Shown one piece after another: positions 1 to 64,000 of a stretch of 64,000 nucleotides of DNA (position 1 is its first letter; every line of letters begins with the position of its first letter). Location: assembly GCA_963281155.1 (NCBI GenBank), contig CAUJLY010000006.1:4650001-4714000 (forward strand). The letters run 5' to 3'. Made by a program: the position numbers and the translations under genes. The notes beneath the pieces are model-generated. The model was given only the letters and a program-made list of their open reading frames with translations. It was not told the DNA's origin and made no database searches. Source of the DNA: Rhabditophanes sp. KR3021 (taxonomy: Eukaryota; Nematoda; Chromadorea; Rhabditida; Alloionematidae).

Positions 1-3000
1 GACATGAGCCAAGAATAAGCTCCTTGTTTACATTCATTGGAATAATCGTCATCATTAAGTGAATCGAACACAATACCTCCCAAATTTTCTTTCATAATCA
101 AATTAAGTTTGTAAGACAAAGTTTGTTGAGTGTCAAAAGCAACTTCGGAATTGGCAGAGAGACGAGCATAATTAGAGACGGTGTCGTACGAAATTGAGCT
201 TATTATTTTATGTTTCTTCAATTCCTGGCAAAGAACATTTTGAGAAAGCGAGTGCTTGTTATTGGAGTATCTTTTCTGTGAATCAACTTTGACGTCATTT
301 TCACTTGAAATTAGTACGTTGGCATAAACAGGAATGATTAAGTAAATTTTTCTCATGTTTATTCCAGACCGATCCCAAGCATGAATTGTTTTCAACAAAG
401 TCATCAATTCTTCGTTAGCCTCACTTGAAGTATCATTAGAACGTGTGATTGATGTTATACTTTCAGTATTAACAGACAAATAATCCAAATCATTTAAAGT
501 AGCAACATCATAGAATTGAGGAACTTTGGTTGCCAACATTGGCAAATTAACACTTAATATGGTAGTGCAGTCAGCTTTATGTATCCTTTCAGCTAATAAA
601 TTTCTCAAACCAATAACAAATTTCCCAAAATTTTGCTTCAACGAAGCATCCATCACTGTATGGCATTTCAATTCTACCCCACCAAATTCAAAGTTTTTGA
701 CATGACGAACAATTTTAAAAATTGTACTTTCTCTCTTCTCATCTAAAGGACAAAAGGAAATAAAAATGTGCTATCTTTCCACTAACCTGATATCAAATTT
801 CTAAACTCATTGACAGTCATATCACACCTAACAACTTGTTTAATACCAATTTTTGGCAACTTTGAATTAGAGCGTGAAAATTTACGTGCCGTCGCTTCGG
901 CATAAGTGTCTTTAAAGGAAATAGTACCATTTGCACTCAGAACAACCTCGTCAATCAAAAGCTCATCGCATTGTGAATGAGGGATTTTCTCTGGAACAAG
1001 TAATTGAGATTCCGCTTTTGTTGGTAGACGGTAGGTGCAAATTGTTTTGTATTTTTGCGATGGACATCTTTCGTTGGAAGTACCACTTTTTAATGAGCCA
1101 GCATTTGCCGTAATAGAATCAGTGTTTTTTTCCAAACATTTGTTACAAACTTGGCTCTCAGACAATACTTTCAACAATGTGAAAGGTTTATTAAGTGGAC
1201 AGGCTCCTTCAGCATTGTCTAATTCAATAGATTTCAAGGATGTACCAGCAAATTGATTAATAGATGTCCAAATAGCTTTCATTCTAATACTCTTGACATT
1301 ATCATAAGCAATGAATTGTTGCTTATTAACCAAGAATGGAACTCCGAATTCAGAGGAAAAGTGCTTAAATGTCTCATTGTTTTTCAAAACTTCACAAATT
1401 TCAGCTTGTCCTAGATGATTGCTGGATCCAAGACGTGACAAATAAGCTCCGGAAACAACTTTGTGACCCATATAGTTATCAACTACATTTTTAGTAATAA
1501 CTTGGTCCATTGTAAATTCCATACCAAGAGCAGTAAATTCAATAATTGTCATGTTTGGAGGAATTCCCCTTTTATTCCAATCTTTGGCAAAGTCGATCTT
1601 AAAATATTAATTAGAAATTTGAATAATCTTTAAATTACTTACAACATTTGTTTCATCTGTACTATCTGAAGTTGTTTTCTGAAGAGCTGAATGATGACCA
1701 GTAACGGAATCTTTTAAACTGTGAAATTTATAAGCTTCTAAGATGAAATAATCAACCGCATTAATCATTTCCCCAACAGGATACTTATTCGCGTATGAAT
1801 TTTTTGATGAAATTGAAGCGAACAATGTTTTCTCGAGTCCCATCTTCTTCTTCAATTCTAAAGCAAATTGAGTGAGAGCTTTTCCGTCAATATCCATTTG
1901 CATTGAACCATAGGTCCAGGCAATATTTAATCCATCAATGTTATGAATATCCATAAACTTCTTGATATTATCAACTAATTTGTTTCGAAAGAATAGATTT
2001 ATAGTTGCTGATCTCCATATAACAGATGAAATTTTGTTTCCGAGAGATACTACTAGGTAAGGTTTATGTCTAACATCCCAAGCTTCAAATTTGGCAAGAG
2101 CTTTAGTAAAAGCAGTTGAAATGATCAAATCACCGATAACCGTAAAGTCAATTTCTTCAATAACAATATGAGAGCAATATTTTTCTTTTAAATGCAAATA
2201 AACATCCATGTCATGAAGATTTGAGGAGTCTATTGTGCATAGTCTTGTGCATGCATTATTTCCACGTGTAATATTGACATTAATAAACTTCAAAGCTTTC
2301 GAAACCAAAGTGTGAATTGGCATCACTCCTTGACCACAAACATTCGTAGCATCATCTGCCTGTAGTGAGGTTAGGCCAATTCCTCCATATCCATTGCTTG
2401 AAATCCACTTTATTTTATTGGTAAAAGCTTCATGACTCACATTAACACTTTGATACCAAAAACCATCTGAACCAACAAAGGATGTTGATGAAGAGTCGGC
2501 ATCATAAATTGTGGCGTTTTCATCGTGAACGTATAGTTTACAAACATCAGGCAAAGTATAATACCCATTTGTCAGATTAGTGTAATGTGACATTGGAAAT
2601 TCATTTTTATGAGGAGCGAGATGATGAGTAAGGCTGTCATTTAACAGCTTGAATCCACGACTCCAAACATTAAGACCAACAATAAGTTTCTGTTTTGACA
2701 GACCTAATTTTACAGCTTCTTTAAAAACACTACTTAAAGCAGCGTATTCGGGAATAATTTTTGAAGAATGTAGGGGATCAGCATGGTGGATATACTTTGA
2801 GTCAGATTTGGGTGCTTTATTATCGAGATTGATGTAGACGGCATCCGTATTATTTGAAATAAATGACAGTTTGTTCTTCAAGGTTCCCAAGAAATTACTT
2901 CTCATTAAAACTACAATTTGAAAATGTTTGGAGTTTAGCTTGATTGACTCTGCTTCTACTTCATTTTTCCATTCTGTCAAAAATCTATCAAAAGTTGGCT

Positions 3001-3470
3001 CATTGAGGGAGTAATCGTCAGCTTTGAGGAAAATTCCATCGAAGTTCCAGTATTTCAACTTTCTAATAATTGCTGTTATCAATCTGGTACGAGAATATTG
3101 AGTATCTAGCATAGACAAATCACGATCATAGCCAACATCCAACAAGAGGGAAAGACTCTTCTTTGTGTATTTGAGGCTAAAATTTAGTAATTTAATCTAT
3201 GGCTGTAATAACTAACCCAGCTAACGATTCCCAATTTGTGTAATAACTTCCAGATTTAGAATCATGAATATTCTTGGTTTCAATTTCATAATCATGGCTA
3301 ATCAAAGCCGATCCGTAAATGATATGAGTGCAGTTAATATCAGAGAATACAGTGATGTTAACACGTTCATTTCTTTTAGGATTTGAGTAGCAATAAAAAG
3401 AGCTTGATTCACAGCTTCCAACGGAAAGTAAAATAACCAACAGTATCTGGAATACTTTACTATGATGCAT
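1..3470 (-). CDS. secreted triple GH18 chitinase-like protein, catalytically dead, 3' end cut by window edge
   Basis: Exons 3470-3217, 3176-1643, 1597-787 and 742 to the left edge join in phase to about 1,113 residues without a stop. Residues 1-21 form a signal peptide, so the product is probably secreted. Three GH18-type units follow. Unit 1 (about 22-390) starts with a CYxxP/YYTNW-like first strand. Unit 2 (about 395-690) and unit 3 (about 740 to the edge) each open with a cysteine-containing first strand, and unit 3 closes with a GGIVFDSLNDDD segment typical of the last GH18 strand. The DGxDxDWE active-site strand is degenerate in all three: DGIFLKAD (131-138), DGLNIAWT (499-506) and GGVELKCH (887-894). 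The catalytic Glu is replaced by Asp, Thr and His. I infer a carbohydrate-binding or structural role rather than chitin hydrolysis. Nematodes have many chitinase-like GH18 genes. The end of the gene lies outside the window. Confidence 0.85.
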
Positions 3471-6400
3471 TTTAAAATAACTTTCTACCAGATTTATCTC
3501 GTTTATATATTCGTTGTCCGTTTCTCATCACAAGATTGTTTTGTGGTATGTGTTTATATTATTGTGTAAAATGTTTCTATTCTTTAATCATTTTTATAGA
3601 CAAAAATCGACAAATCAAACTCTTGGCATAATATTTTTATTGAACTTAGTATATTTCTATTTTAATATAAACAATCATTTTATTTAAAAAAACTATTTAA
3701 TGTTTTACATCTTCAATACTAAACAATTTATCAATTTAATTTATTTTTGAGAATACCAGAATATATTTATTTATACATTTTTATTTTGTGATATGTGAAA
3801 GCAATGTTAAAAGAAATATTAGTTTGCAAAAAAGCAAAGCGTCAAGCTGAGATAATTCTATTAAAGCTTACACACTAGCTTGCAATTTTTTCTAAACTAT
3901 ATTCGTCATACCATCCACGAATAAATTAAACACTTACTTACAAGATTAATATTTCTGGCATCTATTTTCGAATTCAGATTAAAAAGCAAGGTTTCCCACA
4001 GCAAGTCCTTTTTTGTAACAATCATAATTTTTAAATGTATATTTAATAATCAACTGGCATATAATTAACTGGATGCTTCGAATTTACAAAAAAAGTTACA
4101 TTTAATACTAATTTCACTTAAACCTGTACCTCTTTATTTGAATGAAATGTAGTGGAAATTTGATAAACTAATAAAAAAATTTAGCAATACTATTATTTGA
4201 TTAAATTAAAGCAAAATTGAATTTTCGTTCTTTATGTGAATGAGTAGATAAATATTTTGTTCAAACTTGTCTAAAGTATTCCTTTTCTTTACAGCATTTG
4301 AATTTATTCATTAAAAGGTAAAATCACTTCTTGGTTGTTGTTAACAAATAATTAATAATTTTCCATTATTTTGACGATACCCTTTCATTATTAATTTTGT
4401 TTTAATGTTACAATTTGTGTTATTTTAAAAATAAAAAACATTGATATATTTATCTTAATGCACATTAACATCTTTTTGACATTGAACAAAAAATGGCTTT
4501 CATTATTGGCAACGACACATAATATAAATAAATATCTAAATAGTCTTAAAAAAGGCAAATGCCACAAATATAGTATATTAGTTTTCCTTGAAACCTCAAT
4601 TTTAAAACGATATCATAATGTACTGTTTATATTATTTACTGATATATGTAGTAGTTTGAATTCAATTTAATGCATTATAAATAATTCCTTGCTATTTAAA
4701 CACGTTTAAATCATTTATAATAAAAATTATATGCGGAATTTTTATTGAGCAAAGTAAATGGGCATATGCTTAAGTACTTCCTAAGCAGATCCAATTGTTT
4801 TTGTCTTGATTAATAACACTTTTCTTTTGAGTAAAGTTGACAATATGTCTTATTTTAAGAGTACAAATTTTACCCTTGCCGTTAACTTTTCGATGTTATC
4901 TATTTTTTTGACAATTATTGTACAAAATACTTTTGAAAAAATTTAACAAATATGGTATTTATTTATAAATTGTTTTGAAGAATATAGCTACACCACAACA
5001 TTTCAATATAAATGATAATTTGAACTTTATAGCTTGAGTGTGTATTCAATTAAGTTTAGACATAGTAAGAATTGTTCTTGAATATATTTAACCTAATATA
5101 ATGCGTGTATATCTTAGTTGATGAATATTAAAATATACAAAGAACATCTGTTTAAATAGTAGGCGGATTCTGTGATTGATGTTCTTGATAATGAGGATGT
5201 TATGTCTGATTAGAATGACGTCTATTGTGTGTGTCACTAGTCGAACCCTGGCCTTTGTCAATTAAAGTTCTTGAACAATAGCAAAGTGTTTTATTATCCT
5301 CATAATTCGTTGCTTAAAGTATGTCTATTTCTTTTATACGACCTTTTGAGTTTGACAATTAATAGCACATATGTTTTAATAATATACAAAAGAAATTGAT
5401 ATTTAAATAAGTTTGTAGTATTTTTATCATATTTCTTTCCAACTTTCTTCAAAATATTTTTATTGACAAATGTTTGAAAAATAAGTAAAGTGATAGATTG
5501 AAAAGTTGATACAATCAGGAAATTGAGTTAAACAAATAAATGTTAATACACATATACTGGGATCGTTCTTATTACAAGCATTTTATAAATGAACAATTTG
5601 CGTAAGGGATAATTAGTCATTGTGTATTTTAGCCCCAAAGCATTAAAATAAAAAAATTAAAAATTCCTTACAATGCTTTGATTTTGAAATGTCTTTTCCA
5701 TAGATATGAGACATCATTGTATTAAAAGGTATCATGAAAATAGACAATAAAGCTCTACATATTATTTAATACTTTCTGTCAACAATAAAATTATAAAGTA
5801 CTGATTGTAAATTTAGATGAACGGCTCAAAAACAATTTGGTTGATGATATTATGTATGTATTATAATTATTATTTACGCAAGGCTTTTTTCACATATACG
5901 ATAAACAGTAGTATTTAAGGAACTTCAAAGCTATTAAATGCAATTAAGCAAAACATGCTTATTCTTTACTTATATAAAAATACCACAAATATATTTGCCT
6001 TTGTATGGTGCCATTTATAAGACTGCCGCCTTCTAATTGAAGTCTGATATCATCAATATAATGTAAAAAAGCCGTTCGTACAGTTACACTTTCGATGTTT
6101 ACTAATACATTATTCTTTGTGTTATCCTGTTAGAATGAAACTTTTTACTATGTCAACGAAATATATTATTTTTTATGATAATATCATCACATACATAATA
6201 AAAATAAAAGTTAGAAGAAGAAAAACGTAGTTCATTTTTGAGTATTATTTTTTTGTTCAGTCCCCTCAAAAATCAACACTCTCCCCAAAATTATTTACCT
6301 GCTTATTTTTTCGGAAACAGACCGATCGTCACGAGTAGTCTTGAAAAAGAGATTCTATTCCAGAGTAACACAAATTGTTAACCTTTGCATATTCACATTT

Positions 6401-9400
6401 ATATATAAATATTTTATATAATCATATCATCTAGATAGTGATTACGCAAGATGCAAACGTTGAAGTTGGTCACTTTTTTATGACATTCAATTCTTATGTT
6501 CACCCCTCGTTGACTATCAACTGACCATGTTCGATTCTTTTTTTGATATTATTTGTTCAAAAATACAACCAATCTTATTGGGCTGCAGTATATGTATTTT
6601 TTGTGAAATTTCTAAACATACACAACAAAAAAGGGTTGTTAAAATTTGTCTTAGGCCCCAAAACTCGAGGCATAAATATTATTATGGTGCGAGTAATAGT
6701 AAAAATGTCAGCATTTAAAATTCTTTCCTTATCTTATCACTTAAGAGCATAAGAAATTTGACTTTGATAATCTTCAAACAAAGGGATGAAGTTTATAAAT
6801 TGTACAGTTTTAGAAAGAACAAGACGTGTTTGTAAGATGTTTATGAATTATGATTGGATTAAAAAGATGACCGTATAATTAGAAAAACAAAGTCTAGTTG
6901 TAAGGCTAATATCCTATTATTTTTAAACGTTAAATTTGATTAATATGCATGAAAAGTAAAAAATGTATTGTATAGTTGTAGCTAGCTCTTTTTTGAATAG
7001 ATGACCATTTATCATTTAAATGTGATTATAAAAAGTTGTGTCATTTTAACAGTCAAAAGAAGAATGCCATAACATTTATGAGAATAATTATCGTCAAGCT
7101 TAATATTTAACCACCATTTATTTTCAATTGTCAAATCACTCAAATATTTCCTCTAAAAAGCCGACCATTTAAATTAGAAACGTTTTAAATATAATGTCTT
7201 AATTACGAACATCTTAATACAAACAAATACCTTTTATTTTTTCCAAAACTAATTAAATGGAACATGTTTAGAAATTTATTTTTAATCAACAATCGAGAAG
7301 TAAATTAAAATTTAAGCAGCAGTATAGAGAGATTGTACGTATCTCATACACGATAAGTAAATAAAAACACAGTTACATTCCAATATTAATTTAAAATGTT
7401 ATAGTATTTTGTAAAACCTAATTTAAAAATATTATTTTTAAAAGACATTTTTGGGCTTATTTGTATTAATAGAACATTTTGTTTCGATTTACAAGGAAGT
7501 TCCTTCTGGTACAGGGATACTCTAGTGATATCTCATTTCTGAATTTCATATTTGAATCTCGAATCATGTTATACTTTACCGTAGTTTACTATTGTGTTAA
7601 TAAGCGAAACATACCATCTTAATTTCTGACTTTATTAATCATATGAATTTTTGGTGACGTTTAAAATATTTATATGTTTTGCAATTTACTTTTTTACATA
7701 ATATATTTTTTACTTGCATTGATAAGGGTGGTAAGGTTACATTAAAAGATGTTACGAAAACAACGTAATCACCGATATCAAATATCTTTTATTTGTGTAT
7801 ACTTTTTATATATATTTTATTTATGAACAGCTGTAATTCAGAAAAAATTTATTACTATCAATCAAAATGTTGCTATTGTGATAATCTTTGCTCGCTCCAT
7901 CATCTTATCTTACAGCAAATTAAGAACATACATACAATACGTTGGTAGTCAAATTTTATTATGATTGCAAGTCTAGATAATAGGGATAAGCATAAACCAA
8001 TTTTTCCGGGATTGTAGAAAATAAAAAGTAGATTTTTTGTGATTTATGTTATAAATATCATATATTAGGTTTATGCGCTGTCAACTGTTTACAGTTAGTA
8101 CGTTTAATGTTATTATTATAATAGTAGAAAATGAATTGTAAATGGTTCCTATTAAAATACCTATTAATCAGTATGCACTTCTTTTTATATTATATCATAT
8201 TATTTTTTAAATTTACTGCCTTAATTTATCTATCTTCGATTTATTATATTTAGGAAAACATTACAAAGGGCTGCCCTTACGTACACATTCAGTAGGGTAA
8301 GGTTGTTGAGATGTGTTGACTAATCTGATTAAGACAAATTATGAAACTATTTTGATTGTTATCTTAAATGTTTGTACATGAAATCTGCACGAAAGTGTAA
8401 AAGAGATTTTTTGTGTAAATATTTAAATTATTCTACGTTCTCTTCTTATCAATAAACAAGAACCATTTTTGATAATGCGGTATTATATTCTTTCCACAAA
8501 TCAGATAGCAAATTTCTATGAATTTATAATTCATTCATGTGTTTGTTTTTTGTCTATGTGCATCAATAACTTAATTTGTATTTTGAACACCATATGTTAT
8601 TCATATTAAAAGGTGTTTAGCTTTTTATATCATTCAATTGACAATAAGTGGCTTTAAACATTTCTGATATAATAAGATTCCATTATTGATATTCAATTTC
8701 TGATTAATTATACCTATGTAATGGTAGATGCAAGCCAAACATTCATCTTCAGTTAATTATCTTTTTTATTATTAAGTAGTATCTTTAAGCAAAAGAAAAC
8801 CCAGAAAGTAAGTTTTATTGTATATACATTTGATATTAAAAATAATGATAATGTGTGTTAATAAGTAAGGAAGCAGTTTGAAACTGTAATTTAGTTTTGT
8901 CAATGAAACAATGGGGTGCCAAGAATTGTCTTTGAAAGTTTACCCTCATTGTTCGCATATTTAAAAGCTGTCAATTTTTGCAATTTTATATAAACACAAA
9001 TATATCTGGTCAATGCACATTTGCGTATTAAAAAAGTATATTTATGACAGGATCTTAGCGGAGAGATGGAATTATTCTAAAAAAATGATGATTAAAGGCA
9101 AAGAAGATTACATTTATGACATAGTTAATTAAAAAATGCCAACAATCGCAATTTGTTTAATGAGATGTTTAAAAGTTAAAAAAGGCTTATCTTAAATATA
9201 AATTGAAAATGACTGGCTAATATTCTTATTTTGTATTGAGGTTGCAATATTTTTGTCTAAATTTATATCATTTTTTATTTATATAGTTTCCCCCGTCACA
9301 AAAAACTTATTAGCTATCAATTTCTTAGAAATATATGTTTATCTATATTTATATGCTTATTGTTTAACCCTATCTGTACGTCCCTTTTCAAAACACTTTT

Positions 9401-10128
9401 GGGAGTAATGAAATTTTCAACTACTTTAAACAACTACTAAATCTATCTTAATTGTCCACTGTTTAAAATGATTGACCCCTTATATGTGCGTCGATGTGTC
9501 ATCTCGTTTTATAGTATCTTAAAAGATGAAAATAGTTGAGTGTATTAAATAATTATATTGAGATATATCCGACGCTATATAATTGCTTACTTTTTTATAA
9601 TTAAATAACAATATTTGTTTGTTCAACTGGATTTGTGAAACAGGAAACTTTTACTTCAAAATTTGAATGGCAATAAAATTGGTCCCATACAAATTCTTAA
9701 TTTTATTTAAGGTTCATTTAAAATGCGTAAATGTCTTATTCCAAATATCCATTTTTGATTCCAAAAATAAATATATTTTTTTGATAAATATATGCTTTAA
9801 AGAGCAAAACTTTCAAAATATCCTTCAGTTCATAATACGACCTTCTTGCCCTGATGACAGACAATACAATGTGCAATTTGTTTAGCTGATGCTATCAAAT
9901 TAAAAGATACACTATCACTGTTTTCCCGGTGATACTTTTTTACTACCTTTATGATTATTAGGGGGAGCATATTTTGAGACAAGTGAGTGAGAGCTAAATT
10001 CACAGATTTGATAAATGCGATAATATAGACCGATTGTCATCTGCGGTTATTGGTAGTATCCAAAACAATTCATAATCTTTTTCTTTTTCTGTTATAATTA
10101 TAATAAATCAGCAAGTTTTGATATAAAC
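3471..10128. other. intergenic, no supportable gene
   Basis: AT-rich sequence dense in stops on both strands. The short open frames here (for example 4458-4670, 6527-6752 and 9667-9885) have simple composition dominated by I, K, N, F and Y, no recognisable domain, and no convincing splice partners. A tRNA-like B-box match near 5230 does not fold as a tRNA. Apart from the promoter elements next to 3470, I see no identifiable feature. Confidence 0.6.
3494..3510 (-). promoter_or_regulatory. TATA-like box and GATA-factor site just upstream of the GH18-like gene
   Basis: On the minus strand ATATATAAAC (3510-3501) lies about 32-40 nt before the start codon at 3470. It is followed by GAGATAA (3500-3494), a match to the WGATAR site used by nematode intestinal GATA factors. 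If the TATA element is used, the 5' leader would be only a few bases long. No trans-splice acceptor is obvious between it and the ATG. This is inferred from motif and spacing only. Confidence 0.35.
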
Positions 10129-10432
10129 TCAGGCGCATATGTAGTAAAATTGTAATACTAGTTTTTCGAAATCGTCTACATTTTTGCACACTAAAATCTT
10201 GTCAAATGTTTTGCAAAAATAAAGCACCCTAAACAAATGATTTAAATTAATTTTTCCTTGTCCATCAATTAACCATCCATTACTCATTGACCAATCATTT
10301 CCGTACAATTGATTGACTTCAACCACTAAAATATACTTAAAAAGCTTCTTTAATCACGCCTATCTAAGAAAGGGGTTGAAATTTACAATGCTTATCAACA
10401 CCTTTATCTAAATCTAACCTTCGTTCATTCAT
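10129..10432 (-). CDS. possible small two-exon gene or gene remnant, unknown function
   Basis: An ATG at 10432 opens a 31 nt exon (10432-10402). It is followed by a GT at 10401-10400, an intron ending TATATTTTAG, and a second exon 10325-10129 whose phase matches exactly. The product would be 75 residues. Its composition is protein-like (VEVNQLYGNDWSMSNGW, then a run with VLYFCKTFDKILVCKNV), unlike the I/K/N-rich noise around it. No domain is recognised, and the donor (GTGTTG) is weak. It could be a real small gene, the last exons of a longer gene, or a decayed copy. Confidence 0.25.
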
Positions 10433-13400
10433 CAATACGCTTTTTGCATGGTAAATAGTATCTAAAAATCACTTAAAAATTAGAATGACCATTAAGTTTA
10501 AAAAAGACATGCATTGATATTTATCCATTGCAAACGATTATTCATATTTATTTATATACCATATTACCAACTTCAAATCATTTTTGTTTTGTTAAACGCA
10601 TTTATGTCAAAATGGTTATTGATAATTACTTTATTAATACACTCACACACTTTCATAGCATTAATTCACTTTTTAAGCTGGTCAGCCATCGCTTAAACTT
10701 GTTTGATCTTTGCAATTGTAATTACATATTCTTCTTAGCATCTTTGTCCGACCATCATCAGATCGTCAGTTAAATGTTAATTATTTGGAAGTATCCTCCT
10801 GCATTGCAAATCACGTATATTTTTTATTTTACATTACAATCGACAGATTTAGTTTGCTATTTAGAGATAAAAATGTGAGTCCAAAAGATAGATACATATA
10901 ATTTATACTTACACTTATATCATCATTCCGTTCTGATACTTATTCAAACTGTTTAGAAGCGGTAAACTTTTTGTTAAAGAAAACAAGCCACAAAAATAAA
11001 TGACAAAGACAAGCCTATTCCCATCTGTTCTTGGCAAACAACACTTTACAGTGTGGCATGCTAAATTTTGACATTTTGCCATTTGATTGTTTACAAACTT
11101 TAATTAGCATGTTAAATCAAATCTATGGCAATTTAATAAATAACTCTTTTATTTAAAAACTGGGTGTGTATCATTTTAACGCAATTTGAGTCGTATTAAT
11201 TAAGATCCAACCATCTATTTCATCGTTCTCAAATCCATTTATAAATATACACTTTTCTGCAACAACGTTTTATCAAAAAATGTTGTTAAATGCAGTCTAA
11301 ATCTAGTTTCGTCATTTTTGGCCTTTTAAGTCTTGTTCCGCTTAAGCTTATTTGCAAAAAATTAATTTATCAAGAAAATAGAAACTGATTATAACAAAAA
11401 TGTAAAAAAGTTTACTTCTTAGGAAGTGTTTTTAGTTTTATGCAATTATATTGTTACATCCGCTGTAAATACAACAATTATTACACTACATACTTCTCTA
11501 TTTAATGATATTGTCGTTACATTTTTATTGTATTATGCTAACTTGCTAACTGCGAGATACACAATTGACACACCTGCCTATAAATAATATGGTCCTTTAA
11601 AAGTTTGGAAGATAAAAGTAGATTTAATTTGGAGGTCTTTTGTCTATTAATACATTAACAAAATCATTTTAGATTCCAGTTATTGTCAATATACTGCAAT
11701 GTCATATCGTGTGACAATAATTGAGAATGTTTTATTTTATTATGCCTTCCAAACATTCTCCTTCCTCATTTCATAGCCGCGTCCAAACCCTTTTTTGTTA
11801 AATTTATCTCCTTCAAGAAATCGGCAAGAAAAAAGAAAGTTTATATGTATAGTTTATGTTCAGTTCGGGTTATCACCCACAAAAAATAAGAAACAAAAAA
11901 TTCCTTATCACCATTCATAATTTTAATATTCATTAACGATAACGAGCCTCCCTTCTTTCAAAAAGCAATTTGTGTTGATATAGTACTTAAATAATTTAGA
12001 ATTACCCTTTTTAATACCTCTCAACTGAAAATTATATCAAAAATGATCGTATAAGAGAGAGCCATATCATCATACTCATCAAATTTTGAAGGCTGAATAA
12101 AATTCTTTTTTTGAATAAAACTTTTAAAAAGTGCTTGTCAGGAAGTTGGATAGATGCATTTGTAATATCAAAGTGTCAAATATTGTAAACATATTTTCGG
12201 TTCCTAAAATGCTTTTACTCCAAACTGTGTAATTTCTTTCTCTTCATATTACCCTAATAAAACTAAATTTTATGCCAAGAAAAATGTCTCGACTTTGTTG
12301 TCTATTTAAATCATAATAAACAAATTTTTTAGATATTAAGATATCTTTTTGCATATATTTATTTGTTTATTCTTAACCATTTATTACAACGACACTTAAT
12401 AAACACACTCATTACAACAGTTTTATGACCTAAGAGTTGCTCTTCTTTCCTATTGTTTATTCCATTCTAATATATTACTGATTCATTAATTATAATTGCG
12501 CGTAATTGATGTGATCGTCTAGTGAAAAGTATGAAGAATGTGTCGATGTTATCAGATTTGTATTATCATAAATTAATATGTTGTGATTTTTAACAAATCA
12601 TAAACATATTTTTAGTAAAAAAACTTTTTGATATAAAACTTTATACTAGTTTCTTTAACTTGAACATCATGTACCACTTGTCCTACTAAATTTAGATCTT
12701 ATAAAGGCGTACAGAGTTATTTTAAATGTGTACAATTTTTGTGTGTTCGAGTTACTTTTCTTATTTTGGATGTTACATTTGTTGTATACGTAAAGTACTT
12801 TTTAATGTTACATTCAGGGTACCAACTATTATGTATTTTGTTCTCATTCAGCATTTCGATATTTAACTTAACCAAATACTCAGATATTTTATTTTAGGTG
12901 TCTGAGAATTATGTTTAAAAATAAGAAAATTAATAAATGATTAAGTATGTGAATTATTATCACTATTACCATTATTATTGAATATAAATTGGGCTGGCTA
13001 TTTAATCTCATCACTGATCACCATTATTTGTCGGCTTCAAAACGTATAAAGTAAAGTGATCGCCATTATTTACACAAAAAAAGAAAAGTTAATATTAAGA
13101 TAACATTAAATCTAACTTTATGACTTTACCAAAGAGATCGAGTATCGCTATTAAGTCGAAAGAGGTTTGATGGTTGCAACAGATTATTAGCCAAAAACTT
13201 ACTTAATCCGTATGATAATCCTATTAATATAAATATATCCCTATGGATATAAAAATTGTATATAAATTTTGGGAAAAAATATATATGAATTTGACAAAGT
13301 AAATAACTAGATATGAAGTTAATAATATTCCATATGGTATATTTTGTGTACATGTTTCTTGTAGCTTTTAACTATTGCAAGTACTATCGTTACAATGTAG

Positions 13401-14520
13401 TCTCGTTGTTTTATATTTAGATGTATTTATATGATGGTGGTGACAAGCACAAACTGAAACGTTTCGTCTTCAACGATCGTTACTTAAAGTTTGGGCGTGT
13501 GTATTTTGCCTATACTTAATATTTCAAAAGAAGAATGCTGATTATGTAATGAAAACGATTGCAAAGACATGTAAATGTATAAAACGCATTGTGTGGTGGT
13601 TTGTGATTTGGCTATTTACAAATTTGAATTTTTTCACGTGTATAATAACTATTACTTGTTTTTTAGTGACACGTTAAAAATAATAAACTTTGCATTGTTA
13701 TTACTGATGATTGATATGACAAAAAGTGGTCAAGGGTGTTACCGATTACAAATTCAATTAAAGTGTAATTTGATAGAGTTAACATTTAAGTTGATGGATG
13801 GAGTGATACATATGCTACCTTTCATTATCAAGACATCACATCTTTCTTCTAAATATCCGCCTGGCTATTTGACAAGCCTCATTGGTAAAGACAAATCATG
13901 GGTGAATGAAAAGCCGATTGTTCAAAAGTAAATAATGGTGGTATTTATTTGGGTGCCATATTAGTCATGTGTATCTAAAAGAGCATATATATCCGAACGC
14001 TCTCATAACAAATTCTAATATATCTATTCATGCCGTCCTTGGCTTTTTTTAATTCCTCCAATGTACCCTTTTTTATGTGAATTAATTTATTTGCGTACGT
14101 GTTTATAAATATATTCATATCTATCATTTATTAACCTAAGCTATTTGTGGTACACTTGCTTTTTTATGAATGCATCTGATACATTTTTTAGGTTTACTCT
14201 CTGACACAAACTTTGTGACTTCTGATTTAACCCACAGTGTAACCACTTTTCAACTTATCCAGAACCTCTTGTCTAGTTCTTAAAATTACTACTATCAAAC
14301 ACTTTGACTTTAACCCTTATTGGAAGGTTTATTAATAAAAAAGTCGCTGGCCAACTTATACACGTTTTAACAACTTCAGCTTTGTTCTCTTTGTTTTACC
14401 TTGCTCAAATTATGCACCTTTCTTATGTACATTTTAATTTGGCATGACCATTTAATAATTAGTTAAGTAAAACTCTTACACCATTAAACACGCGTTTACA
14501 ACTATTTACCATTTAAAATC

Positions 14521-14615
14521 GTTTTATTCGAATGTTTTATAATTTAAAAGCGTTTTATTTGAATGTTTTATAATTTAAGAAACTTGGCAATTTAAAAAGT
14601 TTTATAATTTGAGAA
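14521..14615. repeat. 31 bp tandem repeat, two copies plus a partial copy
   Basis: GTTTTATTCGAATGTTTTAT followed by AATTTAAAAGC (14521-14551) is repeated almost exactly at 14552-14582. A shorter relative containing AGTTTTATAATTTGAGAAAG lies at 14598-14617. This is a small local minisatellite without coding potential. Confidence 0.75.
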
Positions 14616-15799
14616 AGTTTACTTTTATATAAATACTTTTAAACAACATAAGTAAAAAGGCATGCATAAGTATCGAAATCATAGGTTATGAATTGATAAG
14701 TAGTCACACATAAATATGTATCAGCCACGATACGTTCAATTTCAGCTGTTGCGGAACTCTTTAGCAACATTATATTTATAAGATTAATTTTTAATGACAA
14801 CATTGGACATATCCTACTTTTCAAATTACATGTTGCGTCACCCACCACAATCGAATCTATTTTTATTATAATCTCTCTTTTTATACAGGCAAAGATCAAC
14901 TTTTATTAAACATGCTACTTGTATATATCTCTTTTTGACGATTTATATATTATATCTGCCTTTTGTATATTATACAATTGCGCTTTACGCTTATTGCATA
15001 TATATTATCTAATATAATATTTTGATTGTTATAAGCTTGTGCCTTTGAAAAGAAATAACAGCGATAAAAGTGAAGTAAAGTGATAATATATTGTTTGTAT
15101 GAGTGAATATTTATATATTTTGCATTAATGTCTATGCAAAAACAAACATGATTTATCAATTTCTAAAAGTCAAGCCATCCGTACCTTGACGTTGTCGTCT
15201 TCAATTTGTGTCCTTTCTCCGTATGTCTTATTCACGCTCCTCTTCAAAGTGACCTGTAGCTGATTTGTCGGCATTCATTGTAGTTATGTAATTTAAGATG
15301 CTCATTATCACAGTATTACATACTATCTGATGCCCATTTCATTTTCATTTTACTAAAACCATTTTTTCCCATACTCTACACTCTTAATGCTATTCTGCAG
15401 AACAGAGTATCTGTCGCCAATCGGTTATAAATATTTTAATTTGAATAATAAGTAGGGATTGTATAATTAAATATAAGATATCTATCTACATGATGCGCAT
15501 ACATAAATATTTATTGTAATTAAAAATATATTTAACAGCAGTATCATAATACACTCAATATGTTTATTTAACAAAAAACCTACATTCAAAGTGATTTATT
15601 TGCAGTTGCATTCCCATACATTAAAACATTTATTTATAATTAGTCCAAGCACATGGACAATTCTGTGTTGTTGTCGTGACATGTCATCTTAGATATTATT
15701 AATACTTTTAGTATAAGGTATTAATCATTAATTAAACATTGATTAATACTTAATTAAAGTTACTCCACTTGGATAAGCTGCAAAAGAGTAAATTGAATT

Positions 15800-15845
15800 A
15801 TTGAAAATGATTGAAAATGATTGAAAATAATTAAAAAATAATGAA
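15800..15845. repeat. 10 bp tandem repeat ATTGAAAATG
   Basis: Consecutive copies of a 10 bp unit, ATTGAAAATG, occupy 15800-15829 and decay into ATTAAAAAATAATGAAAATT. It is a simple-sequence tract. Confidence 0.75.
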
Positions 15846-17059
15846 AATTCATTTACATAATAGTTTGAGATAATGGTAAACATGACATTTTTTGTAGGTT
15901 TAAAATCAAAGAGCAGCTTACTGATACATGTAGTCAGTTGTGGTATCAAAGATGGTAGAAAGAATTGCTCATATTCTAAACATTTAATCGCAACGACTTA
16001 TTTTGAATGGTCAACTCTAAACTGACATTTGAATGCCTTAATGTTATCGTCTTGAGTTGATACTTATTTTTGTCATGTGCCCGCCACATCCCTATAAAAA
16101 AGTCCCCAAGTTTTGGGGTTTGAAATATGTCGGCCATAAAAAGGCGCTTCCTTTTATTTAAAGAAATTATAATTGTTAAAACTATAGTATAACACTTCTT
16201 AAGACTTACTTTTGATATAATCAAACAAACCTTTTCAATTGTACTTTTTTGTCCTCTGTTTAAACAAAAATATAAATAGTGTTATTGACATTTGTAGATT
16301 CAGGTGTCAGAAATAATATCTTGGATGATATTATTAGGCGGAGTAATATTTTTAATATTGTGAATGAAGGAGAAGAAGAACATGTAGTTATTTATATGTT
16401 GACAACGACTTTTAATTCCACTCTGGAAGAATTGAATATAATTTTTGAATTTTTGATTTCTTTAAGATGATTGGTCTTTTCGGTATTGTTAGTAGGCGCA
16501 AGGCTGTCCGCGATAATGAGTAATGATCATTTAAGGATGATTAACCTTGCCTCTACAGCGATATTTAGACAATCTGCGCTCGTAAAATGGTATGGTTCAG
16601 CTGAGAGTAAACTATTTTAGAATAACACCTATCTTTATTACCCTCCGCTGTAACATATTCAAATCAAGTGACCATTCACAAATAATGTGAATTAATAATT
16701 AGTTATCTTAATTATTTATAAAGATAAACTTTGACAAGCTAACCCTTTCACGATATCAACAACTCACAATTGCTTTCTTTGTGTCTAATTACTAGAAGTG
16801 ATATTGTACACTCGTAAAAGATATCAAGTTTCATTAAATTCTATACTACAAAACTTTACAAACTTCCACAAACTATATTACGTTATGTGTAAGCAGTACA
16901 TTAAATATTAAATGAGATTTGACTTAATATCTTGTTTAACCTAATATTAATTCCTCTATCAAGTTCCAATATTAACTCTCCTTAAAATCAACTTAAACAA
17001 ACCCACACCAACTTAAATATGCATCATACTCAATATTTGAACTTCTACACTTGTGTTCA

Positions 17060-17205
17060 CTAAATACAAAACACTAATTTTAGAAGATATTAACTACTAC
17101 ATAATTTGGGAAGACATAGCCACTAATTTGAGAAGATATTAACCCCACATTTTAAAGATATTAACCACCATTAATTCTATGAACTACCACTAATTTGTGT
17201 AGATA
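17060..17205. repeat. degenerate tandem repeat around AGATATTAACYAC
   Basis: The core AGATATTAA(C) occurs at about 17083, 17132, 17155 and 17201, and CACTAATTTG/CTAATTTT spacers recur between the cores. Units are roughly 25-50 bp and irregular. No coding frame crosses the block. Confidence 0.55.
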
Positions 17206-19504
17206 TTAATTTTGATATCAAGTATGTGACTAGCAACTACTTCTTTTTTGTATGAGAATAAAGATACACTCAAGATAATGCCCGTAAAATTAATTAGTAT
17301 AATAAGCCGTTCCTCAAATGTTTTGCTTCTTTATTGCGTTCTACTTAAAACGCCTTTTCCCGTACCCATTCTTTTCATTAAACTTAACATCATTCATCCC
17401 CCTACTGTCACTGCTAACTCATCTTTTATTTCCATTTTCTTTTGTATAACATCATCATCACCAGTCGTGATATTACTTGTGCGCGACTTTATATTCTAAC
17501 GTTTCAATATATTAAGTAAAAAAGACATCCATCCAATTAGTAGATTTGTCATTTATTATGTGTAACATGGGAATGTTTTGACATTTTAATAATTCTCAAA
17601 AAGATCCAGAACGTTATTTTCATTTTATTTGATTAATGTTATCATCACATTGTTGCACCCATATCTTGTTTCCTTTCTTAAATACACTATTGTCAAGATG
17701 GTCGACAGCTTCTCAAGGTCAGATAATTTAAATTTGCTCCAGGCTGCAACAATTAGTGGATACTAATCAAAATGGGTCCGACCAATTAATCAGTGCACAT
17801 TTTCCTTTTAATTATAGTTTACATAACACATGGTAATAATAGTATAATTGCCCATTAACTAATGCGATCAATTGGTGGTCCTTTATAATGTCCGAACTTT
17901 CGATGAACAATTTCTATAGTGTCTCGATTAGAGTTACAAAAGTCAATCATTAAAACTTTATAGTCTATTTTTTAAAAAATACTACCTGCTAATTTTATGA
18001 CACTCAAATTCCAAGTTAATACCAAGGATTGGTTGAATAGTATTGAGGCGTGTAAAGTATATACTACATATAATAAAGTCAAATTTAAAAAATATACTAA
18101 ACAATTTAGAAACTTGCTATATTGCATTTTATATACTCTTCGTCCAAACACGTTGTTCATTTCTAAAGTCATAATGACTGATTTCTTATCCACGGTTATA
18201 AAAAATGTATTTAAACCATCTTTGTTCAAGTATATAAAAATATATTTTAATAAATATGTTTCATTATTAGAATGTTTCAATTACCAGTTTCCGCTTTCAA
18301 ATATTGGACTCATCATAATCAATATGATCATTATTATTACTAAACGCTTACACATTCTACCTCTAAATTTGATATTCAGTAATTTAATTATTTATAGTCC
18401 ACTGCTTTGTCTGCATAAAAAGAGATTGTTGTACTTGACAATCCCTTCCCGTTATTCACTACCACCACCATTTACGAACAAAGTCTCTCATGACACCACT
18501 TACAACTGTCTTTTGTGTCCTAATTGACATGTTCCTATACATTTAAGCAGTCTTGATATGCCTGTTTTGAGAAAATGTGGGCTATAACCTATTTATGAGT
18601 CCTCAACTATGAAATGGTTTTCTTTAATCCATATTATTATATTATTAAATTCTTGATATTATTCCAATCTATATTGTTAATTAGCATAGGTATCTTCAAA
18701 ATGCCGTCACATTTATTAATCTATAGGCAGGCTAATAATATATGATCTACTTTAACGCGGCGGCATTCACAGTTCATATAATCAAGATGTCTGTTTGCTT
18801 TTGACCAGATCTACACCCATTTCGATTTTAGATTAAACAAACCAATTGTTAATCTATAGTAATAATATTATTATGCAACTCTTTTAATTACACATCTGGA
18901 AACTATTTTAAGAACTTGTGTCTATGCACACTATTATCAGTGCAAAAATAAAAAATGTACCGTATTTAGACAATACACTTATTATTATCATCAATACTGT
19001 AATATAAATCTAATTATGACTGGACTGGTTTAACTCTTTGGCTCTGACAAATGGAACATAAATGTACATTTGTATTATAATTCCTAGGATATAATGTGTT
19101 TTCTAAGATCTGCAATCTATACAGTTTCTTTAAACTTGTATTGAAACAATCATATCTCTTAGTAGCAACATTTTTAAAAGTTTACATTCATTACTTTACA
19201 CTAACATTCACTTCCCTGTCATATGTGCATTAGTAAGATGTGTGTGTTTTTTTAACACTATTGCACAAAATAGATTTCCCCTTAATTATTACCAATTTAT
19301 GATCCAATCAAGAGGAATAGGCTAATATGGGTGATATTGTAAATATTCATTGTTAATATGGTTGATAATGAGACGTATAAATGTCAAAGTTATGGTCAAG
19401 TGCCCTTTAAAAAAGAAACAATGGCATACGCAGTATCAGATCTAGTACATTTAAGTAGCCTTAAAGTTTAATCTTTAGCTATACTTACAATATAATATAT
19501 CAAC

Positions 19505-20341
19505 ATTTGTCTGAGTTAGGTTGCGCGTGCGCAGACCTCTTCGATTCATTTTATTCCTTTCACATTCAGTCCTCATTTGATGTTTTGTCTTCAACCTCAA
19601 AGACTGTTAGTAAGTATATTTATTTATATTATAAATGTTGGTTGGTAGTATTAAAATAGAATGGTTGTCGCCGAGATAACTATACTTGATTTATTATTTC
19701 CTATCAACCGGTTGTTTTGTTTTTGCCCTACCAGAGTGATTAAAGGTAAATGTTTCTAAGATTGATTTACTTTCTTGACTATGTACTTTCAATACACATA
19801 TAAATCTACATTAATGTATATAAATAAACATACATATACTTCATTAGATAGAAGTGTAAATATAAATATATCTTTTTGATTAGTGTCAACTCATATATGA
19901 TGATCAAATAAAATTTAATTGGAAGTGTAAACCTTTACAAGTTGGTCTTTTGTCGGTAACGATGTATGTTTTTATGTTGTTGTAACATTTTGACACCCAA
20001 AAAAGTAGTCATCTTCCTCCCTTTTACTATTCCAATGAAATGATTTGCCAATCTCTTGCGAATAGTAAAATTACATAAAATGTTGCATCTTATTTATTAT
20101 ACAATTTTTGAAATTAGTTTGAATTGATGTCAAAAAAGATTAAACTCTATTTATTTTTTATAATGCATACACTCTACGAATAATAATCATTCAAATCACA
20201 TAAATAATAATAGTATGCTCTTTTTGATTAATCTATATTTGTTTTGGATGCGCGCTAATATCTATTATGTTAATAACCCAATAAATTGGGACTAATCTCT
20301 TAACACCCGATTATAATAATGTTTATCTTTTAATATTATAG
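19505..20341 (+). promoter_or_regulatory. possible 5' non-coding exon and intron of the EGL-27/RERE-like gene
   Basis: A locally G+C-rich patch (GGTTGCGCGTGCGCAGACC at 19519-19537) precedes CTGTTA|GTAAGTATA, a strong donor at 19610. An acceptor ATTATAG ends at 20341, 25 nt before the ATG at 20367. This is consistent with a leader exon of about 100 nt spliced to the first coding exon. The acceptor could equally be a spliced-leader site. Inferred from signals only. Confidence 0.3.
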
Positions 20342-20366
20342 TTGCTAACATAAAAGACTTCCCACG

Positions 20367-23300
20367 ATGGAAGAACCAATTGAGAGTAATTTATCGAGTC
20401 CAGAAGAACATATAGATCAAGGTTTATGGACATCTGATTTTATCACTTACAATCTCAATCGAAGCAGAAACGGGCAAGCACGTATTAAAACTGGAACCAT
20501 CTATAAAAGTCTAAAAACCGGTGAAATTACATGCTTTAAAAGCCACAATGATGAAGTTTTTAATATTTCGGATAACATATTTATTGAATCCTCTCAAACA
20601 GATCCTTATATTATAGGTTGCATTACATCCTTTAAAATGGTTAGTTTACATCTCCGTCCAACTTATGTAAAAAAGACTTATTGCTTTTTAATGGTTCATC
20701 TTGGTTTATACATATAATGTCACAAATAGTATCCACAGATCGTTTATTTAAAAATAGTATGATAATAATATGTATTTAAAGAAAGTATAACGTTTGAAAA
20801 GAGAACAGTTCTTTTGAAAAGTAGTGTATTTACTTTTCACTGGTTTCTTTGACAACAATTTCTTAAAAAATAGTTGTTTGATTTTACTATTTGTTATTAA
20901 TAATCTTTTTTAGTCCAAAAAGGATCAACTCCAAATTAAGTTAAATCGGTACTATCGACCAACAGATGTTCCGGAAATGTCATATAACATTGTTTGCAAA
21001 GATCGAGAAGAGCGTATGATTGAAGAGATATCAGAATATGTAAAGACCCGTGAACTATTCTCCTCCGATTACAATAGCAGTCATTCTATTACATCATTAA
21101 GGTATGTATGAAGTACACCAAGACCATTAAATATTTAAAAGAACCTTGGCATGACTGGTTGATCTTTCAAATTCTTTTGTATGCAATCACTATTTTTGAC
21201 TTAATATTATATGAACGAAAACACTGTTGTGCATATTAATAATCTTTGTTAAAATAATGCTGTAATCAAGTATAAGTTAAGTGACACTGTAGATTTATAG
21301 ATGTTTGCATTAGTAAAATCCAACTTAAGATTAAAAGCTAACATGTAGTTAAAGTATTTAAACTACATAACATATAATTAATTTTGATTGTGGTTCGCTT
21401 CAATTCTACCTACTCATTATCTTAATAATTATTATAGCCAAAGTATATGGTTTTTATTATTCATTTTGAAGAGAAATATTTGAAAAGTGAAATAGAAATA
21501 AAAATCGAAAGTTGTCGTATAATTGCAATCAAATAATGAGGATATACTGTAGTTTGTTATTACACCTATAAAAATATTTGATTGCATTACCAAATAATGA
21601 TATATTTATTAGCTTTAGAGATGAGCCATTGGTTTTACTTTATGCTAATTTATTCAGTTAAATAGGCTTGTTAACATGACATATTATTTTTGAATCCCAA
21701 TTTTGAATGATAAATATTTGACTATTTGCACAGGCAGCAACAAGCATTTTAAGCTCTTTTGACACGTTTTTACACCTTTTATATTTTACCCCACTCCTCT
21801 TAACTGTGAGAGTTACTTGATTGTTTATTTATATTTATTCTCAAGTAACAGACTTTGTCTTCAGATGTTTTTTGGAGTATCTTTAAGTAGGATGAAAATG
21901 TTATTTAAAACTAAATTTATTTAGTATACTTACAATTTAAATGAGTCTCAGATGTACTATGTTGCATGCAATAAAAACACATTATTCATTGCCTTTTTTA
22001 ACCGAATGCATATTTTTAGAGCAAAAGCCATCATTAGTTCTGTACGTGATCTGCAATCTGCGATAGATCTCCAACTTTCTGATGACCAGTATTTTTGTTG
22101 TTTATCGTATAATTACGATACAACAAAATTATCGTCTGTTCATGGGGAAATCAAGATTGGTGCGAGACATCAAGCTGATATTACCGAATATACGGGTTCC
22201 GGAATGAGCGAAGAAAGAGAACGCGATGCCAAAATGTTCGATCCAAATATGCTATGCAATGAAGTAATTGACACATACTTAGGATTAGTAAGAGCTTATC
22301 GAGCATTTGCTATCTTCAAAAACGATATGGTTAATGGTATCGACAGAAACTGCATATCTGGTGATCGTTGCACAGATATGGCTCTCATCGTTCTTCATGA
22401 ATCGGGTTATGATGTTGTGAAAGCTATTCGCACAATGCAGGATTTGGATAAAATTTATTCCGAGCCTTCAATCACGATGAGTGACGATGACGTCAAAAAA
22501 TTTACGAAGGGGATTAAACAAGTTGGGAAAAATTTCAGCAGAATAAACAAAGAATACCTTCCAAACATGCAACGCGATCAATTAGTTCAATTTTATTACA
22601 ATTGGAAAAAGTCAAAGGAATTTGTAAAACCCAAAGTAATGCCACGCACCCGTCATATTATTTCAAGTTTTCAAAAAAATAAACGAGTAAAAAGTAGTTC
22701 ATATGTAAAAAATAGCCGTCCATCATCGCCCAAATCACCTTTGATTGACTACGGATCAGCCTCGGAGTCAGACATTGAAGATACCAGTAGAGAGATTGAA
22801 GCTCGCAAGAACATCTGTCATCACTGCTTGTCTAAAGGTAAATTTATTGATACCAATTAATAACTTATTAATGGCCTTCATTCATTATAGAAAGTCGCAA
22901 TTGGCACCATATTTTGCGCGAGAAAGTACTTGTATGCTATGACTGTCGCATCTACTATAAGATGTTTGATAAAATGCGCATTGTGCCTAAAGAAGAAGGT
23001 GACGATCACAAAACCGGTAATGAAATTGAAACATCCTCCACGAATGTAAGTCATTTTAAGTATTATATTGTCTGTATATAAGCGAATGTACGACAATTAA
23101 TAAAATTTTCTTACTTCATTTTTCAATTTGCAATATATTTGTTGGGATGTGGTTATATGTGGTTTAAATTTGCTGACTACATCATGATACTGCGGGACTA
23201 AAAACTATACATTATTTGATAAATCATACTTATAATTTTATTATAATTATAGACAAGCAATAAAAATTCGACAACAACTGCTGGTTATAAAGGAAAGAAG

Positions 23301-25597
23301 AGTGGAATGGCTATAGATGATTCGGATAGCCCTTCGTATGATTCAGAAGATGATGAAACATTTGTAGAAACACCATCTAAAAGAAGAAGATTAACACGCG
23401 GAACAAGATCATCCCCAAGAAAGATTAGACAAAACGGGAAGCGCAAAATCTCTACTATCAAAGAGCGTTGTGCAGATGATTCACAAGACAATCCTTTAGA
23501 AGGATCTCCTATTTCACCCAATACTGATCTCATATTACATGATAGCATCAAAACGGAACACATTGAGAAAAGTTCAAATGAAGAGAATGGAGTGTTAACT
23601 GAAATTAATAATATTGAATTACCACCTATCGACATCAAAAATAAGTCATCTACTTTTTGTATGGATTCGGAAAATGTTGTTAAAAGTGAAAACTTACTGA
23701 GAGCCTGCAGCAAAGGTAATGTGATCCGTGTAATGAAGTGTCAGACTGGTATTACATGTTCAAGAACTGACTTGATATTTCAATTCAACTTTCCAAAATA
23801 TTCAAAAGAGGGATTGGATGAAGAACATTCCTTACCTCAGACACCACCAAGATCTGCCCCAAGCACTGATTCTAGTATTGTGTCGATATTAACACCCCAA
23901 AAGCCTATGACGTTTGATGTTGAATCATTGGGACTATCGTCAGTCAGACAAGTCAAACGTGAAGAAAAGATTGATTTCGAAAAAGAAATGTTGGAACATG
24001 AAGCTAAGCAACAAGCTAGGAATATGACTCTGGACGCGGGTGAGTGTAGCCAATCGTTTGCCTCCAAGGATATGCAAAACCAAATAATGTGCCAACAAGC
24101 TATGCAAAGAAATGAAAAAGTACAAGAATGTAATATGCTGGGAGAAGCTTTTTTAAAGCTCAAAGACAAGCAGTGCATGAACAAATAAAAAATCAAATTC
24201 AAAGTTCTCCATATGCTCAATTCTTTCAGCAACAAACACAAGCTATGGCTATAATGGAGGCTAATTCCCAGGCTCAAATGAATGCTAATGTACAAGCTCA
24301 TCTGAAAGCTGAGCAACAAGCACAGGCCGCTAAGGCTCAAGCCCAGGCACAAGCAATTGCTCAGGCAAAGGCTGAATCGCAAGCAAAAGCTGCTCAGGCT
24401 CAAGCTGCGGCACAAGCTCAAGCACATGCACATGCACAGATGCAAGCACATGCACAGGCACAGATGCAAGCACATGCTATGGCTCAAGCCCAATCCCAAG
24501 CACAAGCTCAACAAAATCAAGCTAGAATGCAAGCATTTGCTCAAGTTCAACAGCAGGCTCAGCAGCAAGCCCAGGTATTAGCTTTTCTCAATGGATCTCC
24601 CCAAGCCCAGCAAGCTCTTTCTCAAAACCAACAACTTTCTAGAATGCTAAGCCAACAATTTGGAAATGATCCAGCTACCGCTGCTTTCCTAAACCAATGC
24701 ATGCAAGCAAATCCTCAGCTTCATGAAATGGCGATGGCTGATTCTATAAAGCAAGCCCAGTTACAATCACAAATGCAACAAGCATCGCAAATGGCTCCAA
24801 ATCAAAATAATATCCAAAACTCGCAAATAAATGGTAACCAAATGGCAGCTCTTCAAATGCAGATGCAGTTACAAAGACAACTCATGAATGGGACGCCAAA
24901 CCCTCTTAATAATGGATCCTCATCAACGGCTGGACCATCTTCAATAGAAAGAAATAATGCCCGCTTTGCAACACCTCAGATACCTTCTAACAACATTCAT
25001 ACTACGCCTAAAAATATGAATGGCCAACATTCTTCAAAATTGAACACTCCCAATAATGTTTCTAATGTTAAGTCCCAAAGTAATGCATCTCCAATGGTGA
25101 GAGCAGTAACACCGAGATCAGGTGCTGGTTCGACTAATTCTATAATGAATGGCAGTATGCACCTTAATAGTCCTATGAACACAAGCTTGGCTTCAGTTAT
25201 GTTTAAACAGCAAGCATCAGCCGCTAATAATAATCTTAAAGTCAACAACCAGAGTATTTGTGAGTCACAAGTCAATAGATCCCCTCAAAATCAAAATGCA
25301 CTCTTCCTTCAACAATACCAGAGAGCTCAACAACAAGCTCAGCAAGCGGAAATGCAAAGAACTAACACAATTAATCAAATGAACTTGAGTTTAATGATGG
25401 CAGCAGGAGGAAACACAAACCTGCAGCATCAAAATCAACAACAACAGGCATATGCAGCTGCCCAGCAGGCAGGTCATGCATTTAATCAGCAGCAAATGCT
25501 TGCTCAAGCTATGTTTGGTCCTGATATGGCAAAAAGACTTCAGCAAGACGCCCAGGCTCAACAATTCATGAATAATCTTCAAGGCTTAAATAAGTAA
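20367..25597 (+). CDS. egl-27: EGL-27/RERE (atrophin-type) transcriptional co-repressor
   Basis: Exons 20367-20639, 20914-21101, 22020-22837, 22891-23045, 23253-24039 and 24159-25597 join in phase to about 1,219 residues. In order there are a BAH domain (about 40-150), an ELM2 region with [15 protein letters not shown], a SANT domain (about 308-355, [15 protein letters not shown]) and a GATA finger with C420, C423, C442 and C445 (C-x2-C-x18-C-x2-C, ending [10 protein letters not shown]). A low-complexity Q/A/M/H tail starts at about residue 765. Domain order and the finger match RERE/Grunge and nematode EGL-27 better than MTA proteins. Such proteins recruit histone deacetylases through ELM2-SANT and act in the nucleus in patterning and cell-fate control. 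A 93 nt stretch (23716-23808) has splice-like ends and length 3n, so it may be an optional intron. An AATAAA lies at 25894. Confidence 0.88.
24240..24600 (+). repeat. Q/A-rich codon repeat in the EGL-27/RERE tail
   Basis: Alternating GCN and CAR/CAN codons encode long QAQA, HAQMQA and QQ runs (about residues 767-890 of the co-repressor). Because the repeat lacks stops in several frames it also produces long spurious frames, including a 243-codon frame on the minus strand and a 74-codon frame at 24357. It is prone to length change and to assembly error. Confidence 0.85.
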
Positions 25598-26587
25598 TGT
25601 AAACAAGTGGCATCGTCCACGGTAAAATCAACAGGTGCAAAAGTATAACAATTTAAAATACACAAACAGTTATTTCTTTTTAATTAAATTTACAATCGAA
25701 CAACCATGAACAAAATTTAGTTAATCGAATCCCCAAATTATTATTATTATCAAAAATCTACCTTACATACATATAATAATACACAAAAAAATTAAATTTT
25801 TGTAAATACGAGTTCAAAAATACCATTTCACCACAGCTTTTTAAAACAAAACTTGTTTAATTTTATGTTTTTTAAACGGGTTATAGTTTTCTAAATAAAA
25901 TAAAGATTTTTGTAATCCAATTGCTTAACTTTCTAATTTGACTATAAATTTCTCTTTTAAATCAAATATACATGTTAAATGTATCGAATCTTTTGTTACT
26001 TATTGTTTGATACTCTCACATTGAAATAGAAGACAGTAGTACATTAAAATGAGTTGTGTATTTAAAAACAATAGACGACCTTCGTACATATAATCATTAT
26101 AAAAGGAAATATAGTGTGAATACAATTCAGAATGATTATATATAATAATATTTACTAACAAAAATAAACTTTACAAAGGTTATGATGCAAATTATAATCA
26201 GTCCGATTCATAGTCATATAATTTTCTACTATTGAGGAATATAAAACTAATTAAATGAACTTATAAAAAACAGGAGTGTTATTTGCGATGAAAAGAGAAA
26301 TGTTAATATATAAATGTGTCTGTATTTGAAAAAATGATGAAAATGTCATAATTGTAAAAATATATTCATAGTGCATATATATTCCTATTACATTATTGTG
26401 TATAGTACAAATATATAGCAATTAAAAGTCTTATAAGTGGAGTTTTGTCGATTAAAATTTGAAATAGGAGTATATAGTTTTGATTTACAAAATATTGTTT
26501 GTTAATATTTTACTTCATTTCTTCTGGTCAAATAGGTACTAGATGATGTTCAATTGCCGTAATTTGCAGAATATTAAGTGATAAATA
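25598..26587. other. convergent 3' regions of egl-27-like and snt-1 genes
   Basis: 990 nt between two converging stop codons. It contains poly(A)-signal-like AATAAA sites on the plus strand (for example 25894-25899) and is otherwise AT-rich with no coding frame. Both 3' UTRs presumably lie here. Confidence 0.6.
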
Positions 26588-28344
26588 TTAGTTTTCGGGT
26601 CCAGTTTCACAAGAACCCAATGTATGCCACTGCGCAATTGGTCTTCTGGGACTTGCTAACATATCCATCCAGTGACGAAGTTCAGCTCCTGTAGCGCCAC
26701 ATCCCAATATACACTTGCCAATGGCATCATTAGACCCCAATTTATCATAATCCATGACTGTAATCAGCAGAGAGACTTTTTGGATTTGTTCAAATGGAAC
26801 TTCGAAAGAAAAGGATTCGTTGTAGTATGGATTAAGGGTGCATTTTTTAATAGAAGTTTTCTTCTTTTTTAATCTTTTGCCGCCTTGCATCAGGACAATC
26901 TTTACATAGGGGTCTGATAATCCTCCAACATCCATTTTCTTCAAGTTCTTCGCTTCTAGCACAACTACGGTCAATTTGCCAGCTGTTGGAACGTAACGAA
27001 GAGAGAAGCAAATGTCACCAAGGCTCTTTTCAGCTTCCTTATCGTCTGGAGGTGGTTGAATATCTTTCCACTCCTCAATTACAGCTCCTAAATCTATTTT
27101 ACCTAATGGTATAAGGACTTGTCCGATTTGATCGTGCTTGCTGAATCGATCAAAATCATAAATAGCAAAGACAAGAGTCTTGTTTCCTATTTCATTGAAT
27201 GGAACCTAATTTAATGAATTAAAAAATATTTAAGCCAGTAACAAAATTCGACTTACTTTGAAAACAAATGTCTCATTAAACACTGGATTAAGTGTCTTTC
27301 TATGTACTTTAGTTTCCACTTTCTTCTTCTTTTCCGGCATTAAGTACAACTTCTGAAATTAAAAGTATTATGGATGTTAAGATAAAATGTACGTACAACA
27401 TAAGGGGTCACTGGTTCCAGACATATCCATTCCAGGGAGATCTTCAGCTTGAATAACGGTAATGGTAAGCTAAAGTAATTATAAATACGACTTTACCAAA
27501 TTGTTACTTACTTGATTTTGTTGAAAATCATAATCTAGTTTATATTGAATTCTACCTAACTTAATTTCCTCTTTCTCTTCAGCCTGTTCTTTTTCGTTTT
27601 GTTCCATATTCTCTTCCAATGCATCCAAATCTGCAGCAAGCTATAAAAAGGTATGTAAGATTTCTTGATTACATAATAAATGACGTAGAGAAACTATGAA
27701 TGTTACGTCCTTAACATACCTTGTTAGCTTGGGCGCCTATGTCTTCTTTGCCGCTGCCCTTACTAAAAAGACCTTTGAAGCCCTTCTTATTCTTTTCCCC
27801 ATGTCTTTTTTTGCCAAATAACTTGCGTAGCAACAAGAAGGCAATTCCTAGTGCAATAAGTAAAAAAAGGATACCAACCAATACAAAACCCCATTCACCA
27901 ATCCCGGTTTGCGCCATAACCTTTTCTTTGACTTTATCCTTTAAGTCAAACGCCTTGTCCATAACAAATTTGCCGACACTTTCTTTTGGTGTTGTACCCC
28001 TAAAATGAAGATGATTTTTTATAAATATACAAAAAAGAATGCTTTAGAAAGGAAATAAGACATGTAATTGTAACATTCTAATCGAAAAGACTATATTTAC
28101 TCATTCGAAATTGATAGATATTGTAACACAATTAAAATTTGTTTACAAATATCAGCTATTGGAGGAAAAATAATTTGATAAAAGAAATTACATGTAAAAT
28201 AACATACATTGTTGATAACGTTGATGTAATTGAAGCATCTGTTGTTGTAGGCATTATCGTTTGCTCTGGTACATCTTCTTGTAATAATTCTTGAGTGATT
28301 TCTGGTTGATAGTCATCCTCACTCATATCATTAATCCGTACCAT
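26588..28344 (-). CDS. snt-1: synaptotagmin-1 (synaptic vesicle calcium sensor), one apparent frameshift
   Basis: Exons 28344-28208, 27999-27720, 27640-27512, 27469-27397, 27352-27257 and 27205-26588 encode about 443 residues, close to the 441 of C. elegans SNT-1. There is one membrane span (about 83-103) followed by a basic stretch [16 protein letters not shown], then an acidic linker, C2A (about 175-290) and C2B (about 305-430). Calcium-binding loop motifs are present: MDMSGTSDP and [10 protein letters not shown] in C2[10 protein letters not shown] and [10 protein letters not shown] in C2B. C2B is nearly identical to the C. elegans protein. The 27469-27397 exon has length 3n+1. A GGGG run on the plus strand (27404-27407) shifts the frame just after GTSDP, where YVK is expected, so one base appears inserted. 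The gene is too conserved for decay elsewhere, so a sequence error is likely. Confidence 0.95.
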
Positions 28345-31300
28345 TTTGAAAGGATAACAATGTCACTAGAAGTATACCGAAATCATCATTTATTATATGA
28401 ATATTAAGGAATTAAATATGCCGAAATATATGGAAATGGATGAATATCGGATATGCTAGATTAGATGTATTTTATGCTCTTGTCTGGCCAAATAAAATGC
28501 GTAGTTGAATAATCATTAGATGAAAAAGGCATGCCTACCTGTCACACATAGCTTAATCTTTATATCATCTTCAGAATAGAAAATGCAATATAAAACAATA
28601 TTTCTCATTAAAACAAATTGAAGGATAGGACAAACTATATATCTAAGAAAAGCAATAAATGGAAACATGATAATATGTATTTTTCTTTCATCATCCGAAC
28701 AAATGGCTTTTATGTCAGGAAATTTAAAATAAAAATTTCGCGAACAAAGTGAGAAAAAGATTAAAGAAGTTCGCCCATCAATATATAGTATACCCAATAA
28801 GGAATTATCTATGCATTTCCAAATTATGTCCTTTATCCCTGAGATATTTTATTGCCAAAAAATAGTTTCAAAACCACTGATAAAGGCAATAAATGAAGGG
28901 AAAAGTATGGAAGCATTAATTAAAAAAAGAACTGAAGTAGCAGTTTAATAAATCTTGTAGTGATCTATTTGTTGCTATTATCCTCAATATTTATCCATAT
29001 CATTAAAATATATCAAATGAATGAAGAGGTAAAATATATGATCAAATGAAGATAAACATTTTTATATTAAAACAAATTTTAATCTTTATGTTAAAATACT
29101 ATCTATCTATATACATCTAGTTAATGAACCATTAAAATTATATTTATCTCGGAAGTATCAGTTCAATTTGGTTGTTTAAACAATATTAAAATAAATTTTA
29201 TTCCTGCCAGTGCCATTAAGTTTATCATGAGAAAAGTTTTTTAAAAAAATGGTTAAAGTTATTTTTATCAATTATAAATCTTTATTATTATAATATTCCA
29301 CATTCTTCCCCCAAAATGTGGCAACATTTTTATTTATGTTGAAAACGCCTCTGCTTATATTTTTCGCCGAACATGGACGCTATAACAATTGGCGATAAAT
29401 AAAACCATTGAAATTTTTTTAGTTAGGAGGAGAAGCTATGCAAATTTGTAGATAATATGCAAATGGAATGGATTTGACAATAAATATTGGTATATGAGAA
29501 GGATGTTGGCTATCCAGCGGCACATTGGCCATTAACTAGTTCAAAAAGTTAGTAGTAGTCGATGGCAATAGTTTAACATGGGCATAGAACGCATGCCTGG
29601 AAATTGGTATGAATGCAAAATATGAGGCAGACGATGCAGTTGTTTCAAGCATGTGTATAAAAGAAAGATGATAGCAGAAGGCATACTCTTTATGTCGTAT
29701 ATATTTTTGGTCCTCATTCAAAAATGGAAGATAGTCAGAAGCGATAAAATGCGGTACAAAGCTTAAAGCTGTATTTTCAAAAATTGCATATTTAAAAATG
29801 ACAACAAAATATGAATTTAATGCCAACGAAAATATTGGTGCTTCACTTTTGCCTTTAAGATATAGTATGTGTTCGTAATAATGCCATCGCTTTTTAAAGT
29901 AAAATCTCTACAACAGCTTAGATAATGAATCTCGGTAATATTTCATTCTCACACTTTACATGGGTGAAATATTTAAATATTTCAAAAAGAAAATATAAAA
30001 GGTAGGACACTATAGTATTTATAAAGAACATGGAAATATTGTAAATATAAAGTGTTAGCAATTTGTAATGTTTGATTCCTGAAAGATTTAATTAAAATGA
30101 ATTTGCTAACAAATATTTTTAAGCTTATTAAGTGGTTGATATAACTTTTACAAATAATAGAGAAAAGCTTTGGTCAATAAGGATAAATAAAGATCTGTAA
30201 CTAATTCCTTGAACTATTTTGAATAACAATTTTAGAAGTTATAAAATAATGAATTTCAGCTGGATAAGTTTATAAAAAACATAATTAAAAAAATAATTTA
30301 ATCTTTGGAAATAATCCCAAACAGCCTTTAAATAATAAGCACAAGAAGAAAACATTTCTCACGCATTTCACAATGGCACAACTGTTTCTATAACTATAGT
30401 CATAAGAAATGCATAACTTTTCTTTTTATCACCAACCCTTTTTATGTACATTTCTTTTTAACTTTAAGCGAATGGTGTGCACTCAAAATAAGGGAAGAAT
30501 AAGAAGAGTGTATTTTGTATAGCTGAATTTGGGACGACTAGCAAGTTTAAAAAGTAAAGTCAATCAAAAAATGTTTTTATTTTGGGAATCACTCAGATTA
30601 AACATTATTTGTGTGTTGGCAGTTAATCTTATTTTTTTAAAGTTATATAATAAATTGTTGTCATTGTAAGGCAACATTCATAATAATTTGAATAGACTGA
30701 CGCTTGCAAAAATTTATTTGATAATTGGTATATAATTATTTTACATTGTTTTTTGTTAAGACCTCGTAAACAAGATATTTATAATACTTAAAAAGGAAAT
30801 GAGTAAATAAATAAGCAGCCCTTTTTAATAAATAAAAATACAGTAAAGTTAAAATACTGTAATAGTTTAAATTGTGAACAAAACAATCAAAAAGTTACTC
30901 AAATTACAATTTTCGGATACATTTATTAATAATATTCTGGGAATGGCATTATATATTTCTTATTTATGCACCACATTAGACACAACTCAAATCCTATATA
31001 AATTTTTGATTTGGTTATGACGTATCTTTAAAAGTTCAACGATACTTTTTTTACAACTTTATATAATCATTATGAATTTATAATCTTAGGAATAATAATC
31101 AATTTTTGTTTAACATTTCAAGTTTTGCCAAAATAGTAGGCACATAAGATGTAAGTGCATAATGCCTAGTAGTTGGGAAAGTAAAACTTTTAGGTATAGT
31201 AAATGGAGTTTAAAGATTTGCCTATCAAATGGTTCATATAGGATGAATATGTGACAATTGCTTTGAAACAGGAAAAGAATACTTTTTAGGAAGGTTAAAC

Positions 31301-33948
31301 TAACAACGTTTGGATGTATTAAATATACAGAATATATTTTCATAGGCATCTTATTTTTTAGACACACTTTCATGAAAAATATTATTTAAATAATGTAAAA
31401 ACAGTGTTAGATAACCGCCAAAGTCCAAAATGGTGACTAACCAAACCTTTCTAGTTAATCAGAAACTTCTTTTACATGACCATTTTAAGTTGTACTTGAA
31501 ACACACGTCTTTAGCACAAATGTTTCTACGACAATACATGCGTTTCAAATTACTCATAGATGGAAAGTATGAAAGATAGAGTAAATTCTTAACTGCTAAA
31601 TACTTTTAAATAAAAAATTCAAATAGAAAATATAATTTTTTAAATTGTTGTTTTATTTGGAAAAATTTGTAATATTGCCAACTAAAGTATAATTTATTTC
31701 ACAAAACATACATATGAAAATAACATAGGAGAATTTTAAAAATTAAGAATTGACTGATATATGGAGTAATCAGGAGAATTTAATTTTTTTTCGAAAGTAT
31801 CAAAACATTTAAAAATGAAATAGAACTGAATTTTCAATATTCATCTAAATGAATTAAATAATTGTATCGTGTTTACAAAAAATTGTCGTTAATGAATTAA
31901 ATATCACACCATCTGGGCTTTAAATATCTTTGGCAATAACAATAAATTTTAGAAAGCGAAAGAAAGGTTGATGTGATTTTCAGAAAGGATAAATTGCACA
32001 CAGTACATCTTCTTATTTCAATAAGCGCAATAATTTTCTTATCAAAAAGTAGGTATAATGCCAATGTTTTCTGGCATACCGACCTATAATTACACTTTTA
32101 TTTTGGAAAGTATATAGTACTCTTGCCAACTATATAATTATGAGAAAATAATCCGATTTTAGCTTTTTAAAACCAGGTGATTACACACTAAATTTCACTC
32201 ATATAGATACAACAACAAATTGTATAATACCAACAATAATGTGCAATGGGTAAACGTTATAATTTTGGAAATACAACAAATACACCAACTTAAAAGTAAA
32301 TGATAAGATCGGGTTTTATTGGCATTATATGTAATACATTGGGATATGGGATTAATGGTAAATAGAATATTTAATATAGTCGCAGATGGGATTCTGTAAA
32401 TGACATAATTAATCTGGAATGATTAGCTAAACAATTAAATTTACTGGCGCATTCAAAAAGTTGCATGTCTTAGCTTTATAAGTCAAAAAGTAATTACATT
32501 TTTCGTTGAATCCAATTATGTTTATATACTCCTCAAGTATACGCTTCTTAAAGTTTGCCAAAAAGTCTTTGAAGTAGAAGTGAAGACGTAAAGTCTTTTT
32601 AACGAATAAAATTAAATGTTGGTGGTAGCTAAATGTAAAAGCATTTTAAAGTCAGCTAAGAATATAATGGAATCTGTTAATTGGCATTGAAATAAACATA
32701 ATTAGTATTTTTTAAAATTCTGAACTTTTGAATGGGCTTGACATATAATAAGTACAAAGGGAGTTTTTTTGAAATTTTACATCCAGATTTTAAGAGGATT
32801 AGAGACTGAAAAATAACACATTATTTACGAATAAAGGAAGTATCTCTTTATAAATAGGTAATTTTTATAACAACAAATGTTCTGAGCATGATAAAAAACT
32901 AAAACATTTGAATAGAAGCTTACTTCGTAAAGTTTTATTGTCTTGGCTTCGAAAATGAACGTTACACTTTTCAACAAAAGAATTTGATGTTGTAGTATCA
33001 CAAAAATTAATTACGAATTTCAACACAACAATATTTTTATGGTGAACATTTCTTTCTGTAACAACAACATCTTTGAACTATCCTGATGAACATATCTACG
33101 ATGCCACCACCAAAGACATCAAATTAAAAAAATATTAAATGAAACCGTGACAAAAGGGCAATAATTTTAGTTAAAAAACTTTAATTATGTAATGTAAAAA
33201 TGTAATTTAAAGAAAATAGGATGATAACATTTCTTAATTGGGGATATATTAGTTTAGAAAAAGTATCAAATTAAGAATAATACAAAAATAAACGAGATAT
33301 TGCTATTCTTTTATTAATCCTTATATTTTTCATCTCACAATAGATTATCCGAACCGTCTATTTTTATTGAATTGCTGCCATTCATATGACAACAATTCCT
33401 TTTTTGATTTGAAATTTAATGTCACACAATTTATTAGCTTAAACTTATAAAAAAATATTTAAATTTTCTAAAAATGTGGATAAAAACAACATCCAAGGGA
33501 AAATGTTTGGTATATCCACTGTATTTTATCAAAATATTTCATAATGTTATTACTAAAACAATATAATATAATGAATGTATCTTTCAACAACAAATAATCC
33601 ATGACAATACGAGCCTTGGTTAATATCACTCACTATGAAACAAAAAGCTTACCATCACAGAAAATGGAACTTCGCATGTACAAAATGAAAGTTTTGTGTG
33701 TCAAAGTAGGATTCAAAACATGTTATTTTTAACCTCTGTGATCACTGAAATGTTTAAAATTATTATTACCATGAAAGTTATAAATCATTAGTGTTAAAAA
33801 TTTGTCATTTATGAAACAACTTTGATGAAGTGTATTTTATTCAACAAAACATTTATTATTTAGCATAACAACTCAATTACAATAAGTGTTACATGTAAGG
33901 AAATAATTAATTGTTGGTGCATATTCATTGTATTAATATTAGAAAAAT
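28345..33948. other. intergenic, upstream region of snt-1 and downstream of the aldo-keto reductase
   Basis: 5.6 kb of AT-rich sequence with short low-complexity frames only (for example 28516-28797, 29536-29826 and 31110-31373 on the minus strand). I see no domain, tRNA or clear repeat. A broad neuronal promoter region for snt-1 is expected on its upstream side, but no specific element can be named. Confidence 0.55.
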
Positions 33949-34884
33949 TTAAGCTGTAACAAGCCAAGGGGTGCAACGAATGTAATGTTTCCCAGTGTCT
34001 AAGTCCATGAGCTTTCGAATATCTTCTTTACTAATCTTGACATCAACAACTTTAAAATTCTCCTTAATTCTAGCAGGAGAAGATGACTTTGGGATAATTC
34101 CAACGTTTTGACAAACTGCGAAGGCAAGGAGTAGAATTGGAACAGTTACAGAATACTTCTCAGCCATTTTGACAATGACATCATTTTTAATGACATCTTC
34201 GTGGAATCTCGCAAGTGAAGAAAAGGCTTGGAAGAAAATATTGTGTTGTTTGCAGTATTCTCTGATATCGTTACGAGTGAACAATGGATGAAACTCTAAT
34301 TGATTAACAGCTGGAACTACGTCAGAATATGAAGGTATTTCCCTTAAATGTCTAACTTCGTAGTTTGACACTCCAATTGATTTGATTAGGCCTGCCTTTT
34401 GGCTGGCTACCAAAGCTAAATATAACTCCTTGCGATTATAGGCATTCATAGGATCATCATTTTCTCTAAAATCAGATTTTGGGTAATGAATGAGATACAA
34501 GTCAATATACTCGGTTTGCAAATCTTTCAATGACTTCAAGACATGGTTCTTTCCATTTTCAAAAGTATCATCACGATCAGGGAATGTTTTAGTGGTAATA
34601 AAGATATCCTCACGTTTTAAATTGTATCTTGGCAAGTACTCCTATAAATGTTATAGTTCATATGAATTATTAAATCAAAATACCTTTAAAGCATGTCCCA
34701 AAAAGTCTTCATTGTTGTAGTATTTGGCAGTATCAAACATTCGGTATCCACTGGATAAAGCAGCATCAACAGCAGTATTGACTTCGTCTTGGGTAGCAAT
34801 TTTATATGTTCCGAACCCGACCAAGGGTAATTTTTCATTATTGTTTAGAACAGCATATCCACCAGAAACGTCTTCAGCAACCAT
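33949..34884 (-). CDS. aldo-keto reductase (NADPH-dependent carbonyl reductase)
   Basis: Exons 34884-34684 and 34641-33949 give 297 residues in a TIM-barrel AKR fold. The catalytic tetrad is intact: D51 and Y56 (FDTAKYYNNE), K85 (FITTKTF) and H119 (LYLIHYP). The family signatures IKSIGVSNYE and the cofactor-binding IPKSSSPARIKEN are present, so the enzyme should bind NADP(H). At 297 residues it is slightly shorter than most AKRs (310-325) and ends soon after the cofactor segment, so the substrate-specific C-terminal loop is short. A likely trans- or cis-splice acceptor (CATAATTTTAG) lies 11 nt before the ATG. The substrate cannot be deduced; a cytosolic detoxifying or metabolic role is inferred. 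Confidence 0.93.
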
Positions 34885-35874
34885 TTTTGATGTGTCTAAA
34901 ATTATGAAAAAGTTGCAAACTTATATCTAATCAATTCGTATAAGTATTAAAAGCGATAAATGGAAAATCTAACCTTGACCTTTTAAATATTGTATCAATC
35001 AAACACTTTTTAATTTCAAATAACAATTTAAAAGATAGGCAAGAATTTGATAATACTAGTCTTAGACGAATTAAAAACATGAATTAAGCAATCAATCATC
35101 ATAAGAAAAACATTATTTGGTCAAAAATAAATGCATGGCATGTAATTAAAGCCCTGATCAGGAAACCAATTGGAGAAGTATACATTCATAATTACCTAGA
35201 CGTCGTTTTAGTATTGTTTTTTAAATTAAGTATACTTTTGTATTCGCAAAAGACACAGAAAGCAAATGCGAAATGCAATATATCATCCAAGATTGTTTAA
35301 AATGAGCATACTAAGAATACTTTTAAACAGAATCGCGCATAAAATTCTCAATGATCAACTATATATTTGTCCATTAAAAAGAGGGAAAACAGCACCAATT
35401 ATTTTTAAAATGTTTACATTTAAGTTTGATCTGTACAAAGTTATTATTTTTCAAATAAAACGCTGAATATGTAATTCAATTATTATTGCTGAAAAGAAGC
35501 GAAAGGAGAATATTCTACAGTTTTTATTTGTCTGACTATGACTGCGTATTTATAGAATTATGATTTGCTTAAAGTTATTTATAATTTGATTGAAGATATG
35601 CATTTATCATTTAAGCGGTAAAGTTAAATTAAACAAATTTATGTTAAAGAAGATTTAGAAACAACGATCACCGAAATAAATATCACATTATTTAGATTAG
35701 ATTAAATTATAAAAAGAAGAAGTATTATGTTAAAACAAATTGTATAATTAGTTTAAAAGAAAGATCCCACTAATAACCATCGGCATCCTTTCAAAAAGGT
35801 GAAGGTCTCACATGTGATCACTGGAGATCTTGTTTACTCGATGTTTTGAATTAGAGGCTTATTCGTTGAAATTT
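34885..35874. other. intergenic between aldo-keto reductase and skn-1
   Basis: 990 nt lying between the 5' side of the reductase and the 3' end of skn-1, both on the minus strand. An open frame at 35266-35466 has no domain support. No further feature seen. Confidence 0.5.
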
Positions 35875-38690
35875 TCAGCGTTTAATTATACGAATTCTTG
35901 GTACATTGTGGATAACATACAAAGGCTTAGAATTTTTCATCAAATTGTCTGAGAATTCTATTTTTGGAACGAACTTCTTTTTTGGAAGTATTTTTGGGAT
36001 GCTGGCTGAGGTAGATTGTGTGCTTTCTGAGGATGGGCTGGCTGAAACATTTGAGTTAGAATCATCGTCTTCTTTTTCGGGTCTTTGAGTCTGTCTCTGT
36101 TCTCTAGTCTTACGAGCAGCAACCTTATTTCTACCTAAGTTTGTAAAGAATTAATTTTTCTCAATCACCACAACTTACCACGTCTGCGAATTTGTTTTAC
36201 AATATTGTTTTGTTCTTTAGTAAGTTCATTTTCTGTAATAAAAGATTTAAGTTCAGAAAAACTAAATTCTGCGATTTCAGATGCGGTAGCGGGAATATTA
36301 TTATCGCTGCAAAGAAGGTCATCCTTATTTGGGCGACTAATTTTTTTCTTCTCATCAAAGCAATTCTCTTCATTATTATTAGAGGAGCCTTGTTCACTGT
36401 CTTCAGAGTCACTGATAACTTCGACAATTGCGTAATCTGGATGCAAAGACATGTCCCCTATATTTGGGAGAACTCTACTCTTGATAATGCTTCTCACTTT
36501 TGTTGCTTTTCTTTCCACACTATGCTTCCTTTTTTTGGGATTGGATGGTTCAATATGCATGGCCCTGGGTGCCATCTTTCTATCATAAGCATTTTCGTCA
36601 AATGAATGAGCAGACAGGTCTAAACCATCGAGATAATTGTCTAGATTTAAACCACCCGATTCCTCGGGAATTTGATAATAAGAAGTACTTTCATAGTCAA
36701 AGTCAGTTGTATCTTCTTTATCTTCTTCTTCTAGCCCATCCAGTTCAGAAAACAAAGAAGACATGATATCTTTTGATCTTCCAAAAACATCTAATGAACC
36801 AAAATCCGAATCCATGTTGAGTTCTCTGTCAATGCACATGTCTAAACTATTTGTGGGACTGTTGGATCTATTTCTTCTGCAATAACTTGTAGACGGAGAA
36901 TCTCTCTCGTGGCTTTGTTGCCGTGTCAAAAAATTTGAAAAATCTGTGGTACCCAGCGTTTTGGATGACTAAAATAATAAATAGTTAATAAAATAAATAT
37001 TTATGAATTGTAATTTGATATTCATAAACAACCGCCAAATTTGTACTTAAAAAACTAATTTGGTATTCATTTGGTACATTTTTAAGATGAAATCACGTTG
37101 TCAGACGTTATTATTGGCCCTAATTGCATTTCACTCAATAACGGTATGTTATTCTCGTAACACTAAAGTCTACAAACCCGATGGAAATGTTCGTCTCCAA
37201 ACTAGCTTATTGTTAATGGCAAATAAATGGCATTACAATTCTGGTTTTTGGTATAAATATTTTGAAATTGAAATGTATTGGGAAGAGGCTTCTAATTTTT
37301 GCAAACAATTTGACGGCGATTTGACAAGTATTGGGAGTCAACAAGAAAATGATTTTATCGACAAAATGAGAAAAAGTAAGGTTATCTCTTTATATAATGT
37401 GATCTTATTATTTTAATTGTTTTGTAAGGGAACGACATTTGGATTGGATTTACCAAACCATTATATGGATTTTACGAGTGGAGTGATTTAACGCCAACAT
37501 CATATATGAACTGGGGACCTACACAGCCTAACGAGCCAAACGTTAACTGCGCAATAATGAGCTATACTATAGAAGATTCTGGAAAGTGGCATGATTATAG
37601 TTGCGACACCAAGATGCCTCAATATTTTGTATGCAAAACAAAAATTTGAAAAGTATTTTTATAAACTCGAATGACATTAAGTACCATTTTAAGGTAAATA
37701 AATATATATGTTTTTTCTAATGATAATTAAGCAACCATAAATAATCTTGCAATTTTGTGGGTAATGCACAACAATCTGAGTTAGCATAATTGTGTTCTCA
37801 ATTTATATTTATATCTATTTCTCAAATACGCTCATTAGTTGGATGCACGTATATTTTGTATGAATTGTCGCATAGTATCTTGCTCCATCTTAGTAAGCGC
37901 ATGTATAAAAATTTATATAATAAATAAAAATTGTGGCAACTATTAAAAAAGATATATTAATTAACAAACACCTTAACATCTAGACATCCAAAATCAATTA
38001 TCAAATGACTGGGAGTAATAATAAATAAACATCTTACTTAACAGTTACATTTAATAAAAACAAACTTGTCTCATTTTGATTTTGCGGGAAAACATCCACT
38101 AATTATTGAATGCCTCACAATAAATTATGCAAGGCAGATTGTTCTAAACATAGACGTTAAACTTACAGAGGGTATGTGTGAGAAGTCAAAATCAAGTGAG
38201 TTCGTGTCTGTTAATGGAGGTGTCACGCTTTGAAAGTTGCTTTCGAATAAAGTTGAGCTTTTAGAGTAAGTTGTTGTTTCAGGATTGAATTCGCTTTCAA
38301 AAAGTAAGACATTTACCCTCACAGATCCAATAGGAGGTAAAGTAGGAGCTTGGTCTGATTGTTGTTGCAAAAGGCTGAGTTCTTTGTTCAAAGTATTTTT
38401 GAGATATCCATTGACTATAAATGATTGATAAATGAGATTAAAATTCTAATGAATAACATACCATTAAAATTGTATTTTTTATCAACCTTTGGTGATGAAG
38501 TATGAAGGAAGAAGACAAGAGCCAATAAACAAATCAAGGCAAACAAAGTGTTATCAGACCATGTTTTATTCTTGTTCTTTATACTTTTTGCGTGCAATTT
38601 TTTGCCTACTTTTAGATTGGTGTTGTTATCATTGTTGTAAATATGGGTAAAATTCGATAATAACCACAAACAAATAATCTCCAATGTCAT
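35875..38690 (-). CDS. skn-1: SKN-1/Nrf-type CNC transcription factor with N-terminal membrane segment
   Basis: Exons 38690-38462, 38414-38167, 36968-36179 and 36134-35875 join in phase to 508 residues. An N-terminal hydrophobic segment (about residues 40-60, TLFALICLLALVFFLHTSSP) resembles the ER anchor of the SKN-1A isoform. An acidic S/E/D-rich middle follows. The CNC region (SDNNIPATASEIAEFSFSEL) leads into the basic region KQIRRRGRNKVAARKTREQR. As in C. elegans SKN-1 there is no leucine zipper. Unlike it, about 80 residues follow the basic region. SKN-1 factors drive oxidative-stress and proteasome genes; the ER-anchored form is processed before entering the nucleus. The gene starts only 200 nt after bec-1 on the same strand. 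A TTTGTAG acceptor 19 nt before the ATG could receive a spliced leader. A lectin gene lies antisense in its 1.2 kb intron. Confidence 0.9.
37087..37649 (+). CDS. secreted C-type lectin, nested in a skn-1 intron
   Basis: Exons 37087-37375 and 37429-37649 encode 169 residues. A signal peptide (about 1-22) is followed by a single C-type lectin domain (about 45-168) with the expected elements: YWEEASNFCKQFDGDLTSI, the WIGF strand, a QPNEPNVNC loop and final cysteines ending YFVCKTK. The WND calcium motif reads WHD, so calcium-dependent sugar binding is uncertain. Short single-domain CLECs are abundant secreted proteins in nematodes, often linked to gut or immune functions. The whole gene lies antisense inside skn-1 intron 36969-38166. 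AATAAA at 37697 gives a poly(A) site that is still inside that intron. Confidence 0.88.
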
Positions 38691-38890
38691 TTTTGCCAAA
38701 GGAGATTTCCTACAAATTTTATTTTAATTAGTTAATTAATTTAAGAATATTTAAGATAATATTTGGATATAAACCAAATTAGTTAATGGTAAAACAAATA
38801 ATAGGGATAATATTTAATAATAACTTAAAGAAAAAAATGACTTGTTATGAGAAAATAAGTTCTTTATGATAATGGCGCACACCCGTCTTT
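38691..38890 (-). promoter_or_regulatory. bec-1/skn-1 intercistronic region with probable trans-splice acceptor
   Basis: Only 200 nt separate the bec-1 stop (38891) from the skn-1 ATG (38690) on the same strand. On the minus strand AAAATAAAATTTGTAG ends at 38710 and gives an acceptor 19 nt ahead of the ATG, with an AATAAA-like string just before it. The spacing fits a nematode operon junction resolved by SL2-type trans-splicing, but no SL sequence can be seen from genomic DNA. Confidence 0.5.
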
Positions 38891-41412
38891 TTAAATTCCT
38901 TTTGCGATCGCAGTAGCGAGGATAGCAGCTTTTAAATTCAATAACATCAACCGCATTGCCTTTGTCCAGCGTTCATCTAAAAACCAAAATTATTAATGTT
39001 TCAATTAACTATGTATGCTAATAAAAACTTACGTTTGTTGAGGCTAATTTTTCCCGAATACCAGATGACCGACTGGTTATTGACATCGGGTACAAATCCT
39101 TCAGCTATTTTGTCTTTATAAATTGTATTAGGGAAAATTGTATTATTTGGCACTTTGACTTTGGTACGAAATTCAGTATCAAATTTACGTAAACAATTAA
39201 GGAAGTAACCTATTGCTGTGTCGTAGCTACTGCTTCTATATATTGCAAACGAATTTTGATGGAGATTTTTTACATCTTTTACTCCCGCATCGTCAGTGTA
39301 AACGATTGTAGAAAATGCACCAACGGGAATCAATTCATAAGGAGTGGCCTTGATTTGATTTAAATTGAATAACACGTGCAGACACAACACGCATTGCCCC
39401 CAAGCAGCATTTGATTCAGCAATAGTTGTGTTTTCATTTGATAAACGTACCAACCTCAAACCGTTGATACTCCCAATATCTTTTTCATCAACATTGATAT
39501 AAAACGTTTTGTTAAGGACATTCGTTTTAGTCAACACCTCAAGATGATCTCTGGAAGAGCTGATGATTCCATTAAAGTTTGCCTCTTTGAGGGTTAAGCT
39601 AGTCATATCAGAATGAATGTCTCTTAGACTACAATAATTCTGAGAATAATCGTCTTTAACCTTTTGCTCTAATTTCTCAAGTTCCTCGGTTTGATTTAAT
39701 AAACTTTTTTCTTCTTCATTTAGTTCGAGTAATTGTTTACAGAGACTGCTTTCTTTTTCCTAGAGAAAAGTTGTCAAAAAGATTATTTATAGCAAATTAC
39801 CTTTAATTCTGCGAGTAGTCTTCTTCCGTTTTCCTCGTCTTGCTCCACCTGAGCTCTTGTCTCGATCATACTTTTTAAATACTTAGTATAACACGCATTT
39901 TGTTCCTTTTCAAGGGTTACCTGTTTTCAAACATAATTGTTAATGATTGCTTTTGGAAATTAAATAGATTATGTTTATTACCAATTTTATTATGTATGTT
40001 TTGCGATGTTTCAAAATTTAAGCCACCAAAAATGTTTTACACCAACTACTCTGGTTAAGGCATCTCTCATTTACAATGAGAAATAGCGAACTCTTTAAAG
40101 ACCCTTGCACTACTCATTTCCATCAAATAATGAATATTGTCCACCGATTTGGCATTCCTTCAATTCTTGATGGAGATGAAAGAATCAACTCTATATGGGA
40201 ACTAAGAAAATACATCAATGGTGTAGGATCGCTCACAAAGTCGTCTACTCTTAATGAAATCCTAGACAATTATAGAAAACTAAAAAAGAGCAATAGTATC
40301 CCGGATGTTTTAGGTGAAGCTATTTGGACATAAAAAGATGTCTGCTGATAAGTTAACTGATCTCAAAAAAGTGGGATGTGGGAAAATGAAATATCCGGAT
40401 TATGGAGTAAATACCCACTGCTTGGCAAAATTAGTATCTTTTGCTAATTCAAATGAGGCAGAATCTCTAAGACTATCAAAATTAGCTGATGGAGTAGAAA
40501 GAAGTCCCAACATTTGTTCCTGGATCCAAGAATTGGCAAGAAATTTTTTAATGACTGGACTATGGAAGAATTTATCAAAGCCGTCTATTATGTAATAGAG
40601 TCCATGATTAATCCAAAGAAGCAACATGTTCACCAAAGAATGACAGCTCATCTCACCGTGTACAACACCAATATTGATGGTAACCGAGTTCTCTCCAAGA
40701 AACAAGAAAGAATAAAGGAGATCGGCGACACCAAGAAACCAGATGGTTCTAATTATCAAACAGTTGTAGTCAAGATGCAGGTACCTACAAAGAATTGGCT
40801 GAGAACGTGGAGTATGTTTAATTGAGTATTTCAGCAGTCAAGTTGCTAGCGTGGATCATGGGAAATGCACCATTGAGGAAGCTACAAACTCTCTCCAGCT
40901 AATGCCGAATTGCTTGGACAACTATTAATAGATAAATTGTTTGCGCTTAAGGATGTAATTATTACTGAATTTTAGTCTTATTTGTAATTTTTAGTAAATA
41001 TCTTTTAAATCGCTCCACCTGTTTTTCCATATTTTGTATCAATTCTTCATGACATTCCTGAAATAATTTAACTAACTCAATAAATACTATTCATAAACAT
41101 ACCTCGCACATAGGAGTTTGAAAAGAAGATGTTGATTTCGCAACCTCTGCCATTACATCGACTTTGTCTGCTGAGTCCTAAATTCATACAATATGGTTAA
41201 GAAAATAGTATTAGTTTTTAAGAAACAAACAAAACTTATCGACCGGTAATACAACTCACCTTATTTTCATCTACCATTTGTAGAAAGTAAGATTCTTTTT
41301 CAACATCAGAAAGTAAGCTATCGTGTAGCTTCAAATTAACTCGACAGACTTGGCAATTCGAATTTTCATAAATATCTTGGGAGGTAGTCGTGTTGTCTTC
41401 GTATAAACTCAT
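38891..41412 (-). CDS. bec-1: Beclin 1 (autophagy, PI3-kinase class III complex)
   Basis: Exons 41412-41260, 41177-41103, 41057-41019, 39920-39801, 39759-39033 and 38976-38891 join in phase to 399 residues. The N-terminus carries the CQVCRVNLKL pair seen at the start of Beclins (CxxC), and PMCEECHEEL is the second cysteine pair. A coiled coil (about 100-190) follows. The evolutionarily conserved domain includes KTNVLNKTFYI, INGLRLVRL and ESNAAWGQCVLCLHVL, and the end is ERWTKAMRLMLLNLK. Beclin is the scaffold of the VPS-34 lipid kinase complex in autophagy and endocytic traffic. The gene is followed closely by skn-1 on the same strand. Intron 3 (39921-41018) is about 1.1 kb, far longer than the others, and contains an antisense decayed gene. 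The BH3-like segment is not clearly recognisable. Confidence 0.9.
40074..40978 (+). pseudogene. intronless, multiply frameshifted unknown gene inside a bec-1 intron
   Basis: Protein-like sequence runs for about 900 nt without introns but switches frame several times. Frame segments start at 40076 (85 codons, from ATG), then about 40320-40515, 40514-40780, about 40780-40823, 40824-40895 and 40901-40978 with a stop. Each piece has normal amino-acid composition (for example MEEFIKAVYYVIESMINPKK and DHGKCTIEEATNSLQ), and together they read like one globular protein of about 290 residues. I do not recognise the family. It looks like a decayed retrocopy or a gene hit by several indels. Because neighbouring conserved genes carry single-base insertions, some breaks could be assembly errors, but five are unlikely to be. 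Confidence 0.5.
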
Positions 41413-43533
41413 GGCGAATTTTCTTCTATTTCTAAAACGATAATAATGACTATTGATGTGAGTATTTTTAATTTGTTATTAAGTAATAAAGATGTACTCG
41501 TAAAAAGATATGTTGAAAAAAAGAACGTCTGCTAAAATTAAGCATGCATTTAAGATATTGTTATTAGGAGTAGTTTTATGTTAATAGCAATGGTAAAAAA
41601 GAGTGCCGCACAACAGAACAAAATTTGTTTAAAGGTTAAAATACAAAAATAACTTCATTTGCTAAAATATTTAAAAAGAACGATAAGTGTTCCGGATCTT
41701 ACTTAAGAAAATGGTTGTTAGTACGCTCCAACACAGCACCATCTTTACAGATACTCCTCTGGATGTGATGACTATGCCTTTTGATAAGTATTTACACCAG
41801 ATCAGACCAAACGTCACGCGGTAAGTTCCATTTTCGATACAAATATTTTCATTATTCAAACTTGCGCAATAATAGTTAACTGTATATTCATTCCATCTCG
41901 CCCGTTATAAAAGAACGGCAAACAAAAAGTAATGAGCTTTAGAGTGTTTCGAAGGTTCGAGCCAATCTGTTGTCTTCATAACTTATATAAAAAATGTGTC
42001 TTACTTTAGATAAAAGTTAAAAAATATGTGTCTTTCTTTTTAGATGAAAACGCGAGAAAAGTATAGATTGAAAATAGAAATAAATTCACAAACTTGTGTC
42101 TTTGTTTGTTATATCATATATTATGAAGCAACAAGCAGCTTTATTAAGAATGTAAAAAATTTTTCACATTTTCTTGAGATGTTTACTAACGTTGATCTCT
42201 TCTTCGAAAGACACGTGCCACCCAATATCAGGCGTTCGGATGGTCATTATGGAAATAAACAACATAGATGCGTTCAAAATATTCACACGTACATATATGA
42301 GGTAAATAATAATTATAGACACTTAATCGATGGAAAATCAAATGTCTAAAGATTTTGTAAACTTGGTTAATGTAAAATAACACAAACATATTGGTGTCTA
42401 GCAAATTTATAAAGTAAAGTGATGAAATAAACATAAAAATATATTTATTTATGTTGGCTCTATTTGTGATTAGGAGCAAATGATTCGGTATTAGATAAGA
42501 CGTAACATTTTAGACAGAAAAAGTTACTAAAATGTACAAAATAACAAACAATAATCAAACAAAGTTGACAGTAGTTTAAAGTTATAAATGCAGTGGACAA
42601 TAAATACAATCTCTTTCGTTGTAAGAGTATCTAGACCACCTCAATATGGAAGAGTACAGTTGATAGTACATTCTAGACTAGTCTCGATGAATTAAAATTT
42701 GTACTGCTGGTATAAAAGAATCTATGAATGAGAATCAAAAAATTGTTATTCTATTTTAAGTTTAAATCACATTTTTTTGACTTGGGTCAACTCCTGTGGC
42801 AGCATTGAATCAATTTGTATCTTGTAAGTAATTATTGTTTTGTACAACATATTTAGTTTACAATGTCTGTTTCTTAAATAAACATATTATTTATTATTAT
42901 TTATGTATTTGTAATGAAGACATCAATTACAACAAAAGTCTGAGCTACGTCATTAAAAATTTTGACTGTTTAAAATTTCCATGCAACAAGGAAAGCATAA
43001 TTTTCATTTAAACATATATCTTTTAATTATTGATGGGAAAAACCATTTATTCGACATGTATTTCACTATACGATTTTAATATAAGATATATGCCTGGTAT
43101 ATAAGCATTTTGTCATACCTAATAAAGCCGATTAGCGATGATAAAAACTATTATAACCTCTCTATCGTTATTTCTTACTTGAGCATTGTCGAAATCTTAC
43201 TCTCAAAGTAAAAACAATCATTTGTTGACAGATGAGGTTTTTTTCTTTATTGCTCGTATTCATCCTGTTCCAATTAATAAGATATACCATTACTTAAATT
43301 ATAAATCTTTTTTGAAGGAATAGAATTAAACTTTCGAGCAATTACAGTTGGATATAACAATAGCGCATCTTTTAAATTCAACAGCTATTTGTTTGTTGGA
43401 ATAACGACATTTTATATTTTGAATGTGCTTATGATATATGTATTAAAGTTATTACATTTATTTTCAGCTTTTGCTTAAATAATTGGGTTCTAAGATCAAA
43501 TTAACCACTAATTGACTCTTTTATTCAATCAAA
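41413..43533. other. intergenic between bec-1 and the tyrosine phosphatase
   Basis: A 2.1 kb divergent interval holding the upstream regions of bec-1 (-) and the phosphatase (+). An open frame at 42044-42349 has no domain support. A TTATTTTCAG acceptor ending at about 43468, 65 nt before the phosphatase ATG, may be a leader splice site. Confidence 0.5.
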
Positions 43534-45292
43534 ATGCTTCAACGATTCCGCGATATTGTTGGACGTGTCATAGGTAGGTTTTAACTTTCATTTTTAAATA
43601 TGAAGGCAAAATTGAACACAATTTATAACTTCTTAGTGATGGATAGTGGAACTGATCGTATAATATCCGGCATGGGAAGAGAACAAATTATTGAAAGTGC
43701 AGGAGCGACAGTAGTAGCAAACTTTGGATTGGATTGGAAAGACAGTAATAAGGATACCAGAAATAAAGATTTTCGTGTATGTTTTGCTAAAAATATCTTG
43801 CGAGTATATTAAAATACGAATTTAGGATATAAGTGCAGGGGTGCATGCTTTTATAGCGGTAACAAACAGAAAATCAAGGATTGCTAGACTGCCAATCAAT
43901 CAAGCCAGGCTTAGATACAAAGACTTACCGGCGTATGATTACAACCGAGTTAAATTAGTGCAGCCAGAAGGATCCACCGAGTCGGACTTTATAAATGCTT
44001 CTATCATTGAAATTAAAGGGTATGAATATAACTTTATCGCAACACAAGCACCTTTGCCAAACACAATCGAGCATTTTTATCAAATGATAGAACAGCAAAA
44101 TGTGAAGGTCATTGTGATGCTGTGTGAACTTACAGAATTAGGTGATAAAAAAAGAGAGGAGCCTGTAGGCCCAAACGCCCTTCCCGTATTTTATCTACCT
44201 CTAAACAAAAATGACAAATTGATTCATGGGAAATACACAGTTCGATGTTATGCTAAATCAAGGAAGAATGATTTGACAATTAGGAAACTTAAATTTTATA
44301 TTACTGGCGATCGAAAGAATTGTCATAAGGTTAAGCATGTCCATATGAGTGGATGGGGTGATCATAGTGTCCCAAAAGATAAGGAATGTATTTTTAATGT
44401 CATTAATAAGTTTGAAAAACTTCATGATAAGTATCCTTTGACCCCCGTTGTTATTCATTGCTCGGCCGGATGCGGAAGAACAGGGACGTTCATCGCAATT
44501 GCCACTTTTCGAAGACTAATCTTAAAAGGAGAAGTTAATACTGTGAGATTTAAGCAACATATTATGGATATTCGCAAACAAAGGCATGCAATGGTTCAAA
44601 GCTCAAAACAATTTGAGTATATCGCTCATACATTGTACTTTCTAGTTGATCAGATTAGATGGGATGATCATGACAATGTAGCTAGACAAGTTTCAGCTAG
44701 AGAAAAAGCGTATGACGCAGATATGAAAAAGCGGAAAAAGGCCAAGAAAAGAGACAAGGACGCGTTTGCAGATGAACCATTTAAGCATGTTTTGATTTAT
44801 GAAGATGGGCCATTTGGCACAATAATTGATCCCAATCCACCTGGTTTGTTCCACAAAATTGACATGAAAGCTTACAACGCCCCGAGGCCTCACACAGTCG
44901 TCGAACCTATCGCAACTTCACTACCTCCTCCAGTTTACTCTTCAATTGGTTTGCCTGAACCACATGAATACAAACTGTATAGCAAACACACTTTTGAACC
45001 AGGCAACTATAAACGTGATTCTGAGTCAAGTTCTAATGATGGATCAGTTAAGTCATTTGGTTCTGCAGACAATCAATTCGATGAATTAAATGGACAAAAT
45101 AGTATTAAAAGAAATAAAAGTATAGCAGAAAGCATTAGAAAAAAGGAGCATTTACATAATACTTTTGCTGAAAATGAAAGAGATAGTCCCGCTTTCTCCA
45201 ATAAAAATGTAGATATTGGAGTTATTGTCAAAAAATCAAGTGCCGGGTCATCAATTGAAAAAGGTACTGAGGAGGAACAAAAGAAAAAATGA
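43534..45292 (+). CDS. non-receptor protein tyrosine phosphatase
   Basis: Exons 43534-43573, 43637-43776 and 43826-45292 join in phase to 548 residues. The PTP domain spans about 65-345. Visible motifs are the substrate loop (AYDYNRVKL, then SDFINASII), the catalytic loop HCSAGCGRTG with nucleophile C272, the Q-loop region MVQSSKQFEY, and the acid loop WGDHSVP with D239. The acid loop has Gly where most PTPs have Pro (WPD). There is no signal peptide or membrane span, so the enzyme is cytoplasmic. A basic cluster (KKRKKAKKRDK, about 352) leads to a proline-containing and then S/E/K-rich disordered tail of about 200 residues. Nematodes have a large set of single-domain PTPs, many sperm-enriched. 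No specific orthologue is named. Confidence 0.92.
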
Positions 45293-46155
45293 TTATCATC
45301 ACTGGTTCCACAATCATGATTAAGTGATTTCTCGTATTTGAGTTCAATGAACTGGTATTCAAAATATTTAGATTATTAATTTATTTAATAACCTGTTGTT
45401 TAAATAATTTTCTATTTCACATCATTAGGACTACACCGTTTCGATTAATAAAATGTCTTTAATACTCTTTAATAATTGTAATTGATATTGTGATAAATGA
45501 TTTTGTATTGAAAACACTTTAAAGATTAAAATACACTCTGACTACATTTATTAAATTATGTGATGTTTACGCAATGTCGTTAGTGTCTTTTTAAATTTAG
45601 GCTGCTAATGAATATGAAGTAAAATATGTAATTTGTAGATACTTTTAATTTTTTTAAACAAAATACTTGTATATTGAAAATAATTTCTTTTTCGACAAAT
45701 TTGACAGTTACTGAAAGGGTTTTTACATTATTCTTAATAAAATAAATAGTTTGTAGTTGTAAACACTTCCTTGTAATCTTATAAGTGCGTTTTCCCACTT
45801 ATTATGCGTTTCCATAAACAGCATTCTAAAAATACTCTGATCACCATATCAATTTTGTCAAAAACATAAATAATAATATTTTCATTAAATTTGTTCCTTT
45901 ATTTGAATAGCAAATTAGTGTAATAAAACTACAGATATTTATTACTTAAGTTGCCAAAAGACCAACCCTTTACTTAAATCAAACTCATTATAATAACGTG
46001 ACTTGATCAAACAAGGTTGGATGTTCTGTGATCAAAGTGATTGACATTAACTTTTTAACTTGACGATTGTCAAATATAATGCCTTCTTCTAATTTGTGAC
46101 TACTTTTGATTGTTAATTTTAATATACTTCCAGATTCTATTATATCCTTTTTAAT
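45293..46155. other. intergenic between phosphatase and carbonic anhydrase
   Basis: 863 nt between two plus-strand genes, too long for a standard operon junction. A TATACTTCCAG acceptor ends about 22 nt before the carbonic anhydrase ATG and may be a leader splice site. The minus-strand open frame 45580-45798 is not supported. Confidence 0.5.
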
Positions 46156-46971
46156 ATGAAAGGCCTAGATAAGGTATTACAAGGTGTTTTGAAGTTCAGA
46201 AAAAATGTGCGAAAAGATCTGGTCAAGCAATTTGAACAAGTGCGAAATAATCCACAGCCTACAGCTTTATTTTTCACCTGCATGGATTCAAGAATACTAC
46301 CAGCACGTTTTACATCTAGTAATGTTGGAGACATGTTTGTTGTTAGAAATTCCGGGAACATGATTCCCGGAGCTAGGAGTTATGGATCTGCAGGATACGA
46401 AGTTTCTGTAAATACCGAACCTGCCGCTTTAGAATTAGCTGTAAAAAGAGGGAATATAAATCATGTAATTGTGTGCGGGCATTCAGATTGCAAAGCAATA
46501 AACACTTTATATGAATTAGACATTGAAAAACAAAAATTTAGCGAATCAAGCCCTATGGACAGATGGTTACGTAGAAATGGTTATGATAGCTTGAAAAAGT
46601 TAAAGAAACGTATTAGGATTGGACCCAATATTCCTATCGAATTTATTACTGAAGACGAGTCCTATTCATTTTCGGCTTTGATTGATCCAAATGATGAACA
46701 TAATATTGAAGACAAACTATCCCAAATTAATACACTTCAGCAATTACTCAACATTGCCTCACATGAGTTTATGACAGAATACATGTCGGACAAAAAAGTA
46801 TTTATTCATGCAATGTGGTTTGATATTTATACAGGAAATATGCATATGTTTTCAAAGCCTGATAAAAAATTTGTCCTCATTGATGAAAATAATACTGATC
46901 AACTCTTAGCCGATGTTCAAAGTGAAATGAAAGCCCTTAAAGGACACAAGCATGGCGCAGGATGTTGTTAA
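46156..46971 (+). CDS. beta-class carbonic anhydrase
   Basis: A single exon encodes 271 residues. It should interconvert CO2 and bicarbonate using zinc. Zinc and active-site residues of the beta class are intact: C42, D44 and R46 in FFTCMDSR, and H109 and C112 in VCGHSDCKA. GDMFVVRNSGN, EPAALELAV, EDKLSQINTLQQL and HAMWFDIYTG match animal beta-carbonic anhydrases such as nematode BCA and insect CAHbeta proteins, which argues against bacterial contamination. The N-terminus is basic and could act as a weak mitochondrial signal. Lack of introns is unusual among neighbours. It converges with the phosphorylase kinase gene, and the two stops are 203 nt apart with AATAAA at 47051. Confidence 0.95.
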   Translation: MKGLDKVLQGVLKFRKNVRKDLVKQFEQVRNNPQPTALFFTCMDSRILPARFTSSNVGDMFVVRNSGNMIPGARSYGSAGYEVSVNTEPAALELAVKRGNINHVIVCGHSDCKAINTLYELDIEKQKFSESSPMDRWLRRNGYDSLKKLKKRIRIGPNIPIEFITEDESYSFSALIDPNDEHNIEDKLSQINTLQQLLNIASHEFMTEYMSDKKVFIHAMWFDIYTGNMHMFSKPDKKFVLIDENNTDQLLADVQSEMKALKGHKHGAGCC

Positions 46972-47174
46972 TTTTATAAATTGACATTTTCATATATTTA
47001 AAGCTCATTTTTTTAGGACATAATTTTAAGCAAATAATGTTACTTAAAGTAATAAAGATTGATTATTCTTAAAAGATAGTTTAACGTTTACTTTCAAAAA
47101 ATAATGTGACATAAATTGATTTATTACAAATATAATGAACGACTGAATATAAAATCTATTACAAAACTATACTA

Positions 47175-50100
47175 CTATGAAATATGACAATGATTTGATC
47201 CATTCTTTATTAATTCTTCTATTCTGGAATCATCGTCTTGTATGGTATAACGATGATTACTGATAAAGCTTTTTGGTTTAAGAATTCTATTCATTATACT
47301 CTTTAGCATGTAAACATCGCATCTATTTGCAGTATCGCGATTTTCATACTGATAAAAGCGTGACAAATTAATAGATTCTTCCTCTATTTTTAAGTCTTGG
47401 CAAAAAATGAGATATGCTTCTTTTAGCAATTCATCACAGTCAATCAAATCACGAATTCTTATTTCCGGATGATGCTCCACCAAATATCCGAGAATTTCCA
47501 ACAATTCGATTAATAGTTGTCGGTGTTCTGGCTGCTTGATAACACTCAACATTGCTTCAATTTTGTATGAGAATGTCAGCTCAAATTGAGTCATTACTTT
47601 CAACGTTGGGTTTTGAGGCAATTTCTGGCCAGCAATAACTATTCCACTTTCGCATCTTTCGAGTAATGTCCAAACTTGGTCAAATAATCTTGATGGAATC
47701 ATATTTAATGAACTAGTTAATCGTCTTCTCTCCCATCGAGGAAGTAAATTCCAATTTTTGCGAGTTAGCAAGACATTCACGAGTTCCTTGATTATAGTTG
47801 GTGGCAAATCATAGACTGTTAACTTTTCTTTCTTCAACTTCAAGTATGCTTCTATATCACCATATCCCAAAGAATGCCCACTTTGTAAATAATCAAGCAA
47901 AATGGATATGGCATCCTTTAACCATGATAACCTAATTGTTAAGACTTCGTTGAAAGCACTTGAATTTTGTTCAATTAAATCTGAACAAGCAATAATAAGT
48001 TCCTGTTGGAAAACAAAACAAACAGTGTCTGCAGTCTTACAAGTTTCATATAACTGCGCGATTATTTCTGCTGGGGTTCTAGGAACACTAATTACTTGTT
48101 CTTTTTCATGACTTGATCCAATACAGACTTGTTTTCCCCTAACCAAAATATTAGTAACACTAGGGGCTAGATTATTAATTGTCTTCTTAAGAACTGAGGC
48201 ACACATTCTTATTATATACCATTCCCCCAAGGCGCAAGATCTGCGATACACTGCTTCGAATCTATCTTTAATAGTTTCTTGGTTAATTTGGTAACTCCCA
48301 TTAAAACGGCTCTTTAATGCAAAAAGTGCATGAGCTATAATTTTTACATTATCAGGCTCCGTTTTGACAATTACCCCAATTAGTTCATTATTTGTCATTT
48401 TTTCAAATTCCTTGAGAGTTGTCTCATTATCGCAATGAACTACATTATTGGGTCTAAAACTAATTTCTTTTTTGAATGGTAAAGCAGCTGCAGATAACTC
48501 CTTGACAACGTCGATTTTAAATTCAATCTCATCTGGGGTGACAAAGTCTATATGTTCAAGACATCCGGTATTTAGTAGTTGATGAACCCGGCCAACTCTT
48601 ACTCGAACTCCATTCATATGCCCATTTTTAAGGCAAACTAATAAATTGAGCATTGGATTAAAATATTGGCCTAATACGTTTTCTTCTTGCAGTAATAAAC
48701 AAAAAGTTGGTCTACCAGACAGCTTCCATCTCTTGGCCACAAATTCAATTTCTCTTTTGATGTCATTAATCAAAACAGTCGGATCACAATTGACATAAAA
48801 GTCTTTAAGTTCAAAGAGTAATGGATAACAAACTATTGTTTCTCCACTGAATCTAAATATCTTGCACGTATTGAGCGATCCAAATGGTCTCGATGGCCTT
48901 CCGCCAAGTTTCAATTTTTTGTCGCAGCCAAGGTAATTGAAAACTTCAACCATTCTCCAGGATGGCCAAATTTGAACAGGATCAATCTCGTGTGGTGTTT
49001 GACTGGTAATGCCATATGTTGAGAGCATCATTTGAAGTCTAGTGGACTCACTGATCAATGCAATTTGAACAACTGGCTCACCATCCATACTTCCTCTAAA
49101 AGCTGAGTGGCGATTAGCTATTTTGGGACGCTGGCCTGCAGGCAAGTGACGATAAATTGGATCTATGTCACTGCTATGTATAATTCCTTCTTTGATCATC
49201 AAGGCAATTAAATAAATGCTGTTTGTCCAAAGATGGTGTCCGAAATTCTTGTGGGTTGATTGGGTAAAACTCTTGACTATTTGGATGAGCTTTTTCTTTT
49301 TCAAACAAATCTTCGTCTAGAACATAACACTCGGGCAAGACCATAATTGAATCACTGAAGTCTGTATGAACGAGCAAGCTCTCAATTTTATCCCAGTATT
49401 TTTGAGCTGACTTTTGATCACCCTTTAATTCATGTGTCAAAGTCAAATAGGCAAAGAACATGGGGTGTTGACATTCAATTTTGTCAAATTTAGCCGTTTC
49501 ATCGGGCAAATAAAATTTTCGGGAAGCGTCTTCATTTTCCGTTCTGTATCCATCTCGTAAATATCTTTTCAATCCGTATTTCCCTTCCAAATGTTTCAAG
49601 CATTTGTTAAATGTCTTGTCATAAACTTGAGGATTATGTGTGGCGAAACCGGGCCAACCAATAGTTGGAATTAACGCGGCATCAGTATTCTAAAATAAGC
49701 CGTTATAATAGCCAAAAAATAATAATGAAGGCAAAGTGTTAGATTAAATATTTTTTAGTTACAATAACTTAAAAACTTTTTTGATAATACTATATATTGT
49801 TTACAAAACATAAATATCATATTTGGACAATGTTTTTCCATTTAAAAAAGAATTTTTACAGCCGTGGGAGCTAACAATATTTTACTTTAATTCATCATGT
49901 AATTTTGATATAAACTCCCTATGCGGATGATAAGTAAATTCAATTTTAAGTTACACAAATTTATGTCTACTATGTTTTTATATTAGATATATTTTATATC
50001 ATTGAAACATTCATTCCAATATTTTCTACCTAATATAGACTGGGACATTTTTTGATATTGATAGATAAGCTTCAATTATTATTCCAAAAATATTTATATA

Positions 50101-51144
50101 AATGCATTTTTTTAAACCTTTAAATCAAAGTTTCTATTAAATAAATCTGCTTATGATTTGATACTTGAATATTTGTGACATATTAGCATGCTTAAAATCA
50201 TCATAAACAAAATGTAAAATGTTTTCGCTAATGTTTGAAAGTATTTAGAGAAAACATACCTTTGAATTAGATTCCCTTGGAAGAATTGTCTCAAATGTCG
50301 TTCTATTTCTATTGTGTCCATCGATATCTACATAAATGACTGACGCTGAGGAACCGGACGTTCCAAAGATATTAAACCCATTAATTGCTTCGAGAGCGCT
50401 TTTAACCATTCCTAAACTTGAAGCATGGATCTCGGCATCCCCAACGTTATATCTACTACCACGCTCCCACATCCCATAATCAGGTGTACGATATGTTCTT
50501 TCTATGTAAAAGACTAAATTTTGTAGAAATGCTACTTCATGTTGAGTATATATCACTTGAACTCCTGCGGCTGTCATTTGAACTAAAGCTAAGATAAATA
50601 AAGCTACTAAATCCATTTGAAGATGGCCAAAATTTGCGGCCAATGGTTTGGCAGTCTGCAAATCATACTTTGCATTTAAGGCAAATTCGGGGGAGTTTTT
50701 TTCTTTGAAGTCGTTAACTTTGTCTATTTCATTCATCCAGCAATACAAAATTCCTCGCATTGTTTTAACAGCACTTTGCTTTAAACTGGTCTGTCTTCCA
50801 CGATCATCATCAAGTCGTCTAAAATATAAAATTAATGTTAATTAAATAAGTATTTAAACATACTTGTATGCAAGACTACAGGCCCAGCATGCCAAAGCAC
50901 AATAAATTGAGTCCTTAACATATCCCACATCCTTATCCTTAGAGTACCGTGGAAAGAGACCTGTGGTAGCACTTTGATAATCCATCAAAATTTTTGAAAC
51001 TAGATGATACACATAATCAGCTTTTTCAACAATCGTTTGAGATATTCTTGGTTTGTGATCTTTGAAAGGTGTCAAATATGCCTGAGTAATCTTCCTTAAC
51101 CTGGAACTACTATTTCCTCCATTTTTATTCTGCTTTCCCTTCAT
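47175..51144 (-). CDS. phosphorylase b kinase regulatory subunit beta, one apparent frameshift
   Basis: Exons 51144-50864, 50818-50260 and 49689-47175 encode about 1,117 residues, similar to human PHKB (about 1,090). This is the regulatory beta subunit of the kinase that activates glycogen phosphorylase. The N-terminal glucoamylase-like (GH15) repeat is visible (SATTGLFPRYSKD, YGMWERGSRYNVG, ALIPTIGWPG), and the calmodulin-binding-like C-terminal half follows (SGRPSRPFGSLNT, GIVIAGQKLPQNPTL). The last residues are CHIS, a CaaX-type prenylation signal like that of vertebrate PHKB. The third exon has length 3n+1: a TTT run (AAA at 49243-49245 on the plus strand) shifts frame between NPQEF and GHHLWTNSIYL. 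Both flanks are conserved, so one inserted base explains it, probably a sequence error. C. elegans has one such gene, kpb-1. Confidence 0.93.
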
Positions 51145-52999
51145 TACCTAAATTGTAAATAAATATAGTGTTGATAACAAAATATACAATCATAGTAATC
51201 ATGATTATCGGAGGCATATTTTATAAAATAAGCTCGATGTTTTTGCTTATACATGATCTTATTACGAATCATCTTGGTGAAGAGTATCTTTCAGTTTCGA
51301 TATGTCTTTCTGTTCATTGCTACTCTCTTATTAAAAGAAGAGTATGTTTTCAAGATCATATACAATACATTAAAGACATATTATTTTGACATTATGATAA
51401 AGTTTTTTAAAAACATTAAGACTCCGATTGCAATCTATGTTATAAGGAAAAATTATTCAACATGGCAAAAATGAAAGCTTTTCCACAACATAAAGAAGAA
51501 AGTACACTGATTAGACAAAACATGAAATAAAAATTCTAAATTTATACATCAACTCATCATTACCATTCATTCATGTTTTCCTGTTCATTCTCAAGTTCTT
51601 ACATCTTTCTTTCATAAAAGTAGCTATTTTTTAAAAAATTAACTAATAAAATATTTATTTGTACAGATACTTTACTACTTGAAGAGTTTGACTCGTTATT
51701 ATAATAATAAAAGCTTATTGCCTTTACAATCATATTTTTGATATTGCAATTATGAAAAAACAAGCTTGATGACACTTTTCTTTTATCTTCTCTTAAACAT
51801 AACTTATTTACAGACAATTAATTTATAATTATGATATGTCATGTCATTCCGAATATTATCAACTAAGCAACCTCAAATTTTGAATGATCATTACTTTTCA
51901 TAGGTTGTCAATTAAAGAATTAAAATATTTTCAGTTAAGTTATTAACATTTTAATTGGTGATAAAGCCATATATTTACATACATCTATATATGTTTATAG
52001 ATATCCTCGTTCTCACTTGCTATTGCTAAACCCTTATGTCAAAGAACCATATTTTTTTAGCTTATTGTATTTGGACAGGTATAATCTTATGCCACATTGT
52101 CTTCATTACTTAATGGATGGCGTGTTTTTGGCACCAAATATATTTTAGAACGTAATTAATTTTTATTTACAAAAATCCACAATTTATTAATTTCAGACAG
52201 CGTCATTTTATTCTTAAACTGTTAGCAAACTCATTTTTCTTCCACTGACTGTCAAATTTACTTGATACTTATATAGAAAGTAGTATAATTTATACAATTG
52301 TGCCTCTCTTAATTATAAAAAGAATATTTAAAAAATATCATCAGTGGGATATATTTTGACATCATATTTTGTAAACATTTCAATGTTGTAATATATTATT
52401 GTGGTTATATTTGTTTCAGCAATATCTTGGTAAATTTATCGAAATTTGTAAAAAATGCACAAATATATTATCTGTCTTTAACAAATAGAAAACTTCTTTT
52501 CATATGATTATTTGAGATAGTCATTAAGTCAAAGAATGCAATAGTTGGAATCTCAACTTTGATATATTGTAAAACCTTTGAACCACAGATATTTCATGTA
52601 AAGCTTATTTATTACCAAAAGCTAATTACTTTTCCAAACTTGCACTCATTTTCTATATCATTTTAGATAAACATGTACTTCAAGATTATGATTTTTCTCT
52701 TAAATGTCCAATTAACAATGCCATTTGACTGTGCAGTTATAAGGCTCCAGTAGGCTTAAATTTTTATTTGATTGCTATATTCTCATCAGAATTATTTAAA
52801 CACACTTGTTTATTACTTTGTTATTCATCAATTTGCGTATGTGTCAAATTGGATATGTAAAAACACATATTTATATCACATTCATTTATTCAGTTTACTC
52901 TTAACAAATTGTGTTTGTACTTCTAACCTTCTTCCTCTCTCAGGTATGCAATAGAAGTTTACTATTATTTTGTGATAATAACTCGTCATACAACCTACT
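51145..52999. other. divergent intergenic region upstream of phosphorylase kinase beta and GPCR 1
   Basis: 1.9 kb of AT-rich sequence. ACAATTTAG on the minus strand ends 3 nt before the phosphorylase kinase ATG and looks like a leader splice acceptor. The open frames at 51168-51474 (+) and 51599-51817 (-) are not supported by domains. Confidence 0.5.
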
Positions 53000-55106
53000 A
53001 TGGCATCTGTATTTTTCCTAGCAACGATGATCCCTTTGATGGGCATGTTTAATTCAAGTGTTGAACCAGGAATGATTTTCATCAATTCAACTTTTGACCC
53101 AGTGATGGGCCTTTTGAAGGGAAGTGATTTTGAAATGAAGGATGAGATGGATTTAGGCAACGATTCAACGTTGGACAACAACAATTTAACTCGATTTACG
53201 CTTCTCGGACCCAATAACAGCACCAAGTACATGACCTTAGAAGAAATCGAGGGCTATGAAATACACCGACGCACTTACATGATTCTCATTCCTTTCCTAA
53301 TGCTCCTTCTTCTTGTTGCGGTAGCTGGAAACATACTTATTTTGGGTTCATGTCCATTCTTAACTCGACCAGTAACTCCTTATTTGAAATTGTGTGTATC
53401 GTTGTCTGCAGCTGATTTGGTAGCTACAATACTTATTATAAAAGGTAAGTATGTTTTTACTAACTTTTAATTAACCTTCGTACTTCAGGTCTTATTATCA
53501 ATAGCTTCTTACCTGGTGTTTTGAACATTCCTATAACTCTCAAATGTTTGACAATTACACTAGAAGTCTTTAGAATCTCTGGAATGTTTACTTCTGTTTT
53601 ACACCTTTTGGCATTGTCTATAAATCAGTTTATTGGCATTCTCTACCCAATCCATTATAGAGTAAGTTTCAATTTAAAATTATTATGCTTAATATTTGTT
53701 ATCAATCTTTATAGTGGATGGTAACCAACAAGAGAACAACATGGACTTTAATTGTCTTATGGGTTTTGCCTTTGATTTTAATTTCTTCCTCCTTCATGAT
53801 ATCGTCATTTCTGAGTGAAAGTAAAGAAGAATGCACTTACGTCTTTTATTCAGATGTCAGATTCAGAAGCATGATTTTCGTTCTTTTCTCTGTCCCACTC
53901 ATAATAACTTTCATTATTTACTCCGTCATCTTGCGATTTTTATTGAAGGCCAGAAGCAATTTTACGAATTCAGACGGGTATGTTTTTGATTAAAAATGTT
54001 TTTAAATATACTTGTTAGTACTGAGGAACCGATGATTTCCAAAAACCGTGTTGACAACAAACTGAAAGTTGTTACAACAACATTACTTATTTTGAGTACC
54101 TTTACGTTCTCTTGGGGTATATGCGTTGTTTATTTTTTGATGGTATGCAGACAAGGATGTGTTTTTATTTATCTTGAAACAATCAGCCATCATACTGCCT
54201 TTATCATGAATACTGTCATAAACACCTTGGCAAGTAACATAGATATTATCGTTAATAAAAGTTTTATTTTAGGTAGCAGCTAAATTGGCTATTAATCCCT
54301 TGATTTACGCCCTCCGTATTAGTCACTTCCGCCATTCAATTGATCGTTCTTTGACGGCCTTGTGTGAATGGGATGCTACAGGGTGGATGTCCATTTATAA
54401 AGATACACTTCCCACAGATACTTACGTTTCTTATACAAGAGCAATTAATAGAAAGACTACTGCTATCCGTGGTGTGCGTGAACAACTTTTGATTGAAAAA
54501 GATGGGGAAGACGATGATAGTGCTGTTATTGAAATTAGCCGCAACAAACGTAACGGGCATACAAGAATTACTGCCAAAGCAACAGAAAAAGAACCACTTG
54601 TAATTATTAACGAACCAAATGCCAAAGGTTGTGATCTAGAAAATGAAAAGGAGAAAAAAATAACATACATTGACGAAAATGTAGAGGAAGAACATAAAGG
54701 AGAAGAGATTATGGAGCCTGATCAAAAACCGGAACAAATTAATGAAGTTAAAGGTGAGCGAAAGAATGATTCAAAGATAGTTTCAGATGTTGCTAATGGC
54801 CAAGAATTAAAATATGACAACGATGAATCTGATTCTGCCATTGAACAAGAATTTGAGTCTAAAGCGAATTCAGAACAAGATGACTCCAAAATTAGCTCTG
54901 AATATGAATTTAAAAAACATTCAGAGGAAGATGAATCTAAAAACAGTTCTATTTCTAAAGAAGACTCTGATTTAGAAAAATATAAAATCAATTTTGTCAC
55001 AGAAAGAATCATTTCAATTGAAAAAACGACTTGTAGTGTAGAATCTGAAAAGGATTCCGAACTAAAAACTGAGCTCATTCTTTGTGGAGGAGAACTTTTA
55101 GAATAA
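53000..55106 (+). CDS. class A (rhodopsin-like) GPCR with long acidic tail, orphan
   Basis: Exons 53000-53444, 53489-53661, 53715-53977, 54019-54229 and 54273-55106 join to 641 residues. Seven membrane spans can be placed: TM1 with AGNILILG, TM2 with LSAADLVA, TM3, TM4 (TTWTLIVLWVLPLIL), TM5, TM6 (LLILSTFTFSWGICVVYF) and TM7 with N372PLIYALR. The D/ERY motif after TM3 is replaced by NQF (194-196, INQFIGILYPIHY). The extracellular N-terminus is long (about 92 residues) with several N-x-S/T sites. The cytoplasmic tail of about 260 residues is rich in E, K, S and D. NPLIYALR resembles melanocortin/cannabinoid-type receptors, but the ligand is unknown. Intron 4 appears to use a GC donor (TTG|GCAAGT). 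It converges with a second, related GPCR gene. Confidence 0.85.
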
Positions 55107-55976
55107 AATAACAGAATAGTCAAAGATGTGATGTAATTATCTAAAATTAAACAATCTTCATGTCACCCTTAAACAATGCCATTATCTTCTGATATCACTT
55201 ATTTACTCATATACATTTACAAAAATTGATACATTATCCACTATAATTATTTCATCAAGGTCAAAGGGATAAATTGTTGGGATTATCTTCTACCGGATTT
55301 ACCTCCTATTATAACTCATTTCTTAATTTCCCTTGATTGACAAGCATATTATTACTATTTATCTTTTTATAAATTATTTGTCATACGAATTTTAAAATGT
55401 TTTTCTTTACAATCTATCTTCAAGAATTTAATTCAGCAATCATTTCGGGCAAAATAGGAATATTAATTGTTATAAAAATACGCAGATTTAAAAAGTGCAG
55501 AATACTTAGCTGGTGATTTGTCCCTAAATGTTAGACTCTACTTTCAGAAAAATTCAGAAAAGTACATGCGCCTTATTTAAAGCATTCACGTTATTTTTGT
55601 AGTTCTTTACGAAGTCATTAAGAATTTATTTAAGCATTAATTTAAGTTGATAATTTAGAAGGTTTATTATTATGAAATCACAAATACATAAAATTATAAC
55701 TTTTAAATTATCCAGAATAAATTACTCCGTACAACAAGCAGGGGCATACTAAGAAAATAGAAATTTTGCAAATACAAATGAAATATCAAATATAAACTAT
55801 GAAATAAAAGGATAATTATGCACATTCGGAAGTTACGAAAAATAGATAATTAAGTACTGGTACCAAATGAATTTTGCCTTTTAGAGATCGCGTAATTGAA
55901 TAGGATTAATTGATAATTTGGTCATTGATAATTAATTGATAATAATTAAGCAATACGATGGAGAATATTAATACAG
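55107..55976. other. convergent 3' region between the two GPCR genes
   Basis: 870 nt between converging stops. It contains three copies of ATTGATAATT-like sequence around 55909-55947 and otherwise no coding frame or clear element. Confidence 0.5.
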
Positions 55977-57719
55977 TTAAGATTGTGAATTGTCTATATT
56001 TGTCTTAAAAGAACTTTTTCTATTGATGAAGACTTTTTTATCATTTGTTACTATAGTGGAACTGGGATGAATTGGCAGCAGACTTTGTTGCTCTGGAGTT
56101 GAAGTAACATATCTCACAGACTTTGTATTAAACGATGAGTTTATTCCAACTTGCCTCATTCTTTCAAGAACAATTCGTTTGCTGGAATTCATTGATCTTC
56201 TCTCTTTTGTTTCTGATAAATACTTGTTGAAAGCTTGTGGTACTTCAATCTTTAAATGAGAAACAACATGGGATATAGTTGAGGATAGTTGCATGAAACA
56301 TCCAAATTGCATATCGAACCTCCACTAAACGGCTTGCATAAATAAAAGCATCGGCTATGAATTTTAGGACATTCAAAAACTGAGCTCCTACGCTAACATA
56401 AAAAGTTGCCTCAAAAGGTAAAGCAACGGGGCAATTTTGACAGAACAAGACATATTGAAAGAGTGTAGGCAACCATCCTGAAAAATTACAAATATTAACT
56501 CATTATGGGTTGGTTAAGAACATACCAACGATCGCAGATCCAGCGAGCAGCATAATAGTTACCAAAAGACGTTTGCTGTTCTTCCTTTTGTTACAATTTG
56601 AACCAAATTTGGTTAAAACTGGATCCTTGGAAAGTTTGTTCATATGCCAAAGAATGTGAAAATAGAGGAATGCTATAATCACAACAAACAGAACGAACGG
56701 CGTAACTATTACCCATCTTACGGAAACTTCTTCTGTAATTAAAATAATCATTATTTGTAGCCATAAACTTTTTTTGTTGCAAATAACATATTCACTATTT
56801 TACATTTGTCAATATTAATTATTGATGAAAATGAGTAAAGGAAGTAATTATTATTAAATTAAGCAACATTTGATCGTAAATGTTAATAAGTCTGTAAAAA
56901 ATGTTACATTTAAAGTAAACGCAACCACAAGATAGCTCTTAATGAATGCGTCTATTTTTATCTGTCTTTTGTTTAATTGCAACATTCTATCATATATTAT
57001 TAACATCTCAAGCAAATATAATGAATGGCTAAGTATATATCAAAGTTTAGTAATACAGTATAATATACGATTTTGTTAACACTTACTGAATATACTATTT
57101 CCTTTACATCCATTACGCGTAAAGAATGCAAAAGGTTTGTCTGCTTGGAAACCAATCCCTGGCATCACGGAAAAAAGTGTCAACATTCCCATGATTGGAA
57201 ACAAATACGCTATTAAAATAGCAAATTTGACAGTTTTGGAAGTTATGGCATATCTGTTTAAAGGATAAACAATACCAATGTAATGATTCAAAGCAAGAAC
57301 TAGCAAATTAAATACTGAAGCGAAGAAAGTCGCGATTTTGAAGCATTCCAACACCAAAACAAAGCAATTTGAAATTAAATCTGCTTGACCAGTGATACTT
57401 GGAATTATTACATTCACCAAAAGACTTAAGATATAAAAAAAAGCACTTGCAGCATCTGAAGCTGTTAAACTCAGGCATAATCTTAAGTTTACAGTCAATG
57501 GTCTTCTCAAAAAAAATGAACACTGGAATGAATAATATTAGATTGATTATGTTATTTTAACAAACATACGATCATAAGGTAAACATTCACAATAAATGCA
57601 ATTGTAGCCATGAAAATTATTAGCAAAGACGCTTTGATCATTATTGACTGGATATCATCGGCTTTTTCCACATTTACCAATGCCTTGGAGAAATTTGCAA
57701 CTCCTGTATTGTTATTCAT
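55977..57719 (-). CDS. class A GPCR, orphan, divergent motifs
   Basis: Exons 57719-57570, 57522-57087, 56732-56526, 56477-56320 and 56249-55977 join in phase to 407 residues with seven membrane spans. TM2 has [14 protein letters not shown]3 ends in [16 protein letters not shown], so NHY (129-131) stands where D/ERY is usual. TM6 has [12 protein letters not shown]7 reads [12 protein letters not shown] with D307 and Y311, so the NPxxY Asn-Pro is DA. The third intracellular loop is basic ([10 protein letters not shown]), and the tail is about 90 residues. TM2 and TM3 resemble the neighbouring receptor ([12 protein letters not shown] versus YLKLCVSLSAAD), so the pair may be old duplicates facing each other. 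The last intron uses an unusual GTTCGA donor; without it the frame ends just after helix 8. Confidence 0.8.
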
Positions 57720-60700
57720 CTTTGCAATATTAACAAATACTTCTCATTTGTCTCATTAAAGACCTAAAATGAGAAATATAAGATGAAACGTCATTAAAAG
57801 CAGTAGCAACTTTGATGATTGCAGTAATCTATAATATTCGTAAATAATACATACGTATTATGTTTATATTTCCTACTTTAAAAATCAACTTAAGAAAGTC
57901 GTTAAGAAAATTTTATGAAAAGCTTTCTTAAATTTATAAATGTGCCAAAGAGTATAAAGTAGCTATTTGATAGTAATTATTAGAACTAAATGAAAAGGCA
58001 TGATTATTTTTGGATGTATTTTTTTTGGCAGGGTGGAGTTAAACCTACTGGTTCCAAAAAAGTAAATTCGGGGTAATGTATCAAAAATTAAAGTGAGTTA
58101 AAATAAAAAGCAACTTATTTTTTATTTGAAATTTTTTGAAATTTAAGATAAGAGAGTGCACAATACAGACCACCAACAAAAATATAAATAAATACACATA
58201 TATGTTTCATATTGAATAAGATGGATCTAATAAGGGGTGAAAAACCAAATTCCTCGAGTAAAATATAATTTAAAAAGTTGCAGAGAGATTTGTTAAAACA
58301 TACTGCTTATGTCTTAAATAACTTTAGTTGTCCCAAATTGGTGGGTTTGGACTATTTAAGAAACATTGGAAAACGAACCATTCTATTATTTAATTAAAAG
58401 TAAAGATTACATTTGAATAATAAAAAGCCTAATTTCAGTTAATTTAAATACATATGCTTTAAGAAATCAACAAAAAATGATGAAACTAAATTCTTCTTTT
58501 AACTAATAATTGAAAGACAAATAAATGGCATCTTAGATTCACAAATTGATGTTACTTTCTACATAGATGCTTTCAACTTGGGAGGTCTTTTTAATAGATG
58601 TACAGCCAATTTTGAGAAAAATTGCCTTTAAGTTTGTGCACAAGATCACATATATATACTGGTGTAGTCATAGGAATTATGTGCTTCGATATAAACACTA
58701 CTCATTTATTTAAATTGCTTATATGCCGTTATAAATTTTTTGTTAATTAATCCCTTTGACTACGACTCTATTTGTCGTAAATAAAAGTTATGGCCAACGC
58801 AATTTACTTTTATGCAAAAATCATTTAAATAATGATATATAATTTCCTTATTACGCAAAGTAGGACATATCCAATTTAATAATTATTTAATTACGAACGT
58901 GCCAAATCCTAATGTACTTATCACCCATTCTTATTAAAAGGTTAATTTAAAATAATGGAAAACCGTCAATTTAGGCAAAACCCCCTCTAATTATACACAT
59001 TTATTTTTTCCAATGACCACACGCTAATTAATACATATGTGAACACAGTATTTAGCAAAAAAGAAATTGTGAACTTTTACAAAGTACTATTATTTTAATA
59101 TAATAGCCTAACAAATGCTTTTCGGAATGAATGTAGAAATAAAAGGGTTACATTAGTGAAAGGATACATACAAAATGCTTATCGTGAAGAAATAACTATT
59201 TGTAAAAACATAAAAAAATGATTGGAAATAACAATTCGAAACTATTAAAAATATTATGAATCCAAGATTTAGACTTTTATGACTAAAATATGCTCAGAAA
59301 GCACATATAAAGTCACCTTCCTGAATATTAAAAGCGATGAACTTTAACGAATGAATAATTATTATCATGAAAATCGAAGAAGTATTTGAAAAATACAAAA
59401 GCGCATGTTTGTAAATTTGTTTTGATTGATAAAAAGGTCTAATACAAATATTTAAAAGCGGAGTGATTTATTACTATATACTACTACCTTAATGTGTAAG
59501 AAACATTTTTACGATTAGCTAATAAAACAAAAAACTATGATGAGCTTTATGAATTAATAATAAATGGCTAATTCATAATAAACTCTTAATCTACTTATCT
59601 CAAAGAACTGTTTTATTTTTGTGTAAAAGATTAATATAACAGCAGTAGGACTTAATATTCTAGTGCATATTACTAAGTTTCTGTCACAAGTGATATATTA
59701 GCACTAGTGGAAGTATAATATTTTTATATTAACTTAATAATACAAATATCATTTATTTTGGTAAATATTTTGTGAATATCAAATCTACATATCGCAAAAA
59801 GTTACGTAAACAATTCAAGTAAAAGACATCATATTCGAATTAACGGTAATGAAAATTTTAAAGCATTGCAGCTTGCTTTAGCTATCCTAAAAACATGTAT
59901 TTTCAAGCTATTTAATAAATTAGCTTAAAAAACAATTTTTATTTAGATGACAAAATCAAAATATAGCAAATACTACAAAATTTTATCCTTTGAATTAGTA
60001 TGTAATCAAAGACAGAAGAAGATTCTTAAAAACATTGTTTCTTGAAGGAATTAAATTAGCAAATCATTTGATGTTTCCTAAGATAGTGCAGGTTTGAATA
60101 ATTCAAAGGCTTTGTTACAATATTATTGCTTGTGTTTTGTGACTCCCCAACTTCTTTTTTTAAATATTATGAGTTGGGACAATGGTGGTGTCACAGGCGT
60201 AAGTATTAAATTTCAGATAATTTTGCTTAAAATCAAATACTTTATTTTCCCATCATATTAAATATGATCTCTATAACTGTTATCAATGCATAAAACAAGG
60301 AGGTAAATATTTTATAAATTTTTGTATGCTGACTAATTTTATCTTGTTTTCTATCATTTTTACAATTAATAATAAACATCTGTGTATTTCGGATCACTAA
60401 TTTTTTGTACCTTAAGTTCGCAATTGCTTTAAGTGTTGAAATTAAAAGGGCATATTAGAATGAAGGTTAACACAATATAATTTATGAAAGTAGAAGACAG
60501 CACGCACTCATTAAAACATAAGATTGAATTTGTAAAAACTGACAAATGTAAATGCATCCAAAAACTTTGAAGAAGTAATATGTCAATAACTTATCCTTAT
60601 CTTTATTTATTATATCTTTCAAACATAACCAATAAATGATGTGGGCCTCATACTTCAACAAATGAAACTTTTAAAAGTATCTCATGTATTTGCAATAATA

Positions 60701-62467
60701 TGAAAAACATTTAAAAATGACTTATCATTCAAGTAAAAAACATTAGGCAGATACTTTTTTGATTGATGATTGAATTTAGAATGCGTGAAAGCATGAATCA
60801 TTTATATTAAAAATTAAAATATTAATTTTAGAGTAAATATTAAAAACAAAAATACAAATATTATTACCAAATATGGAAAGCAATAAATAAGGCACATTTA
60901 TTTTGTAAAATTTTCTTATCAAAATAAGTTTATTTCCAAAATAACAGAACAAATTATGACATTGTGTTATAATTTAATTTGATAATCTTTCCAGGAAGTT
61001 GATTTGAATTTTTAATAATACGAATTTTGTGATTTTAAATATCTTTTGATAACAATAAATAACAAAACACAGGATATTTGATAAATAATTTATAAAAAAA
61101 GACAAAATAACATTTTTGGACTAAATTTGTATATAGATCAAATGGACAAGTGTATAAATAACTATAAATGTCATTTTGGAAGTGAAATGTTCCTAGATTT
61201 ATACACATACGTATAAATCCTTTCAGACAATTTAGACATTAGACGTATATGTGTATAATCTAAAAATACTAAATTTGAGTTTCCAATAAAAGCACGATTA
61301 TACCAATTTTAATGTTGAAGAATGTTCATTTTCACTTTTATTTTCATGTAATTTTTTGTAAAGTAGTAGAATGTTGTATTAAAAGCCATAGTTCTTGTTT
61401 GTAGTATTCTAAATTATACTTATCATATTAGTTACTTAAAAGATTATTTTGATAAAACACTACATCTTCCAGTTAAAGTAAAAACATATGTAATGAAATG
61501 TATTATGTTGATATTAGTGGTGTTCGTTGTGGATAATTTAAAATAATGAACCAGTACTATTGTGATTTTTTTAATTTCTTACATGAGTATCAAAACGTAC
61601 TGTACAAAAATGTAGAAAAACTATTTGAGTATTATTAAATGGATCTATTACTGTTTTTGTTATTACAATTAAACTGCTTAGCTTTCGAATTAATTTGGTA
61701 TATAAAGTAATTGAACTGAATATTGGAGTACTTGTATCCGATGAGAAGCAAATAAGAAATTTCCTTCCTCTTGATGAAACGGATTTGACGAGACAATTTT
61801 CTAAAACCATCATAAGTACCTAAATGCCCATGTATATTTATTTATATTTAATGTCAAAATACAAGTATATTAGTAAAAAATTTGCTCTGAGGTTAAATTA
61901 TTTTTGTATAAAACGCCATTAACCCTGTTCTTTTTTCTTTTGACGACTTAATTTTTTATTATGTAAGTGAGTAAAAGAAAAACATAAAATGCATTTAATA
62001 GTAAAAAATTGTACGAGTGGGCACTTCGTTTAAACGTTGTAGCATTTATAAAGGATGCTACTAAAAAATTCATACTTTGCAAAATAGATAAAAAATATTT
62101 AGTAGACATTATTACAAATGTTAAATACATCTCAAACATATATTGCCAAATCAACAAATTAAGCAATCCCTTCTACATTACTCAATTATTAACCCTCCTC
62201 GACAAATGGTCTTATCAGAAAAATAATGTACTATGGCTTTCTTTTGTTTAATTATTATACACGCCATCATTTCTAAATATTATCATTAAGTAAGAGCCAA
62301 ATTGTTGCTTGTAATTCATCCTAACAAGATTAGCAAAAATTACTTAAAAAGATAGTACTCGTTAAGTTTTATCATTCACCATTACTTGAACATATTTCTA
62401 TTTTATATTTTCATCAGCATTGTATTTAAATAAATAGTCTAAACTACTCAAATTAATTCAACAAAAG
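57720..62467. other. gene-poor interval with isolated unsupported open frames
   Basis: 4.7 kb of AT-rich sequence. At 61571-61813 a minus-strand frame (80 codons, SSRGRKFLICFSSDTSTPIF) has protein-like composition, with TTTAG ahead of it and a GTAAGA donor-like end. At 62009-62251 a plus-strand frame (LRLNVVAFIKDATKKFILC) is similar. Neither has a recognised domain or partner exon, so both are left uncalled. They may be remnants of genes or mobile elements. Confidence 0.45.
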
Positions 62468-63669
62468 ATGATACGCTATGATAAGGATAAAGAAAGGTAA
62501 CACAACACACATGATTTTTCGATTAACTGTAAATATCTGCATTTAATCTAAATTTAATTAGCATTATTATTATTAACGTGCATATTAATTTGTTTTTTCA
62601 CTTTCAGCGGAGAAACATTATTAGTTACATTAAGAATTGCAATCAAAAACCCACTCACATTTCCCTTTAGGTTGATTGGTGATAAAGCGAATGGAGTGTT
62701 TGTAACATGTGTTTCGGATGATGTAAGTTAAATCAAGAGCCATTATTGTGCACTTTCACTTCGAACTTTAAGTTGACAAATATTATTAGCTCAAATTATT
62801 ATTTTAGACATGTTTATTAAAGAATGGCGACATATTGCTTAGTTGTAATGAGCTGAAATTAAGAGGTTTGTCGTGTAATCAAGTCCTTTGTGCAATGAAA
62901 TATTTTTTGAACCAAAACAACGGTTTTAGTTGTATTAAGTTATGGAGAAACAATGATTGTTTTTTCCAAAATAAAATTAGAAGGCATTGGACCGTTAATG
63001 AAGGGATGAATTTAATTAACACTCAATTTGTTATTGAAAATGATATTCTAAATAAAATTGATACCCGTACTTCATCGAATGGCCCTATATGCACATTGGT
63101 CATTAAAAATAAAGAAATTAGTGATGCCAATGATATAAAGATACCCAACAACACCAAGAATTATATGGCAATTTTTGATGAGGCCAAGCAAAAGACTACG
63201 ACTCGCATGGAACCTAAAAAGTAATACTTTTCTACCCTTAGCTATTAATTATTACTTTTAAACGCTTAGGCAATACTTGAACGACATTGTAAAGAAAACT
63301 CACAACCCACATCAAAACTTGTGGATATGTCCTACATGTAAGTATCCGGTCCGGATGGTAAGTGATTATCTTATATGAGATAGAATGCCCACAAACATGT
63401 AGGATAATTTAATTCTCAAATATTGATATCATTCGATTTATCCCATTGTTTGAATTAGTATCAAATGGGCTCTGATTACAATTATTTGACATAACTTTTT
63501 TTAGAGAAGATTACATTCAATGAAGCACGAATGGATTTCAAATGCAAAAAGATTATTCCCACGCTCAACTTCTAACTTTTTTGAGTTACAGCATTTTGAT
63601 GACGAAGAAATTGAGGAAGATAACTTATTTCATGAAACAAGCTTCCAAGACTACTCTTGTTTAATATAA
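62468..63669 (+). CDS. PDZ-domain protein with C-terminal CxxC/HxxxH motif
   Basis: Exons 62468-62496, 62608-62722, 62808-63220, 63270-63357 and 63505-63669 join in phase to 269 residues. Residues about 12-85 look like one PDZ domain: LLVTLRIAI, FRLIGDKANGVFVTCV, then LLKNGDILLSCNELKLRGLS and a following helix. PDZ domains bind C-terminal peptides, but here the carboxylate-binding GLGF loop reads PFRLI, so ligand choice is unclear. A basic middle is followed by C206-P-T-C209 and H219-x3-H223, a possible small zinc site with C-x2-C-x9-H-x3-H spacing, shorter than a classic C2H2 finger. The tail is acidic (DDEEIEEDN). There is no signal peptide or membrane span, so the protein is probably intracellular. 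No specific orthologue recognised. Confidence 0.72.
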
Positions 63670-63757
63670 TTTATTTAAAGATTGTTATCACTTAACATAT
63701 TTTTCAGAATATTTAATAATTTCATTTTTCTAACTTCTATACTATTGGAAATACAAA

Positions 63758-64000
63758 ATGTCTTTTGATCCTTCTATCTTCCTGAATTATAAAAATATGC
63801 ATCATTTCCCTAATTCAACTCAAATTCCTACTATCAAAAACTCTACTTCATGCTCTTACATGATTGAAAATATCTTAAACCATCGTGAACAAATAAATAC
63901 TGCCTCTTCAAGTAACATTGTTTTAAATAGGCTCGACTTAATAAATCAACACTCATTACTTTCAATTACTTACTCGAATTTAATGGAACGAAATTGTATA
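63758..64000 (+). CDS. N-terminal part of a gene with an eh1-like motif, cut by window edge
   Basis: An ATG at 63758 opens a frame that runs 81 codons to the right edge without a stop. The composition is protein-like (S, N, T, H, L). Residues 34-40 read YMIENIL, followed by NHR. This resembles the engrailed-homology-1 (Groucho-binding) motif FSIENIL, found near the N-terminus of many homeodomain and other repressors. If that is right, a DNA-binding domain should lie downstream, outside the window. The start is only 88 nt after the stop of the PDZ gene on the same strand, with short upstream TTTCTAAC/TATAC sequence, so an operon relationship is possible. Confidence 0.4.
   Translation, partial: MSFDPSIFLNYKNMHHFPNSTQIPTIKNSTSCSYMIENILNHREQINTASSSNIVLNRLDLINQHSLLSITYSNLMERNCI

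Follow-up and report, generated by a model that had tools for sequence, protein, structure and literature searches.

In C. elegans, bec-1 and skn-1a make up an operon in which skn-1a comes second (PMC3894169, PMC12820367). As described in PMC12820367, the locus also hosts clec-178, located within an intron of skn-1a, and a second isoform, skn-1b, which has its own promoter further in. Cleavage of COH-1 raises skn-1a, and also bec-1, which reaches the level of skn-1a, the latter being given as "data not shown" in PMC12820367. In a deletion of the locus, skn-1 fell upon COH-1 cleavage, and there was less of a switch to skn-1a (PMC12820367). The SKN-1A protein features a predicted membrane segment, and is the isoform that C. 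elegans needs in order to respond to a dysfunctional proteasome (PMC4987142). No paper on the conservation of the bec-1/skn-1 locus was found in the literature searched.

SL2 is placed in the suborder Rhabditina by PMC1657053. In Strongyloides ratti, SL1-like leaders were found on all the genes examined, and operons are resolved by them (PMC1657053). According to the rules given there, an SL1-like leader is made by GGTTT, 5–8 bases, CCCA and 5–6 bases to a 3' AG, and terminates with GAG. Neither bec-1 nor skn-1 is mentioned in the main text of the S. ratti paper (PMC1657053).

The bec-1/skn-1 order of C. elegans is also found in the genome of Rhabditophanes sp. KR3021, a free-living nematode of the suborder Tylenchina, family Alloionematidae; C. 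elegans belongs to the Rhabditina. Coordinates below refer to a window of 64,000 nucleotides, the whole stretch of DNA analyzed, which resides on contig C6 and has a G+C content of 30%; the genome searched measures 44.8 Mb, in six contigs. In both worms bec-1 is followed by skn-1, or skn-1a (PMC3894169, PMC12820367). By this analogy an operon is the probable reading of the locus, which we regard as the likely equivalent, in Rhabditophanes, of the bec-1/skn-1a operon known from C. elegans. A sequence-only reading had placed the two genes on the same strand, separated by a gap of 200 nt, with an acceptor 19 nt before the second ATG, and the spliced models agree with these figures to the base. 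The neighbouring pair that it named for C. elegans is a documented operon, having skn-1a downstream (PMC3894169, PMC12820367). It further suggested that autophagy would be tied to the proteasome programme if the two genes were transcribed jointly. Its suggestion that the order is kept between divergent nematodes is supported, for Tylenchina and Rhabditina, by one Rhabditophanes genome. The operon being already known in C. elegans, the pair itself is unsurprising. New are the occurrence of the order in a second suborder, the lectin gene nested in skn-1 there, which the sequence-only reading did not mention, the proposed membrane exon, and the set of SL RNA genes with an SL1-like leader.

The bec-1 gene lies on the minus strand, and its spliced model counts six exons and 399 aa. 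Exon 1 spans 41260–41412, with the ATG at 41412; exons 2 to 5 of the spliced ORF follow, in descending coordinates, at 41177–41103, 41057–41019, 39920–39801 and 39759–39033, and exon 6 (38976–38891) holds the stop, which ends at 38891. All introns of the bec-1 and skn-1 models are of the GT..AG type. The protein matches Pfam APG6 (8.6e-35) and Beclin-1 in PDB (2.2e-29); the match to APG6_N (4e-11, 43.9 bits) is slightly below the cut-off of 45. By its BARA domain and coiled coil the predicted product is a Beclin/BEC-1 protein. According to codon scores, the bec-1 reading frame was the best of three in all three exons tried. The first gene recognised on the 5' side of bec-1 encodes a tyrosine phosphatase (Pfam, 43826–45292) and is found on the opposite strand at about 2.2 kb or more, so bec-1 would head the unit. 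Past skn-1, an aldo-keto reductase gene (Pfam) starts on the minus strand at about 1 kb, as its start was read by eye, and is unlikely to be a third cistron.

The bec-1 stop and the skn-1 ATG are separated by 200 nt (38890–38691, both genes on the minus strand), a distance which holds only if the first exon of our skn-1 model, exon A, is part of skn-1. The gap includes an intercistronic region of 181 nt (38710–38890, minus strand), reaching from the bec-1 stop to a putative trans-splice acceptor, TTTGTAG, which ends at 38710. It is followed by a putative skn-1 5' leader region of 19 nt (38691–38709, minus strand). Since the motif TTTNYAG is found by chance in about 3% of given 30-nt stretches of the window, the acceptor by itself is weak evidence; the signal resides in the gene pair and in its order. 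The motifs ATTAAA and AATAAA occur 103 nt and 8 nt, respectively, before the putative acceptor. AATAAA occurs by chance in about 5% of base-shuffled versions of the 26-nt stretch before the acceptor, and U-rich and poly(A) elements in the gap were indistinguishable from the AT-rich background. The positions of the two motifs do not decide the polyadenylation site of bec-1.

The spliced model of skn-1 is also on the minus strand, and has four exons coding for 508 aa, from the ATG at 38690 to a stop ending at 35875. Exon A (38462–38690) contains the ATG, a basic stretch and a predicted membrane segment resembling that of SKN-1A; exon B (38167–38414) derives from the spliced model and from codon scores. 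Both are in frame from the ATG behind the acceptor, via two GT..AG introns, into exon C (36179–36968). The first of these introns measures 47 nt, in contrast to the 4347 bp of the first intron in C. elegans (PMC12820367). Intron 2 (36969–38166, 1198 nt), between exons B and C, hosts a lectin gene on the other strand. Exon D (35875–36134) encodes the basic region, a C-terminal tail without leucine zipper, and the stop. The protein matches the Pfam family bZIP_Maf (2.5e-8) and two PDB entries, the better one being the DNA-binding domain of C. elegans SKN-1 (1skn, 5.4e-15), the other human NRF2 (8e-4). C. elegans SKN-1 ends soon after the basic region. In contrast, dozens of residues extend beyond it in the Rhabditophanes protein, and in the translation this tail is rich in proline, serine and acidic residues, with no leucines at heptad spacing. 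By codon use, the frame of the model scores highest of three in exons B, C and D. The noncoding reference consists of 189 overlapping, non-independent open windows of 75 codons, drawn from stretches presumed to be noncoding (mean -0.188, maximum 0.006 bits per codon); exon B, at 0.088 bits per codon in its frame, exceeds all of them. The protein search found no relatives of exons A and B, the skn-1 query giving only the worm's own protein.

A C-type lectin gene is located on the plus strand at 37087–37649 (exons 37087–37375 and 37429–37649), antisense within skn-1 intron 2. The 169 aa product matches Pfam Lectin_C (4.5e-19), and shows 100% identity along its entire length to a Rhabditophanes sp. 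KR3021 protein in UniRef. With an S. stercoralis protein it shares 69% identity over 86% of its length; no C. elegans protein is included among its two UniRef matches. As in C. elegans, a C-type lectin gene resides in a skn-1 intron; the host is the second intron of the Rhabditophanes model, the third of C. elegans skn-1a (PMC12820367). An orthologue of clec-178 is expressed in the nematode Laxus oneistus (PMC3294214), and conservation of the nesting is not treated in the parts of the clec-178 literature searched. The lectin ATG and exon C are separated by 118 nt (36969–37086, spacer defined by distance only). As the two lie on opposite strands, the lectin gene and a short skn-1 form would lie back to back, and we infer that this spacer is a candidate divergent promoter for both.

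Genes encoding spliced leader RNAs were searched in the whole genome by a pattern derived from seven SL RNA candidates already found, a pattern which would miss divergent leaders. At least 103 matches were obtained, against none with the reversed pattern, and a looser version of the pattern added one further variant. When the seven copies, two of which are near-identical, were aligned, the leader, an Sm-like site and an upstream element proved to be conserved. SL RNA genes are present on all six contigs, as dispersed units and as short tandem runs with spacing of about 240 bp. One leader, GGTTTAAAAAACCCAGTTTGAG, was counted by eye, in exact form, in 97 of the 100 listed matches of the 103; in contrast, 19 leader sequences were found in RACE clones of S. 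ratti (PMC1657053). By the spacing rules of the same paper, GGTTTAAAAAACCCAGTTTGAG classes as an SL1-like leader. In this, as in belonging to the suborder Tylenchina, Rhabditophanes resembles S. ratti, in which operons are resolved by SL1-like leaders (PMC1657053).

The canonical C. elegans SL1 sequence, allowed up to 3 mismatches, gave a single match in the genome, no more than its reversed control did; this match is a genuine SL RNA variant according to the Rfam SL1 search and to the alignment of copies. The Rfam SL1 model (RF00198) gave seven matches, none above cut-off (50 of 14192 first-look candidates scored), and the SL2 model (RF00199) gave none at E values up to 10 (48 of 6148 first-look candidates scored). 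Matches below cut-off were observed in 4 of 14 control genomes, in the RF00198 and RF00199 searches alike. The result for RF00199 argues only weakly for the absence of SL2, because the parallel SL1 search recovered 7 of at least 103 genes. An SL2-like pattern had a single match in the genome, which is itself an SL1-like variant. In the window as a whole, no Rfam family was matched at gathering scores.

In the arrangement that we propose, transcription would start at a promoter 5' of bec-1 and yield one pre-mRNA across bec-1 and skn-1. Cleavage and polyadenylation inside the 181-nt intercistronic region would generate the bec-1 3' end, and the SL1-like leader GGTTTAAAAAACCCAGTTTGAG would be spliced onto skn-1 at 38709. 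In contrast to the SL2-type operon of C. elegans, an SL1-like leader is expected in Rhabditophanes, because SL1-like genes are present, SL2 was not detected among the candidates scored, and S. ratti provides a precedent; an SL1-like leader on skn-1 is thus the most likely route of operon resolution. A TTTTAG acceptor-like site is located 19 nt 5' of the bec-1 ATG, and bec-1 perhaps receives an SL1-like leader too. The leader-spliced skn-1 mRNA would encode a long protein of the SKN-1A type, bearing at its N-terminus a membrane segment such as is predicted also for C. elegans SKN-1A (PMC4987142). A shorter skn-1 product from exon C would probably have a separate origin, and the intron-nested lectin gene would be transcribed on the opposite strand from its own promoter.

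Exons A and B could alternatively make a separate small membrane-protein gene, skn-1 having a promoter of its own beside the lectin gene and starting in exon C. In that case bec-1 would share its operon with a gene other than skn-1, and the distance from bec-1 to skn-1 would increase to about 2.05 kb. In keeping with this, the UniRef skn-1 model (P0003, 306 aa), to which the last 306 residues of our model are identical, is a Rhabditophanes sp. KR3021 protein which starts at 36839, the first Met of exon C, and omits both exons. Moreover, the frame of exon B runs on past the donor and meets its first stop near 38125. Codon use backs neither exon A, whose score of -0.095 bits per codon falls inside the noncoding range and below that of another frame (-0.041), nor the 43 codons that precede the first Met in exon C (0.031, against 0.19 in another frame). 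Yet exon B ends with a CT|GTAAGT donor, exon C continues in frame directly after TTTTAG, throughout the 43 codons preceding the Met, and a membrane exon is found just where skn-1a-specific exons are expected, between bec-1 and the nested lectin. Mean hydropathy of the membrane segment is 2.09 over 19 residues; a comparable hydrophobic segment was found in none of the three frames that open with ATG and span 76 codons or more in presumed-intergenic stretches of the window, a very small sample. Because both its position and its membrane segment fit, exon A is likely a skn-1a exon, and a separate gene made by exons A and B is unlikely. That bec-1 and skn-1 are mere neighbours by descent, transcribed separately with a skn-1 promoter in the gap, seems very improbable. 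The promoter of skn-1b in C. elegans indicates that internal promoters exist at the locus (PMC12820367), but the gap is short, the genome contains SL RNA genes, and in C. elegans these two genes do form an operon (PMC3894169, PMC12820367); we infer that bec-1 and skn-1 are probably co-transcribed, and that the skn-1 mRNA probably carries a leader.

The nested lectin, in turn, could have been inserted independently, and not be an orthologue of clec-178. Its likeness to clec-178 is one of position, and the clec family of C. elegans is very large, which raises the chance of a coincidence. Still, a C-type lectin gene following the 5' exons in a skn-1 intron in both worms is unlikely to be coincidental, Lectin_C having at least 44 matching stretches in the Rhabditophanes genome (this lectin included, several in one gene). 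Apart from itself, the lectin reaches at best 35% identity within the genome, to be compared with the 69% of the S. stercoralis relative, and the Rhabditophanes lectin classes therefore as an old, distinct family member. Independent insertion appears improbable.

It is conceivable, if doubtful, that bec-1, skn-1a and the nested lectin have formed one regulatory cassette ever since Tylenchina and Rhabditina last shared an ancestor. The occurrence of the pair in a Tylenchina worm, with a lectin in the skn-1 intron, suggests that the locus may be kept intact by selection. With Rhabditophanes, the choice between a SKN-1A made from the operon and a short SKN-1 could be compared in two species, and a correction is proposed for the UniRef skn-1 model, which lacks the membrane exon.

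Sequences similar to both genes are found elsewhere in the genome. Two skn-1-like genes, which look alike by eye and feature a CNC-like region, reside on contig C2 (L023, 4367–5311; L024, 4745–5533), and are 51% and 34% identical to skn-1 of the window; no beclin match was found on this contig. Beclin-like copies are located on contigs C4 (52% identical) and C3 (50%, a partial match), at L063 4236–5078 and L064 4635–4928, and no skn-1-like match was found on either contig. The duplicated copies were rejected as the true operon partners, none of the skn-1-like and beclin-like copies being adjacent. In the window, bec-1 intron 3 (39921–41018) contains a fragment of a dispersed repeat, at about 40020–40980. 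It has a weak match, under the Pfam cut-off, to a LEM-3-like GIY-YIG nuclease, and 43 matching pieces, some of them adjacent, are found elsewhere in the genome.
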